From a virus: a stretch of 35,873 nt of DNA. The DNA is taken from positions 1-35,873 of IMG/VR virus record IMGVR_UViG_3300046734_000143, one strand, 5' to 3'. Below, in pieces: positions 1 to 35,873 of the stretch. The notes under the pieces were generated by a model, which did not search any database, was not told the DNA's origin, and saw only the letters and a program-made list of their open reading frames with translations. The first letter of the stretch is position 1, and the number at the start of each line of letters is the position of its first letter. The translations under genes and the position numbers were made by a program.

Positions 1-127
1 AAAACTCGTCTTCACACTTAGTAGGAGTAGTTCCGTCCCCGCCGCGAGTACAAAAACCTTCAGAGTTAATATTACCTTGGGCTATAGTTGCGTCATCGCC
101 GCTGTACTTCCCCGGCTCAGAAAAACA
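1..127. repeat. Terminal direct repeat, left copy (contig circularisation overlap)
   Basis: Positions 1-127 are identical to 35747-35873. An exact 127-base overlap at the two ends of a contig is the usual result of assembling a circular or circularly permuted genome with k-mer 127. It lies inside an open reading frame that continues in frame across the join, so it is more likely an assembly overlap than a biological terminal repeat. Confidence 0.95.
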
Positions 128-2158
128 AGGGTTACCGACTTTAATGCAATCGTTGTCTGGATCGCCGCCTCTGCGTACCCAGCCCGGATCACATTCTTCT
201 GGTGTAGTAGTCTTATCGTCAACACAACCGTCTTCATCTGCGGTTGGGTCATTAGGATCGTAAGTTAAGTTTTTTTCTTGACATAGTTCTTCTGGTGTAG
301 TAGTGTTAGGATCAGAACAGTCCCCACTTAAAGGCTCTTCTTGTCCTTCTAAATCACTTCCTTCAGGACATACGCATTTTTCTCCGTCCCACTTACCGTC
401 CCCTATGCACTGCGGGTCCTGTATTTCTGGACAACCGTCTGTTGTTTCCTTTGGCCCTATTATTCCACCAGTTAACTCTTGACCTTGTTGACCTACAGAG
501 GCGTCACAATCAACATAACCCAGATCAGTACACTTTTCTTGGTTGTTCTCAAAGTACTCTCTTTCTATACAGTTTTCGTCGTCTGATGTGGTGTAAGACG
601 CAAGTATGTTAGTTACTTCTTCTTCTATCTCTGCCCAGATGATTCCAGCGGTTACAGAGCCTAAGACGCCTTTGAGCCAATCTAGTACATCGTCTGCGGT
701 AGCATCCTCAATACCACTAATAGCTTCTTCCCACTTGTCTTTTGCCCAAGTGCCTAAGTCTTCTAAAATCTGACCTACTGTACACTCTTGTTTTCCGTCA
801 GCGCCACAGGACTCGTTACCATCTATAATGTCACCGATAGTATGGCCTACGGTTTTAATAGCGTTCTCAAAGTCTCTGTACGTACCTATGTCAACGACAC
901 CGGGAGGCAAAGGAATATTAGGTAGAGGAAGGCCACGGGTATTAAAGCTTACACAGTCTTTCCAACAGGGCGTGGGACTTTCTGCGGTTCCACAAGTTGT
1001 TCCGTCCCCCATATCTTGACATTCTGGCGGTATGCCAGCGTCTAGTATAGCTTTTCCTATTTTTTTGATACAGTCTATCGGACTGCCTACACACTCCGTA
1101 AACTTACCTTCTAGTTCGTCATAGAGGCCTCTTGCTGTATTAGCGACACCTTCGCCTACTTCTTCAACGTAATCTTTAAAGGATTTTTCTACACACTCTG
1201 GGAGACTTGCGTTCTCAGGCTTTGCACAAAGATCGTCTGTCCCACCGCCTCCACCAGAGCCAAGAGGAATACAGTTTCCGTATTCGTCTTCTTCGCCCTC
1301 TATTGTACCGCCACCAAAAGGAAGTTGAATGAAACACTTTTTACCTCCACCGCCTTCGTTTTCTCCATCGTCTGTTATACACTCTCCAGAAGCATTTGTT
1401 TTCCCCGGAACAGACCCTTTCAGGCACTCACCACCAACAGTAAATTGGCAATCACCGTCTTCGTCAATTGTCCCTGCGCGTTGGTTTTCGTCTGTGCAAT
1501 CAGACCCTTTTACTGGACCCGTGTTTTCAACTGCCTGAACACTCCAATCACTACAGTTGCTGTAACCAATTTGACACAGGGCGTTAGATAGTACGTTGTT
1601 GCCTTGGAATCTGTCGTTGTTTACTGCGGAATCAAAAATTTCTTTTATAGCTTCGTCAGAGTATCCGTTATCTTTCAGTATTTGTCTTATGTCTGCGTTT
1701 GATGTGGTTGCGTCTAGTTCACCAAGACCTTCTTCACCTCCACCACCAGAGCCTGTGGTGTCGCCTGTAATACCGGAGTAATAATCGTCCCAGCCGTCCA
1801 TGTCTGCTAAGTCACTAACATCGACAGCTTGTAAATCTTCTAGGGTTATTTCATCGCTTAAATATTTATTATATGCCTCAAGCCACTCAGTAGCTTGCTC
1901 TTGACGATTAATGCGGTCTATATCGTCAGCATCTAAACCCTCAATGCCTTCTAAAAACAGAGACATAAAGTCTAGAAGGCCGGGGTCTATGCTTTCCCAA
2001 ATAGTTTCTACTTCATCAAGAGAAAGATTAGGAATGTCTAACTCACTTGGGTTAATACCCGTTCCTATAAACGGATCAAAACCAAAGGTAGCAATAAAGT
2101 TTTCTAAAAACTCTGCCAAATTCCAGTAAGCATTACTAAGTCCACCTCGTTGCGCCAT
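1..2158 (-). CDS. Giant cysteine-rich virion/adhesion-like protein, N-terminal part (gene continues at the right edge of the window)
   Basis: The leftward frame starts at ATG 2158 (begins MAQRGGLSNAYWNLAEFLEN), two bases after the stop of the holin gene, and has no stop down to position 1. Joined through the 127-base overlap it continues to the TGA at 34614, giving 3,291 nt or 1,096 residues. The first ~200 residues are acidic, helical-looking and cysteine-poor. A Gly-rich linker follows, then cysteine-rich segments with many Asp/Gly/Asn loops (for example DPNDPTADEDG) like calcium-binding or EGF/thrombospondin-type modules. A hydrophobic stretch (GVLGSVTAGIIW) lies about halfway along this part. 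Its place between holin and tail genes suggests a virion or host-contact protein. I recognise no family; function is inferred from context. Confidence 0.85.
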   Translation of the reverse strand, partial: MAQRGGLSNAYWNLAEFLENFIATFGFDPFIGTGINPSELDIPNLSLDEVETIWESIDPGLLDFMSLFLEGIEGLDADDIDRINRQEQATEWLEAYNKYLSDEITLEDLQAVDVSDLADMDGWDDYYSGITGDTTGSGGGGEEGLGELDATTSNADIRQILKDNGYSDEAIKEIFDSAVNNDRFQGNNVLSNALCQIGYSNCSDWSVQAVENTGPVKGSDCTDENQRAGTIDEDGDCQFTVGGECLKGSVPGKTNASGECITDDGENEGGGGKKCFIQLPFGGGTIEGEEDEYGNCIPLGSGGGGGTDDLCAKPENASLPECVEKSFKDYVEEVGEGVANTARGLYDELEGKFTECVGSPIDCIKKIGKAILDAGIPPECQDMGDGTTCGTAESPTPCWKDCVSFNTRGLPLPNIPLPPGVVDIGTYRDFENAIKTVGHTIGDIIDGNESCGADGKQECTVGQILEDLGTWAKDKWEEAISGIEDATADDVLDWLKGVLGSVTAGIIWAEIEEEVTNILASYTTSDDENCIEREYFENNQEKCTDLGYVDCDASVGQQGQELTGGIIGPKETTDGCPEIQDPQCIGDGKWDGEKCVCPEGSDLEGQEEPLSGDCSDPNTTTPEELCQEKNLTYDPNDPTADEDGCVDDKTTTPEECDPGWVRRGGDPDNDCIKVGNPCFSEPGKYSGDDATIAQGNINSEGFCTRGGDGTTPTKCEDEF

Positions 2159-2160
2159 AG

Positions 2161-2538
2161 TTACTTACCGCCCTTCATCTGCATCAGCTTGTCAGCACCA
2201 CGTATGCCAAAGCTGGCAGTCACGGCTACGTAAAGCAAGTACTGGTAGTAGTCAGGTAGCTTGTCTAGCTCCGAAAAAGCTAAACCTACCCGTTGCATAA
2301 TACTCAAGTCATCCATAGCGACTCCGTAACATACGGCTAACAGGGGCATCGACAGCACCACAGTAAACCACTCGTCTTTCCACGAGGTGGCACTAGCCGC
2401 CGCCATCTCTTGTTCCCACGTAGCGGTGTTTCTAATGACTTCCATCTTTGCTACGTGTTTTGCTTGTGACTGCTCGTGACGGTTGTTTAACCAGTTCTTA
2501 GCAAGTCCAGCAATAGGACCAATTAGTGCAGTCCACAT
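2161..2538 (-). CDS. Holin of the 3TM (GTA-type) family
   Basis: 125 residues, starting MWTALIGPIAGLAKNWL, with a charged middle, then the conserved SWKDEWFTVVLSMPLLAVCYG and a C-terminal hydrophobic segment ending GIRGADKLMQMKGGK. This pattern (N-terminal amphipathic helix, W-K-D-E-W-F, two later membrane segments, GIRG near the end) matches the phage/gene-transfer-agent three-TM holin family (PF11351). Holins open the inner membrane so that endolysin reaches the wall; here the endolysin candidate is the M15 peptidase at 12473-12814. The gene follows a second small membrane gene by one base, forming a lysis cluster in the late arm. Confidence 0.75.
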   Translation of the reverse strand: MWTALIGPIAGLAKNWLNNRHEQSQAKHVAKMEVIRNTATWEQEMAAASATSWKDEWFTVVLSMPLLAVCYGVAMDDLSIMQRVGLAFSELDKLPDYYQYLLYVAVTASFGIRGADKLMQMKGGK

Positions 2539-2539
2539 A

Positions 2540-2710
2540 TTAGTCTTCGTCGTTCTTACGGAAACTTTGTACCGTCTCTGTTTCCCATATTCTGATGCCT
2601 ACCCATACGATAGTAAACAAGGCAGACAGTGGTGGTAGGATTGCACTAATAGATCCTAAAACTGTACCAAAACTTATTAAGTCAACTACTTGTTTTGTGG
2701 ACTCATCCAT
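2540..2710 (-). CDS. Small membrane protein, holin-like
   Basis: 56 residues from ATG 2710 (MDESTKQVVDLISFGTVLGS). Residues about 11-41 are strongly hydrophobic with a central PP, followed by RIWETETVQ and a charged tail, so there are one or two membrane passes with a charged C-terminus. The start overlaps the stop of the upstream gene by eight bases (2703-2710) and the stop lies one base before the next holin gene, which supports it as a real coupled gene. Similar small proteins in marine phages are often called holins; whether this one is holin, antiholin or pinholin cannot be told from sequence. Confidence 0.7.
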   Translation of the reverse strand: MDESTKQVVDLISFGTVLGSISAILPPLSALFTIVWVGIRIWETETVQSFRKNDED

Positions 2711-3179
2711 TACTCAACCCCTGTATAATACTTGCAGTAGTCCAGACAACCCCGCCAGAAACCAGCAGTCCCGTGATAATTGCTGATACGTCTAACATTC
2801 TTCTTTGTCTGCGCCTTTGTTTGTAGATCATGCGTTCACGTTTGGCTTTTATGTCCTTACGCATTTGCACCATTTCTTTGTAAGTCTCAACTCCGTATGC
2901 CCAAGTAATCAGTTCTCTTACTTGTTTTTCTTGTTCTTCTATCTTCTTCTTGGCTATAACAGCGTTAAGAGCTTGTTCCTCTACTGATCCACCGTCAAAC
3001 ACCTTTTTAAATAACGGTGGGTTTTCTGCTTCTTTCTCAGCTTCTTTTATGTCAGAAACTAGACCGTACCAATGCCCTAGCTTTTTAGCTACATGTTCAA
3101 TTTCAGCGCCTTTGGATACAAGAACCTGTACGCCCTTGAACGTAGTAGACGCCATTGCTACCAGTGATAGGGGGTCCAT
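2703..3179 (-). CDS. Coiled-coil protein with C-terminal membrane anchor; conserved phage protein beside the holins
   Basis: 158 residues starting MDPLSLVAMASTTFKGVQVL. An N-terminal hydrophobic/amphipathic helix is followed by a long charged helical region (about 35-125) rich in Lys, Glu and Arg (KKKIEEQEKQVRELI, RRRQRRM) and a C-terminal membrane segment (about 131-152, VSAIITGLLVSGGVVW). I recognise it as a type of small protein common beside holins in marine phages but know no proven function. A long coiled coil next to one membrane segment would fit an inner-membrane spanin or a lysis regulator, although the membrane segment is C-terminal rather than N-terminal. Its stop overlaps the following holin-like gene. 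Confidence 0.65.
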   Translation of the reverse strand: MDPLSLVAMASTTFKGVQVLVSKGAEIEHVAKKLGHWYGLVSDIKEAEKEAENPPLFKKVFDGGSVEEQALNAVIAKKKIEEQEKQVRELITWAYGVETYKEMVQMRKDIKAKRERMIYKQRRRQRRMLDVSAIITGLLVSGGVVWTTASIIQGLSNG

Positions 3180-3186
3180 TCATTGC

Positions 3187-3441
3187 TTACTCTGCGCTAG
3201 GATCAACCCAATCTGGGTTTTGCGTCCATGTAGTGCCGTCAAACGTGTATTTGTTGCCAATCCAATCAGAGCGAGTATTAGCTAGATTTTCATAAACTGT
3301 TGCGTTATCAGAATTTAAATCCCCAATAATGAACTTAGCAGGATCACCGACAACAACGTGGTCAGCGTTAAGGACAATCGTCACACCGTCTTCAAGCAGA
3401 TATTTCGACAGTCCTGTTGCGGTTTCTACAATAGTTTTCAT
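3187..3441 (-). CDS. Small tail-fibre-associated protein (conserved phage family)
   Basis: 84 residues starting MKTIVETATGLSKYLLEDG, with VVVGDPAKFIIGDLNSDNATVYENL and W-x-GNKYTFDGTTW near the end. This beta-rich layout (opening 'TGLSKYL', then 'IGDLNS', then 'KYTFDGTTW') recurs in small proteins that follow tail-fibre genes in many marine phages. It starts three bases after the tail-fibre stop, so it is probably an accessory or assembly partner of that fibre. The family resemblance is from memory; the exact role is unknown. Confidence 0.65.
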   Translation of the reverse strand: MKTIVETATGLSKYLLEDGVTIVLNADHVVVGDPAKFIIGDLNSDNATVYENLANTRSDWIGNKYTFDGTTWTQNPDWVDPSAE

Positions 3442-3444
3442 GTT

Positions 3445-5343
3445 TTACCCCTTAATAATAAGCTTGGTTGCTGATATGGCTGTTCCTGCAAATACTTCTG
3501 GCTCGGCGGCAGTCAAGCCAAGTGAGCCGTCAGCCTGTACATAATACTTTTGCCCTGCGGTTAAACTGCTCTGGGCGTCATCAACAGACCCTACGATCTG
3601 AATAGTTGCTGTCGCTGAATTAGAATAAGCCGCATCAGAAATTCCAATGTAGTTTTCAGAGGTTAGGTTTGTGTTTGAAAAAGCGGCTTGAAACACAACA
3701 GCAGTGCCGTAATGAGAATTGCCAGCGTCTTTATAAGCTATGACTACCTTCTGAGCGTTAGCATCGTAGGTAGCTGAAATATAATCAGTCCCCGCACTTT
3801 CAAATACAACCGGCGTGGTAAAGCTAATAGATGTGCCACTGACAGTTCCAACAACAACATAGCCATGATCAGAATTACCCTCGTCCCTATAAGCTATGAC
3901 TACCTTCTGGGCGTTAGCATCGTAAGCGGATGCCTTGGTTCCACTAAACGTGCTGTTAAATACTACTGGTGTACCAAAACTAATAGACGTACCACTAACA
4001 GTTCCAACAACAGCAGTGCCAGCATCAGAATTACCATTATCTTTATAACCTATAACTACCTTCTGAGCGTTGGAATCATAAGAAATTGAGAAATGACTAC
4101 TATACGCACTTTCAAATACCACTTCAGTACCAAAACTAATAGACGTACCACTAACAGTTCCAACAATAGCGGTTCCGTAACTAGAATTTGCACCATCTCT
4201 ATAAGCTATCACTACTTTCTGGGCGTTGGCATCATAAGCGATCTTCTTTTCGCGAGTACTCCCGCTGTTAAATATTGTGGTTGTTCCGAAACTAATAGAT
4301 GTTCCACTAACGGTTCCAACAAAAGCACCACCATTACCAGTAGGGTCGAACTGAAAAGCTATTACTACCTTCTGGGCGTTAGAGTCATAGGCAATTGATA
4401 TTTCTGAAGATGATGCACTTTCAAATACTACTGGTGTGCCAAAGCTAATTGATGTACCGCTAACGGTTCCAACAACAACAGTGCCATAATAATTATTACC
4501 AACGTCTTGATAAGCTATCACTACCTTTTGAGCGTTAGCATCATAAGCTATCGCTAAATGTTGAACATTCGTATTTTCAAATACTACTGGTGTGCCAAAG
4601 CTGATAGATGTGCCACTAACTGTGCCGACAACAGCCGTGCCATAATCAGAATTATCATCGTCTTCATACGTTATAATTATCTTTTGGGCGTTGGCATCAT
4701 AAACGCTTGCGGTATACTTAGTAGCGCCGCTTTCAAATACTGCTGGTGTACCAAGCGTCTGTGAGCCAGAAATCCCCGAAACAGCACTTACAGTGCCGTC
4801 ACTGTTTACGATAACCGTGTCACCGTTTGCTAAGGCTCCTGATGCTGTAGCGGTTACAGTAGGAGCCGCAGATAAATCTGTAATTTGACTTTGAGTAATT
4901 GATAAAGCCGCTTGATGTTGAGTAACAGAAGACTGTGTAATGTTTGCGTCAGGTACGTCAGCCCACGTTACAACAGCAGTAAGATCGTTTACTTCTGCAA
5001 TGCCCGGAATAGCACCAGCAACGTAATCAATAACTGCCGCATTAGTCGGTATTTGATTATCTACATCTGAAAAAGTCTCAGAAGATAGAGTAACTGCTCC
5101 AGCGTCAAGCTGAGAGAATGTAATACTAAGACCAGAAAGATTAACTGTACCTGTAGCAGTAAGGCCATCAAAAGTAGCTGTACCAGTAAACGTAGGACTA
5201 GCGAGGTCTGCCTTAGTTGCTACCGCAGTTTGAATTGCGTTAAATTCAGTATCAAACTCTGAGCCACGAATAACCTTATTAGCGTCACCCTGCGGCAAAG
5301 TGTCCTTAGCAGTAAAATTTGTAGATTTTACGTAATCAGTCAT
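3445..5343 (-). CDS. Tail fibre / receptor-binding protein with seven 52-residue repeats
   Basis: 632 residues. Residues 1-110 look like a podovirus tail-fibre N-terminus (FTAKDTLPQGDANKVIRGSE, then FDTEFNAIQTAVATKADLAS, TFTGTATFDGLTATGTVNLS). Residues ~203-560 are seven tandem repeats of about 52 residues with the core YDANAQKVVIAY-x-D-x-GNS-x-YGT and linker VGTVSGTSISFGTPVVF. The C-terminus (YYVQADGSLGLTAAEPEVFAGTAIS) resembles the 'reached this value on average, plus attribute' end domain of marine phage fibres. Seven beta-rich repeats of this length suggest a seven-bladed beta-propeller, a common carbohydrate-binding fold (inference). An AGGAT Shine-Dalgarno precedes ATG 5343; a terminator separates it from the capsid gene. 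Confidence 0.8.
   Translation of the reverse strand: MTDYVKSTNFTAKDTLPQGDANKVIRGSEFDTEFNAIQTAVATKADLASPTFTGTATFDGLTATGTVNLSGLSITFSQLDAGAVTLSSETFSDVDNQIPTNAAVIDYVAGAIPGIAEVNDLTAVVTWADVPDANITQSSVTQHQAALSITQSQITDLSAAPTVTATASGALANGDTVIVNSDGTVSAVSGISGSQTLGTPAVFESGATKYTASVYDANAQKIIITYEDDDNSDYGTAVVGTVSGTSISFGTPVVFENTNVQHLAIAYDANAQKVVIAYQDVGNNYYGTVVVGTVSGTSISFGTPVVFESASSSEISIAYDSNAQKVVIAFQFDPTGNGGAFVGTVSGTSISFGTTTIFNSGSTREKKIAYDANAQKVVIAYRDGANSSYGTAIVGTVSGTSISFGTEVVFESAYSSHFSISYDSNAQKVVIGYKDNGNSDAGTAVVGTVSGTSISFGTPVVFNSTFSGTKASAYDANAQKVVIAYRDEGNSDHGYVVVGTVSGTSISFTTPVVFESAGTDYISATYDANAQKVVIAYKDAGNSHYGTAVVFQAAFSNTNLTSENYIGISDAAYSNSATATIQIVGSVDDAQSSLTAGQKYYVQADGSLGLTAAEPEVFAGTAISATKLIIKG
3667..4737 (-). 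repeat. Seven tandem ~156 bp repeats inside the tail-fibre gene
   Basis: A repeat boundary reading 'tttcaaatac' or 'ttaaatac/ttaaatatt' recurs about every 156 bases (near 4731, 4573, 4420, 4267, 4110, 3955 and 3800). Each unit encodes one 52-residue repeat. Linker and core codons are nearly constant, while the stretches after VFES/VFNS and after the YKD/YRD core vary. The constant segments would support unequal crossing over and repeat-number change. Confidence 0.9.
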
Positions 5344-5391
5344 AAGGTCATCCTATTGTTCTTTTAGTTAAACACCCTGCACTCAAGACGT

Positions 5392-5421
5392 TTAAATAAA
5401 AAGGGGGCCATTGCGACCCCC
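5392..5421 (-). terminator. Rho-independent terminator after the major capsid gene
   Basis: On the minus strand, nine bases after the capsid stop, GGGGG (5421-5417) pairs with CCCCC (5407-5403) across a nine-base loop, and a T-rich tract (TTTTTATTT, 5402-5394) follows immediately. It should stop or attenuate transcription between capsid and tail-fibre genes. I see no convincing promoter between it and the tail-fibre start at 5343, so read-through probably feeds the downstream late genes. Confidence 0.8.
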
Positions 5422-5429
5422 ATAGAGTT

Positions 5430-6422
5430 TTACTCGTCAGCTACAGCGAGGATGAATCCTGCTTCCGGACGGTAAGTCTCAACACCGTACAGCGTGTCAG
5501 ACGTAAACAGTGTAGACAGGTATTCCTGCTTGTACTGAGTCTGAGAACGTACAGCGAGTTGCTCTGCCATTACCAACGCATCCTTGTGGAAGAACAAGCA
5601 ACCACGAGTGTCAAGGGCTGAAGCGCCGTTTTCACCGCCTGTTTCGATAACTGGACAGTTGCTAGACACGTAAATGTCTACGCCGTACAGGTTACCAATC
5701 AGACCTGACTCAACGCCACGGCCTCCAACAAAGTCGGAAGACACGTAACGCTCAATGCCCATGATTGACTTGCGTGACGCAGGAGGAATAACGAGAACTC
5801 GTCCGTCCATAGGTACGTCAGCATCGTCCATCAGCTTGATAGCCTCACGGAAACCAAGGTCAGTGAAGTTGTCACCAGTAGCTACAGTGTCAACAGCATA
5901 CGTAGAAAGGCCTGTGGCGGCGTTGAAGTAATAGCTGTTGCTGTTTACCCAGTTAGCACCAGTAGCGGCAGGAGAAGCGGTACGAGTACCGTTACCAAAG
6001 CCAGTAGCGGCGTTAATTAGGTCAGTGTCAACTTGCAGAGCCAGTTGGTAACCAGCGTCTTCAGTGTAGAACTGTCGCAGAGATGACAGAGCCTGTACCT
6101 CTACAATGTCCTCAATCAGACGCGAGTACTCAAAGTGACGGTCTACAGTGACAGTCAACTCTGTCTCAAGGTTAGCCTGAATAGTTACTGCGGTAGCTTC
6201 TGCTTTAGCATTAGCTGAACCACGGATAGGCTTAGGAATGTGAATAACGTCACCCTTCTTGCCGGTCATTGACAGACGCTTGACAAGGGGAGCCATCTTC
6301 AGGTTCTTTTGGTAAGCGGCGATGATTTCATCGGACCAAATTTCGGGGATAAAAGTACCCGCCGCAGTTTTGTCTACTACAGCATTAGCTGTAAAATATG
6401 CACCAGAGGTTTCACCAGCCAT
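5430..6422 (-). CDS. Major capsid protein
   Basis: 330 residues starting MAGETSGAYFTANAVVDKTA. The opening FIPEIWSDEIIAAYQKNLKMAPLVKRL and the following VIHIPKPIRGSANAKAEATAVT, then ETELTVTVDRHFEYSRLIEDI and DTDLINAA, fit the HK97-fold capsid proteins of marine podoviruses (N-arm, E-loop-like strand, spine helix). The length matches these proteins. A strong AAGGAG lies seven bases before the ATG. It follows the scaffold gene by 23 bases and precedes a strong terminator, consistent with high late expression from the promoter at 7793-7821. No Ig-like extension is seen. Confidence 0.88.
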   Translation of the reverse strand: MAGETSGAYFTANAVVDKTAAGTFIPEIWSDEIIAAYQKNLKMAPLVKRLSMTGKKGDVIHIPKPIRGSANAKAEATAVTIQANLETELTVTVDRHFEYSRLIEDIVEVQALSSLRQFYTEDAGYQLALQVDTDLINAATGFGNGTRTASPAATGANWVNSNSYYFNAATGLSTYAVDTVATGDNFTDLGFREAIKLMDDADVPMDGRVLVIPPASRKSIMGIERYVSSDFVGGRGVESGLIGNLYGVDIYVSSNCPVIETGGENGASALDTRGCLFFHKDALVMAEQLAVRSQTQYKQEYLSTLFTSDTLYGVETYRPEAGFILAVADE

Positions 6423-6445
6423 TTTAATTCTCCTTAAATGTTAGG

Positions 6446-7249
6446 CTAGCGTACACGACCCTCTGCGTATGCTTTCAGTAATTCGTCTGAAAGACTTTGG
6501 TAACGCTCTGGGTCTGTTCGCATAAGTTTAATAATGTCAGCACGACGATAAACTTTCTTGCGTGTCCCTTCTGCTGTTCCGCGAGCGTTGCCTGTGCTGG
6601 CTGACTTCAGAGTGTTCTTACGTGCCTGTTTTTCAACATTGGCAGTCTGCCGTACAACTGTTGCTCTCTCTTTCCAGAGGTTAAACAGTTCGTCAGCGGC
6701 ATCGTAGTCGTACCCTTGGTCTGCCTGAACAAACAACTGTGTTCGGACTTTTGACCCTTTGATCCACTCAGCAAACTTAGGATCTTTCAGTATACTCTCC
6801 ATTTCAGGGTGATTGGATTTCAACTGTGAAAGAGTAGCCTGTTGTTTTGCTTGTTGTGTGTAAGCTTGCGCTTCTTTAATCTTAGGGTGGTTATCTATAG
6901 CTCTGTTAACAGCGTTCTGTGGATCTACAAAGAAATCTACGTCATCGTCTTCTTGTTGCTGTTGTTGAGGTGCTGGTTGGTTTGAGAGTTCTGTCTGAAT
7001 GTAGTTATCAACGACCTTTCGTAACTCACCAACTTCCGTACTCTGTTTGCCAGAGAACTTCTCTAGCTCTTGGTGCATCTGTACGAGGTCTTCGACAGAT
7101 TTACCTTGGTACTTTTCTGGAAGATCAGCTACTGCTTCTTGAGGTTGTTCCTCTTCTTGAGGAGTCTCTACAGTGTCTGCGGTTAGTTCTTTAGTTTCTT
7201 CCGTTGCTTCTTCTTCTGGACGCTCATCAAGTAATTGTGCTCGTGACAT
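6446..7249 (-). CDS. Scaffolding protein
   Basis: 267 residues. The first ~75 residues are very acidic (EEEATEETKEL, EEEQPQEAVADLPEKYQGKS), followed by a Gln-rich helical middle (QQQQQEDDDVDFFVDPQNAV) and a basic C-terminal helical end (RKKVYRRADIIKLM). An acidic, coiled-coil protein with a basic C-terminal helix directly upstream of the capsid gene is the standard picture of a podovirus scaffold that guides procapsid assembly and then leaves. The motif YQGKSVEDLVQMHQELEKF is typical of this family in marine phages. No protease domain is visible. Confidence 0.82.
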   Translation of the reverse strand: MSRAQLLDERPEEEATEETKELTADTVETPQEEEQPQEAVADLPEKYQGKSVEDLVQMHQELEKFSGKQSTEVGELRKVVDNYIQTELSNQPAPQQQQQEDDDVDFFVDPQNAVNRAIDNHPKIKEAQAYTQQAKQQATLSQLKSNHPEMESILKDPKFAEWIKGSKVRTQLFVQADQGYDYDAADELFNLWKERATVVRQTANVEKQARKNTLKSASTGNARGTAEGTRKKVYRRADIIKLMRTDPERYQSLSDELLKAYAEGRVR

Positions 7250-7312
7250 AATATAAACTTACCCCGCCTGTTATTAAGGTTATGGAGGATTAAAATAGGA
7301 AGTGACCTAGAA

Positions 7313-7534
7313 CTAGGGTTCCCGATTAGATCGCCCAGCGTTCTCACGTTCGCGTACCCACTTCATGTGTCTGCCGGGGAAATCCCCAGATGCACCGTCG
7401 AGTATGTGTTGAGTTGCTGAAACGATTTTTGTAGCGTTAGCTCCACAACCGCACCTACTGGTTGTAGTACCTTCTTCTACAAATTCTTCAAAGATATGTC
7501 CGTTAGTACATTTAAAATCAAATACTTTAATCAT
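7313..7534 (-). CDS. Small zinc-ribbon protein (FmdB-like)
   Basis: 73 residues from ATG 7534 (a GTG one codon upstream is possible). The start IKVFDFKCTNGHIFEEFV and the second knuckle CGCGANATKIV resemble FmdB-type regulatory zinc ribbons, with ligands in C-x3-H and C-x-C arrangement rather than two CxxC pairs. The remainder is basic (GRHMKWVRERENAGRSN). The start overlaps the upstream stop by eight bases, so it is coupled. Such proteins are frequent beside phage capsid genes; the function is unproven. Confidence 0.7.
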   Translation of the reverse strand: MIKVFDFKCTNGHIFEEFVEEGTTTSRCGCGANATKIVSATQHILDGASGDFPGRHMKWVRERENAGRSNREP

Positions 7535-7772
7535 CACTAACTAGCTCTTCGTAATTGTTGTTAGTAGTTGTCTCAAAGTTGAGAACATACGCTAGTACGT
7601 TTAGTTGTCCTTTACGTACATACAAATCGTTCTCATCTTTAGTTGCTTCTACACTGTTGATTACAAGAGCGTTCTGTTGTAGTTCTTCGATTAACTGCTT
7701 CCAACCGGGGTTGTTAAACAGGTCAAAGTACTTATTGTAATACTGTTCTGTTTCTTGATCTAGTGAGGCCAT
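7527..7772 (-). CDS. Conserved small phage protein of unknown function
   Basis: 81 residues (MASLDQETEQYYNKYFDLFN). Aromatic-rich and helical N-terminal half (NPGWKQLIEELQQNALVINS), then a segment (LYVRKGQLNVLAYVLNFE) with an acidic end. It is the first gene downstream of the sigma70 promoter at 7793-7821 and has only a weak Shine-Dalgarno, with a leader of roughly 15 bases. Similar proteins sit upstream of the scaffold gene in other marine podoviruses as I remember them; no function is known to me. Confidence 0.65.
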   Translation of the reverse strand: MASLDQETEQYYNKYFDLFNNPGWKQLIEELQQNALVINSVEATKDENDLYVRKGQLNVLAYVLNFETTTNNNYEELVSDD

Positions 7773-7792
7773 AAGGTTGTCTCTATATCCTT

Positions 7793-7821
7793 ATTATAAC
7801 ATATTTTTGACTAAAAGTCAA
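7793..7821 (-). promoter_or_regulatory. Sigma70-type promoter for the scaffold/capsid cassette, with a palindrome over the -35
   Basis: Read on the minus strand: TTGACT (7821-7816), a 17-base spacer, and TATAAT (7798-7793), about 20 bases upstream of the gene starting at 7772. The -35 element is half of the palindrome TTGACT-AAA-AGTCAA at 7807-7821, a possible operator. The -35 flank closely matches the late promoter at 13473-13501. Confidence 0.85.
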
Positions 7822-7840
7822 GTATTATTTATGGGTATTA

Positions 7841-7990
7841 TTACCGCTTCTTTTTGGCTGTTTTAGCGGCCTTTTTGAAGGCTTTTGCTGTAGGAGCGCC
7901 CCTTGATCCGGGTTTACGCATCTTTTCACCAGATCCTGCGGCAATCCTTTTGCGTTTAGCGTGAATATTGCTGTATAATCCCCTAGGCAT
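7841..7990 (-). CDS. Tiny basic phage protein (49 residues)
   Basis: ATG 7990 to TAA 7841, starting MPRGLYSNIHAKRKRIAAGS and ending in a Lys/Ala-rich helix (AAKTAKKKR). About a third of the residues are Lys or Arg. Its ATG overlaps the stop of the upstream gene by one base (TGATG), indicating coupled translation. I recognise this opening (MPRGLY-x-NIHAKRKRIAAGSGE) from short proteins near portal/scaffold genes of marine phages. Nucleic-acid binding or a minor head role is plausible but unproven. Confidence 0.75.
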   Translation of the reverse strand: MPRGLYSNIHAKRKRIAAGSGEKMRKPGSRGAPTAKAFKKAAKTAKKKR

Positions 7991-8106
7991 CACATAGACC
8001 TACGAGCGCCTGTTTTGCGCTTTGGCTTAACTGCAACTTTCTTTTTCTTTTTAGCTTTCGGGGGTCTTCCTACCTTACTTCCGTATGTTCCGGGTCCCAT
8101 CGGCAT
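7990..8106 (-). CDS. Tiny Lys-rich phage protein (38 residues)
   Basis: ATG 8106 to TGA 7990, starting MPMGPGTYGSKVGRPPKAKK followed by a run of lysines and an Arg-rich end. The MPMG-x-GTYG-x-KVGRPPK opening is a recurrent micro-protein pattern in phage head-gene clusters; the GRP triplet is AT-hook-like. A good AAGGAG lies seven bases before the start, and the stop overlaps the next ATG. Function unknown; DNA binding is an inference from charge and GRP. Confidence 0.75.
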   Translation of the reverse strand: MPMGPGTYGSKVGRPPKAKKKKKVAVKPKRKTGARRSM

Positions 8107-8116
8107 AATTATCTCC

Positions 8117-8404
8117 TTACCATTTAACTTTGTTTGCCCAATAAGCCGCAGAGCATTTGCCCTTGGCTATGTTTTTAGCGTGACGAGCCTTAAAGGACTT
8201 ACGCCTCGCTTTTTCTTTAGCAGTCTTAGGACTTTTTCCAGCACCACTAACTCCTTGTTGTCCAAATCGTATAGTCTTAACCTTACCGTCATCACACTTA
8301 GCCACAACTACGTGCGACTTCGTAGGGTGATTAGGCGTCCTCTTTGGCTTGTTGTACCCGCTTACCCCTGCCCGTGCTAGCCTTGGGTCCTTTTCCTTTG
8401 GCAT
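8117..8404 (-). CDS. Conserved basic protein downstream of the portal
   Basis: 95 residues (MPKEKDPRLARAGVSGYNKP). It is very basic, with a middle KTIRFGQQGVSGAGKSPKTA and an end RKSFKARHAKNIAKGKCSAA, then YWANKVKW. I recognise this as a small conserved phage family (RFGQQG...RR-x-SF-x-ARH-x-KNI) found with head genes; role unknown. Its ATG shares one base with the portal stop (TAATG at 8402-8406), so it is coupled to portal translation. Confidence 0.8.
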   Translation of the reverse strand: MPKEKDPRLARAGVSGYNKPKRTPNHPTKSHVVVAKCDDGKVKTIRFGQQGVSGAGKSPKTAKEKARRKSFKARHAKNIAKGKCSAAYWANKVKW

Positions 8405-8555
8405 TAGGTTGTTCCTCCTTCTGGCGCTGGGCCAACACTTGGTCCTCTAGGTCCTTGACTTTGGCCTCCAGTTGGTCTAATCGGTTGAACTGGTCGCTGA
8501 ACGCTTGGTTGATCTGGTCTAGAAACTTGGTCATTTCGGTTTGTGTCATTAGCAT
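8331..8555 (-). CDS. Overlapping coiled-coil protein read in another frame across the portal end
   Basis: 74 residues from ATG 8555 (a second ATG is two codons in). The N-terminal 45 residues form a convincing coiled coil (FLDQINQAFSDQFNRLDQLE, AKVKDLEDQVLAQRQ), followed by a basic low-complexity tail (AKGKGPKASTGRGKRVQQAK). It overlaps the last 152 bases of the portal gene and the first 74 bases of the next gene. In the overlap the portal frame encodes a low-complexity Pro/Gln/Arg tail, as if this frame were the one under selection. An AAGGA stands about ten bases before the ATG. Short coiled-coil proteins near portals are common, but no function is known. Confidence 0.55.
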   Translation of the reverse strand: MLMTQTEMTKFLDQINQAFSDQFNRLDQLEAKVKDLEDQVLAQRQKEEQPNAKGKGPKASTGRGKRVQQAKEDA

Positions 8556-10458
8556 TAGGACGTTTTCCTTCTATTTGCCTTTCTTTTAGTAGGGCGTCTG
8601 CCACTTTTAAGCGGCGCTGAAACTCCTTGTCTTCTTGATCCCCTTCCTTGAGATTCCTTGTAATTGCTTCCAGCTTTTCAATTTGTAACTCTTCTGGTAG
8701 CAACTGTGTTTCCATTTCGTACTTAGACGCTCTGGCTTGCGATTCAGCGGCTTGTGCGGCAAGGGCGGCAGTTTGACTCTGCTGAAACTCCATCTGAGTC
8801 TGTTGAGCCATCTGAGCCATCTGCTGTGCTTCAGGATTGGGCTGTCCCGCTTGTTGCATAGTCGCAATGAGTTCCTCACGGTTACTGAGGTTCATGTTGT
8901 CGATAATGCTCTGGATAAGCACAGGGTACAGTGGGCTATCTTGCTTCATAGTCTGTAAGAGTTGCACCAACTGAGTAACCTCGTACTCACGAGCAACGAT
9001 ACCTAGAGTACTCGTAGCATTGAACTTATAGTCAGCTACGGGGTAAGACTCAGGATCAAACTGCATGTACCTGTGTGCCGCTTTGGTTACAAACGGGAGT
9101 AGGAACGACTGTTGGAAGTTAATCAGAGTGCGCTTATGACGTTTGATAATAGCGCCAAGAGACATACTTATGCCTGCGGCTGTGGCTTCTCCGTTAACCT
9201 GTCCAGCAATACCGGCAGAGTCAACGGCTCCTGTAGCTTGCTGTACCATTTGCTGAAGCGATGCGGCTTGTGCAAAAGTAATTTGACCAACTTGTCCAAA
9301 GTTAAACGGTTGAAGCACTTCACGAGGATCTCCGTTAGTTAGGATCATCTTTCCGGGGCGTACTTCTGGTTTAGCCCCACGAGGAAGCCGTGTAGCGTCG
9401 ATAGCGAGCATTGGGTGAATCGTGAGGCTCAGTGCATCAATACGTGCTCGTAGCTCTGTATCAAGCGCCTTCTGGCTGTTGTAGCCCTTCTCACAAACAC
9501 CACGGCCCCAGAAGCGTCCGGGTACTACATCCCAAGGGAACGCAACAACAGGACGATCATTCATCATGTACGGGTTAGCTTCGGCCTTTAAAAGCGTACC
9601 ACCGTTGGCAACAACTACGATAGCCTCTACGTACTTAGATTCTTCTTCTACGTCTACGCCTTCGTTCTCAAGTAACTCACGAGGCACTAGACCGTAGTAC
9701 TTAGTCAGGCGTACCTTATCGTCGTTGTAGATCGTGAGGTCTTGGTCAGGCTCTAGGTCTGCGTCAGGTGCGGCAGACTCAATGAGAGCATCGTTGTATA
9801 CACCCTGCTCCTGTAGTATCTCTACGCTGTGCTTAGACACAAACTCATCAATAGCCACACCCATAGCGTCATCTACTGATGTAGCTACAGGGTCTATCAG
9901 GAAGTTCTGAGGCAACACAGGCTTTAGCTTGACTACAACCCTGTCTGTAATGTTAACACCCACGGCGGTCAACTGTCCGTCCATGATGGGCTGTGTAGCC
10001 GGGGCCATCTCTTTAATTTCTTCTAGAGTAATCTCACCGATTCCTGTACCAAAGACGGCAGAGTTAATCAAGCACTCAGCAACAGCCTTACGAATTTTGC
10101 AGGCCTCAAAGTCTTCAGACAGTTTCTTGCGGAGGTACGCTATGTCCTGATTGTCTTGATCGTTAACATCGTCAGTAATGTCGAACCACTTACCTCTACC
10201 AAACGTGGCCTCTTCTAGTTCTGCTACGTTAGACTCTACAGCCTGCTGAAGCGCAGGAGAGATAATGCGAGAACGCTCTGACGCTCTTTCGGAGTCAGCA
10301 GGGTCCCATTGACCTCGCCATAGCCTATAGTATTCTTCAAATTTTTCTTCGTAGTTGGATTCATAGTGATCTCTCCAGTTTTCACACTTAGTCATCACCC
10401 ACTCTTCCAAAGACTCCTCAATCATCAGAGGGTCTTGGCTATAGATTTCTTCTGCCAT
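8404..10458 (-). CDS. Portal (head-tail connector) protein
   Basis: 684 residues. It begins MAEEIYSQDPLMIEESLEEW, followed by YEEYYRLWRG-type sequence, SERSRIISPALQQAVESNVA and FGRGKWFDI. Later come GRGVCEKGYNSQKALDTELR, RIDALSLTIHPMLAIDATRL and the long helical GQVNGEATAAGISMSLGAII, all typical of marine podovirus portals. The last 150 residues are a Gln-rich coiled coil and a Pro-rich tail. Portal dodecamers form the DNA entry channel and dock terminase. AAGGA precedes ATG 10458. It sits after terminase and before the small basic genes, as expected. The 3' end is overlapped by a second reading frame (8331-8555). Confidence 0.88.
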   Translation of the reverse strand: MAEEIYSQDPLMIEESLEEWVMTKCENWRDHYESNYEEKFEEYYRLWRGQWDPADSERASERSRIISPALQQAVESNVAELEEATFGRGKWFDITDDVNDQDNQDIAYLRKKLSEDFEACKIRKAVAECLINSAVFGTGIGEITLEEIKEMAPATQPIMDGQLTAVGVNITDRVVVKLKPVLPQNFLIDPVATSVDDAMGVAIDEFVSKHSVEILQEQGVYNDALIESAAPDADLEPDQDLTIYNDDKVRLTKYYGLVPRELLENEGVDVEEESKYVEAIVVVANGGTLLKAEANPYMMNDRPVVAFPWDVVPGRFWGRGVCEKGYNSQKALDTELRARIDALSLTIHPMLAIDATRLPRGAKPEVRPGKMILTNGDPREVLQPFNFGQVGQITFAQAASLQQMVQQATGAVDSAGIAGQVNGEATAAGISMSLGAIIKRHKRTLINFQQSFLLPFVTKAAHRYMQFDPESYPVADYKFNATSTLGIVAREYEVTQLVQLLQTMKQDSPLYPVLIQSIIDNMNLSNREELIATMQQAGQPNPEAQQMAQMAQQTQMEFQQSQTAALAAQAAESQARASKYEMETQLLPEELQIEKLEAITRNLKEGDQEDKEFQRRLKVADALLKERQIEGKRPNANDTNRNDQVSRPDQPSVQRPVQPIRPTGGQSQGPRGPSVGPAPEGGTT

Positions 10459-10468
10459 CTTAGGTTCC

Positions 10469-10603
10469 TTAAATCACAGCAACACAGTACCCTAGTGTAA
10501 AAAACACTACAGCACTGATTGCGTATATTCCGTAGGTATTAAAAGGTCTGAAAACTTTATTATTAGAAAACCCTTTTGTAAACTCTTTCCAAAACAAACT
10601 CAT
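10469..10603 (-). CDS. Small single-pass membrane protein between terminase and portal
   Basis: 44 residues from ATG 10603 (MSLFWKEFTKGFSNNKVFRP), with a C-terminal hydrophobic helix at about residues 24-44 (YGIYAISAVVFFTLGYCVAV). The ATG lies one base after the large-terminase stop and the TAA is ten bases before the portal start, filling the gap neatly. The basic N-terminus would stay in the cytoplasm. No function is recognised; a lysis or membrane accessory role is possible. Confidence 0.6.
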   Translation of the reverse strand: MSLFWKEFTKGFSNNKVFRPFNTYGIYAISAVVFFTLGYCVAVI

Positions 10604-10604
10604 G

Positions 10605-11855
10605 TTAGTACCCTGCTACTACATCTAGTATTTCGTGATCGTCGATTTCGTAGTCGTAACTGTACGCTACTTTAGCTAACTGGTCTATGTACGCCAAGGC
10701 GTCAACTAAGTCATCGTGGGTCAGTGGGTCTGGAAACTGAAACAGTTGGTCTAAGAATCTGTTGTTCCACTCACCCTTGTTAATAGCTACGTAACCGTTT
10801 TCAAAGCGTCCCTGTAGCGCCCACATAACCCTGTCAGTCTTTTTCTTGTTACCGTGGGTTAACTCTTCGACGCGAAAGAACGTTCCGTACCGCTTCTGTA
10901 AGTCCGTGAGGGGACTCATGACCGCTTGCTTTGCTATTCCTCTTTCAATACCAACGCTAATGGGTCTGTAGTCTCTAACGGCCTGAAATATCTTGGCGGC
11001 AGTCTCGTCAAGGCTCCACCGCCCATGTATAATGTTATCAACGTACCAACCATCAGGACTAACTTTAACAACAGCGATTGCAGTTTCATCTAGTTTTGTG
11101 TTCTTCGTCCGTTTCTTGTTTACTTCTTCAAAACCAGCCAAGTCAACAGCTATGTAGTAGTCTCCAATCTCTGGCTCTTCTCCGTAGTGTACCCAATCTT
11201 CTTTGAACATTTCAGAGCCTCTTGCTTCAAACGAGGCCATAAACTCTTGTCGGAAGGCGTAACTCGACATTGACTTCTTTGCCGTATCAATTTCTTCAGG
11301 GTCGAGGATGGGGTTGTCATAACTGGTAAAGTGCCACCCCTTGTAAGTTTCATCGTCCCCTAGCTCCGCAAGTTTGTACAGTTCGTAGAAGTGGTTCCTT
11401 CCCATAGGCGTACCTATGAACATCGCTGATCCCTTTTGGTCAGCTAGTGCTGGACGGAGGATTTGCTCCCATACGTCAGGCTTCATGTCTGCGTACTCGT
11501 CCATCACGAGAAACTTCAAGGACACACCACGCATTGTCTCAGGCCTGTCGGCTCCCTTGAGACTAATCGTGGCCCCGTTGACCAGCTTGATCTGCAAGTT
11601 ATTAATGTGTGAACCCGCAATCACAGGGTGTCCTAGCTCCATAAGGGTTTGCCACATGATATCACGGGCTTGCCCTTGGGTGGGCGCAACGTAAAAAACT
11701 TGACCTTTATCGGTCTGTAGGGCGTTAATAATTAACATCCAAGCGGCTAGGCGAGACTTCCCTGTCCTTCGCCCAGCGGCTACTACTTTGAACCTAGTGG
11801 TATCAGAGTAGACTTCTTGTTGCCACGGTAGTAGCTGTACGTTTAAGTCGGTCAA
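10605..11855 (-). CDS. terL: Terminase large subunit (packaging ATPase-nuclease)
   Basis: 416 residues from a TTG start (TTGACCGAC; AAGG upstream; the next in-frame ATG would remove Walker A). The ATPase part has Walker A AAGRRTGKS (residues 26-34) and Walker B FLVMDE (115-120, catalytic Glu 120), with the coupling segment FIGTPMGRNHFYELY. The RNase H-like nuclease has Asp 238 (YYIAVDLAG), Glu 304 (VGIERG) and the DDLVDALAY pair near 381-382. All catalytic residues are present. It packages DNA through the portal. The family is somewhat short, close to T7-like/marine podovirus enzymes. The upstream gene encodes a secreted protein rather than the small subunit, which lies four genes earlier. 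Confidence 0.93.
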   Translation of the reverse strand: MTDLNVQLLPWQQEVYSDTTRFKVVAAGRRTGKSRLAAWMLIINALQTDKGQVFYVAPTQGQARDIMWQTLMELGHPVIAGSHINNLQIKLVNGATISLKGADRPETMRGVSLKFLVMDEYADMKPDVWEQILRPALADQKGSAMFIGTPMGRNHFYELYKLAELGDDETYKGWHFTSYDNPILDPEEIDTAKKSMSSYAFRQEFMASFEARGSEMFKEDWVHYGEEPEIGDYYIAVDLAGFEEVNKKRTKNTKLDETAIAVVKVSPDGWYVDNIIHGRWSLDETAAKIFQAVRDYRPISVGIERGIAKQAVMSPLTDLQKRYGTFFRVEELTHGNKKKTDRVMWALQGRFENGYVAINKGEWNNRFLDQLFQFPDPLTHDDLVDALAYIDQLAKVAYSYDYEIDDHEILDVVAGY

Positions 11856-11865
11856 ACGCTAAACC

Positions 11866-12234
11866 TTAATCAGTCCAGCCTGAATCACCTTCGTCGTATA
11901 CTCCGTCATCGTTAGTATCGCAGAATCTTTGCCACGCCTGCATGTTAAACGAGTAACCTTCGCTCCACGGTACATAAGCCAAGCACCACTCGTGAGATCC
12001 TATTTCCACACCATCAGTAGGAGAAGGAACATAATCTCTGTCAGTGTTAGCTTCTAAGGGAGTAAAGAACACGGCCCCTGTGTTGTACGTTCTTTTAGAA
12101 AACACTGGTTGTCTTGATACAAAAATGTTTTCTCTTTCTTCCAGAGTGTACGTAGAACCATCGTCGTAGTTGATAACAGTTTGACCTAGGACTGCTGATG
12201 AAAACAAAAAAAGAGACGCTAATAGATATTTCAT
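11866..12234 (-). CDS. Secreted acidic protein with EF-hand-like loop
   Basis: 122 residues with a clear signal peptide (MKYLLASLFLFSSAVLG, probable cleavage near residue 17, before QTVINYDDG). The mature part is aromatic and acidic and ends with a calcium-loop-like DTNDDGVYDEGD preceded by a cysteine; a second cysteine lies about 24 residues earlier (HEWCLAYVPW), so a periplasmic disulfide is possible. It overlaps the glutaredoxin gene by four bases. A secreted protein in the late operon could act at the host envelope (superinfection exclusion, lysis aid) or on the virion. I know no family. Confidence 0.7.
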   Translation of the reverse strand: MKYLLASLFLFSSAVLGQTVINYDDGSTYTLEERENIFVSRQPVFSKRTYNTGAVFFTPLEANTDRDYVPSPTDGVEIGSHEWCLAYVPWSEGYSFNMQAWQRFCDTNDDGVYDEGDSGWTD

Positions 12235-12470
12235 TTAGTTATTTCTCCTGAGTCTTTAATTGAGTTGATTGCTTCGTTAAAGTCTTTAGATCCACCAAAG
12301 TGGTAGAATATTTGTGGTATAGACCGCTTTCCTGTCATGGTTTCTACTAAGTCCCAACCAGCTTGACCGGGAGGTATCTCAACGTACTTGTACGCCATGT
12401 TGAGTTCTTTGAGGGTTTTCTTGGTTCTTACACAAGCAGGACACCAATCAGCCCCTAGAAAAGTAATCAT
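12231..12470 (-). CDS. Glutaredoxin
   Basis: 79 residues with the active site WCPACVRTKKTL (Cys 10 and Cys 13), the cis-proline SIPQIF (Pro 52) and the closing F-x-GGSKDF glutathione-site region. This is a complete minimal glutaredoxin. Phage glutaredoxins usually supply electrons to ribonucleotide reductase; here, however, the gene is in the late arm between endolysin and a secreted protein, far from the RNR gene of the early arm. It starts two bases after the M15 peptidase stop. Confidence 0.9.
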   Translation of the reverse strand: MITFLGADWCPACVRTKKTLKELNMAYKYVEIPPGQAGWDLVETMTGKRSIPQIFYHFGGSKDFNEAINSIKDSGEITK

Positions 12471-12472
12471 AT

Positions 12473-12814
12473 TCAGTACGTCCAGATAACTGGAGCAGAC
12501 CCCCTCGTATCTACATGAATAAAGTCACTAGCAACACCAATCCCAGCAAAACCCATATCCAAAGCTTCTCTTATTATTGTGTATCGGTGGGCAGAGTTAG
12601 TTATTTTAATGTCTGCCGCTATGCCTTGCGCGTGAGTTCCCGGTACATCCTTTTTTGCTTCTATCGGGTGCTGGGGTGACCTGTAGCCACTAGTGATAAC
12701 AAACGGAAAACCACATCTGTCCCTAAGTTCATCTACCATTTCCATGAACTCAGGCTCCATGTGGTTCTCACCTGTGTGTTGACAGTCGAACTCGTCTACT
12801 GTGAAGTATCTCAA
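12473..12814 (-). CDS. M15-type peptidase endolysin
   Basis: 113 residues. The zinc peptidase signature is complete: TSGYRSPQHP (41-50), GTHAQGIAADIK with His 61 and Asp 68, and FIHVDTRG with His 100 and Asp 102. This is the compact peptidase M15_3 type that cuts peptidoglycan stem peptides (D-Ala-x or L-Ala-D-Glu bonds). There is no signal peptide, so it needs a holin, supplied by the cluster at 2161-2710. Its ATG overlaps the upstream stop (ATGA, 12811-12814). Confidence 0.88.
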   Translation of the reverse strand: MRYFTVDEFDCQHTGENHMEPEFMEMVDELRDRCGFPFVITSGYRSPQHPIEAKKDVPGTHAQGIAADIKITNSAHRYTIIREALDMGFAGIGVASDFIHVDTRGSAPVIWTY

Positions 12815-12975
12815 GAGGTCTTTGTCCGTAAGTACTCAAAGAATAGGTTAGATTGCTCTTCTGCTTCGTCAATCAACGAGTTCACCTTCGATTGTGCTAC
12901 TCTCTGGATAGCCATCATCAACTGTTGCACTTCCAACCCCAGTGATATTAATCTGGATTGCACTTCTGCCTCCAT
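12811..12975 (-). CDS. Small helical protein overlapping the small terminase gene
   Basis: 54 residues from ATG 12975, starting MEAEVQSRLISLGLEVQQLM and rich in helix formers. It has a near-perfect Shine-Dalgarno AAGGAGG nine bases before the ATG, located inside the small-terminase gene, which it overlaps by 107 bases in another frame. Its stop overlaps the endolysin ATG by four bases. No membrane segment is visible. The strong ribosome site and coupling make it likely real; it may serve partly to couple endolysin translation to terminase. Function unknown. Confidence 0.65.
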   Translation of the reverse strand: MEAEVQSRLISLGLEVQQLMMAIQRVAQSKVNSLIDEAEEQSNLFFEYLRTKTS

Positions 12976-13330
12976 CTTTGGTAACCTCCTTCTCAAATGC
13001 ACCAACAGGGAGTATCCTGTCCATTACTAGTTTCCAAGCCGCCGCTTGATTCTTGTGGTCGTTGTCCAGTGCGGCCTCAAATATCGTCTCTAGTACCTTA
13101 GTTGACTTAGGACTCGCTAGCATACGAGCCTTGTACTCATTAATTATAGAAGCATCACCTTTTGGACGCCCACGGACTCCCCTGCCGCCCTTAGATTTAG
13201 CTAATATTTCTTTCTTTTTTGGTCTACCTCTAGATCGCTTACGTAGATTTATCTCTTTTCTAGCCTCTGCTTGGGCTTCTAGGGTGTTTTCTTGAGGTTC
13301 TAGGGTGTCGCTGTCTCTTGACTCAGACAT
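12869..13330 (-). CDS. terS: Probable terminase small subunit
   Basis: 153 residues. The basic N-terminal third has two AT-hook-like motifs (RGRPKKK and RGRPKGD, about residues 35-58). The middle ASPKSTKVLETIFEAALDND, followed by HKNQAAAWKLVMDRILPVGA and FEKE, is the pattern of marine podovirus small terminases. The C-terminus is acidic. It would recognise the packaging site and bring DNA to the large subunit. It is the first gene of the leftward late arm, about 135 bases downstream of the predicted late transcription start. The large subunit is four genes further on, a looser arrangement than usual. Confidence 0.75.
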   Translation of the reverse strand: MSESRDSDTLEPQENTLEAQAEARKEINLRKRSRGRPKKKEILAKSKGGRGVRGRPKGDASIINEYKARMLASPKSTKVLETIFEAALDNDHKNQAAAWKLVMDRILPVGAFEKEVTKDGGRSAIQINITGVGSATVDDGYPESSTIEGELVD

Positions 13331-13379
13331 TCTCCTGTATCCTTGTGTTTAACGCTAGTTCGCATGAGTCCCCATTCCT

Positions 13380-13439
13380 AGGTGTAACAGATGAGGGGAT
13401 CTATACGAACGGTTTAGTTGTAAACTAAGCCCTACACCT
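13380..13439 (+). ncRNA. Three-way-junction-like structured element in the late leader
   Basis: A seven-base outer inverted repeat AGGTGTA (13380-13386) / TACACCT (13433-13439) encloses two hairpins: AGAT-gagggg-ATCT (13389-13402) and GGTTTAGTT-gta-AACTAAGCC (13411-13431). As plus-strand RNA all nine pairs of the second hairpin form (one G-U); as minus-strand RNA one becomes a C-A mismatch. It overlaps the 5' leader of the late message. It could be an antisense RNA, a leader regulator or a DNA cruciform; it does not fit a tRNA (60 bases, wrong arms). Confidence 0.4.
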
Positions 13440-13472
13440 GTGCTACTAAATACAACCTAGTATCTACTCATT

Positions 13473-13501
13473 ATTATACCATACTTTTACTCAAAAGTCA
13501 A
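13473..13501 (-). promoter_or_regulatory. Sigma70-type promoter for the leftward late arm
   Basis: Minus strand: TTGACT (13501-13496), 17-base spacer, TATAAT (13478-13473). Transcription would begin near 13466 and give a leader of about 135 bases before the small-terminase gene. The sequence CTTGACTTTT and the TATAATAA end are shared with the promoter at 7793-7821, so both are likely read by the same host polymerase holoenzyme. Confidence 0.85.
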
Positions 13502-13654
13502 GCTTTATTTGTAGTAAATAAGTCACAAGTAACACATAGGGACACTACATTTACCCTTGTAGCCGCCCTCAGGTGTAATCACGAGGTAAATCAACAGGTT
13601 GTACACGAGTTAAAATACCTACTTTTTACCTGTTTTTTAGCTAAATTCACTCTT

Positions 13655-13683
13655 TTAAGTGGACAAGAGGGTACAACTATAAT
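13655..13683 (+). promoter_or_regulatory. Candidate early promoter with consensus -10
   Basis: Plus strand TATAAT at 13678-13683 with a poor -35 (TTAAGT, 13655-13660) at 17-base spacing. If used, the early message would have a leader of over 400 bases containing the hairpin at 13812-13846 and the repeated motifs. The weak -35 suggests an activator or low basal use. Confidence 0.4.
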
Positions 13684-13753
13684 TAACACAAGTCAACCCC
13701 CGCCCCCCGTGTCAAACAAAGGCCCACCCCATGATAACACAAGGCCAACACGG

Positions 13754-14064
13754 TTGCAAGGATAAACACTGGTATTATTCACAGGCTCCAAAGGTTGACA
13801 CACGGGGCAGACTGTGGTAGTCACGAGGCCCGAAGGCCTACCACAGACAACACGGGTTGTCAAGTGTAACACGATGGGAATATTCACAGGTAAATATGTG
13901 TTGACAAGTGTGTGAGCCTATGTTGGACCCTCTAGCCAACCGCAAGCATATACACAATGCAATGTCAAGCGTTAAATTCAAGTGACCTTTTATACACACG
14001 CGCACACGCGAGTAACACAAGTGCCAGGGATTTGCAAGAGTTTAACTGTGGTAATATTCACACA
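13754..14064 (+). repeat. Three spaced copies of a TTG-CAAG...AATATTCACA element
   Basis: Copies: TTGCAAG at 13754 with GGTATTATTCACAGG at 13771-13785; TTGTCAAG at 13857 with GGGAATATTCACAGG at 13876-13890; TTGCAAG at 14032 with GGTAATATTCACACA at 14050-14064. Each pairs a -35-like TTG(T)CAA with TATTCA 16-18 bases later, so they may be a phage-specific promoter class, or iterons for replication or regulator binding. The third copy is 70 bases before the first early gene. Confidence 0.55.
13812..13846 (+). other. Nested inverted repeat / bulged hairpin in the control region
   Basis: CTGTGGTA (13812-13819) pairs with TACCACAG (13839-13846), enclosing a second stem GGCC-cgaa-GGCC (13827-13838) with a seven-base one-sided bulge (13820-13826). 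All twelve pairs are perfect. No T tract follows, so it is not a plain terminator. It may be an RNA regulatory structure in the early leader, an operator or an origin element. Confidence 0.55.
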
Positions 14065-14073
14065 TAAGAATAC

Positions 14074-14101
14074 TTGCGTTTATCTCTGGTGCTGGTACTA
14101 T
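14074..14101 (+). promoter_or_regulatory. Candidate promoter for the first early gene
   Basis: TTGCGT (14074-14079), a 16-base spacer and TACTAT (14096-14101), placed about 30 bases before the ATG at 14134. It is a moderate sigma70 match close to the last copy of the repeated control-region motif. Confidence 0.45.
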
Positions 14102-14133
14102 GGTCACAAGTTAAACAAAGGAGTACATGAGAC

Positions 14134-14349
14134 ATGCAAACAGTAGCAACGTACAAGGGTTATGGGGTCTATGTAGGTGATGACAGGGTTTACTTTGAGC
14201 ACACCACACTAGGGGAAGATGACAGCATCTGTGTGTACCACGACAGCCAGAAGCGAGTATACGATTATGACATGGCGTATGGTATGCTAGACGAAGCGCG
14301 AGAATGGCTAGAGGCTAACGGGTACGATACCAGCGACATTCTAGGGTAA
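14134..14349 (+). CDS. First early protein, unknown function
   Basis: 71 residues (MQTVATYKGYGVYVGDDRVY), acidic and aromatic, with an alpha-beta look and a helical end DMAYGMLDEAREWLEANGYD. AAGGAG lies about eleven bases before ATG 14134. As the first gene of the rightward arm it is probably expressed immediately after infection and may act on the host. No family is recognised. Confidence 0.7.
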   Translation: MQTVATYKGYGVYVGDDRVYFEHTTLGEDDSICVYHDSQKRVYDYDMAYGMLDEAREWLEANGYDTSDILG

Positions 14350-14450
14350 CATAAGGGGGTTGTATTACTGGTGAGCCTAGGGTACGCTCTGGGTTCACTG
14401 GTAAGCCAACCGGCTTAATTTGGAACCTAAACCAAACGAGGGTTATACCT

Positions 14451-14642
14451 ATGGAAAACGTTACACGTACAAAAGTATTCGGACGTTCTGTCATCATTCG
14501 CAAGCGGGTTACCAAGCGTAAGCCTGTCGGATACGCTAGCGGCTCATGCTTCCACAAGCTTGACGCTGGGTACTGGTCGCTCTACGTGAGCCTACGCAAG
14601 CCACAGCGCAAGGTAGGATTTGGTAAAATTACCGACAAATAA
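14451..14642 (+). CDS. Small basic early protein, unknown function
   Basis: 63 residues (MENVTRTKVFGRSVIIRKRV), strongly basic with beta-strand-like spacing (TKRKPVGYASGSCFHKLDAG, LRKPQRKVGFGKITDK). The leader AAACGAGGGTTATACCT gives a GAGG ribosome site, nearly the same leader as at 14712. Charge suggests nucleic-acid binding (inference). The 101-base gap before it contains a short AAGCC-AACC-GGCTT hairpin at 14403-14416. Confidence 0.65.
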   Translation: MENVTRTKVFGRSVIIRKRVTKRKPVGYASGSCFHKLDAGYWSLYVSLRKPQRKVGFGKITDK

Positions 14643-14649
14643 ACCTTGT

Positions 14650-14689
14650 GTTTAACAATGGGCATCTGATACGGTGCCCATGATTAAAC
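14650..14689 (+). other. Intercistronic hairpin
   Basis: GTTTAA (14650-14655) pairs with TTAAAC (14684-14689), and inside it ATGGGCA (14658-14664) pairs with TGCCCAT (14675-14681) around a ten-base loop: 13 perfect pairs with a 2x2 internal loop. It fills the gap between two early genes and lacks a T tract. A processing or stability element is likelier than a terminator. Confidence 0.65.
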
Positions 14690-14711
14690 GCAAGCAAACG
14701 AGGGTAACACC

Positions 14712-14900
14712 ATGCAAAAGACGTATATTGAAACGTGGAACCGGCTGTGCCACGAGCATGAATCTTGTGCGCGTGAGGCATGGCAACAGGCTAACACGAG
14801 ACACCCAGACGGAACCGATAAAACAGAGCGTGAGTACTACGAAGATCTTATCTGGTTGTGTGAGGGTATCATAGCGTCTGGGGGTTCCGAATCATGCTAA
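14712..14900 (+). CDS. Small early protein, unknown function
   Basis: 62 residues (MQKTYIETWNRLCHEHESCA), helical with several Cys/His residues (C13, H15, C19) but no clear zinc pattern; the C-terminus is EDLIWLCEGIIASGGSESC. GAGGGT precedes the ATG. It overlaps the next gene by seven bases. No family is recognised. Confidence 0.65.
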   Translation: MQKTYIETWNRLCHEHESCAREAWQQANTRHPDGTDKTEREYYEDLIWLCEGIIASGGSESC

Positions 14901-15544
14901 AGCTATCGAAGGCATCGAAGATGCCGTGTAGATCATGGTCACTGCAAGCGTTAGACACTTGTCCAGCGTCCAGAGACGCCACAGGTAACCTAGTGCCCGC
15001 TTGTTCAGGGTGCTATGCCACTACGGGTAACTACCGTTTCAAGAATGTCAAAGCACCACGCGAGCATAACCGCGAGGATTGGAAGCGGGATAGCTGGGTA
15101 GATGACATGGTGGCAGAGCTTGACAATGATCGCTATTTCAGGTGGTTTGACTCTGGCGATATGTATGACATTCGACTAGCGCACAAAATCCTAGACGTTT
15201 GCGAGCGTACACCGTGGGTCAAACACTGGATACCCACACGGATGCATAAGTTTGCTAAATTTGGGCTAGTGCTGTCGCGTCTACAGGCCTTGCCAAACGT
15301 AGTGGTGCGCTTGTCTAGCGACAGTATCACAGGCGAAACGATACAGGGTAGCACTACTAGCACCATCGCAACGCTTGACACAGTGCCACAGGGTGCTGTA
15401 GTGTGCGAAGCTTACACACGGGCGGGCAAATGTGACAAGTGTCGCGCCTGCTGGGATAAGAGCGTTTCGGTTGTCTGCTACATAGGCCACGGGCGATCAA
15501 TGGAAAAGAAGCAGAGAGACGTAATAGCAACCACAGGAGCATAA
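14894..15544 (+). CDS. gp88-like cysteine-rich phage protein
   Basis: 216 residues. It opens LSKASKMPCRSWSLQALDTC, with Cys at 12, 23, 37 and 40 (PACSGCYATTGNYRF), then FRWFDSGDMYDIRLAHKILD, ER-TPWVKHWIPTRMHKFA, and a C-terminal cluster CDKCRACWDKSVSVVCYIGH. This matches the 'gene product 88' family (PF17338) of phages, as I remember it: a conserved aromatic/Asp core (FRWHDSGD) flanked by cysteines that probably bind metal. The function is unknown; the cysteine spacing suggests a zinc or iron-sulfur site. It follows the upstream gene with a seven-base overlap. Confidence 0.75.
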   Translation: MLKLSKASKMPCRSWSLQALDTCPASRDATGNLVPACSGCYATTGNYRFKNVKAPREHNREDWKRDSWVDDMVAELDNDRYFRWFDSGDMYDIRLAHKILDVCERTPWVKHWIPTRMHKFAKFGLVLSRLQALPNVVVRLSSDSITGETIQGSTTSTIATLDTVPQGAVVCEAYTRAGKCDKCRACWDKSVSVVCYIGHGRSMEKKQRDVIATTGA

Positions 15545-15548
15545 TACA

Positions 15549-15716
15549 ATGACATTACAGGATGCGGTAAAAGCGTACATTCACAAACTAGAGAACGACT
15601 CGCCTATTGTGAGCACATCACACGCTCATTACATGGCATACGCTAAAATGTTTGGTGATGACGTATGGCAACAGGCGTTAGACGATTATTTCGAATCACA
15701 GAAAAAGAGAGGGTGA
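15549..15716 (+). CDS. Small helical early protein, unknown function
   Basis: 55 residues from ATG 15549 (MTLQDAVKAYIHKLENDSPI), nine bases after an AGGAG. It looks all-helical with a small middle segment HAHYMAYAKMFGDDVWQQAL and a basic end. It fits exactly between the gp88-like gene and the next gene. No family is recognised. Confidence 0.65.
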   Translation: MTLQDAVKAYIHKLENDSPIVSTSHAHYMAYAKMFGDDVWQQALDDYFESQKKRG

Positions 15717-15720
15717 GATT

Positions 15721-15987
15721 ATGAGCGATAAAGAGTATCTATTTAAACGGGAGTTTTGGTTTGCCGGTAAAAGCCACCTATTGCACAAGATGCCACTAGA
15801 CATTCTGCTAGAGTGTGGCTATAATGCCGCCGCCACAGGTTGTGGATGCATCGGTCACCATAAGACCGACAGAAACGAAGCACACTTTAGGATGGTAAAT
15901 CAAGAGCTAGAACGCCGTGGTGAGACACAGCTAGAGTACTTCCCCGCCGCTAATCTAGGGACATTCAACGGAAAAGGAGCGTATTAA
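15721..15987 (+). CDS. Hypothetical early protein with Cys/His cluster
   Basis: 88 residues (MSDKEYLFKREFWFAGKSHL). A central cluster AATGCGCIGHHKTDRNEAHF combines two Cys with three His and could bind metal. The end (QLEYFPAANLGTFNGKGAY) is uncharged. GAGGG precedes ATG 15721. No family is recognised. Confidence 0.65.
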   Translation: MSDKEYLFKREFWFAGKSHLLHKMPLDILLECGYNAAATGCGCIGHHKTDRNEAHFRMVNQELERRGETQLEYFPAANLGTFNGKGAY

Positions 15988-15989
15988 GC

Positions 15990-16337
15990 ATGAAAGATTA
16001 CAGCGTACAATGGGACCCATCTAATGTATACCCAGAGATAACACGGGAATACTTAGGACTGATACCGGAGTTTTTTATTCACGCCACACAGGAAGGCGAG
16101 AGTCTAGATCAAGTGACTCAGGCGATGGACGAGATCTATGGGTACGGTGGCTTTCAGTACCCGTTTGGTGGTACAGTAGCGGACTGTGGCGCGTACAAGT
16201 CACCAGACGATCCAGACTTGCAACCATACGCCACCATTGGATACCTTGACAGATTCACCATGTACTGTTACCCTTACGCCATCACAGCGATTCGTGATAA
16301 TGACACAGGCGAGACAAAGATAGGGAGATTTGACTAA
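15990..16337 (+). CDS. Hypothetical early protein
   Basis: 115 residues (MKDYSVQWDPSNVYPEITRE), acidic and very rich in aromatic residues (YGYGGFQYPFGGTVADCGAY, FTMYCYPYAITAI). AAGGAG precedes the ATG. It ends in TAATG, the ATG being the next gene's start. No family is recognised. Confidence 0.65.
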   Translation: MKDYSVQWDPSNVYPEITREYLGLIPEFFIHATQEGESLDQVTQAMDEIYGYGGFQYPFGGTVADCGAYKSPDDPDLQPYATIGYLDRFTMYCYPYAITAIRDNDTGETKIGRFD

Positions 16338-16459
16338 TGGTAATATGTTACAAGACAGATGACGCTTTTTATGCTGGAATATACAGGCTAGTACAAATGG
16401 GTCTTACTTTTGAGGCAGACGATCAAGACCTCAGTATACGATTAACAGGAGGGTACTAG
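16337..16459 (+). CDS. Small early protein (40 residues)
   Basis: ATG 16337 shares one base with the stop of the upstream gene. Sequence starts MVICYKTDDAFYAGIYRLVQ and ends LTGGY. It fills the gap exactly and its end carries the AGGAGGG ribosome site of the next gene. No family is recognised. Confidence 0.55.
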   Translation: MVICYKTDDAFYAGIYRLVQMGLTFEADDQDLSIRLTGGY

Positions 16460-16460
16460 A

Positions 16461-16667
16461 GTGGAAGATAAAACCGAATTCCCAGCGTTCGCCCTGTATT
16501 ACAGGAGCGACAACAATGGCAAATGGTATGAGGAGGGAGTGTTTACCGACGAATGGGCCGCTAGGGATTGCATGGTGGAGCACATACGCTTGCATTCAGA
16601 TATGGACTGTGTTATAGTCCGTCTAAGTGTCATGAGTGAATACAGGAGCCTTGACAATGGAAACTGA
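16461..16667 (+). CDS. Small early protein, unknown function
   Basis: 68 residues from GTG 16461, preceded by AGGAGGG. Sequence starts MEDKTEFPAFALYYRSDNNG, with KWYEEGVFTDEWAARDCMVE and a VIVRLSV strand. The order looks like a small alpha-beta fold. It overlaps the next micro-gene by 11 bases. No family is recognised. Confidence 0.6.
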   Translation: MEDKTEFPAFALYYRSDNNGKWYEEGVFTDEWAARDCMVEHIRLHSDMDCVIVRLSVMSEYRSLDNGN

Positions 16668-16740
16668 CATAGTATGGTTATGGGCTATGGGCTGTCTAGT
16701 AATTACGGCATGGATAATCTTTAGTGAAGAGGGATTATAA
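16657..16740 (+). CDS. Single-pass membrane micro-protein (27 residues)
   Basis: ATG 16657 follows AGGAG by nine bases. METDIVWLWAMGCLVITAWI is nearly all membrane segment, ending IIFSEEGL. The stop is directly followed by the next ATG at 16741. The very short length, ribosome site and tight packing support a real peptide; it probably acts at the host inner membrane. Confidence 0.55.
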   Translation: METDIVWLWAMGCLVITAWIIFSEEGL

Positions 16741-16983
16741 ATGGCTACACGATACGGGAAACACCAAACGGAAACACAGGTAGACTGTGAATGGGCTACG
16801 CTTGACGTAGTGATCCATTGGACGCTAGACAGAGACGACTATCAGGATCTAGTGACCATTGACAAGATCACAGTAGGCGACAGAGATTTACGCGAGGGCT
16901 GGAACGTAGCATATTTTGAGGGTATAATACAGGATGAAGTTTTAGCGGGTGAAGATTACCTACCGACTGACCACGGGGATTGA
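16741..16983 (+). CDS. Acidic early protein, unknown function
   Basis: 80 residues (MATRYGKHQTETQVDCEWAT), acidic, with alternating strands (LDVVIHWTLDRDDYQDLVTI) and an acidic end (EDYLPTDHGD). The ATG directly follows the preceding stop. The next gene's ATG begins three bases after this stop. No family is recognised. Confidence 0.65.
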   Translation: MATRYGKHQTETQVDCEWATLDVVIHWTLDRDDYQDLVTIDKITVGDRDLREGWNVAYFEGIIQDEVLAGEDYLPTDHGD

Positions 16984-16985
16984 CT

Positions 16986-17465
16986 ATGAACATATTTTAC
17001 CTAGACCGTGACCCGCACGAAGCCGCAAGGCTACAGTGTGATCGACACGTAGTTAAGATGATACTAGAGACAGCACAGCTACTGTCAACAGCGCACATTG
17101 AGTTAGACGGGAGGCAGGTAGCGTACAAGGCTACCCACAAGAACCACCCTAGTGCGGTCTGGGTGCGCTCTAGTGCCGCCGCGTACGAGTGGACAGCGCG
17201 TCACTTGAAGGCGCTGGGCGAGGAGTACACCAAGCGATACGGCAAGGTTCACAAGACGATCACCGAGCATCTAGAGACGCTCTCATGGTTGCCACGTGCG
17301 CTGTGCCAAGACTATACGCCGTTCGTTGACCCGCCGCAGTGCATGTACGATGAGTGCAAGCGACCCGATACTGTGGTAGCATATCAGACGTACTACAATT
17401 ACAAAGGAGACGATTGGGACGCCCGTGGTATCCCTATGCGCTGGTACGGCAGGGAGGCGGTATAG
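16986..17465 (+). CDS. Conserved phage protein of the 'NIFYLDRDP...CDRHVVKMILE' family
   Basis: 159 residues from ATG 16986 (an upstream TTG at 16980 is less likely). NIFYLDRDPHEAARLQCDRH, VVKMILETAQLLSTAH, YKATHKNHPSAVWVRSS and LHALGEEYTKRYGKVH-type sequence, then the late PPQCM and VAYQTYYNYKG, make up a strongly conserved protein seen in many lytic phages. Several conserved His, Asp and Lys residues suggest an enzyme, and databases sometimes relate such proteins to DNA-repair glycosylases, but I cannot confirm that. TAGTG at its end starts the next micro-gene. Confidence 0.75.
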   Translation: MNIFYLDRDPHEAARLQCDRHVVKMILETAQLLSTAHIELDGRQVAYKATHKNHPSAVWVRSSAAAYEWTARHLKALGEEYTKRYGKVHKTITEHLETLSWLPRALCQDYTPFVDPPQCMYDECKRPDTVVAYQTYYNYKGDDWDARGIPMRWYGREAV

Positions 17466-17536
17466 TGTTCCTATTTTGGTGTTTAACAGCGATAACAGTA
17501 TTCTGGGTAATTATGATTGTAACAGGAGACAGATGA
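17465..17536 (+). CDS. Membrane micro-protein (23 residues)
   Basis: GTG 17465 overlaps the upstream TAG by one base, with GGGAGG about seven bases before. The peptide MFLFWCLTAITVFWVIMIVT plus GDR is a single hydrophobic helix. Its last codons contain the AGGAG ribosome site for the gene at 17538. It may be functional at the membrane or act only as a coupling leader. Confidence 0.45.
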   Translation: MFLFWCLTAITVFWVIMIVTGDR

Positions 17537-17537
17537 T

Positions 17538-17735
17538 ATGGATGATTACAACGAACCTGATCTGTCACAGGAGCAGATGGTACAAGACTTGACAGAGTTT
17601 GAATTTAACTTTATAGACTTTGCCACGGTGGTTTCTCTGGCCCGTGGGGTCATCAGGGACCGCTACAGGGCCAAGAGTTACAACGAGCTATGCAGAGCAT
17701 ACGCACAAGTATTTGGACCGGAGGACAACGGATGA
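17538..17735 (+). CDS. Small acidic early protein, unknown function
   Basis: 65 residues (MDDYNEPDLSQEQMVQDLTE), with an acidic first half and a helical basic second half (SLARGVIRDRYRAKSYNELC). AGGAG stands nine bases before the ATG, and its stop overlaps the next ATG (ATGA). No family is recognised. Confidence 0.65.
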   Translation: MDDYNEPDLSQEQMVQDLTEFEFNFIDFATVVSLARGVIRDRYRAKSYNELCRAYAQVFGPEDNG

Positions 17736-17878
17736 AAGACAGCCATTCAGATTGGGTTATAGTTATCGCAATATGCCTAGTGTTTCCTGTAGTGTTGCCT
17801 ATGACGATTCTAGCGGCTTTGGTTTTGTCAGTATCGAACGCATTTAAAAAAGAGGGAGGATTGACAGATGAGGTGTAA
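17732..17878 (+). CDS. Single-pass membrane protein (48 residues)
   Basis: ATG 17732 overlaps the preceding stop and has GGAGG seven bases upstream. Residues about 8-33 form one long hydrophobic segment (WVIVIAICLVFPVVLPMTIL) followed by a charged tail (FKKEGGLTDEV). It overlaps the next gene by 11 bases. Third small membrane protein in this 1.3 kb stretch. No family is recognised. Confidence 0.6.
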   Translation: MKDSHSDWVIVIAICLVFPVVLPMTILAALVLSVSNAFKKEGGLTDEV

Positions 17879-18101
17879 AGCATGTGATGTGCTACTAGAT
17901 GATCTAGAGGCACTAAAGAAAGACGCTAGGGGTGTACACTATGATTTGTGTACAGATTGTTTGACAGTATCTATTGCTACTCATTGGGAACTAGAGAACA
18001 TGGAGTCAATAGAAATTGACGGTAATATTCCACAGGATGAAGTGTTGACATTACAAGAAAACTATGATAATATATACTTAAGTATTACTAAAGAAGATTA
18101 A
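17868..18101 (+). CDS. Small zinc-ribbon protein
   Basis: 77 residues with two CxxC knuckles (CKACDVLLDDL, Cys 3 and 6; LCTDCLTVSI, Cys 28 and 31) about 22 residues apart, followed by an acidic C-terminal helix. This is a typical four-cysteine zinc ribbon, seen in many small phage regulators. Whether it binds nucleic acid, host polymerase or another protein is unknown. Confidence 0.7.
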   Translation: MRCKACDVLLDDLEALKKDARGVHYDLCTDCLTVSIATHWELENMESIEIDGNIPQDEVLTLQENYDNIYLSITKED

Positions 18102-18154
18102 CTAAAGAAATAAACTAAAGGGTAATACTACATTAGTACTACAGGAGGACTTAC

Positions 18155-18301
18155 GTGACTACTAAAGTTAGGCGGTGGAATCCTGTGGCTAAACACGATC
18201 ACAACAAAGGAGGCGCACACAAGGACAGAAAGAAGGATGCCAAAAAGTACCAATCTAGGGGTAAACGGTTGACAAAAGACTCTGGGCATGAGATACTATA
18301 G
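18155..18301 (+). CDS. Small basic protein (48 residues), RNPVAKHDHNKGGAHKD-type
   Basis: GTG 18155 with a strong AGGAGG six bases upstream. The start MTTKVRRWNPVAKHDHNKGG and the following AHKDRKKDAKKY are of a kind seen in tiny basic proteins of many marine phages. It ends TAG 18301, just before the single-stranded DNA-binding protein gene. The charge suggests nucleic-acid binding; the role is not known. Confidence 0.7.
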   Translation: MTTKVRRWNPVAKHDHNKGGAHKDRKKDAKKYQSRGKRLTKDSGHEIL

Positions 18302-18346
18302 GTGTTCCTGCGGGAACTTATTTTAACAAACGGAGATTATTCCAAT

Positions 18347-18721
18347 ATGACAAGTCAAGTTATCGAAGGTGTGGTGAACTTCTCAAACGTCACCAAAACT
18401 GATGTGTACAACGGTCAGGACACTGGCACGTTCAGTATGACAATCACCATGTCAGAGGACGATGCGGCTACCTTGGCGGCACAGGGTGTCAAGATCAAGG
18501 ACTACGAGGGCAATAAACAGCGCAAGTTTAAGTCCAAGTACAACATCGGCATGTACGATGCAGAGGGTAACTCGTATAACGGGGAAGTACCGTATAACTC
18601 CCGTGTACGTCTGAAGTACAAGACAGGCCCCGCACACCCTGTCCACGGTACTCCTGTGTATCTGGAGGCTGTACGTGTGCTAGAGGAAGCAGAAGGGTCA
18701 CCGGAGGTTGCAGACTTCTGA
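18347..18721 (+). CDS. Single-stranded DNA-binding protein (T7 gp2.5-type candidate)
   Basis: 124 residues from ATG 18347 (GGAG eleven bases upstream); the frame is open 45 bases further up but that part has no good ribosome site. The protein has an OB-fold-like alternation of strands (GTFSMTITMSEDDAATLAAQ, RKFKSKYNIGMYDAEGNSY, SRVRLKYKTGPAHPV) and an acidic C-terminus ending in Phe (EAEGSPEVADF). An acidic tail with a terminal aromatic residue is the hallmark of phage SSBs that contact polymerase and helicase. It overlaps the primase-helicase start (TGATG), supporting a replication role. Length is half of T7 gp2.5, so the assignment is by features and context. Confidence 0.7.
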   Translation: MTSQVIEGVVNFSNVTKTDVYNGQDTGTFSMTITMSEDDAATLAAQGVKIKDYEGNKQRKFKSKYNIGMYDAEGNSYNGEVPYNSRVRLKYKTGPAHPVHGTPVYLEAVRVLEEAEGSPEVADF

Positions 18722-20331
18722 TGGACTCTAAATTCCTACACCACGAGGAATGTCCCAAGTGCGGTAGTAGGAACAATGTGGCGGTGTACTCTAACGGTGG
18801 CCGCCACTGTTTTTCTGCCGACTGTGACTATCACGTAAACGGTGAAACCGGAGAGGAAACAGAGGTGTCAACACCTAGTAACCTAAACATGGGTGGAGTG
18901 GTAGCTGAGATTACCGACAGGCGTCTGTCTGCTAAGACTGTAAAGCACTATCAGGTCACAGTAGAGTACGATGCCAACGGTAAGATCGCTAGGCACTACT
19001 ACCCGTACTATGACGTAGACACGGGCGAGCTAGTAGCGGCTAAGTCTCGCGTAGTCAAGACCAAAGACTTTCTATCGTCGGGTACTATGTCCAACGTAGG
19101 GTTGTTTGGTCAGAAGCAGTGCCGTGGTAGGGGTAAGTTTATCACGATCACTGAGGGCGAACTGGACGCCATGTCTGTCTACGAGATGTTCGGACAGAAG
19201 TACGATGTGGTATCACTACGGGCAGGCGCTGGAGGTGCGGCTAAAGAGATTAAGCAGAACCTAGAGTGGCTGGAGGGCTACGACAACGTGGTGCTTTGCT
19301 TTGACCAAGACAAGGCAGGAGAGTTAGCAGTAGAGCAGATTAAGGATCTGTTTAGCCCCAACAAGCTGAAGATGTGTAGCCTACCCCTAAAGGACGCCAG
19401 TGAGATGCTCATGGCTAACAGGGTGCAGGAGTTTACACAGGCTTGGTGGGACGCAAAGGTGTACAGGCCTGACGGTATTATCGCCGGTGCTGACACATGG
19501 GAGGCGCTGGTCAACAAGCGTCAAGTGCAGAGCATACCGTACCCGTGGGACGGACTAAATGAAATCACAAGAGGACACAGGCCTTACGAACTTGTCACTA
19601 TCACAAGCGGTAGTGGTATGGGAAAATCCCAGTTTATCAGAGAACTTGAGTACGATCTGCTTCAACGCACAGACGCCAACATCGGTGTACTTGCACTGGA
19701 GGAGGACGTTGCAACAACAGCTTTGGGAATTATGTCGGTGGCGTCATCTAGGCGGCTCCACTTGGAGGAAGACTCGCCTGTTGATGAGCTTAGACCTCAT
19801 TGGGAAGCAACGATGGGGTCTGGACGTTATTACCTGTTCGATCATTGGGGGTCAACATCAGCCGACGAGCTTCTTTCAAGAGTACGGCACATGGCAAAGG
19901 CCTGCGACTGTCGCTATGTCATCCTCGACCACTTGTCAATCGTGGTTTCTTCTCAAGAGAACGGGGACGAACGGAAAGCTATAGACGAGATTATGACCAA
20001 GCTACGCACACTGGTTGCTGAGACAGGGATCACATTGTTTCTCGTGTCACACCTACGGCGTAGCTCCGGAACAGCACACGAGGACGGTGGCAGGATCAGT
20101 CTACAGGATCTCAGGGGTAGCCAGAGTATTGCACAGCTGTCTGACATTGTCATAGGAATGGAGCGTGACCAACAGCACCAAGACGAGGACGTAAGGAACA
20201 CCACGACAGTGAGAATACTTAAGAATCGCTACTCTGGTGAAACTGGTCCCGCATGTTGGCTACGGTACGACAAGTTTACCGGACGTATCCACGAGTGCGC
20301 CAACCCTAACCCACCGGAGACTGAGTTTTGA
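18721..20331 (+). CDS. Bifunctional primase-helicase (T7 gp4-like)
   Basis: 536 residues. N-terminal zinc knuckle with Cys 11, 14, 30 and 35 (CPKCGSRNN ... RHCFSADC). TOPRIM primase core with Glu 145 (ITEGELDAM) and Asp 195/197 (CFDQDKAG). The DnaB-like RecA domain has Walker A SGSGMGKS (296-303), Walker B with Asp 403 (YVILDHLSIVVS), motif H3 VSHLRR and motif H4 GGRISLQDLRGSQSIAQLSD. All key residues are present, so it should unwind DNA and make primers at the fork. It is coupled to the SSB gene upstream and the polymerase downstream. Leucine codon choice changes sharply over 19561-19980, the ATPase core. Confidence 0.93.
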   Translation: MDSKFLHHEECPKCGSRNNVAVYSNGGRHCFSADCDYHVNGETGEETEVSTPSNLNMGGVVAEITDRRLSAKTVKHYQVTVEYDANGKIARHYYPYYDVDTGELVAAKSRVVKTKDFLSSGTMSNVGLFGQKQCRGRGKFITITEGELDAMSVYEMFGQKYDVVSLRAGAGGAAKEIKQNLEWLEGYDNVVLCFDQDKAGELAVEQIKDLFSPNKLKMCSLPLKDASEMLMANRVQEFTQAWWDAKVYRPDGIIAGADTWEALVNKRQVQSIPYPWDGLNEITRGHRPYELVTITSGSGMGKSQFIRELEYDLLQRTDANIGVLALEEDVATTALGIMSVASSRRLHLEEDSPVDELRPHWEATMGSGRYYLFDHWGSTSADELLSRVRHMAKACDCRYVILDHLSIVVSSQENGDERKAIDEIMTKLRTLVAETGITLFLVSHLRRSSGTAHEDGGRISLQDLRGSQSIAQLSDIVIGMERDQQHQDEDVRNTTTVRILKNRYSGETGPACWLRYDKFTGRIHECANPNPPETEF

Positions 20332-21974
20332 ACCTTGTCTACTGTGACATTGAAACTGACGGACTAGACGCCACAGTTATCTGGTGTGCTGTCTGTCGCC
20401 ACAACGGAGAGAGCGAGGTAATATGTAATGAAAAAGACTTTAAAGAGTATGTATCGCGTAAAGCCCCGGTCATGTTCGTTTTGCACAACGGAATTGGCTT
20501 TGATGTTCCTGTGGTTGAGCGTCTTTGGGACTTTACTTTTGACAGGACTATGGTCACTGATACACTAGTACTCTCTAGACTCGCTGACCCTAGCCGGTCT
20601 GGTGGTCACTCACTACGGAACTGGGGCAACATCTTAGGCTTCCCCAAGGGAGACTACGAGGATTGGTCTAGGTTGACCCCAGACATGATTGACTACTGCA
20701 TCCGTGACGCAGAGCTAACTGAAGCTGTTTACAACAGGCTACGGGTGGAGCTAGACGGGTTCTCTAGAGAGTCACAGGATCTAGAGCATCAGGTACAGTG
20801 GATCGTACAGGGACAGGTGGAAAACGGGTGGCTACTGGATCAACGGCTGTGTCACACACTGTGCGCTAAATTCAAGGAGCGTATGTATGCTATTGAAGAA
20901 GAGTTGCAGGAAGTGTTCCCGCCAATTGTCGAGGAGAGGTGGTCAGAGAAGACGGGCAAGCGCCTTAAGGATAAGGTCACGGTGTTCAACCCCGGTTCAA
21001 GGCAACAGGTGGCAGAAAGACTTGAAGCTAAGGGTGCTGTATGGTCGGAACTCACCCCATCTGGCAGGCCACAGGTGGATGAAAAGACACTTGAAGAAAA
21101 CAAACATATACCGGAAGCTGTTTTGGTTCTTGAGTACCTTTTACTGCAAAAGAGATACGCCCAAGTATCTTCATGGATAGAGCACGTACAGGAGGACGGC
21201 AGGGTACACGGGAGGGTAACAACCAACGGTGCAATTACAGGACGCATGACGCACCAGAGCCCTAACATGGCACAGGTTCCGTCAGTTAACTCTCAGTTTG
21301 GCAAGGAGTGTCGTGATTGCTGGGTGGTCCCAGAGGGACGTAGGCTGGTCGGTGTTGACGCCAGTGGACTAGAACTAAGGATGCTTGCTCACTATATGGG
21401 CGATGAGGAGTTTACAAATGTCTTGCTTAGAGACGACATTCACACCAGAAATCAAATTGCTTCAGGGCTTGCAACAAGACCTCAAGCTAAGACTTTCATC
21501 TATGCTTTCCTCTACGGAGCAGGAGACGCTAAAATCGGAAGTATCGTCGGAGGAACGGCAAAAGATGGCAATGCGCTTAGGACACGCTTTCTACGAAATA
21601 CACCTTCTCTTGAAGCTCTACGAGAACGAGTTGGATCTGCTTCTAGGAAAGGACACCTCATCGGATTGGACGGACGAAAGCTCTGGGTCAGATCAGAACA
21701 TAGTGCATTGAACACACTCTTGCAGTCTGCCGGTGCAATCATTATGAAACGTGCGCTGGTTCTGTTGGATGACTACGCAACGCAACACAACATTGACTAC
21801 AAGTTTATAGGGAACATCCATGACGAGATACAATCGGAGGTGGCTACAGAACAAGCAGAGAAATTTGGCTGGCTCGCAGTCGAGTGCATCAAGGCGGCTG
21901 GCATTTCTTTTGAACTCAGATGCCCCCTCGACGGAGAGTACCAAGTCGGATCAACGTGGGCAGATACACACTAA
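20328..21974 (+). CDS. DNA polymerase, family A, with 3'-5' exonuclease
   Basis: 548 residues from a TTG start (TTGA overlap with the helicase stop); any later ATG would delete the first exonuclease motif. Exonuclease: Asp 7 and Glu 9 (YCDIETDG), VLHNGIGFDVPVV, and YCIRDAELTEAVY. Polymerase: motif A Asp 344 (VGVDASGLELR); O-helix RPQAKTFIYAFLYGAG with Arg 384, Lys 388, Tyr 392 and Tyr 396; motif C IHDE (His 498, Asp 499). The residue matching E. coli Phe 762 is Tyr (392), as in T7. No 5'-3' nuclease domain. It is the replicative polymerase acting with the helicase and SSB. Confidence 0.94.
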   Translation: MNLVYCDIETDGLDATVIWCAVCRHNGESEVICNEKDFKEYVSRKAPVMFVLHNGIGFDVPVVERLWDFTFDRTMVTDTLVLSRLADPSRSGGHSLRNWGNILGFPKGDYEDWSRLTPDMIDYCIRDAELTEAVYNRLRVELDGFSRESQDLEHQVQWIVQGQVENGWLLDQRLCHTLCAKFKERMYAIEEELQEVFPPIVEERWSEKTGKRLKDKVTVFNPGSRQQVAERLEAKGAVWSELTPSGRPQVDEKTLEENKHIPEAVLVLEYLLLQKRYAQVSSWIEHVQEDGRVHGRVTTNGAITGRMTHQSPNMAQVPSVNSQFGKECRDCWVVPEGRRLVGVDASGLELRMLAHYMGDEEFTNVLLRDDIHTRNQIASGLATRPQAKTFIYAFLYGAGDAKIGSIVGGTAKDGNALRTRFLRNTPSLEALRERVGSASRKGHLIGLDGRKLWVRSEHSALNTLLQSAGAIIMKRALVLLDDYATQHNIDYKFIGNIHDEIQSEVATEQAEKFGWLAVECIKAAGISFELRCPLDGEYQVGSTWADTH

Positions 21975-21984
21975 GGAGATAAAC

Positions 21985-22452
21985 GTGGTTTACGAAAAAG
22001 TAAATGGGAAATATTATAAGGACAGCCCAGCAAGAAAGCGGTACAGAAACAACAACAGAATGTGGGTAAACGGTAAGTATATTGTTCAATCCCATCCTCT
22101 GCACAAACCCGGACGCTACAAGACGTTTACTGACGCCGCCTTTGATAGCCTTGCGAAGTACGAACTTAGTCGTGAGGGACAGGTGTACATCATTACTAAC
22201 CCTAACTTCCCTGAGTGGGTCAAGGTAGGCATGGCGGTGGACTCAGAGGACAGGCTCAACGGATACCAAACGTCTTCACCGTTCAGAGACTATGCGCTGT
22301 TCACTTGCTGGTCTGTGGCTGACAGGCGGTCTGCGGAGTCAGAGGCGCACAGTCTGCTAGAGAAAACCCATGACCGCAGAGGTGAGTGGTTCAATTGCAC
22401 ACCGGACCAAGCACAGTCAGCCATAGCTGACCTAATGGAGCAACATAAATGA
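21985..22452 (+). CDS. GIY-YIG-type protein with a T5orf172 domain
   Basis: 155 residues from GTG 21985 with AAGGAG just upstream; the frame is open further up only as a shadow of the polymerase. Residues ~62-140 form the T5orf172/MUG113 version of the GIY-YIG fold: GQVYIITNPNFPEWVKVGMA, the RLNGYQTSSPFRDY helix and AESEAHSLLEK with the family Glu, ending EWFNCTPDQA. The N-terminal ~55 residues (KYYKDSPARKRYRNNNRMWV) are basic and may bind DNA. It sits between polymerase and exonuclease and overlaps the next ATG (ATGA). It may be a repair or homing-type endonuclease; which is unknown. Confidence 0.8.
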   Translation: MVYEKVNGKYYKDSPARKRYRNNNRMWVNGKYIVQSHPLHKPGRYKTFTDAAFDSLAKYELSREGQVYIITNPNFPEWVKVGMAVDSEDRLNGYQTSSPFRDYALFTCWSVADRRSAESEAHSLLEKTHDRRGEWFNCTPDQAQSAIADLMEQHK

Positions 22453-23303
22453 ATAAACTTTACTCACTGGTAGACGATATATACGCTGTTGTTGCTACCA
22501 AAGAAGTACCGGAGGACGTTGATCTGTACGAAGAGATTGACCGCTTTGGTGAGAACTGTAAGAAGCTCATGTCAAACCTGTTCACAGAGAAGCGTGACGG
22601 GCGAAAGCTACGAATGTCAAACATCGGGCGAGATGATCGTTACCTCTGGAACGTGGTTAACAACGCAGACGTACAGGAGGAGATGACACCTAACACTTAC
22701 GTCAAGTTTATGTACGGACACCTGATCGAAGAGATGCTTTTGTTTCTTACTAAACTAGCAGGACACGAGGTGACTGATGAGCAAAAGAAATGTGAAGTTG
22801 GCGGTATTACGGGGTCTATGGACTGCAAAATTGACGGTGTTGTCACTGATGTTAAGAGTGTGTCATCGTTTGGGTTTAAGAAATTCAAGGATGGAAGTTT
22901 GGCTTATGATGACCCGTTTGGATACGTTGCTCAAATTAAAGGGTATGCACACTCTGAAGGGGAAACCAAGTTCGGCTGGTTAGCTATGGACAAACAGAAC
23001 GGCCATCTAACGTACCTGATGTACGACTCTGAGGACACACAGGCTCCCGTGTACGAAAAGATTGGATACGACATAGAGGAGCACATTGAACGCATAAAAA
23101 AGCTAGTAGAGCAACCGGAAGCACCAGAGCACTGCCACGAGGTCGTACCAGATGGCAAAAGTGGAAACAAAAAGCTCGCAGTCGGTTGTTCTTATTGTCC
23201 CTACAAGTTTACCTGTTGGCCCGGAGTAAGAACATTCCTGTACTCAAGTGGACCCAGATACTTAACAGAGGTGGTCAATGAGCCGAAAGTCGCGGAAGTC
23301 TAA
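22449..23303 (+). CDS. RecB/Cas4-like PD-(D/E)XK exonuclease
   Basis: 284 residues. The nuclease core shows YGHLIEEMLLFL (His 91, Glu 94), then GSMDCKIDG with Asp 129, and TDVKS with Asp 134 and Lys 136, followed by QIKGYAHSEG. The C-terminal CSYCPYKFTC (Cys 247, 250, 256) resembles the iron-sulfur cluster of Cas4/AddB-type nucleases, the fourth ligand being uncertain. In podoviruses of this type it degrades host DNA or processes replication ends, replacing the T7 gp6 exonuclease. It overlaps the preceding and following genes (26 bases with endonuclease I). Confidence 0.85.
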   Translation: MNKLYSLVDDIYAVVATKEVPEDVDLYEEIDRFGENCKKLMSNLFTEKRDGRKLRMSNIGRDDRYLWNVVNNADVQEEMTPNTYVKFMYGHLIEEMLLFLTKLAGHEVTDEQKKCEVGGITGSMDCKIDGVVTDVKSVSSFGFKKFKDGSLAYDDPFGYVAQIKGYAHSEGETKFGWLAMDKQNGHLTYLMYDSEDTQAPVYEKIGYDIEEHIERIKKLVEQPEAPEHCHEVVPDGKSGNKKLAVGCSYCPYKFTCWPGVRTFLYSSGPRYLTEVVNEPKVAEV

Positions 23304-23688
23304 ACTAGGAAACTTTAGGTCGGGGTTTGAAAAAGATGTTGCCACGCAGTTACAACCATTTGGTTTTACATACGAACCGTTCCAAGTCCCGTACAGGATC
23401 GAACGAAAGTACACCCCTGACTTTGTGTATGAACTCAACGGACGAACGTATCTCATTGAGTGCAAAGGATACTTTCGATCAGGAGACACGCAGAAGTATA
23501 GAGCGATCTCTCAGTGTCTCCCAGAGACGCAAGAACTCATCTTTGTACTGATGAAGCCTAATCAGAAAGTAAGTAAAAGTACCAAAAATACTATGGCTGA
23601 ATGGTGTGACAAACACGGAATACTATGGTATAATATAGATACACTTAAGGAGTTGGTTGATTATGTCTCTGACACTAGAAGAAATTAA
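23278..23688 (+). CDS. Endonuclease I / Holliday junction resolvase (T7 gp3-like)
   Basis: 136 residues. NFRSGFEKDVATQL with Glu 18, KYTPDFVYEL with Asp 48, and YLIECKGYF with Glu 61 and Lys 63 reproduce the four catalytic residues of T7 endonuclease I (Glu 20, Asp 55, Glu 65, Lys 67). Length fits (T7: 149). The enzyme cuts branched DNA and breaks down host DNA. The gene starts inside the end of the exonuclease gene, and its own end overlaps the next small gene. Confidence 0.92.
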   Translation: MSRKSRKSKLGNFRSGFEKDVATQLQPFGFTYEPFQVPYRIERKYTPDFVYELNGRTYLIECKGYFRSGDTQKYRAISQCLPETQELIFVLMKPNQKVSKSTKNTMAEWCDKHGILWYNIDTLKELVDYVSDTRRN

Positions 23689-23839
23689 GGAGAAGCTGTT
23701 GCGGTTCTATGATCCTGACGATCTTCTGGAAGCACTACAGATCTCTTCAGAAGAAATACTAGATAGGTTTGAAGATAAACTACTCAAGAAGCTAGAGAAT
23801 TTTCACGAGGAGCTAGAGGAAGAGGTCGATGCGGAATGA
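23663..23839 (+). CDS. Small coiled-coil protein
   Basis: 58 residues from ATG 23663, chosen because AAGGAG (23647-23652) is ten bases upstream; the TTG two codons earlier would be too close. Sequence MSLTLEEIKEKLLRFYDPDD followed by a Glu/Lys/Leu coiled coil (RFEDKLLKKLENFHEELEEE). It overlaps both neighbours. I have seen such 'MSLTLEEIKEKLL' proteins in other marine phages, without known function. Confidence 0.7.
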   Translation: MSLTLEEIKEKLLRFYDPDDLLEALQISSEEILDRFEDKLLKKLENFHEELEEEVDAE

Positions 23840-24236
23840 GTGGACTTGGTATACAGACTGTGAGATACGAAAAAAGATCTGTGAAGAGAAGGGGCATCAT
23901 CCAGAAGAATGTGCAGAGAAGTTTGAGGAGTGCAAAAAAATGTCAATAGACGAAGCAACACCAGCAGAGTGGAACAAAGTGTCTAAGACAGCAGTGGGCA
24001 AACTGTACCACCCGGAGGACAAGCACAATCCAGTGACGCAACCAGATCACTACAACAAGGGAGCGATAGAGGCCATTGAAGCAATCAAGGCGTCCATGCA
24101 CCCACAGGAGTACAAGGGGTATCTCAAGGGGAACTGTCTGAAGTACCTCTGGCGTTACGAGTACAAGAACGGTGTAGAGGATCTACGTAAGGCCCGTGTC
24201 TATCTGGATTGGCTCATAAAGGAGGTTGCCTTATGA
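23829..24236 (+). CDS. DUF3310 protein (putative nucleotide kinase, T7 gp1.7-like)
   Basis: 135 residues. The C-terminal ~70 residues match DUF3310 (PF11753): QPDHYNKGAIEAIEAI, GYLKGNCLKYLWRYEYKNG and the closing DLRKARVYLDWLI. The T7 relative, gp1.7, is a nucleotide kinase, so a role in dNTP supply next to RNR is reasonable. The N-terminal half (Cys-rich, CEEKGHHPEECAEKFEECKK) is an added segment with a CX9-type cysteine spacing of unknown use. It overlaps the previous gene by 11 bases and the next by four. Confidence 0.82.
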   Translation: MRNEWTWYTDCEIRKKICEEKGHHPEECAEKFEECKKMSIDEATPAEWNKVSKTAVGKLYHPEDKHNPVTQPDHYNKGAIEAIEAIKASMHPQEYKGYLKGNCLKYLWRYEYKNGVEDLRKARVYLDWLIKEVAL

Positions 24237-24493
24237 AAGTAGTAGAGGGAAAGTTTGGTAAGACAAATGAAGATAAAAAAGAGATCACCACATCAGAGTT
24301 TCTATCAGCGTTTGTAGTTAAGGCTATGGAACACGAGGAAGAGGGACGAAAGGTAAAGGTGGCTGTTGTGATGTACGAAGACGGTGAAATGTTTGAAGTA
24401 GCTTCCAACGAACAGTACCCTGATGGGGTGTACATGCTCTTGCAGATGGCAGGACAAGCAATTATTAATGAGACACTAGGAGTAACTGAATAG
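24233..24493 (+). CDS. Small acidic protein upstream of RNR
   Basis: 86 residues from ATG 24233, preceded by AAGGAGG and overlapping the DUF3310 stop (ATGA). MKVVEGKFGKTNEDKKEITT, then FLSAFVVKAMEHEEEGRKVK and a strand pair VAVVMYEDGEMFEVASNE; a small alpha-beta protein. Its stop TAG is directly followed by the RNR ATG. No function is recognised. Confidence 0.7.
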   Translation: MKVVEGKFGKTNEDKKEITTSEFLSAFVVKAMEHEEEGRKVKVAVVMYEDGEMFEVASNEQYPDGVYMLLQMAGQAIINETLGVTE

Positions 24494-26359
24494 ATGGACG
24501 CATACCAACAGTACATACACAAGTCACGGTACGCCCGTTACCTTCCAAAAGAGAAGCGCAGGGAGACTTGGGAAGAGACAGTCAACCGCTACATCAACTT
24601 TTGGGGCGATGATCTGCCAGAGACTGCACGTAAGGAGGTTTATGAGTCTGTACACAATCTAGACGTAATGCCATCCATGCGAGCACTGATGACCGCAGGA
24701 GAGGCGCTAGAGCGTGACAACGTAGCGGGGTTTAACTGTAGCTATCTGCCTATAGACCACCCCAAAGCATTTGATGAAATGATGTACGTGCTCATGTGTG
24801 GCACAGGCGTAGGCTTCAGCGTTGAGCGTCAGTACGTACAAAAACTACCGGAGGTTGCGGAGGAGTTCCATGGAACAGATACAGTTATCAATGTTGCAGA
24901 TTCGAAAATCGGATGGGCGAAATCGTTTAGGGAGTTGGTATCACTGCTGTATTCAGGTCAAGTTCCCCGATGGGACGTTAGTCGAGTACGATCTGCAGGT
25001 TCCCCGCTTAAAACTTTCGGAGGTCGTGCAAGTGGCCCTGAACCTCTCGTCGAGTTGTTCCGATTCACGGTGGACTTGTTTCGGGAAGCTTCTGGACGAA
25101 AACTTAGCTCCATTGAGTGTCACGATCTTTGCTGTAAGATTGCTCAAATCGTCGTTGTCGGAGGAGTCAGACGAAGCGCCCTCATCAGCCTCTCAAACCT
25201 GACAGATGACAGGCTACGCCGTTGTAAGCACGGGCAGTGGTGGGACGAAAATCCCCAGCGTGGTCTGGCGAATAACTCTGCGTGTTACACAGAGAAGCCC
25301 GACTTTGAAGCCTTTTTAAACGAATGGACAAGCTTATATGAATCACGATCTGGTGAACGAGGTGTCTTTAGCAGAGTGGCAAGTCAAAAGCAAGCTTCAA
25401 GAAATGAACGAAGAGATGCTACCTTTGATTTCGGAACTAATCCATGTAGTGAAATCATCCTCAGACCCTACCAGTTCTGCAATCTTTCAGAAGTTGTTGT
25501 TAGGCCACAAGATACACTCTCAAGCCTCAAACGAAAAGTTCGGATTGCGACTATCCTTGGGACTCTTCAGGCTACCCTCACAGACTTCCGATACCTCAGA
25601 AATATTTGGAGAGTAAACACGGAAGAAGAGGCGCTACTAGGCGTATCTCTGACGGGTATTATGGATCATCCGTTACTATCAGGACGGGAAGACAAGGCAA
25701 AGCTGAAGAAGTGGCTTACGGAGATGCGTAATGAAGCTATCGTTACTAACGAGCAATGGGCTAAGAGATTGGGCATTAAGCCGTCTGTCGCAATTACTGC
25801 GGTTAAGCCTTCTGGTACTGTTAGTCAGTTGGTCGATTCTGCTAGTGGGATTCACCCTCGCTACAGCAATCAATACATTAGACGAGTCCGTGCTGACTCT
25901 CGTGACCCACTTTGTGGGGTCTTAGAGGCCGCAGGAGTCCCTGTGGAGGACGATCTAATGTCCCCTAGTACACGGGTATTCTCCTTTCCTATCGCGTCTC
26001 CTGAAGGCGCTGTGACAGCCTCAGACATGGGTGCTATGGAGCAGTTAGATCTGTGGGAGATATATCAGGACTACTGGTGTGAACACAAGCCGTCTATGAC
26101 TTGCTACTACCGTGATGAGGAGTTTCTAGAGGTGGGCCAGTGGCTGTACAACAAGTTTGACAAGGTATCTGGAATTTCCTTCCTGCCCTACTCAGACCAC
26201 AGCTATGCTCAGGCTCCTTATGAACCTGTGGACAAGAAAACGTACAACCAGCTTGCTAAGGACTTTCCAAAGGAAATATCGTGGGATATAGAAGAGGCCA
26301 GCGATATGACTGAGGGGTCACAACAACTGGCCTGCACGGGGAATAACTGTGAACTATAA
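24494..26359 (+). CDS. nrdJ: Class II (adenosylcobalamin-dependent) ribonucleotide reductase, monomeric
   Basis: 621 residues with AGGAG ten bases before the ATG. Disulfide/redox cysteines Cys 82 (FNCSY) and Cys 329 (QFCNLSEV); thiyl cysteine Cys 318 within FGTNPCSEI (Asn 316, Glu 320); conserved TAVKPSGTVSQL phosphate site; and the C-terminal reducing pair Cys 614/619 (ACTGNNCEL). This is the Lactobacillus leichmannii RTPR type, using coenzyme B12 and reducing nucleoside triphosphates, without a separate small subunit. It is shorter than RTPR (739). It supplies dNTPs for replication and needs host cobalamin. Two tracts (about 24880-25200 and 25321-25620) use a different set of Leu and Arg codons. 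Confidence 0.93.
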   Translation: MDAYQQYIHKSRYARYLPKEKRRETWEETVNRYINFWGDDLPETARKEVYESVHNLDVMPSMRALMTAGEALERDNVAGFNCSYLPIDHPKAFDEMMYVLMCGTGVGFSVERQYVQKLPEVAEEFHGTDTVINVADSKIGWAKSFRELVSLLYSGQVPRWDVSRVRSAGSPLKTFGGRASGPEPLVELFRFTVDLFREASGRKLSSIECHDLCCKIAQIVVVGGVRRSALISLSNLTDDRLRRCKHGQWWDENPQRGLANNSACYTEKPDFEAFLNEWTSLYESRSGERGVFSRVASQKQASRNERRDATFDFGTNPCSEIILRPYQFCNLSEVVVRPQDTLSSLKRKVRIATILGTLQATLTDFRYLRNIWRVNTEEEALLGVSLTGIMDHPLLSGREDKAKLKKWLTEMRNEAIVTNEQWAKRLGIKPSVAITAVKPSGTVSQLVDSASGIHPRYSNQYIRRVRADSRDPLCGVLEAAGVPVEDDLMSPSTRVFSFPIASPEGAVTASDMGAMEQLDLWEIYQDYWCEHKPSMTCYYRDEEFLEVGQWLYNKFDKVSGISFLPYSDHSYAQAPYEPVDKKTYNQLAKDFPKEISWDIEEASDMTEGSQQLACTGNNCEL

Positions 26360-26459
26360 AATACTACTAGCTCTTTGGATTTTGTTTTCAGGGTGTACTG
26401 TTATAATTACATCCCAGCCTGAAATAGAGATCCCTCAAGAAATAAAGAAAACAGAGTAG
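26349..26459 (+). CDS. Small lipoprotein, candidate outer-membrane spanin
   Basis: 36 residues from GTG 26349 (overlapping the RNR end): MNYKILLALWILFSGCTVII with a clear lipobox (LFSGC, Cys 16), then a short polar tail with two prolines (QPEIEIPQEIKKTE). After processing about 21 residues would remain on the acylated Cys, which is Rz1-like in size. It is the last rightward gene and runs tail-to-tail into the 26435-26626 gene. A spanin role is inferred; a lipoprotein blocking superinfection is the alternative. Confidence 0.55.
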   Translation: MNYKILLALWILFSGCTVIITSQPEIEIPQEIKKTE

Positions 26460-26626
26460 CCCTCTGACTTACCTACGTCCTCTGGCTTGTCTTTCGGGTC
26501 ATGGGGCGTAGGTATTCCCTGCGCTTGCATCTTCTTGACACGCTCCTTTGACTTCTGACACATAGTGTGGTAGTCGTGGGGTGTGTAAGACACACTGTGG
26601 TTATCGTTGTTGTTCTTCATCTTCAC
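26435..26626 (-). CDS. Small protein at the end of the late arm
   Basis: 63 residues from GTG 26626 with AGGAGG eight bases upstream (ATG 26620 also possible). The sequence is charged and His-rich (NNNDNHSVSYTPHDYHTMCQ, KSKERVKKMQAQGIPTPHDP). It overlaps the end of the preceding virion gene by 26 bases in another frame and is convergent with the lipoprotein gene, with 25 bases of antisense overlap. Short MCQ-x-SKERVKK-type proteins occur at the end of structural clusters of marine phages; function unknown. Confidence 0.6.
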   Translation of the reverse strand: MKMKNNNDNHSVSYTPHDYHTMCQKSKERVKKMQAQGIPTPHDPKDKPEDVGKSEGYSVFFIS

Positions 26627-28388
26627 CTAACATTCCTCCTGTTAACATTCCAGCCTTACCTACGTTTTTACCTACGTTGATATAATCTTGTAGGTTTGCC
26701 TCGCCCCTGTAGTCACGCATAACTCTTGCTTGGTACTGTACGTTGCTTTCGCCTTTTTGCTTTGGCATACCTGTTATCTCTTCTATACGAGCAACGCTTT
26801 CTTCAGGCCTTGGTACTCCCTTTGTCTCTGGTGATTTGGTTCCAGACTTAAAAGAGTAAATAGGGGTAGCGTTTAACAGTGCGTTTCCTCCGGGCGGGTT
26901 CATACCAAACATATCGTGACCATCAGAAATCATCGTATATATCGTGTCGTTTTTAGTGTCAATAGCTCCGACAATGTTAACTGAACCTAAGTCTTGCGCT
27001 GAAGATGCGTATGCCTCTTGAAAGGCGTACACTCCATTTCCTTTGTCGTTCAACGTTGCTTTCGGTGCGGCATTAAAGTAATCCAACACCTGTTGTTGTT
27101 TCTCGTTTATTTTTTGCCCCTTTTTCTCCCGTATCTTTAAACGCCAGTATCTGTTAAGCAACACAGACCTAGGTTCATCAGGTAGCTCTCCGTTTCTGAT
27201 AGCAAGACGTAGTTTATCTGAGTGGGCATGTTTAGCCACAGAAACAAACTGCGTATAAAACTCAAGAGGATCTGCGTTAGGTAAGGCCTCTTTTGCAGAT
27301 CCTATTATCCTAGAACTAGCCAAAGAAGAAATAGTGGCGGGTGATGTTGCTTTAGCTACGCCTGTTGCTTCTCCTTGTAGAGCTTCCCCTGTTTCTGGCC
27401 TGCGTATAACTAATGATGTTTTCCCCGGATCACTGGAAGCACCATGAACTTTTACGAGGTGATTAGTAAAAGTGTCTACAACGTTTTTTGGCACATCGTC
27501 GGTATAAGACGTAAGACCTTCCTTAACACGTTCCATATTATTTACATCAGTCCAATCTTGAGCGTATCGCTGTACCTCTACAGTGTTACCTACGACAGTA
27601 TCAAGAGGGGCAGATGTTTCTCCCCGGCGTTGCGTCTCTATAAACGCACTAGCCATTGCGTTGCCCCTTTGCTCGCCTGCTGTTTCCCGTGACCCTCCTG
27701 TTTGGGAGTACTCAAGTCTTCTGGCTGGTCCTGTTCCGACAACTCTGCGCTGTTCTTGTCCTGATGGAGTAAACCCTTGTTTTATTGCTTGAGGGACGTT
27801 AGGAACAGCCGCAGACGCCGTAGCCCTCAATTTACTGAGGGGGTTTGGAGAGTCATAAAATCCCGGTATTTTAGTAGGGGTGTTGTCAGCCACAGCACCA
27901 AGAGATTGGCTTAACGCTCCTCCTCCGGTTCTTGTCAAACCCATGTCCATCAACGATCCCGCAACAGCGGCGGCTCTTGGGTTCTGTTGTGCTAGCTGTA
28001 GTGCTTGCTGACCAACGCCTGTGTTCATTAGCCGTTCTGTCACGCCTAAGTTCGGAATCAAAGTATTAAACAAGCCCGTAACAGGCGAGATTGCTGTGTT
28101 TATATTACCAGCAGTATTTAAAGCGGTGCTCGTTAATAGGTCTTTGGCGGCTTCGCCGTATTGCCCCCGCTGTAAATTAGGAACTACTCTATCGGCGTAC
28201 ATCCTGCCTTGCTGTACTTGTTCTCTAGCGTCTTTAAACTCTGAGTCTGTTGCTCTAGGAACAGCTAAAGCAGTATTTGTCGCAAGCTCCCGTGCTTTAG
28301 ACACAGCCTCTTGACTGTACCTACGCTCAGTTTGCCTAGCTCTCTGCCTGTACTGCCTACGTAAGTCGTATAGATTTTCTTTACTCAT
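26601..28388 (-). CDS. Internal virion / ejection protein candidate (C)
   Basis: 595 residues. The first ~60 are strongly basic and helical (LYDLRRQYRQRARQTERRYS). A middle with predicted amphipathic/hydrophobic segments (LLTSTALNTAGNINTAISPV) follows, and the C-terminal half looks globular (SVLLNRYWRLKIREKKGQKI, VNIVGAIDTKNDTIYTMISD). The end GKAGMLTGGMLGEDEEQQR has a Gly-rich helix. Position at the end of the structural arm, size and sequence style match ejection proteins of podoviruses. No catalytic motif is evident. It overlaps the preceding gene by eight bases. Confidence 0.6.
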   Translation of the reverse strand: MSKENLYDLRRQYRQRARQTERRYSQEAVSKARELATNTALAVPRATDSEFKDAREQVQQGRMYADRVVPNLQRGQYGEAAKDLLTSTALNTAGNINTAISPVTGLFNTLIPNLGVTERLMNTGVGQQALQLAQQNPRAAAVAGSLMDMGLTRTGGGALSQSLGAVADNTPTKIPGFYDSPNPLSKLRATASAAVPNVPQAIKQGFTPSGQEQRRVVGTGPARRLEYSQTGGSRETAGEQRGNAMASAFIETQRRGETSAPLDTVVGNTVEVQRYAQDWTDVNNMERVKEGLTSYTDDVPKNVVDTFTNHLVKVHGASSDPGKTSLVIRRPETGEALQGEATGVAKATSPATISSLASSRIIGSAKEALPNADPLEFYTQFVSVAKHAHSDKLRLAIRNGELPDEPRSVLLNRYWRLKIREKKGQKINEKQQQVLDYFNAAPKATLNDKGNGVYAFQEAYASSAQDLGSVNIVGAIDTKNDTIYTMISDGHDMFGMNPPGGNALLNATPIYSFKSGTKSPETKGVPRPEESVARIEEITGMPKQKGESNVQYQARVMRDYRGEANLQDYINVGKNVGKAGMLTGGMLGEDEEQQR

Positions 28389-29994
28389 CTTCAGTAGACT
28401 CCTGCTCCCCTCTGAGTAAATCTAATAGAACGAGTCGGTGAGCCTTTAGTTCAAACAGTTTGTCAGACTCTTTGGTGTTTCTAATAAGCTTGTTTAAACC
28501 GGAGAGTGTTTGAGCGTATAAATCTAGCCTGTTTTGTTTTGACATTAGCCTTAAGGCCCCGTAGACACCAAGTCCACCAGCACCAGCAACAGCTACAGAA
28601 GCTAGTCCTCCCGCCCCCTCAACAAGAGTTCTTCCTGTGAAATACAAAGACCCAAGAGTTGACGGAAGAAGTGCCGCATCTTTTAATCTTCGTGCTACGA
28701 TACCAAGTGTAGTGTTAGCCTCTTTGTTTCTTTTGTTGTTCATACGATCACGAGCAAGAAAGGCGTGGTACTGCCGGTCTAACAACTGACGGGCATCGTC
28801 TCCGGGCGTTAACTCCTTTAGCTTATCGTTTAAAATTGTACGCACAACACGAGCCGCTTTAGACCTTGCCGTTGATGATGTGGGGTCTAAAACTCCTGTA
28901 TAAGCCTCGTTTAGTAAGTCATCAAACTCCTGTCTTATTTTAAGCAAGTCCATAGCAGAAACAGTGTTTTTAGTACCGGCTTCAGAAATCAGCTTCATAG
29001 CGTCTTCAGCTAAGTTAGAAACGATAGTCTGAGCCTCTGGCGTAATTCCTCTGTACCCTGAAGACTTTGTGTAATCTTCTATCATTTGAGACATTTCTAA
29101 CGCCAAGTCATTTTTGTTTGTTCTAGGGTTTCCTGCCGACACAATAAACTGTCGCAGTTTCTTAGACTGCTCAACTATGTGATTTTGAACCGCCCTCATG
29201 TTATGGTGATAAGAGGCTTTAGGGTCTACGTCTTTTATTCCCTCAAGTATTCCTGTGATGTTCAGTGTTTCCCTATCAGGAACGTAGGTTTCTCTACCAA
29301 GAAAACCTGTGCGTTGTGTTCTCTCGTTTGGCTTTAAATCTTCAGGAGCCAACAACTGAGTTATTCCCTGCCTACGTTGTTTAAATCTGTAGTGGCTAGC
29401 CTTGCTTTCGCTTTTTCTAGCAGGGGCTTCAAACATTTGCATATCGGGGCGTGGGCTAAACAAAACAGAAACGTCGATGACATTTTCAAAGGTTGCCGCC
29501 GCCGCAGGATTCTGCTGTTTAAATTCTTCGTAAGCCTCTAGGCCCTTTTGTGCCATTTCTGCGGCACTTTTAAATTGCTCGCTGTCTTTAACACTATTAA
29601 ATAATTCCTCTGCTCCCTGACGGATAGAGTTAGGCAAAGATGTTATGGCAAAGTCAGTAATTATATCACCAGCAGTCAAGCCAGCCGTAGCGATAGCAGT
29701 GGTGACTACTTGAGATGCGCTAGGCTCGTAGCCACCAATGCGTAAGGCGTCAGTTCTTTCTTTGTACTCCTCAACCCCACGTTCAATAGCTTCTGGAACA
29801 CGCTCCATAAAAGCAGTCATTCTTTCGGCTTCTTCTTGAGCGCGTCCTTTTTCTATCTCAACCCACTGGTCACCCACCAGCCCATACTTTTGTCCTGTGT
29901 GTCTAACAGAGGCGGTCTGCATTTCAGTCCACTGATTTGTGTTGGGGTCCAGATAATATCTTTGGCCTGTTTCTGGGTTAGTAGCTGTTTGCAT
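28381..29994 (-). CDS. Internal virion / ejection protein candidate (B)
   Basis: 537 residues. The N-terminal ~50 residues hold two short W-containing repeats (YYLDPNTNQWTEM and YGLVGDQWVEI) around GQ-Y strands. Long helices follow, with hydrophobic stretches near 90-115 (ASQVVTTAIATAGLTAGDII) and near 455-480 (GGLASVAVAGAGGLGVYGAL) that could insert in the host membrane. The rest is helical and charged. It lies one base from the upstream gene and overlaps the next by eight. Likely part of the internal core released with DNA; family not recognised. Confidence 0.6.
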   Translation of the reverse strand: MQTATNPETGQRYYLDPNTNQWTEMQTASVRHTGQKYGLVGDQWVEIEKGRAQEEAERMTAFMERVPEAIERGVEEYKERTDALRIGGYEPSASQVVTTAIATAGLTAGDIITDFAITSLPNSIRQGAEELFNSVKDSEQFKSAAEMAQKGLEAYEEFKQQNPAAAATFENVIDVSVLFSPRPDMQMFEAPARKSESKASHYRFKQRRQGITQLLAPEDLKPNERTQRTGFLGRETYVPDRETLNITGILEGIKDVDPKASYHHNMRAVQNHIVEQSKKLRQFIVSAGNPRTNKNDLALEMSQMIEDYTKSSGYRGITPEAQTIVSNLAEDAMKLISEAGTKNTVSAMDLLKIRQEFDDLLNEAYTGVLDPTSSTARSKAARVVRTILNDKLKELTPGDDARQLLDRQYHAFLARDRMNNKRNKEANTTLGIVARRLKDAALLPSTLGSLYFTGRTLVEGAGGLASVAVAGAGGLGVYGALRLMSKQNRLDLYAQTLSGLNKLIRNTKESDKLFELKAHRLVLLDLLRGEQESTEDE

Positions 29995-29995
29995 A

Positions 29996-31321
29996 TTAAA
30001 CCCCGTCTAAAGTTGCTCCAGCAGGAAGCGGAGGAAGTCCCTCTACTTCGACGCTTGGAGCAGGAGTAGTTTCTTCTAAAGTCGGTCTTGACTTTAACGC
30101 AGGAATGCGATAAAAAATCAAAGGGTCTTTACCTTCGTCGGCTCTTATGTCTGCTGTTACGTCTTCAAACAAACCTAATGTTGTGTCTGCGTCATCCTTT
30201 AATATTTTTAAGATGTTTCTCAAAGCTGTTGCAGTCATAGTAATGTCACCAGCAGACGCTAAAGTTGCAAACTCTCTATCAGCGTCTGACAAGCCGGTCC
30301 CTGCACCAAAATCTTTAATTATCCCTGCTACCCGTGGAGCCGCAAGAGCTAAAAAAGTTTGGGTATTGGATAATTTAGGATCTTCAGGGTCTAAACCAAC
30401 AGCCGCCGCAATAGCAGAACGCGCACTACGAACAAACAACTCAGCGTTAGCCATCTTGCCCGTAATCATTTCGTCTATATTAGGCATAACCTCTGTTATG
30501 TTGTTCATCATGCGGGTTGCATCGTTAGCGGCAGTTGCTAAATCGTCGTAACGCTTAACACCAGCTTCCGCAAGTTTTTCGCTAGTATAATTAGCAACTG
30601 TTTCTACTTGCTGTCTATTAGGCGCTCTACGTAACCCAAGTTCACTGGCTCTTACAAATCTACCAGAATCAGGGTCCATAACTCTACCACGAGAGTCAAC
30701 TTCCAGCATCATTTCTTCCCGCCCATCAGCAGTAACAAAGGATTTTAGTTCGGCTTCAGATCCTTCTAACAACTTGGTAAAGGCTTCGTCCGACATGTTA
30801 GCCATTGTTTCGTCGTTCCACTCTAGGCCCACATTTTTAGCGAGAGCTTTTCGTCCGGGTATTCCCCGCAGTCGTATGACTTCCTGTCGTTCAAATGATC
30901 TTAAGTCTTTCTGGATTGCTCTCAACGTTTCTTCATCAGTTGTGTTTAAAGCGCGTTCAGCCAAGTCTTCCATTCCTAGTTTATTAGCGGAATCCACAAT
31001 AGTTTCTTGAAGGGTTTGAAGATTAGTTGCCGCTGTTTGTTCTTGCATACGAGCACGGGCTTGTTGTGCTAGTTGCATAGCTTCTTCGACTTTACCCTGT
31101 GCTAACAGTTGTTGTGCCGCCGCAGACATTTGTTCTGCTGTAGAAGTTGGAGACATAGCCGTGCTATAGATATTAGCCAACTCTTCTTTTCTTTTTTCAG
31201 CATCTCTGTTTAGCGCCATAATACCCGGAATCTGACCAATATTCTGGCCCACCTGAGAATATTCCTCTCTGCGAGAAGGATCAAGCATACCACGGAGCAT
31301 CATTTGTGAAAATCTAGCCAT
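29996..31321 (-). CDS. Internal virion / ejection protein candidate (A)
   Basis: 441 residues, mainly helical and Ala/Gln/Glu-rich (EQMSAAAQQLLAQGKVEEAM, QLAQQARARMQEQTAATN). The C-terminal region LALAAPRVAGIIKDFGAGTG followed by LSDADREFA and RNILKILKDDAD is a motif I recall from internal/core proteins of many marine podoviruses and some tailed phages, with a Pro-rich end (LEETTPAPSVEVEGLPPLPA). It probably forms part of the internal core or ejection apparatus. Confidence 0.65.
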   Translation of the reverse strand: MARFSQMMLRGMLDPSRREEYSQVGQNIGQIPGIMALNRDAEKRKEELANIYSTAMSPTSTAEQMSAAAQQLLAQGKVEEAMQLAQQARARMQEQTAATNLQTLQETIVDSANKLGMEDLAERALNTTDEETLRAIQKDLRSFERQEVIRLRGIPGRKALAKNVGLEWNDETMANMSDEAFTKLLEGSEAELKSFVTADGREEMMLEVDSRGRVMDPDSGRFVRASELGLRRAPNRQQVETVANYTSEKLAEAGVKRYDDLATAANDATRMMNNITEVMPNIDEMITGKMANAELFVRSARSAIAAAVGLDPEDPKLSNTQTFLALAAPRVAGIIKDFGAGTGLSDADREFATLASAGDITMTATALRNILKILKDDADTTLGLFEDVTADIRADEGKDPLIFYRIPALKSRPTLEETTPAPSVEVEGLPPLPAGATLDGV

Positions 31322-31332
31322 CTTAATTCCCC

Positions 31333-32400
31333 TTAAAACAGATCAAACAGCGGTATTTTGTACTCCCCACCGTCACCCCTGACCGGACCAAGCAGTCCAC
31401 CCAAGAGTCCAGTACCAAGGCCACCCAACAGATTAGCTCGTGCTTGTTCTGCTATCAACCTAGCATCAAGACCACTCATCATTGTCTCACCGTACTGCCC
31501 TGCACCAAACAACTGTCCTGCTTGGGCTTGTGATTGATACGGTTGCATGGCTTGCTGTAGTTGCATCAATTGCGTCTGCGGTACGTAAGCACCACCCAGA
31601 GAAGCCATAGCTAAGTTCTGTTGTGCCGCACGTTGTGCCAAGTCTGTTTGAGACAGTTGACTACCCATTCCGGTAAATTCTTGAGCCAGTGCCGCTTCTT
31701 GTGCTTGTTCTGCTTGTGCTTGAGTCATCGCTTGAAGCATCGCAGTGTTCCTAGCTTCTGCTTGCGCTTTTTCCATTGCCATTGCTTCTGGAGTACCACC
31801 AAACATGGAAGTACGGACACCTAAGCGCCCCTGTGAAGCCAAACGCTCTTCTAGCGCCAAACGCTGTCGTTCTTCTTCAGGAGTCTGTGTTGCTCTAATA
31901 CGATCGTAAATCGCAGACTCACGCGAGGCCATGTCATTGGTTCTAAGGCGGCTCAATATGTCTTTGCCTAAACCAAACGATGTGGTCGCGGCAGTTTGCG
32001 CGTCAAGTTGACCGTAAGGAGTAGCGCCTAGTTGCGTCTGAGCACGAGTTAGCATTGCGTTCTGAAGGGTTGTTTCTGCAGGAGACAAAGTGAACGCTGT
32101 AGATGTACCGCCTGTCTCTTCTCCCGTAACAGGATCAACCGTTCGTTTTGCCCCAAACCCGCTTCCCGCTATTGTAGAAGCAACAGTAAACGGCCTGAAC
32201 TGAGACATAGACAGAGCATCTTGTGCTAAACCAATAGCACCCGGAACTTTAATCTTTTCTCCAGTTACAGGGTCTGTTACTTCTGTACCTACTAAAGACT
32301 GCTCACCAATGTCGCCTAGTCTTTTGTACTCTTCAGCACTAAGTAAGCCACCCCCGACAACACCGCCTATCCCTAATAGAGCTTTTAACCAATCTGGCAT
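31333..32400 (-). CDS. Internal/tail-associated virion protein, Ala/Gln-rich
   Basis: 355 residues. N-terminal hydrophobic segment (WLKALLGIGGVVGGGLLSAE), then a region with two DPVTGE motifs (residues ~43 and ~88), a long Ala/Gln/Glu-rich helical part (QAEARNTAMLQAMTQAQAEQ) and a Gly/Leu-rich C-terminal end (LLGGLGTGLLGGLLGPVRG). This layout is typical of small ejection or core proteins located between tail and internal proteins of podoviruses (comparable in place to T7 gp14 or P22 gp7). No enzyme motif is seen. Confidence 0.6.
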   Translation of the reverse strand: MPDWLKALLGIGGVVGGGLLSAEEYKRLGDIGEQSLVGTEVTDPVTGEKIKVPGAIGLAQDALSMSQFRPFTVASTIAGSGFGAKRTVDPVTGEETGGTSTAFTLSPAETTLQNAMLTRAQTQLGATPYGQLDAQTAATTSFGLGKDILSRLRTNDMASRESAIYDRIRATQTPEEERQRLALEERLASQGRLGVRTSMFGGTPEAMAMEKAQAEARNTAMLQAMTQAQAEQAQEAALAQEFTGMGSQLSQTDLAQRAAQQNLAMASLGGAYVPQTQLMQLQQAMQPYQSQAQAGQLFGAGQYGETMMSGLDARLIAEQARANLLGGLGTGLLGGLLGPVRGDGGEYKIPLFDLF

Positions 32401-32437
32401 TAGTCCGTACCTCTGTCGTTGTTATAATTCGTCATAA

Positions 32438-33961
32438 TCATAGCGTTTTACCTATCAGTGCTAATACGTTCATCTCTTGGATGGATAGTGCGTAACCATT
32501 TATGTCTGTTTCTAGGCCCACAGTAATCACTGAGCCGTACCCCGTAGTGTTAATAGAAGACCTATTAATTGTAATAGCTTCCTCAGAGTACTCAGCAAGG
32601 GTATATTCAGACTGCCCGTAAAAACCCGGAATAGCACTGCTTGTCCTATATGAACTAGTACTAGGTGCTGTAGAAAAATCATAAGACCATTTAAGAAAAA
32701 TGTCTGCGTTGTTACCGCCTATTAACGTAGGCCGTATCTTTTTTAACATTTTAATTTTAGACGGATCACCAAAAGACAACGCAGGACTAGAGTACCTAAA
32801 GCGGTATACAGATCCAGCGTCTGTGTAACCGGAGTAAACGCCTAAGCCGTCTGTAGTTCCTATATAAACATCTCCGTTTCTGTCTCTATGAAAACTCTTG
32901 AAGTCTACACTAGGCCATCGTGTTACCCTGTACGCTCCGTTTTCTAAAGTAGTCCTTACATCAAAACAGTACACGAGGTTAAGATTAGGAAAGCACAGAA
33001 GATAAAAGTAGTTCTCAGGGCTATACACCGTACTCACTGGTTCTGTTTTCCCCAGCGTGTTAGCAATTAGTTCCTGCTTAATGTTTCTGCTCAAGTCAGT
33101 AATAGGCAGGGACTTCTCTTGTATAGCGCGTCCCAAGCTCCTAAGACCTGTTTGAGTCAAGAACAGTAAGTCTGTTCCTATGTTCTGTACACTCTTTCTG
33201 TCTACGCAACCCACACCCGGAATTGTATCCTGTAGCACCATAGACGCGGGACTATCAGCACCGCTATAAACAATTGTGTTATTCTCACCAAAGACCACGA
33301 GTAGCCCGTTGTGAGCCGCTAAAGCTACAACCTTATCAAACCCGTTAGGCCACGCTTTAGATACATCAATAGAACCGCTAGAACCACTAGTAAAATTGTG
33401 TCCTATCAGAAGATCCGACCAGTAGATCGTGTTGTCATCAGTAGCGTTACCTACGCACCATACGCGCCCGTAAGCACCGATAGCCTCGTGAGAGTACTGA
33501 TTAGCTGTTACGTGTGCGCCACCGACAGCAGACATTTTAGTTACTACACCAAGACTGTTGCTGTACACAAGAGGCTCGTAGCCACGCTGGAAGAAGTAAG
33601 CATGATCGTTAAAGTTAAATATCTTCCAATCGTTAGCACTAATCGTGTACGACCCCGGCGTAGCGTCAGCCAGAGTAGTTGTACCTGTCATAATCTTGTT
33701 GTTACCAGTACTAAATATTACCTCGTTACCAGCAGTGTCATAGAACTCGTGTATGTTGTGAAGGTAGTCAGTACCTAACACGGTTTTGTTTGTGGTAGAA
33801 ACAGTATTACCTTTGCGAGACGCTAGGCGTCCACCTCTGTCAATAATAGCGTTATCTGCAACATCTGCAAAAGACGTATCTTGAGCTAGTGGAGAATCCT
33901 CTGTGTTGATCCCTTTAAACGCAGGAGCAACTAAGTTAATACTTTGTAGTGGCTGTGCCAT
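32438..33961 (-). CDS. Tail tubular / stabilisation protein (T7 gp12-like candidate)
   Basis: 507 residues of mostly beta structure. N-terminus LVAPAFKGINTEDSPLAQDT with FADVADNAIIDRGGRLASRK is characteristic of the podovirus nozzle/stabilisation proteins. The middle contains repeated strands around AAHNGLLVVFGENNTIVYSG, DRKSVQNIGTDLLFLTQTGL and RNGDVYIGTTDGLGVYSGYT, consistent with a beta-propeller. The gene follows the gp11-like gene, as gp12 follows gp11 in T7, and AGGAG precedes ATG 33961. It likely forms the lower tail tube through which DNA leaves. Confidence 0.78.
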   Translation of the reverse strand: MAQPLQSINLVAPAFKGINTEDSPLAQDTSFADVADNAIIDRGGRLASRKGNTVSTTNKTVLGTDYLHNIHEFYDTAGNEVIFSTGNNKIMTGTTTLADATPGSYTISANDWKIFNFNDHAYFFQRGYEPLVYSNSLGVVTKMSAVGGAHVTANQYSHEAIGAYGRVWCVGNATDDNTIYWSDLLIGHNFTSGSSGSIDVSKAWPNGFDKVVALAAHNGLLVVFGENNTIVYSGADSPASMVLQDTIPGVGCVDRKSVQNIGTDLLFLTQTGLRSLGRAIQEKSLPITDLSRNIKQELIANTLGKTEPVSTVYSPENYFYLLCFPNLNLVYCFDVRTTLENGAYRVTRWPSVDFKSFHRDRNGDVYIGTTDGLGVYSGYTDAGSVYRFRYSSPALSFGDPSKIKMLKKIRPTLIGGNNADIFLKWSYDFSTAPSTSSYRTSSAIPGFYGQSEYTLAEYSEEAITINRSSINTTGYGSVITVGLETDINGYALSIQEMNVLALIGKTL

Positions 33962-33969
33962 ACGTACTC

Positions 33970-34617
33970 CTACGGGGTATAAAAGATAGTTTCTTCAGGA
34001 TGCTTCTGTGCGTCCATAGCGATAGCATCAGACAGATACTTATCAGCAATAGCAAAGTACTCTGGAGTCGATGTACCGCCTGTCTCACCACGCTCACGGG
34101 CCAATAGAGCTACTGACATGTGAATCACAGGCTGACTAGGAATAGCCAGCGTGTCAAAGTCAGCACTTAAGGCTACGTTCCTTATGACGCTCTTGACCTT
34201 GATAGAGTACACACCGTCAGGCTTAGGGTACACATCAATCTGTGCGTCACCGGAGCCGTCTATGCCACTGAACGTGTAGTACTGAGGTTTGCCAGAGGTG
34301 GGCGTGTTGACAAAAAACTTATCGTCAAACCAAGTCTGCGGTCTGTACTCCATTACAAGATTAGACGTATCGTTAATGATATTAAGAATCTTGCCTTGAT
34401 CTTGGTAGCCCGTAAGCGAGTACGTGTAGTCATCAGCCGCCGTGGTCAGCGTAAGGGTAGACCTAAGATTAGACCAATCCCAAGCGTTTTCCACGAGTTG
34501 CTTTGCGTCATTGATAAAGTCACCAACCATAGTACTGTACGTATTAGCGCTAACGGTAGTTACTTCGTCCTCACGTAAACGTCTAAGAACATTGTTTACT
34601 ATGTCTAAATAGGTCAT
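33970..34617 (-). CDS. Tail tubular / adaptor protein (T7 gp11-like candidate)
   Basis: 215 residues: TYLDIVNNVLRRLREDEVTT, then GDFINDAKQLVENAWDWSNL (a helix typical of the portal-docking adaptor), strands TYSLTGYQDQGKILNIINDT, PQYYTFSGIDGSGDAQIDVY and the C-terminal helix HMSVALLARERGETGG. This sequence of features is the podovirus adaptor (gatekeeper) that binds under the portal. ATG overlaps the stop of the giant cysteine-rich gene (ATGA). Eight bases separate it from the gp12-like gene. Confidence 0.8.
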   Translation of the reverse strand: MTYLDIVNNVLRRLREDEVTTVSANTYSTMVGDFINDAKQLVENAWDWSNLRSTLTLTTAADDYTYSLTGYQDQGKILNIINDTSNLVMEYRPQTWFDDKFFVNTPTSGKPQYYTFSGIDGSGDAQIDVYPKPDGVYSIKVKSVIRNVALSADFDTLAIPSQPVIHMSVALLARERGETGGTSTPEYFAIADKYLSDAIAMDAQKHPEETIFYTP

Positions 34618-35873
34618 ACCATACCCTCAAACAAACTTCTTTTAATTAGGCTGTCTAGTTCTGCCATATAGTCTTTTTGTGGTGCTGGAGGAGCCGCTGG
34701 CAAAGGCTGGGGCGTGTAATCTATGCCAGCAATGAAAGGACTAAAGGCTCCCATACCACCACCACCGCCGCCACCGCCGCCACCGCCGGTACTACCTCCA
34801 CCGCCGCCTCCACCGGGACATTCTTCAGGATTAGCCGCCGCATACTCAGCACAGCTACAGTCGTTACATGTTGTTGTAATACAGTTACCTTCCGCGTCCA
34901 TTGATTGACCTTCAGGACACACAGTACAATCGGGGTAATCTGTGGCTCCGTTTTCACAGGCTGTTTCTTCACACTCGTCTCTAGTGGGAGCAAACGTACC
35001 ATTAGGACACTCTATCCAGCCGCACTCTAAAGGATTAGCCGTGGCATACTCTATATCATTACAGGGTGTAGGCTGGTTACAGTCTGCCAACGTAGGAGCC
35101 ATAGTCCCGTCATCACACTCTACCCAACCACAGATTAAAGCATTGGCAGGATCAGTGCAATCTATTCCTTCACACATGTCAGTTTCAGAATTTAAACTCT
35201 GACCTGAAGGACACGTAACGCAGTTGTTCTCAGGATCAATAGCACCGTTGGCGCAGTCGTTAAACACACACTCGCCTTCTTGTCCAGCGTTTGTGGCGTA
35301 AGGGTTGTCACAGATCTGTGTTGTGCTACATCGTTCATCATCTGGATAATCACGACAGTAATCAGTCAGAGTCAAACACTTACCAGTTTCTTGGTCAGGA
35401 ATGAAATTAGCTTTACACTGACACCCACCTTGACCATCTGGTTCAGAGTTAGGATCATCACAGCTTGTTTCTCCAGAAACACACTCACCACGGTCATTGA
35501 ACACACCTTCCCCGTTTTCACCACAAGGCTTTCCTGAATCAAGATAAGGCTTATTGCAGTCTCCGTCTTCGTGGAAGGATGGAATAGTAAGGTAACCCGG
35601 ACACTGAACACAATCAGGAGCTACCGCATTGTTGTGGGGACACTCTGTTGTATTATTGTCTTGAGTACAAACGGTGTCGCCTTGTTTAATACTGTAATTT
35701 TCTACGCAGTCTGGGCCACAGTCTCCGTCTTCACCGTAATTAGTAGAAAACTCGTCTTCACACTTAGTAGGAGTAGTTCCGTCCCCGCCGCGAGTACAAA
35801 AACCTTCAGAGTTAATATTACCTTGGGCTATAGTTGCGTCATCGCCGCTGTACTTCCCCGGCTCAGAAAAACA
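34614..35873 (-). CDS. Giant cysteine-rich virion/adhesion-like protein, C-terminal part (gene begins at 2158)
   Basis: This is the C-terminal third of the 1,096-residue protein, entering from the right edge in frame (unique sequence ends at 35746). The last 296 residues hold about 29 cysteines. A module is duplicated: ICGWVECDDGTMAPTLADC and ECGWIECPNGTFAPTRDEC. A second short module recurs as C-x2-C-P-x-GQS. After the last cysteine comes a poly-glycine stretch (about 34750-34816) and a short C-terminal tail with Pro-rich and helical parts ending FEGMV. The stop overlaps the next gene's ATG (ATGA at 34614-34617), so the two are translationally coupled. No start codon exists in this frame upstream of 35504, so this is not a separate gene. 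Confidence 0.85.
   Translation of the reverse strand, partial: CFSEPGKYSGDDATIAQGNINSEGFCTRGGDGTTPTKCEDEFSTNYGEDGDCGPDCVENYSIKQGDTVCTQDNNTTECPHNNAVAPDCVQCPGYLTIPSFHEDGDCNKPYLDSGKPCGENGEGVFNDRGECVSGETSCDDPNSEPDGQGGCQCKANFIPDQETGKCLTLTDYCRDYPDDERCSTTQICDNPYATNAGQEGECVFNDCANGAIDPENNCVTCPSGQSLNSETDMCEGIDCTDPANALICGWVECDDGTMAPTLADCNQPTPCNDIEYATANPLECGWIECPNGTFAPTRDECEETACENGATDYPDCTVCPEGQSMDAEGNCITTTCNDCSCAEYAAANPEECPGGGGGGGSTGGGGGGGGGGGMGAFSPFIAGIDYTPQPLPAAPPAPQKDYMAELDSLIKRSLFEGMV
35747..35873. repeat. Terminal direct repeat, right copy
   Basis: Exact second copy of positions 1-127. Removing it gives a 35,746 bp circle. The leftward cysteine-rich frame is open through this copy (no stop between 35504 and the window edge) and matches in phase the frame that begins at 2158. 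Confidence 0.95.

Follow-up and report, generated by a model that had tools for sequence, protein, structure and literature searches.

The window (35,873 nt, the whole stretch of DNA that was analysed) belongs to a podovirus-type phage whose replication genes (endonuclease I, a family A polymerase, and a primase-helicase) are of the T7 type. Its first 127 bases recur as an exact terminal repeat (1–127 = 35747–35873), and the contig is circular, joined inside a gene. When one copy of the repeat is removed, a minus-strand frame opens with the ATG at 2158 and stays open across the join until a TGA closes it at 34614, giving 3,291 nt and 1,096 aa with only one stop, the terminal one. The N-terminal and central part of the protein (residues 1–719) is encoded at 1–2158 (minus strand), and the C-terminal part, with 419 codons including a 42-codon overlap, at 34614–35873 (minus strand). 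An initial annotation had proposed that a cysteine-rich frame of ~1,096 residues crosses the join and would be missed by linear annotation; the frame is stop-free, and linear gene calling does divide it, into one product of 719 aa and another of 296 or 419 aa. In IMG/VR relatives, the region at the join is encoded without a break, in full-length ORFs of 1,089–1,092 aa (L001–L004) and in homologous ORFs of 884–1,339 aa (L005, L006, L007, L013, and L015), and in L003, L007, and L013 the ORF is distant from the contig ends. Homologues split into two genes, which would have spoken against the proposal, were looked for among the relatives, and single unbroken ORFs were found instead. Because relatives have the same protein as a single unbroken ORF, it is confirmed that the join is not an artefact and that the gene is real and intact.

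On one side of the gene lies a 125-aa membrane-type protein (2161–2538, minus strand; phrog_2524), holin-like by position and the usual upstream neighbour; on the other lies a tail adaptor of the SU10_adaptor family (33970–34617, minus strand), whose start overlaps the end of the gene in an ATGA, so that its earlier placement between lysis and tail genes holds. We use the term slot for this location, i.e., the gene between the small membrane protein and the adaptor that overlaps the adaptor start, and the window gene occupies it by both position and overlap. The order membrane protein, slot, adaptor, nozzle recurs in most relatives. Portal, capsid, and nozzle have distant homologues in HMO-2011-type and Pf-WMP3-type phages. 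The window also encodes four internal-virion-type proteins, assigned by position (26601–32400, minus strand), with 0 Cys in 1,928 residues; a 632-aa fibre-like protein (3445–5343, minus strand) with repeated AYDANAQKVVIAY units and no Cys; and a Peptidase M15 protein (PF08291; 12473–12814, minus strand), likely the endolysin, which sits beside the terminase and not beside the holin-like gene.

Cysteine makes up 6.4% of the slot protein (70 Cys, which lie from residue 195 to residue 1029), and the pI is 4.05. Residues 1–194 contain zero Cys, and the cysteine-poor head of ~200 residues described earlier is thus real. The best conserved core spans residues ~327–530 (569–1180, minus strand), in which C380, C389, W399, D401, C402, and P413 are invariant or nearly so. 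At the C-terminus, a Gly/Pro-rich linker and a conserved tail, both characteristic of the slot family, together occupy 34617–34814 (minus strand; recognised by the tail HMM and a structure model); the tail ends in QKDYMAELDSLIKRSLFEGMV, and its last segment is predicted to be a helix (residues 402–415 of the C-terminal fragment, at low confidence). Elsewhere in the family, the cysteine-rich genes of L005, L006, and L014 carry near-identical tandem repeats (VQVECPEGTPKAGQMVDNLEDCGTTT) that differ in copy number and appear to be a recent expansion of a two-cysteine module, and in L016 (2076–3775) the reading frame changes late in the cysteine-rich gene, close to the Gly-rich linker, and the normal tail follows in another frame, through either a sequencing error or a real frameshift.

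Comparison of the slot protein with Pfam gave no family at E ≤ 1, and comparison with PHROGs and NCBIfam gave no match. The EGF/thrombospondin-like modules of the initial annotation are therefore not borne out: no EGF-like domain is recognized by profile in the window protein, cEGF appears in 1/27 relatives (E = 3.7e-4 in Pfam), and thrombospondin type 1 and type 3 repeats are not supported, in view of the lack of a Pfam match and of a DxDxDG calcium loop. The calcium binding proposed along with them is rejected for the window copy, which has no such loop, though many relatives carry one. DUF4214, as judged by profile search, is absent from the window protein and present in 2/27 cysteine-rich relatives. 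The pattern of cysteine co-occurrence, read from sequence alone, favours neighbouring pairs in several loops (the EGF pattern being 1-3, 2-4, 5-6). AlphaFold models of the two halves of the protein are too weak to assign a fold (pLDDT 60.6 and 53.3), and fold searches with both returned nothing at E ≤ 0.001; the top-ranked, non-significant matches of the C-terminal half are to disulfide modules (of LRP2, Pfs25, CD320, and BCMA) and are only suggestive. A PDB profile search yielded only Gly-linker artefacts (e.g., scFv linkers). With the whole protein, the tail peptide, or a cysteine-poor slot protein as query, tblastn found no relative among cultured phages; the genome collection held no relative of the slot protein, and the 27-row alignment offers no stretch conserved enough for a scan of that collection. 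The one nozzle relative in the collection (56%; L057, JAERSU010000097.1) comes from an Oceanospirillaceae MAG, where its contig is short (3.6 kb), and this hint is too weak for a host claim.

To see what else occupies the slot, we gathered 80 further contigs by the conserved nozzle protein, rather than by the cysteine-rich protein, and inspected the reading frame that precedes the adaptor gene. In contigs with enough sequence, a long ORF nearly always occupies the slot. The encoded proteins are either cysteine-rich (24–84 Cys) or cysteine-poor (0–10 Cys), with no intermediates among the complete proteins so scored; two genomes with tandem genes, the first of which has 20 or 22 Cys, fall outside this scheme. 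In these two genomes (L105, 1810–5348, and L221, 2763–6253), the tandem slot-type genes have 22 + 4 and 20 + 6 Cys, respectively, an even number in each gene. In three other genomes (L001, 3631–4287; L022, 9471–10127; L060, 2111–2761), the cysteine-rich gene is separated from the adaptor by one further gene, whose product (~218 aa) has no Cys. Its C-terminal tail (DYVKLLRSRLINSLFKDMI) is similar, and it has a DUF4214-like segment that is seen by eye and not reported by Pfam; it appears to be a second slot protein in tandem. Among 11 mostly cysteine-poor slot proteins, DUF4214 was found in 8, and RTX, collagen, and PASTA in one each.

A tail HMM built solely from proteins with >2% cysteine also picks up cysteine-poor slot proteins, precisely at the C-terminal end. 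The E values go down to 7.5e-13 for bodies with ≤2 Cys and from 7.5e-13 to ~4e-6 for those with 0–4 Cys; the HMM misses one group of cysteine-poor slot proteins that have other tail types. Identity to the window protein is ~25–47% in the slot for most relatives, compared with 57–95% for the nozzle, and the slot protein thus evolves much faster than its neighbours. The window gene is best read as encoding the cysteine-rich form of a modular protein with a fixed slot in an uncultured podovirus clade. By direct sequence evidence, the slot and its gene order are conserved and the middle and N-terminal modules are swapped between phages, with the C-terminal tail common to the cysteine-rich and many of the cysteine-poor versions.

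The cysteines of the slot protein evolve in pairs. Their number is even in 27/27 distinct complete members (other residues are even in about one half) and, in the larger set, in 52/52 of the distinct complete, Cys-containing slot proteins, compared with 43/90 for the nozzle protein of the same contigs. In 26 disjoint pairs of slot proteins that differ in Cys number, all differences are even, for which the chance is 1.5e-8 if the pairs are independent. Terminase and portal also lean toward even numbers (90/125 and 121/147, respectively), which we take as the shared ancestry of nearly constant counts; slot counts span 2–84. Within the alignment, Cys columns come and go as neighbouring pairs (195-202, 221-237, 451-459, and 884-898, with phi 1.0), residues 311–410 have an even number in 30/30 sequences, and most sub-segments are even; the segment 525–620 is even in only 23/28, as expected if the alignment boundaries cut pairs, though this is not proof. 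Exported proteins with disulfide bonds are recognised to have a bias toward even cysteine numbers (PMC7678975). The other structural genes of the window have 0.25% Cys. From the even counts and the gain and loss of neighbouring pairs, the slot protein is very probably disulfide-rich, in agreement with the disulfide cysteines of the initial annotation, and because its cysteines evolve in pairs, all 70 would be expected to form 35 disulfides.

The window also encodes a dithiol glutaredoxin (12231–12470, minus strand; WCPAC; Pfam PF00462, E = 1.2e-9), located on the structural arm, where it adjoins the terminase and precedes the slot gene by ~10 kb, with the class II ribonucleotide reductase (RNR) far off on the other arm. 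Among records in which both the terminase region and the slot are readable, glutaredoxin is present in 11/12 genomes with a cysteine-rich slot versus 1/16 with a cysteine-poor one (Fisher p ~6e-6; a phylogeny-corrected test, for which there are only 2–3 supported independent switches, is not significant). For G004, G025, G046, G080, and G094, the count relies on a partial reading of the slot; G092, whose contig ends inside the terminase gene, and G009, whose contig has no terminase gene, were left out. The exceptions are G080/L248, a 15 kb contig with a cysteine-rich slot in which glutaredoxin was not detected, and G048, which has glutaredoxin and a slot protein without Cys. On the terminase tree, the slot type switches ~6 times, and in the supported independent pairs glutaredoxin mostly changes in the same direction; the clearest sister pair is G006 (cysteine-poor, without glutaredoxin) versus G007 (cysteine-rich, with glutaredoxin).

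In other marine phages, glutaredoxin has been explained by RNR or by the host redox state (PMC6918029, PMC6775973). Here, an explanation by RNR is not favoured because RNR occurs in both slot groups, in every searched record of >26 kb. The co-occurrence of glutaredoxin with the cysteine-rich slot suggests a virus-encoded helper for disulfide-locked particles. Next to the glutaredoxin gene lies one for a 122-aa protein (11866–12234, minus strand) with an apparent signal peptide, two Cys, and an EF-hand-like DTNDDGVYDEGD end; this gene tracks glutaredoxin only loosely (20/41 with and 14/80 without) and follows it less closely than the slot type does.

Taken as a whole, we read the slot protein as a virion-surface arm that is anchored through its C-terminal tail, stays reduced while the particle is assembled, and is locked by oxidation once the cell has lysed, a reading whose chances of being right or wrong we judge to be evenly balanced. 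The protein would be made in the cytoplasm in reduced form from a late operon, and the phage glutaredoxin may keep or edit its thiols during assembly; the disulfides could then close on or after lysis, a plausible time for oxidation, to leave a rigid, protease-resistant arm (on the tail or neck) whose variable loops would meet the host or the environment. The Gly-rich linker followed by a short conserved, predicted helix-forming tail suggests attachment at the C-terminus, and the collagen, RTX, and DUF4214 alternatives in the slot point to the outside of the particle. Such exoprotein-type modules in the same slot of other phages fit a surface or host-contact role, the latter having been proposed for the protein at the outset. 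The bacterial cytoplasm is strongly reducing and no signal peptide is apparent in the slot protein, so the disulfides would need a late step, which counts against our reading.

If the disulfides were instead formed within the infected cytoplasm, the phage glutaredoxin would have to run toward oxidation, using GSSG, while particles are being assembled, like the vaccinia G4L pathway in the eukaryotic cytosol; we consider this unlikely, given the reducing conditions just mentioned and given that, of the components of a poxvirus-type pathway, the virus-encoded glutaredoxin is present and an Erv1/ALR sulfhydryl oxidase is not (Pfam), nor is a Dsb or second thioredoxin-fold gene, among the scanned window proteins. 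In its favour, glutaredoxin goes with the cysteine-rich slot type, its gene neighbours the terminase on the structural arm rather than RNR, and the virion disulfides that vaccinia makes in the cytoplasm depend on the G4L glutaredoxin (PMC9282662). A late protein that is released at lysis and acts outside the virion, e.g., as a soluble decoy or an antimicrobial-like factor, would account for the fast evolution (relative to the nozzle) and the modular loops; this, too, seems improbable for a gene whose slot is nearly always filled and overlaps the adaptor start codon, and for a protein whose conserved tail is common to otherwise unrelated bodies.

The location of the gene within the structural module, adjoining the adaptor, would also suit an internal protein that is ejected with the DNA and oxidised only in the host periplasm. 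The ejected virion RNA polymerase of N4 is reported to be without Cys, and it has been argued that ejected proteins avoid cysteine, as disulfides would block ejection (PMC3915230). The four Cys-free internal-position proteins here match this argument, and because 35 disulfides are expected in the slot protein and disulfides are argued to block ejection, it is very unlikely to be ejected; the collagen-, RTX-, and DUF4214-type alternatives in the slot also weigh against it. Binding of metal (Zn or Fe-S) by the cysteines in place of disulfides, for which there is a precedent in the four-Cys Fe-S cluster that phage tail hub proteins can hold (PMC10276861) and which would likewise give even counts from four-Cys sites, is highly improbable in the face of counts that step by two and not by four (e.g., 42, 44, 46, 54, 58, 62, and 70), the coupling of Cys in neighbouring pairs, and the presence of CxxC in only 88/1,530 successive Cys spacings.

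The exchangeable slot protein and the glutaredoxin that goes with its cysteine-rich version are new relative to the initial annotation. The cytoplasm in which proteins of lytic phages fold is reducing, and Cys is very scarce in the remaining structural proteins of this phage. A protein family that occupies an exchangeable virion-module slot and has up to 84 Cys, always in even number, constitutes a natural test of how phages make disulfide-rich structures. Through its link to the slot, glutaredoxin, which the literature accounts for via RNR (PMC6918029, PMC6775973), gains a possible second function that can be tested, and the C-terminal tail, found on unrelated bodies, may serve more generally as the signal by which surface arms dock in this common clade of aquatic podoviruses.

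With EGF-like, LDL-A, and TNFR-type modules, the slot protein shares serial small cysteine loops and an acidic, Asp/Asn/Gly-rich composition; it differs in being without a significant profile or fold match and in a coupling that suggests neighbour-to-neighbour pairing. Like the vaccinia G4L pathway (PMC9282662), the window would tie a virus-encoded dithiol glutaredoxin to virion-protein disulfides, but here no Erv1-type oxidase was found, the host is bacterial, and the link is genomic only. It is a tentative and rather doubtful proposal that the glutaredoxin is dedicated to the morphogenesis of a disulfide-locked virion protein, is not an RNR reductant, and represents an independently evolved phage counterpart of the poxvirus redox pathway for virion disulfides. 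In cobaviruses and RCA phages, glutaredoxin is likewise present in some members only and together with class II RNR (PMC6775973, PMC6918029), but there the gene is listed with replication genes and explained by RNR, whereas here it lies in the structural arm and tracks the slot protein, not RNR. The HMO-2011-type and Pf-WMP3-type podoviruses resemble the window in the distant homologues noted above, but the stretches read of HMO-2011 and HTVC115P have no annotated protein of such length in the interval from capsid to adaptor. The collagen-like, RTX, and DUF4214 slot proteins of the sister phages have few or no Cys and another body, but they have the same gene position, the same or a similar C-terminal tail, and the Gly-rich linker.

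Follow-up and report, generated by a model that had tools for sequence, protein, structure and literature searches.

The window analysed here, a viral record of 35,873 bases taken at its full length, carries on its minus strand a gene whose product contains seven tandem repeat units, and it raises the question of what structure such an array forms, which part of the virus bears it, and by what route it comes to differ between related viruses. The open reading frame (3445..5343, (-); 632 aa by translation) is intact with the seven units inside it, and the gene is real. The array occupies residues 192-552 (window 3688-4770) and is made up, all on the minus strand, of unit 1 (residues 192-241, 4621..4770), unit 2 (residues 242-293, 4465..4620), unit 3 (residues 294-344, 4312..4464), unit 4 (residues 345-396, 4156..4311), unit 5 (residues 397-448, 4000..4155), unit 6 (residues 449-500, 3844..3999) and unit 7 (residues 501-552, 3688..3843), with lengths of 50, 52, 51, 52, 52, 52 and ~52 residues; its Tandem Repeats Finder score of 753-881 is far above chance. 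An earlier note on this DNA had described seven near-identical 52-residue repeats at 3667-4737. The units are indeed seven, but they are not near-identical, since pairwise identity among units 2-7 is 53-73% in protein and 58-76% in DNA (mean identity among all seven is 0.629, with some pairs down to 53%), and the span then given was shifted by 20-30 bases, which clips the shorter first unit. The core and linker taken to be constant are so in part, the exact string YDANAQKVVIAY being present in 4/7 units and VGTVSGTSISFGT in 5/6 unit junctions. The idea of constant DNA segments fails, because the longest exact match between any two window units is 29 bases and the codons for a shared residue agree in 420 of 671 comparisons (63%, where 38% is expected from codon usage). 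The window units have a common origin. Pfam and PHROGs leave the protein unnamed, PHROGs returning three weak families of unknown function only; Pfam matches to Cyclophil_like2 (1.3e-10, over a 35-residue stretch), to DUF1923 and to weaker entries disagree with the structural model and were judged to be chance matches to the repeats.

The number of units is informative about the fold, because a solenoid or a stalk would tolerate any number of repeats, while a number fixed at seven or its multiples points to a closed ring. All open reading frames of the window and of 158 loci from two scans of viral contigs were searched with a profile of the unit; the loci were picked by similarity to the window protein, the best 80 per scan, and the frequencies given here are those of this selection and not of populations. 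The count, which leaves out exact duplicates and frames that run off a contig but retains near-identical frames, gives exactly 7 units in 104 of 129 complete distinct frames and exactly 14 in a further 19, the latter being seven plus seven with a linker. The remaining six have 3, 5, 6, 6, 8 and 11 units, numbers that look like the result of missed or spurious weak units; the 8-unit frame consists of seven strong units and one at 6 bits. AlphaFold2, given 45 aligned sequences, predicts a closed ring of blades with about four strands each (pLDDT ~95 over residues 160-630; residues 1-158 are without a confident model), and the ring aligns to solved rings over residues 193-558. The best PDB match found by Foldseek is 8q82, the PLL4 lectin (E 1.4e-9, TM 0.81 by target length), after which come further PLL lectins and many sialidases; among the families that VIA-align lists, others being possible, are YncE (Z 32.2, 2.6 A over 307 residues) and PLL4 (Z 31.3, 2.5 A over 312 residues). 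Identities in the first 50 rows of structural matches from the two programs are 6-14%, and a phmmer search of all PDB chains returned nothing at E up to 1, so that no solved lectin is related by this measure; the likeness to YncE and PLL is a sharing of fold and does not prove kinship or function. Unit counts, predicted ring and structural neighbours together support the conclusion that the window protein forms a seven-bladed beta-propeller, as the earlier note had proposed, and structure prediction, the means suggested for checking it, did not yield a non-propeller fold. The predicted order of strands, judged from the first strand of the array (GTPAVF) and its last three, suggests that this first strand completes the last blade, which is the usual closure. 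For a 14-unit relative two confident propellers are predicted with a weak linker between them, and the pTM of 0.49 leaves their mutual orientation unfixed.

The ring appears to sit within a larger modular protein. Residues 160-191 (4771..4866, (-)) and 553-632 (3448..3687, (-)) flank it and are predicted with confidence as strands, and both co-occur in relatives, where the first stretch is conserved and the second is found in 184 open reading frames, 181 of which also have the propeller. We read these as the two halves of one base domain, which would pack together with the propeller between them. Ahead of the base domain lie a putative stem or linker (residues 76-159, 4867..5118, (-); pLDDT <50 up to residue 158) and the N-terminal attachment part (residues 1-75, 5119..5343, (-)), which is common to fibres with other tips: it recurs in 84 frames, and among the 72 of these that are complete at the 3' end, 12 carry the propeller and 60 another C-terminal part. 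Some fibres (L029:1093-3894, L049:6001-11106, L033:5974-9054 and L042:1111-6183) join the N-terminus of the window fibre to another propeller-like repeat family with Lactonase and SGL Pfam matches, which gp51 of the Lentibacter phage vB_LenP_ICBM2 resembles by eye. The N-terminus used alone as a query gave no match among phage records, and the array alone no relative among genome contigs; the alignment used as a query found six MAG contigs (L160-L165) in the genome-contig search, which may be viral sequence. On L162 a single 2353-aa frame (3906-10964) has 28 units, or four times seven; this contig is binned as an archaeon, and it may be phage sequence within the archaeal bin. Two to four propeller genes are present in 50 of the 89 loci that have such a gene of at least five units, and in multi-propeller loci (e.g. 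L101, L103, L104, L107 and L114) a small MKTI... gene often stands between or after them.

The setting of the gene is that of a phage tail fibre. The structural genes of the window (terminase, portal, capsid) match known phage families; the nearest capsid proteins are <60% identical to its own, and the DNA polymerase in phage records that comes closest to the window's, at 49.5% identity, belongs to Pelagibacter phage HTVC103P. The fibre gene directly follows the major capsid protein gene (5430..6422, (-); phrog_267 major head protein, PF19821), which marks the fibre slot in relatives. Capsid-gene DNA at least 80% identical, with a reading frame after it, was found in 62 loci, a number that includes fragments and duplicate contigs; the slot holds the present propeller family in eight of them (L001, L003, L005, L006, L007, L011, L096 and L173, of which L005 and L173 are the same contig), and the six other slot genes that were scanned each have matches to PHROGs whose names are tail fibre, spike or tail. 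Among slot genes, that of L196 has a Peptidase_S74 domain and that of L200 collagen, and those of L029 and L049 belong to the different propeller family recognized by its Lactonase and SGL matches. A small companion gene of 84 aa (3187..3441, (-)) adjoins the window fibre and shares 43% identity with the beginning of ICBM2 gp48, which ends in the tail assembly chaperone domain PF16778; this domain also lies near the fibres of L008 and L039, and Pfam does not find it in the window's companion gene. The ICBM2 homologue of the fibre itself, gp49, sits away from the capsid gene, with genes annotated tail fibre and tail fibre assembly on its two sides; the authors of that genome call the region variable and assign to it genes for tail fibres, connectors or assembly proteins (PMC6775973). 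An N-terminal part and a gene slot common to tail fibres, together with a fibre-assembly partner gene nearby, strongly indicate from sequence comparison that the window protein is a tail fibre tip, and in this the earlier note appears to have been right.

The positions at which the blades vary were located in 714 units from the 102 proteins that could be cleanly segmented into seven units. Entropy peaks at the D-A loop together with the first residues of strand A (columns 23-27) and at the B-C loop and its edges (columns 43, 45 and 49), which bears out the expectation that variation would lie mainly in two loops per unit. A beta-propeller has its D-A and B-C loops on one face and its A-B and C-D loops on the other. 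Mean entropy is 2.35 bits in top-face columns as against 1.29 in bottom-face columns (p 0.0007). The columns were defined, with the entropies already known, by DSSP plus two flanking residues, which makes the p values descriptive. In a high-identity group of 11 proteins whose blades are ~80% identical (from L083, L085, L088, L089, L090, L092, L093 and L095), columns 25, 23, 45, 49, 26 and 43 stand out at 3.5 to 2.0 bits, the next column having 1.04. Nine loop columns of this group have pN 0.36, which exceeds pS at 0.21, while the framework has pN 0.056 and pS 0.30. Such an excess of pN at variable columns occurs only among the blades of the 11-protein group; in five ortholog pairs the variable-column pN/pS is <1, yet pN there exceeds the framework value by a factor of 2.2 to 5. 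By topology the chain ends exit from the opposite face, and the variable face would accordingly point away from the base.

A protein of this form could play other roles than that of a receptor-binding tip, and the evidence on its setting and variation bears on each of them. An enzyme carried on the fibre, sialidase-like or a polysaccharide lyase rather than a pure binder, is brought to mind by the many sialidases listed by Foldseek and by the virginiamycin lyase and rhamnose-glucuronate lyase listed by VIA-align; but the polar residues that are invariant in 45 relatives (D268, D423, T348, T396, T400 and S450) belong to the framework and recur in every blade instead of marking a unique site, and the loops of one face are hypervariable, so that we give this reading only a small probability. 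The place of the gene directly after the capsid gene would suit a capsid decoration that aids sticking to surfaces, though this is made improbable by the tail-fibre families, Peptidase_S74 and collagen that fill the same slot in relatives, and by the position of the ICBM2 homologue within a tail-fibre cluster away from the capsid gene. That the propeller is a structural hub with no binding role, like the podovirus tail nozzle (T7 gp12, SU10), has a precedent in the SU10 nozzle protein, which contains a seven-bladed propeller (PMC9509320). Such a hub would hardly share its N-terminus with fibres, be present in two to four gene copies (50/89 loci) or be replaced whole between constant flanks, and the window has a better nozzle candidate in the gene at 32438-33961, which matches the head-closure connector phrog_578 and the amidase-named phrog_5107; this possibility is accordingly very slight. 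The tail-fibre reading, under which the propeller would bind a receptor or glycan, is the one that we carry forward.

If the propeller is the binding head of a fibre, the manner in which heads come to differ can be sought by comparing genes whose flanks are alike. Pairs among the 102 seven-unit proteins were retained when 250 bases on each side of the propeller aligned at >=90% identity. Of the 32 gene pairs that pass on both flanks, 27 have propellers that are just 50-86% identical in DNA, and the identities fall into separate ranges, namely 50-57% (12 pairs), 67-68% (4), 82-86% (11) and >99.5% (5), with none between 86 and 99.5%. Border profiles, which cover 12 chosen pairs in each of two comparisons, have identity breaking at the propeller borders in 12/12: it is 84-100% in the bin that spans 90 to 45 bases ahead of the propeller, falls to 33-58% over the first 45 propeller bases (with the exception of the L085/L089 pair, at 78%), and is back to 84-100% in the bin 90-135 bases beyond its end. 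The comparison of L137 with L112, loci with two propellers, illustrates the pattern, the DNA being 95.2% identical over the 2413 bases leading to one propeller, 96.0% over the 601 bases separating the two and 92.9% over 325 bases beyond, with just short stretches of the propeller interiors aligning, at 67-76%. The converse arrangement is also found: 68 pairs among 192 propellers are >=88% identical over 900 bases, and 6 of these lie between flanks that are 54-62% identical, which amounts to two events once duplicate contigs are merged; in one of the events a propeller of L133 is matched by the first of the two propellers that L128 and L129 carry in a single gene. Because synonymous sites diverge along with the others, selection on residues alone cannot explain these patterns, and replacement of the propeller by recombination can. 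The comparison of relatives for block exchange that the earlier note had recommended thus came out in favour of it, and these data support the view that in relatives whole propellers have been exchanged between conserved flanks.

The scale of this exchange differs from what had been proposed, namely that constant DNA within the array lets loops shuffle by recombination without a diversity-generating retroelement. Recombination and the lack of a retroelement both find support, while shuffling within the array is not seen in the window, the DNA not being constant, only one exact blade copy having been found in 102 proteins and the closest strain being unchanged at the hypervariable residues that can be compared. 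That copy, blades 2 and 6 of L085:3761-5335 (identical over 165 nt), is a sign that blades or loops can be shuffled inside an array, and a test on 14 proteins, mostly with near-identical blades, points the same way, for the inner blades 2-6 have as their best DNA match in another protein the same-number blade in 20-42 of 182 cases per blade, where chance gives 26, as compared with 130 and 140 of 182 for blades 1 and 7. Blades 1 and 7, however, have special end sequences that raise their score; just 3 within-protein blade pairs in the 102 proteins reach 93% DNA identity, two of them being the same propeller on two contigs, only 3 off-position pairs between proteins do so, and the window has no such pair. 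Single-blade copying is rare, and as the main source of the variation shuffling of blades or loops is unlikely, though it deserves to be kept in mind. The rewriting of loops by a retroelement was suspected from codon patterns, since the high-identity group (55 inner blades) has variable codons mostly of the form NNT, NNC or NNG, whose third base changes little, and pN exceeds pS at those codons. Third bases are constant in 235 of 274 variable and in 2091 of 2527 framework codons, however, and so are no more constant where variation is found; a search for RVT_1 had no match in 40 records including the window, many of them short fragments for which a negative carries little weight, and was positive in 3 of 14 control genomes; and the closest strain is unchanged at 35 variable residues. 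The retroelement, whose absence the earlier note had assumed, was dropped on these three grounds as extremely improbable. The mosaic pattern might also be an artefact. All contigs are metagenome assemblies, in which chimeras are possible, and this is the chief weakness of the case for exchange; tandem genes in one genome share flanks (the N-flanks of two L089 genes are 99.2% identical), which can mislead short-read assembly into joining the conserved flanks of tandem paralogues to the wrong propellers. Against this, the same arrangement is found in contigs of different data sets (L112/L113, L114/L115, L095/L097 and L128/L129), the breaks fall at domain borders in all 12 chosen pairs, and flank identity is often <100%, which leaves distinguishing positions; we regard an artefact of this kind as quite improbable.

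The window's own lineage is a separate matter. The closest strain, L001, has capsid-gene DNA 98.5% identical to that of the window, and its propeller differs at 14 residues, of which none is among the 35 hypervariable residues that can be compared. The loop change between strains that the earlier note anticipated is therefore not seen in this lineage; the lack of hypervariable change is within chance, and there is no sign of rapid change. In L003 and L005, whose capsid-gene DNA is 90-95% identical to the window's, the propellers are 50-55% identical to that of the window, but divergence extends to the adjoining fibre DNA, which is 65-69% identical (60-70% in seven loci compared), and for this reason the comparison does not demonstrate block exchange in the window lineage. 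That the window propeller itself arrived by exchange is plausible.

We consider it probable that the gene encodes a modular tail-fibre protein with a seven-bladed propeller head, one face of which is variable, and that in relatives this head is replaced as a block. The N-terminal attachment part and stem would carry the small base domain, and a complete propeller would be inserted between its two halves, with the variable D-A and B-C loop residues on the face opposite to that where the chain enters and leaves; this face would be the one to meet the host surface, where its most likely partner is a glycan. In related phages the entire propeller (~1.1 kb) is replaced as a single block, for which the conserved halves and the adjoining DNA probably provide the homology arms, and at times it moves to a neighbouring gene slot, so that an exchange may change the host surface to which the virus sticks. 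A broader proposal, to which we assign somewhat less than an even chance, is that in widespread phages the split base domain is a standard socket for any complete seven-bladed propeller, and that heads are swapped whole between phages and between sockets. If this is true, a genome would have between one and four of these genes, some of which hold two propellers, and hosts would be confronted with a combinatorial set of variable, lectin-like heads, each blade contributing about six hypervariable residues to a single face.

Neither the receptor-binding proteins of phages nor propeller lectins are new in themselves, and comparison with them helps to define what is particular to the present family. 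One counterpart is gp49 of ICBM2 (Zobellviridae, Cobavirinae), which aligns over both base halves and the propeller (25% identity, E 3e-19), adjoins a homologue of the companion gene and lies in a tail-fibre cluster; unlike the window fibre it has a different N-terminus and far more diverged blades, of which the unit profile finds 4, and it is annotated as hypothetical. The PLL / PHL lectins of Photorhabdus share the seven-bladed ring and include the best Foldseek match (Z ~30-31 over 311-317 residues), but they are bacterial lectins and not phage fibres, with 6-9% identity in VIA-align and no sequence match in the PDB. Propellers are known in phage adhesins or baseplates from phi11 gp45, PRD1 P2 and PhiKZ gp131C; those of phi11 and PRD1 have five blades as compared with seven here, and the available portion of the source reports no block exchange of propellers (PMC4901313). 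The window's mean blade identity of 63% lies within the class of highly repetitive beta-propellers, defined by blades >60% identical and with viral members; the work on that class deals with amplification from single blades, whereas in relatives of the window whole rings are exchanged (Pereira and Lupas 2022, PMC9218822). Exchange of phage host-recognition modules is known (PMC10579305), as is population-level variation at host-recognition genes in metaviromic islands (PMC3909814), but as far as the available text of these sources goes the exchanges concern modules, genes or regions, and in the present relatives one domain is replaced inside a conserved gene. The literature searched, which covered few subscription papers and no preprints, gave no description of this propeller family or of whole-propeller exchange between conserved flanks, and to that extent a phage family with units in multiples of seven, one hypervariable face and replacement of the whole propeller would be new. 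The exact borders and the cultured relative ICBM2 make it testable whether this one domain governs adsorption, and genes without a name in Pfam and PHROGs would thereby gain a function.

Two further genes of the window may be mentioned. A cysteine-rich protein without a Pfam match is encoded at 34614-35504 (-), and its glycine-rich stretch is coded by a tandem repeat of CCACCGCCG at 34755-34815; the gene at 24494-26359 (+) encodes a ribonucleotide reductase with a B12-dependent class II insertion domain.
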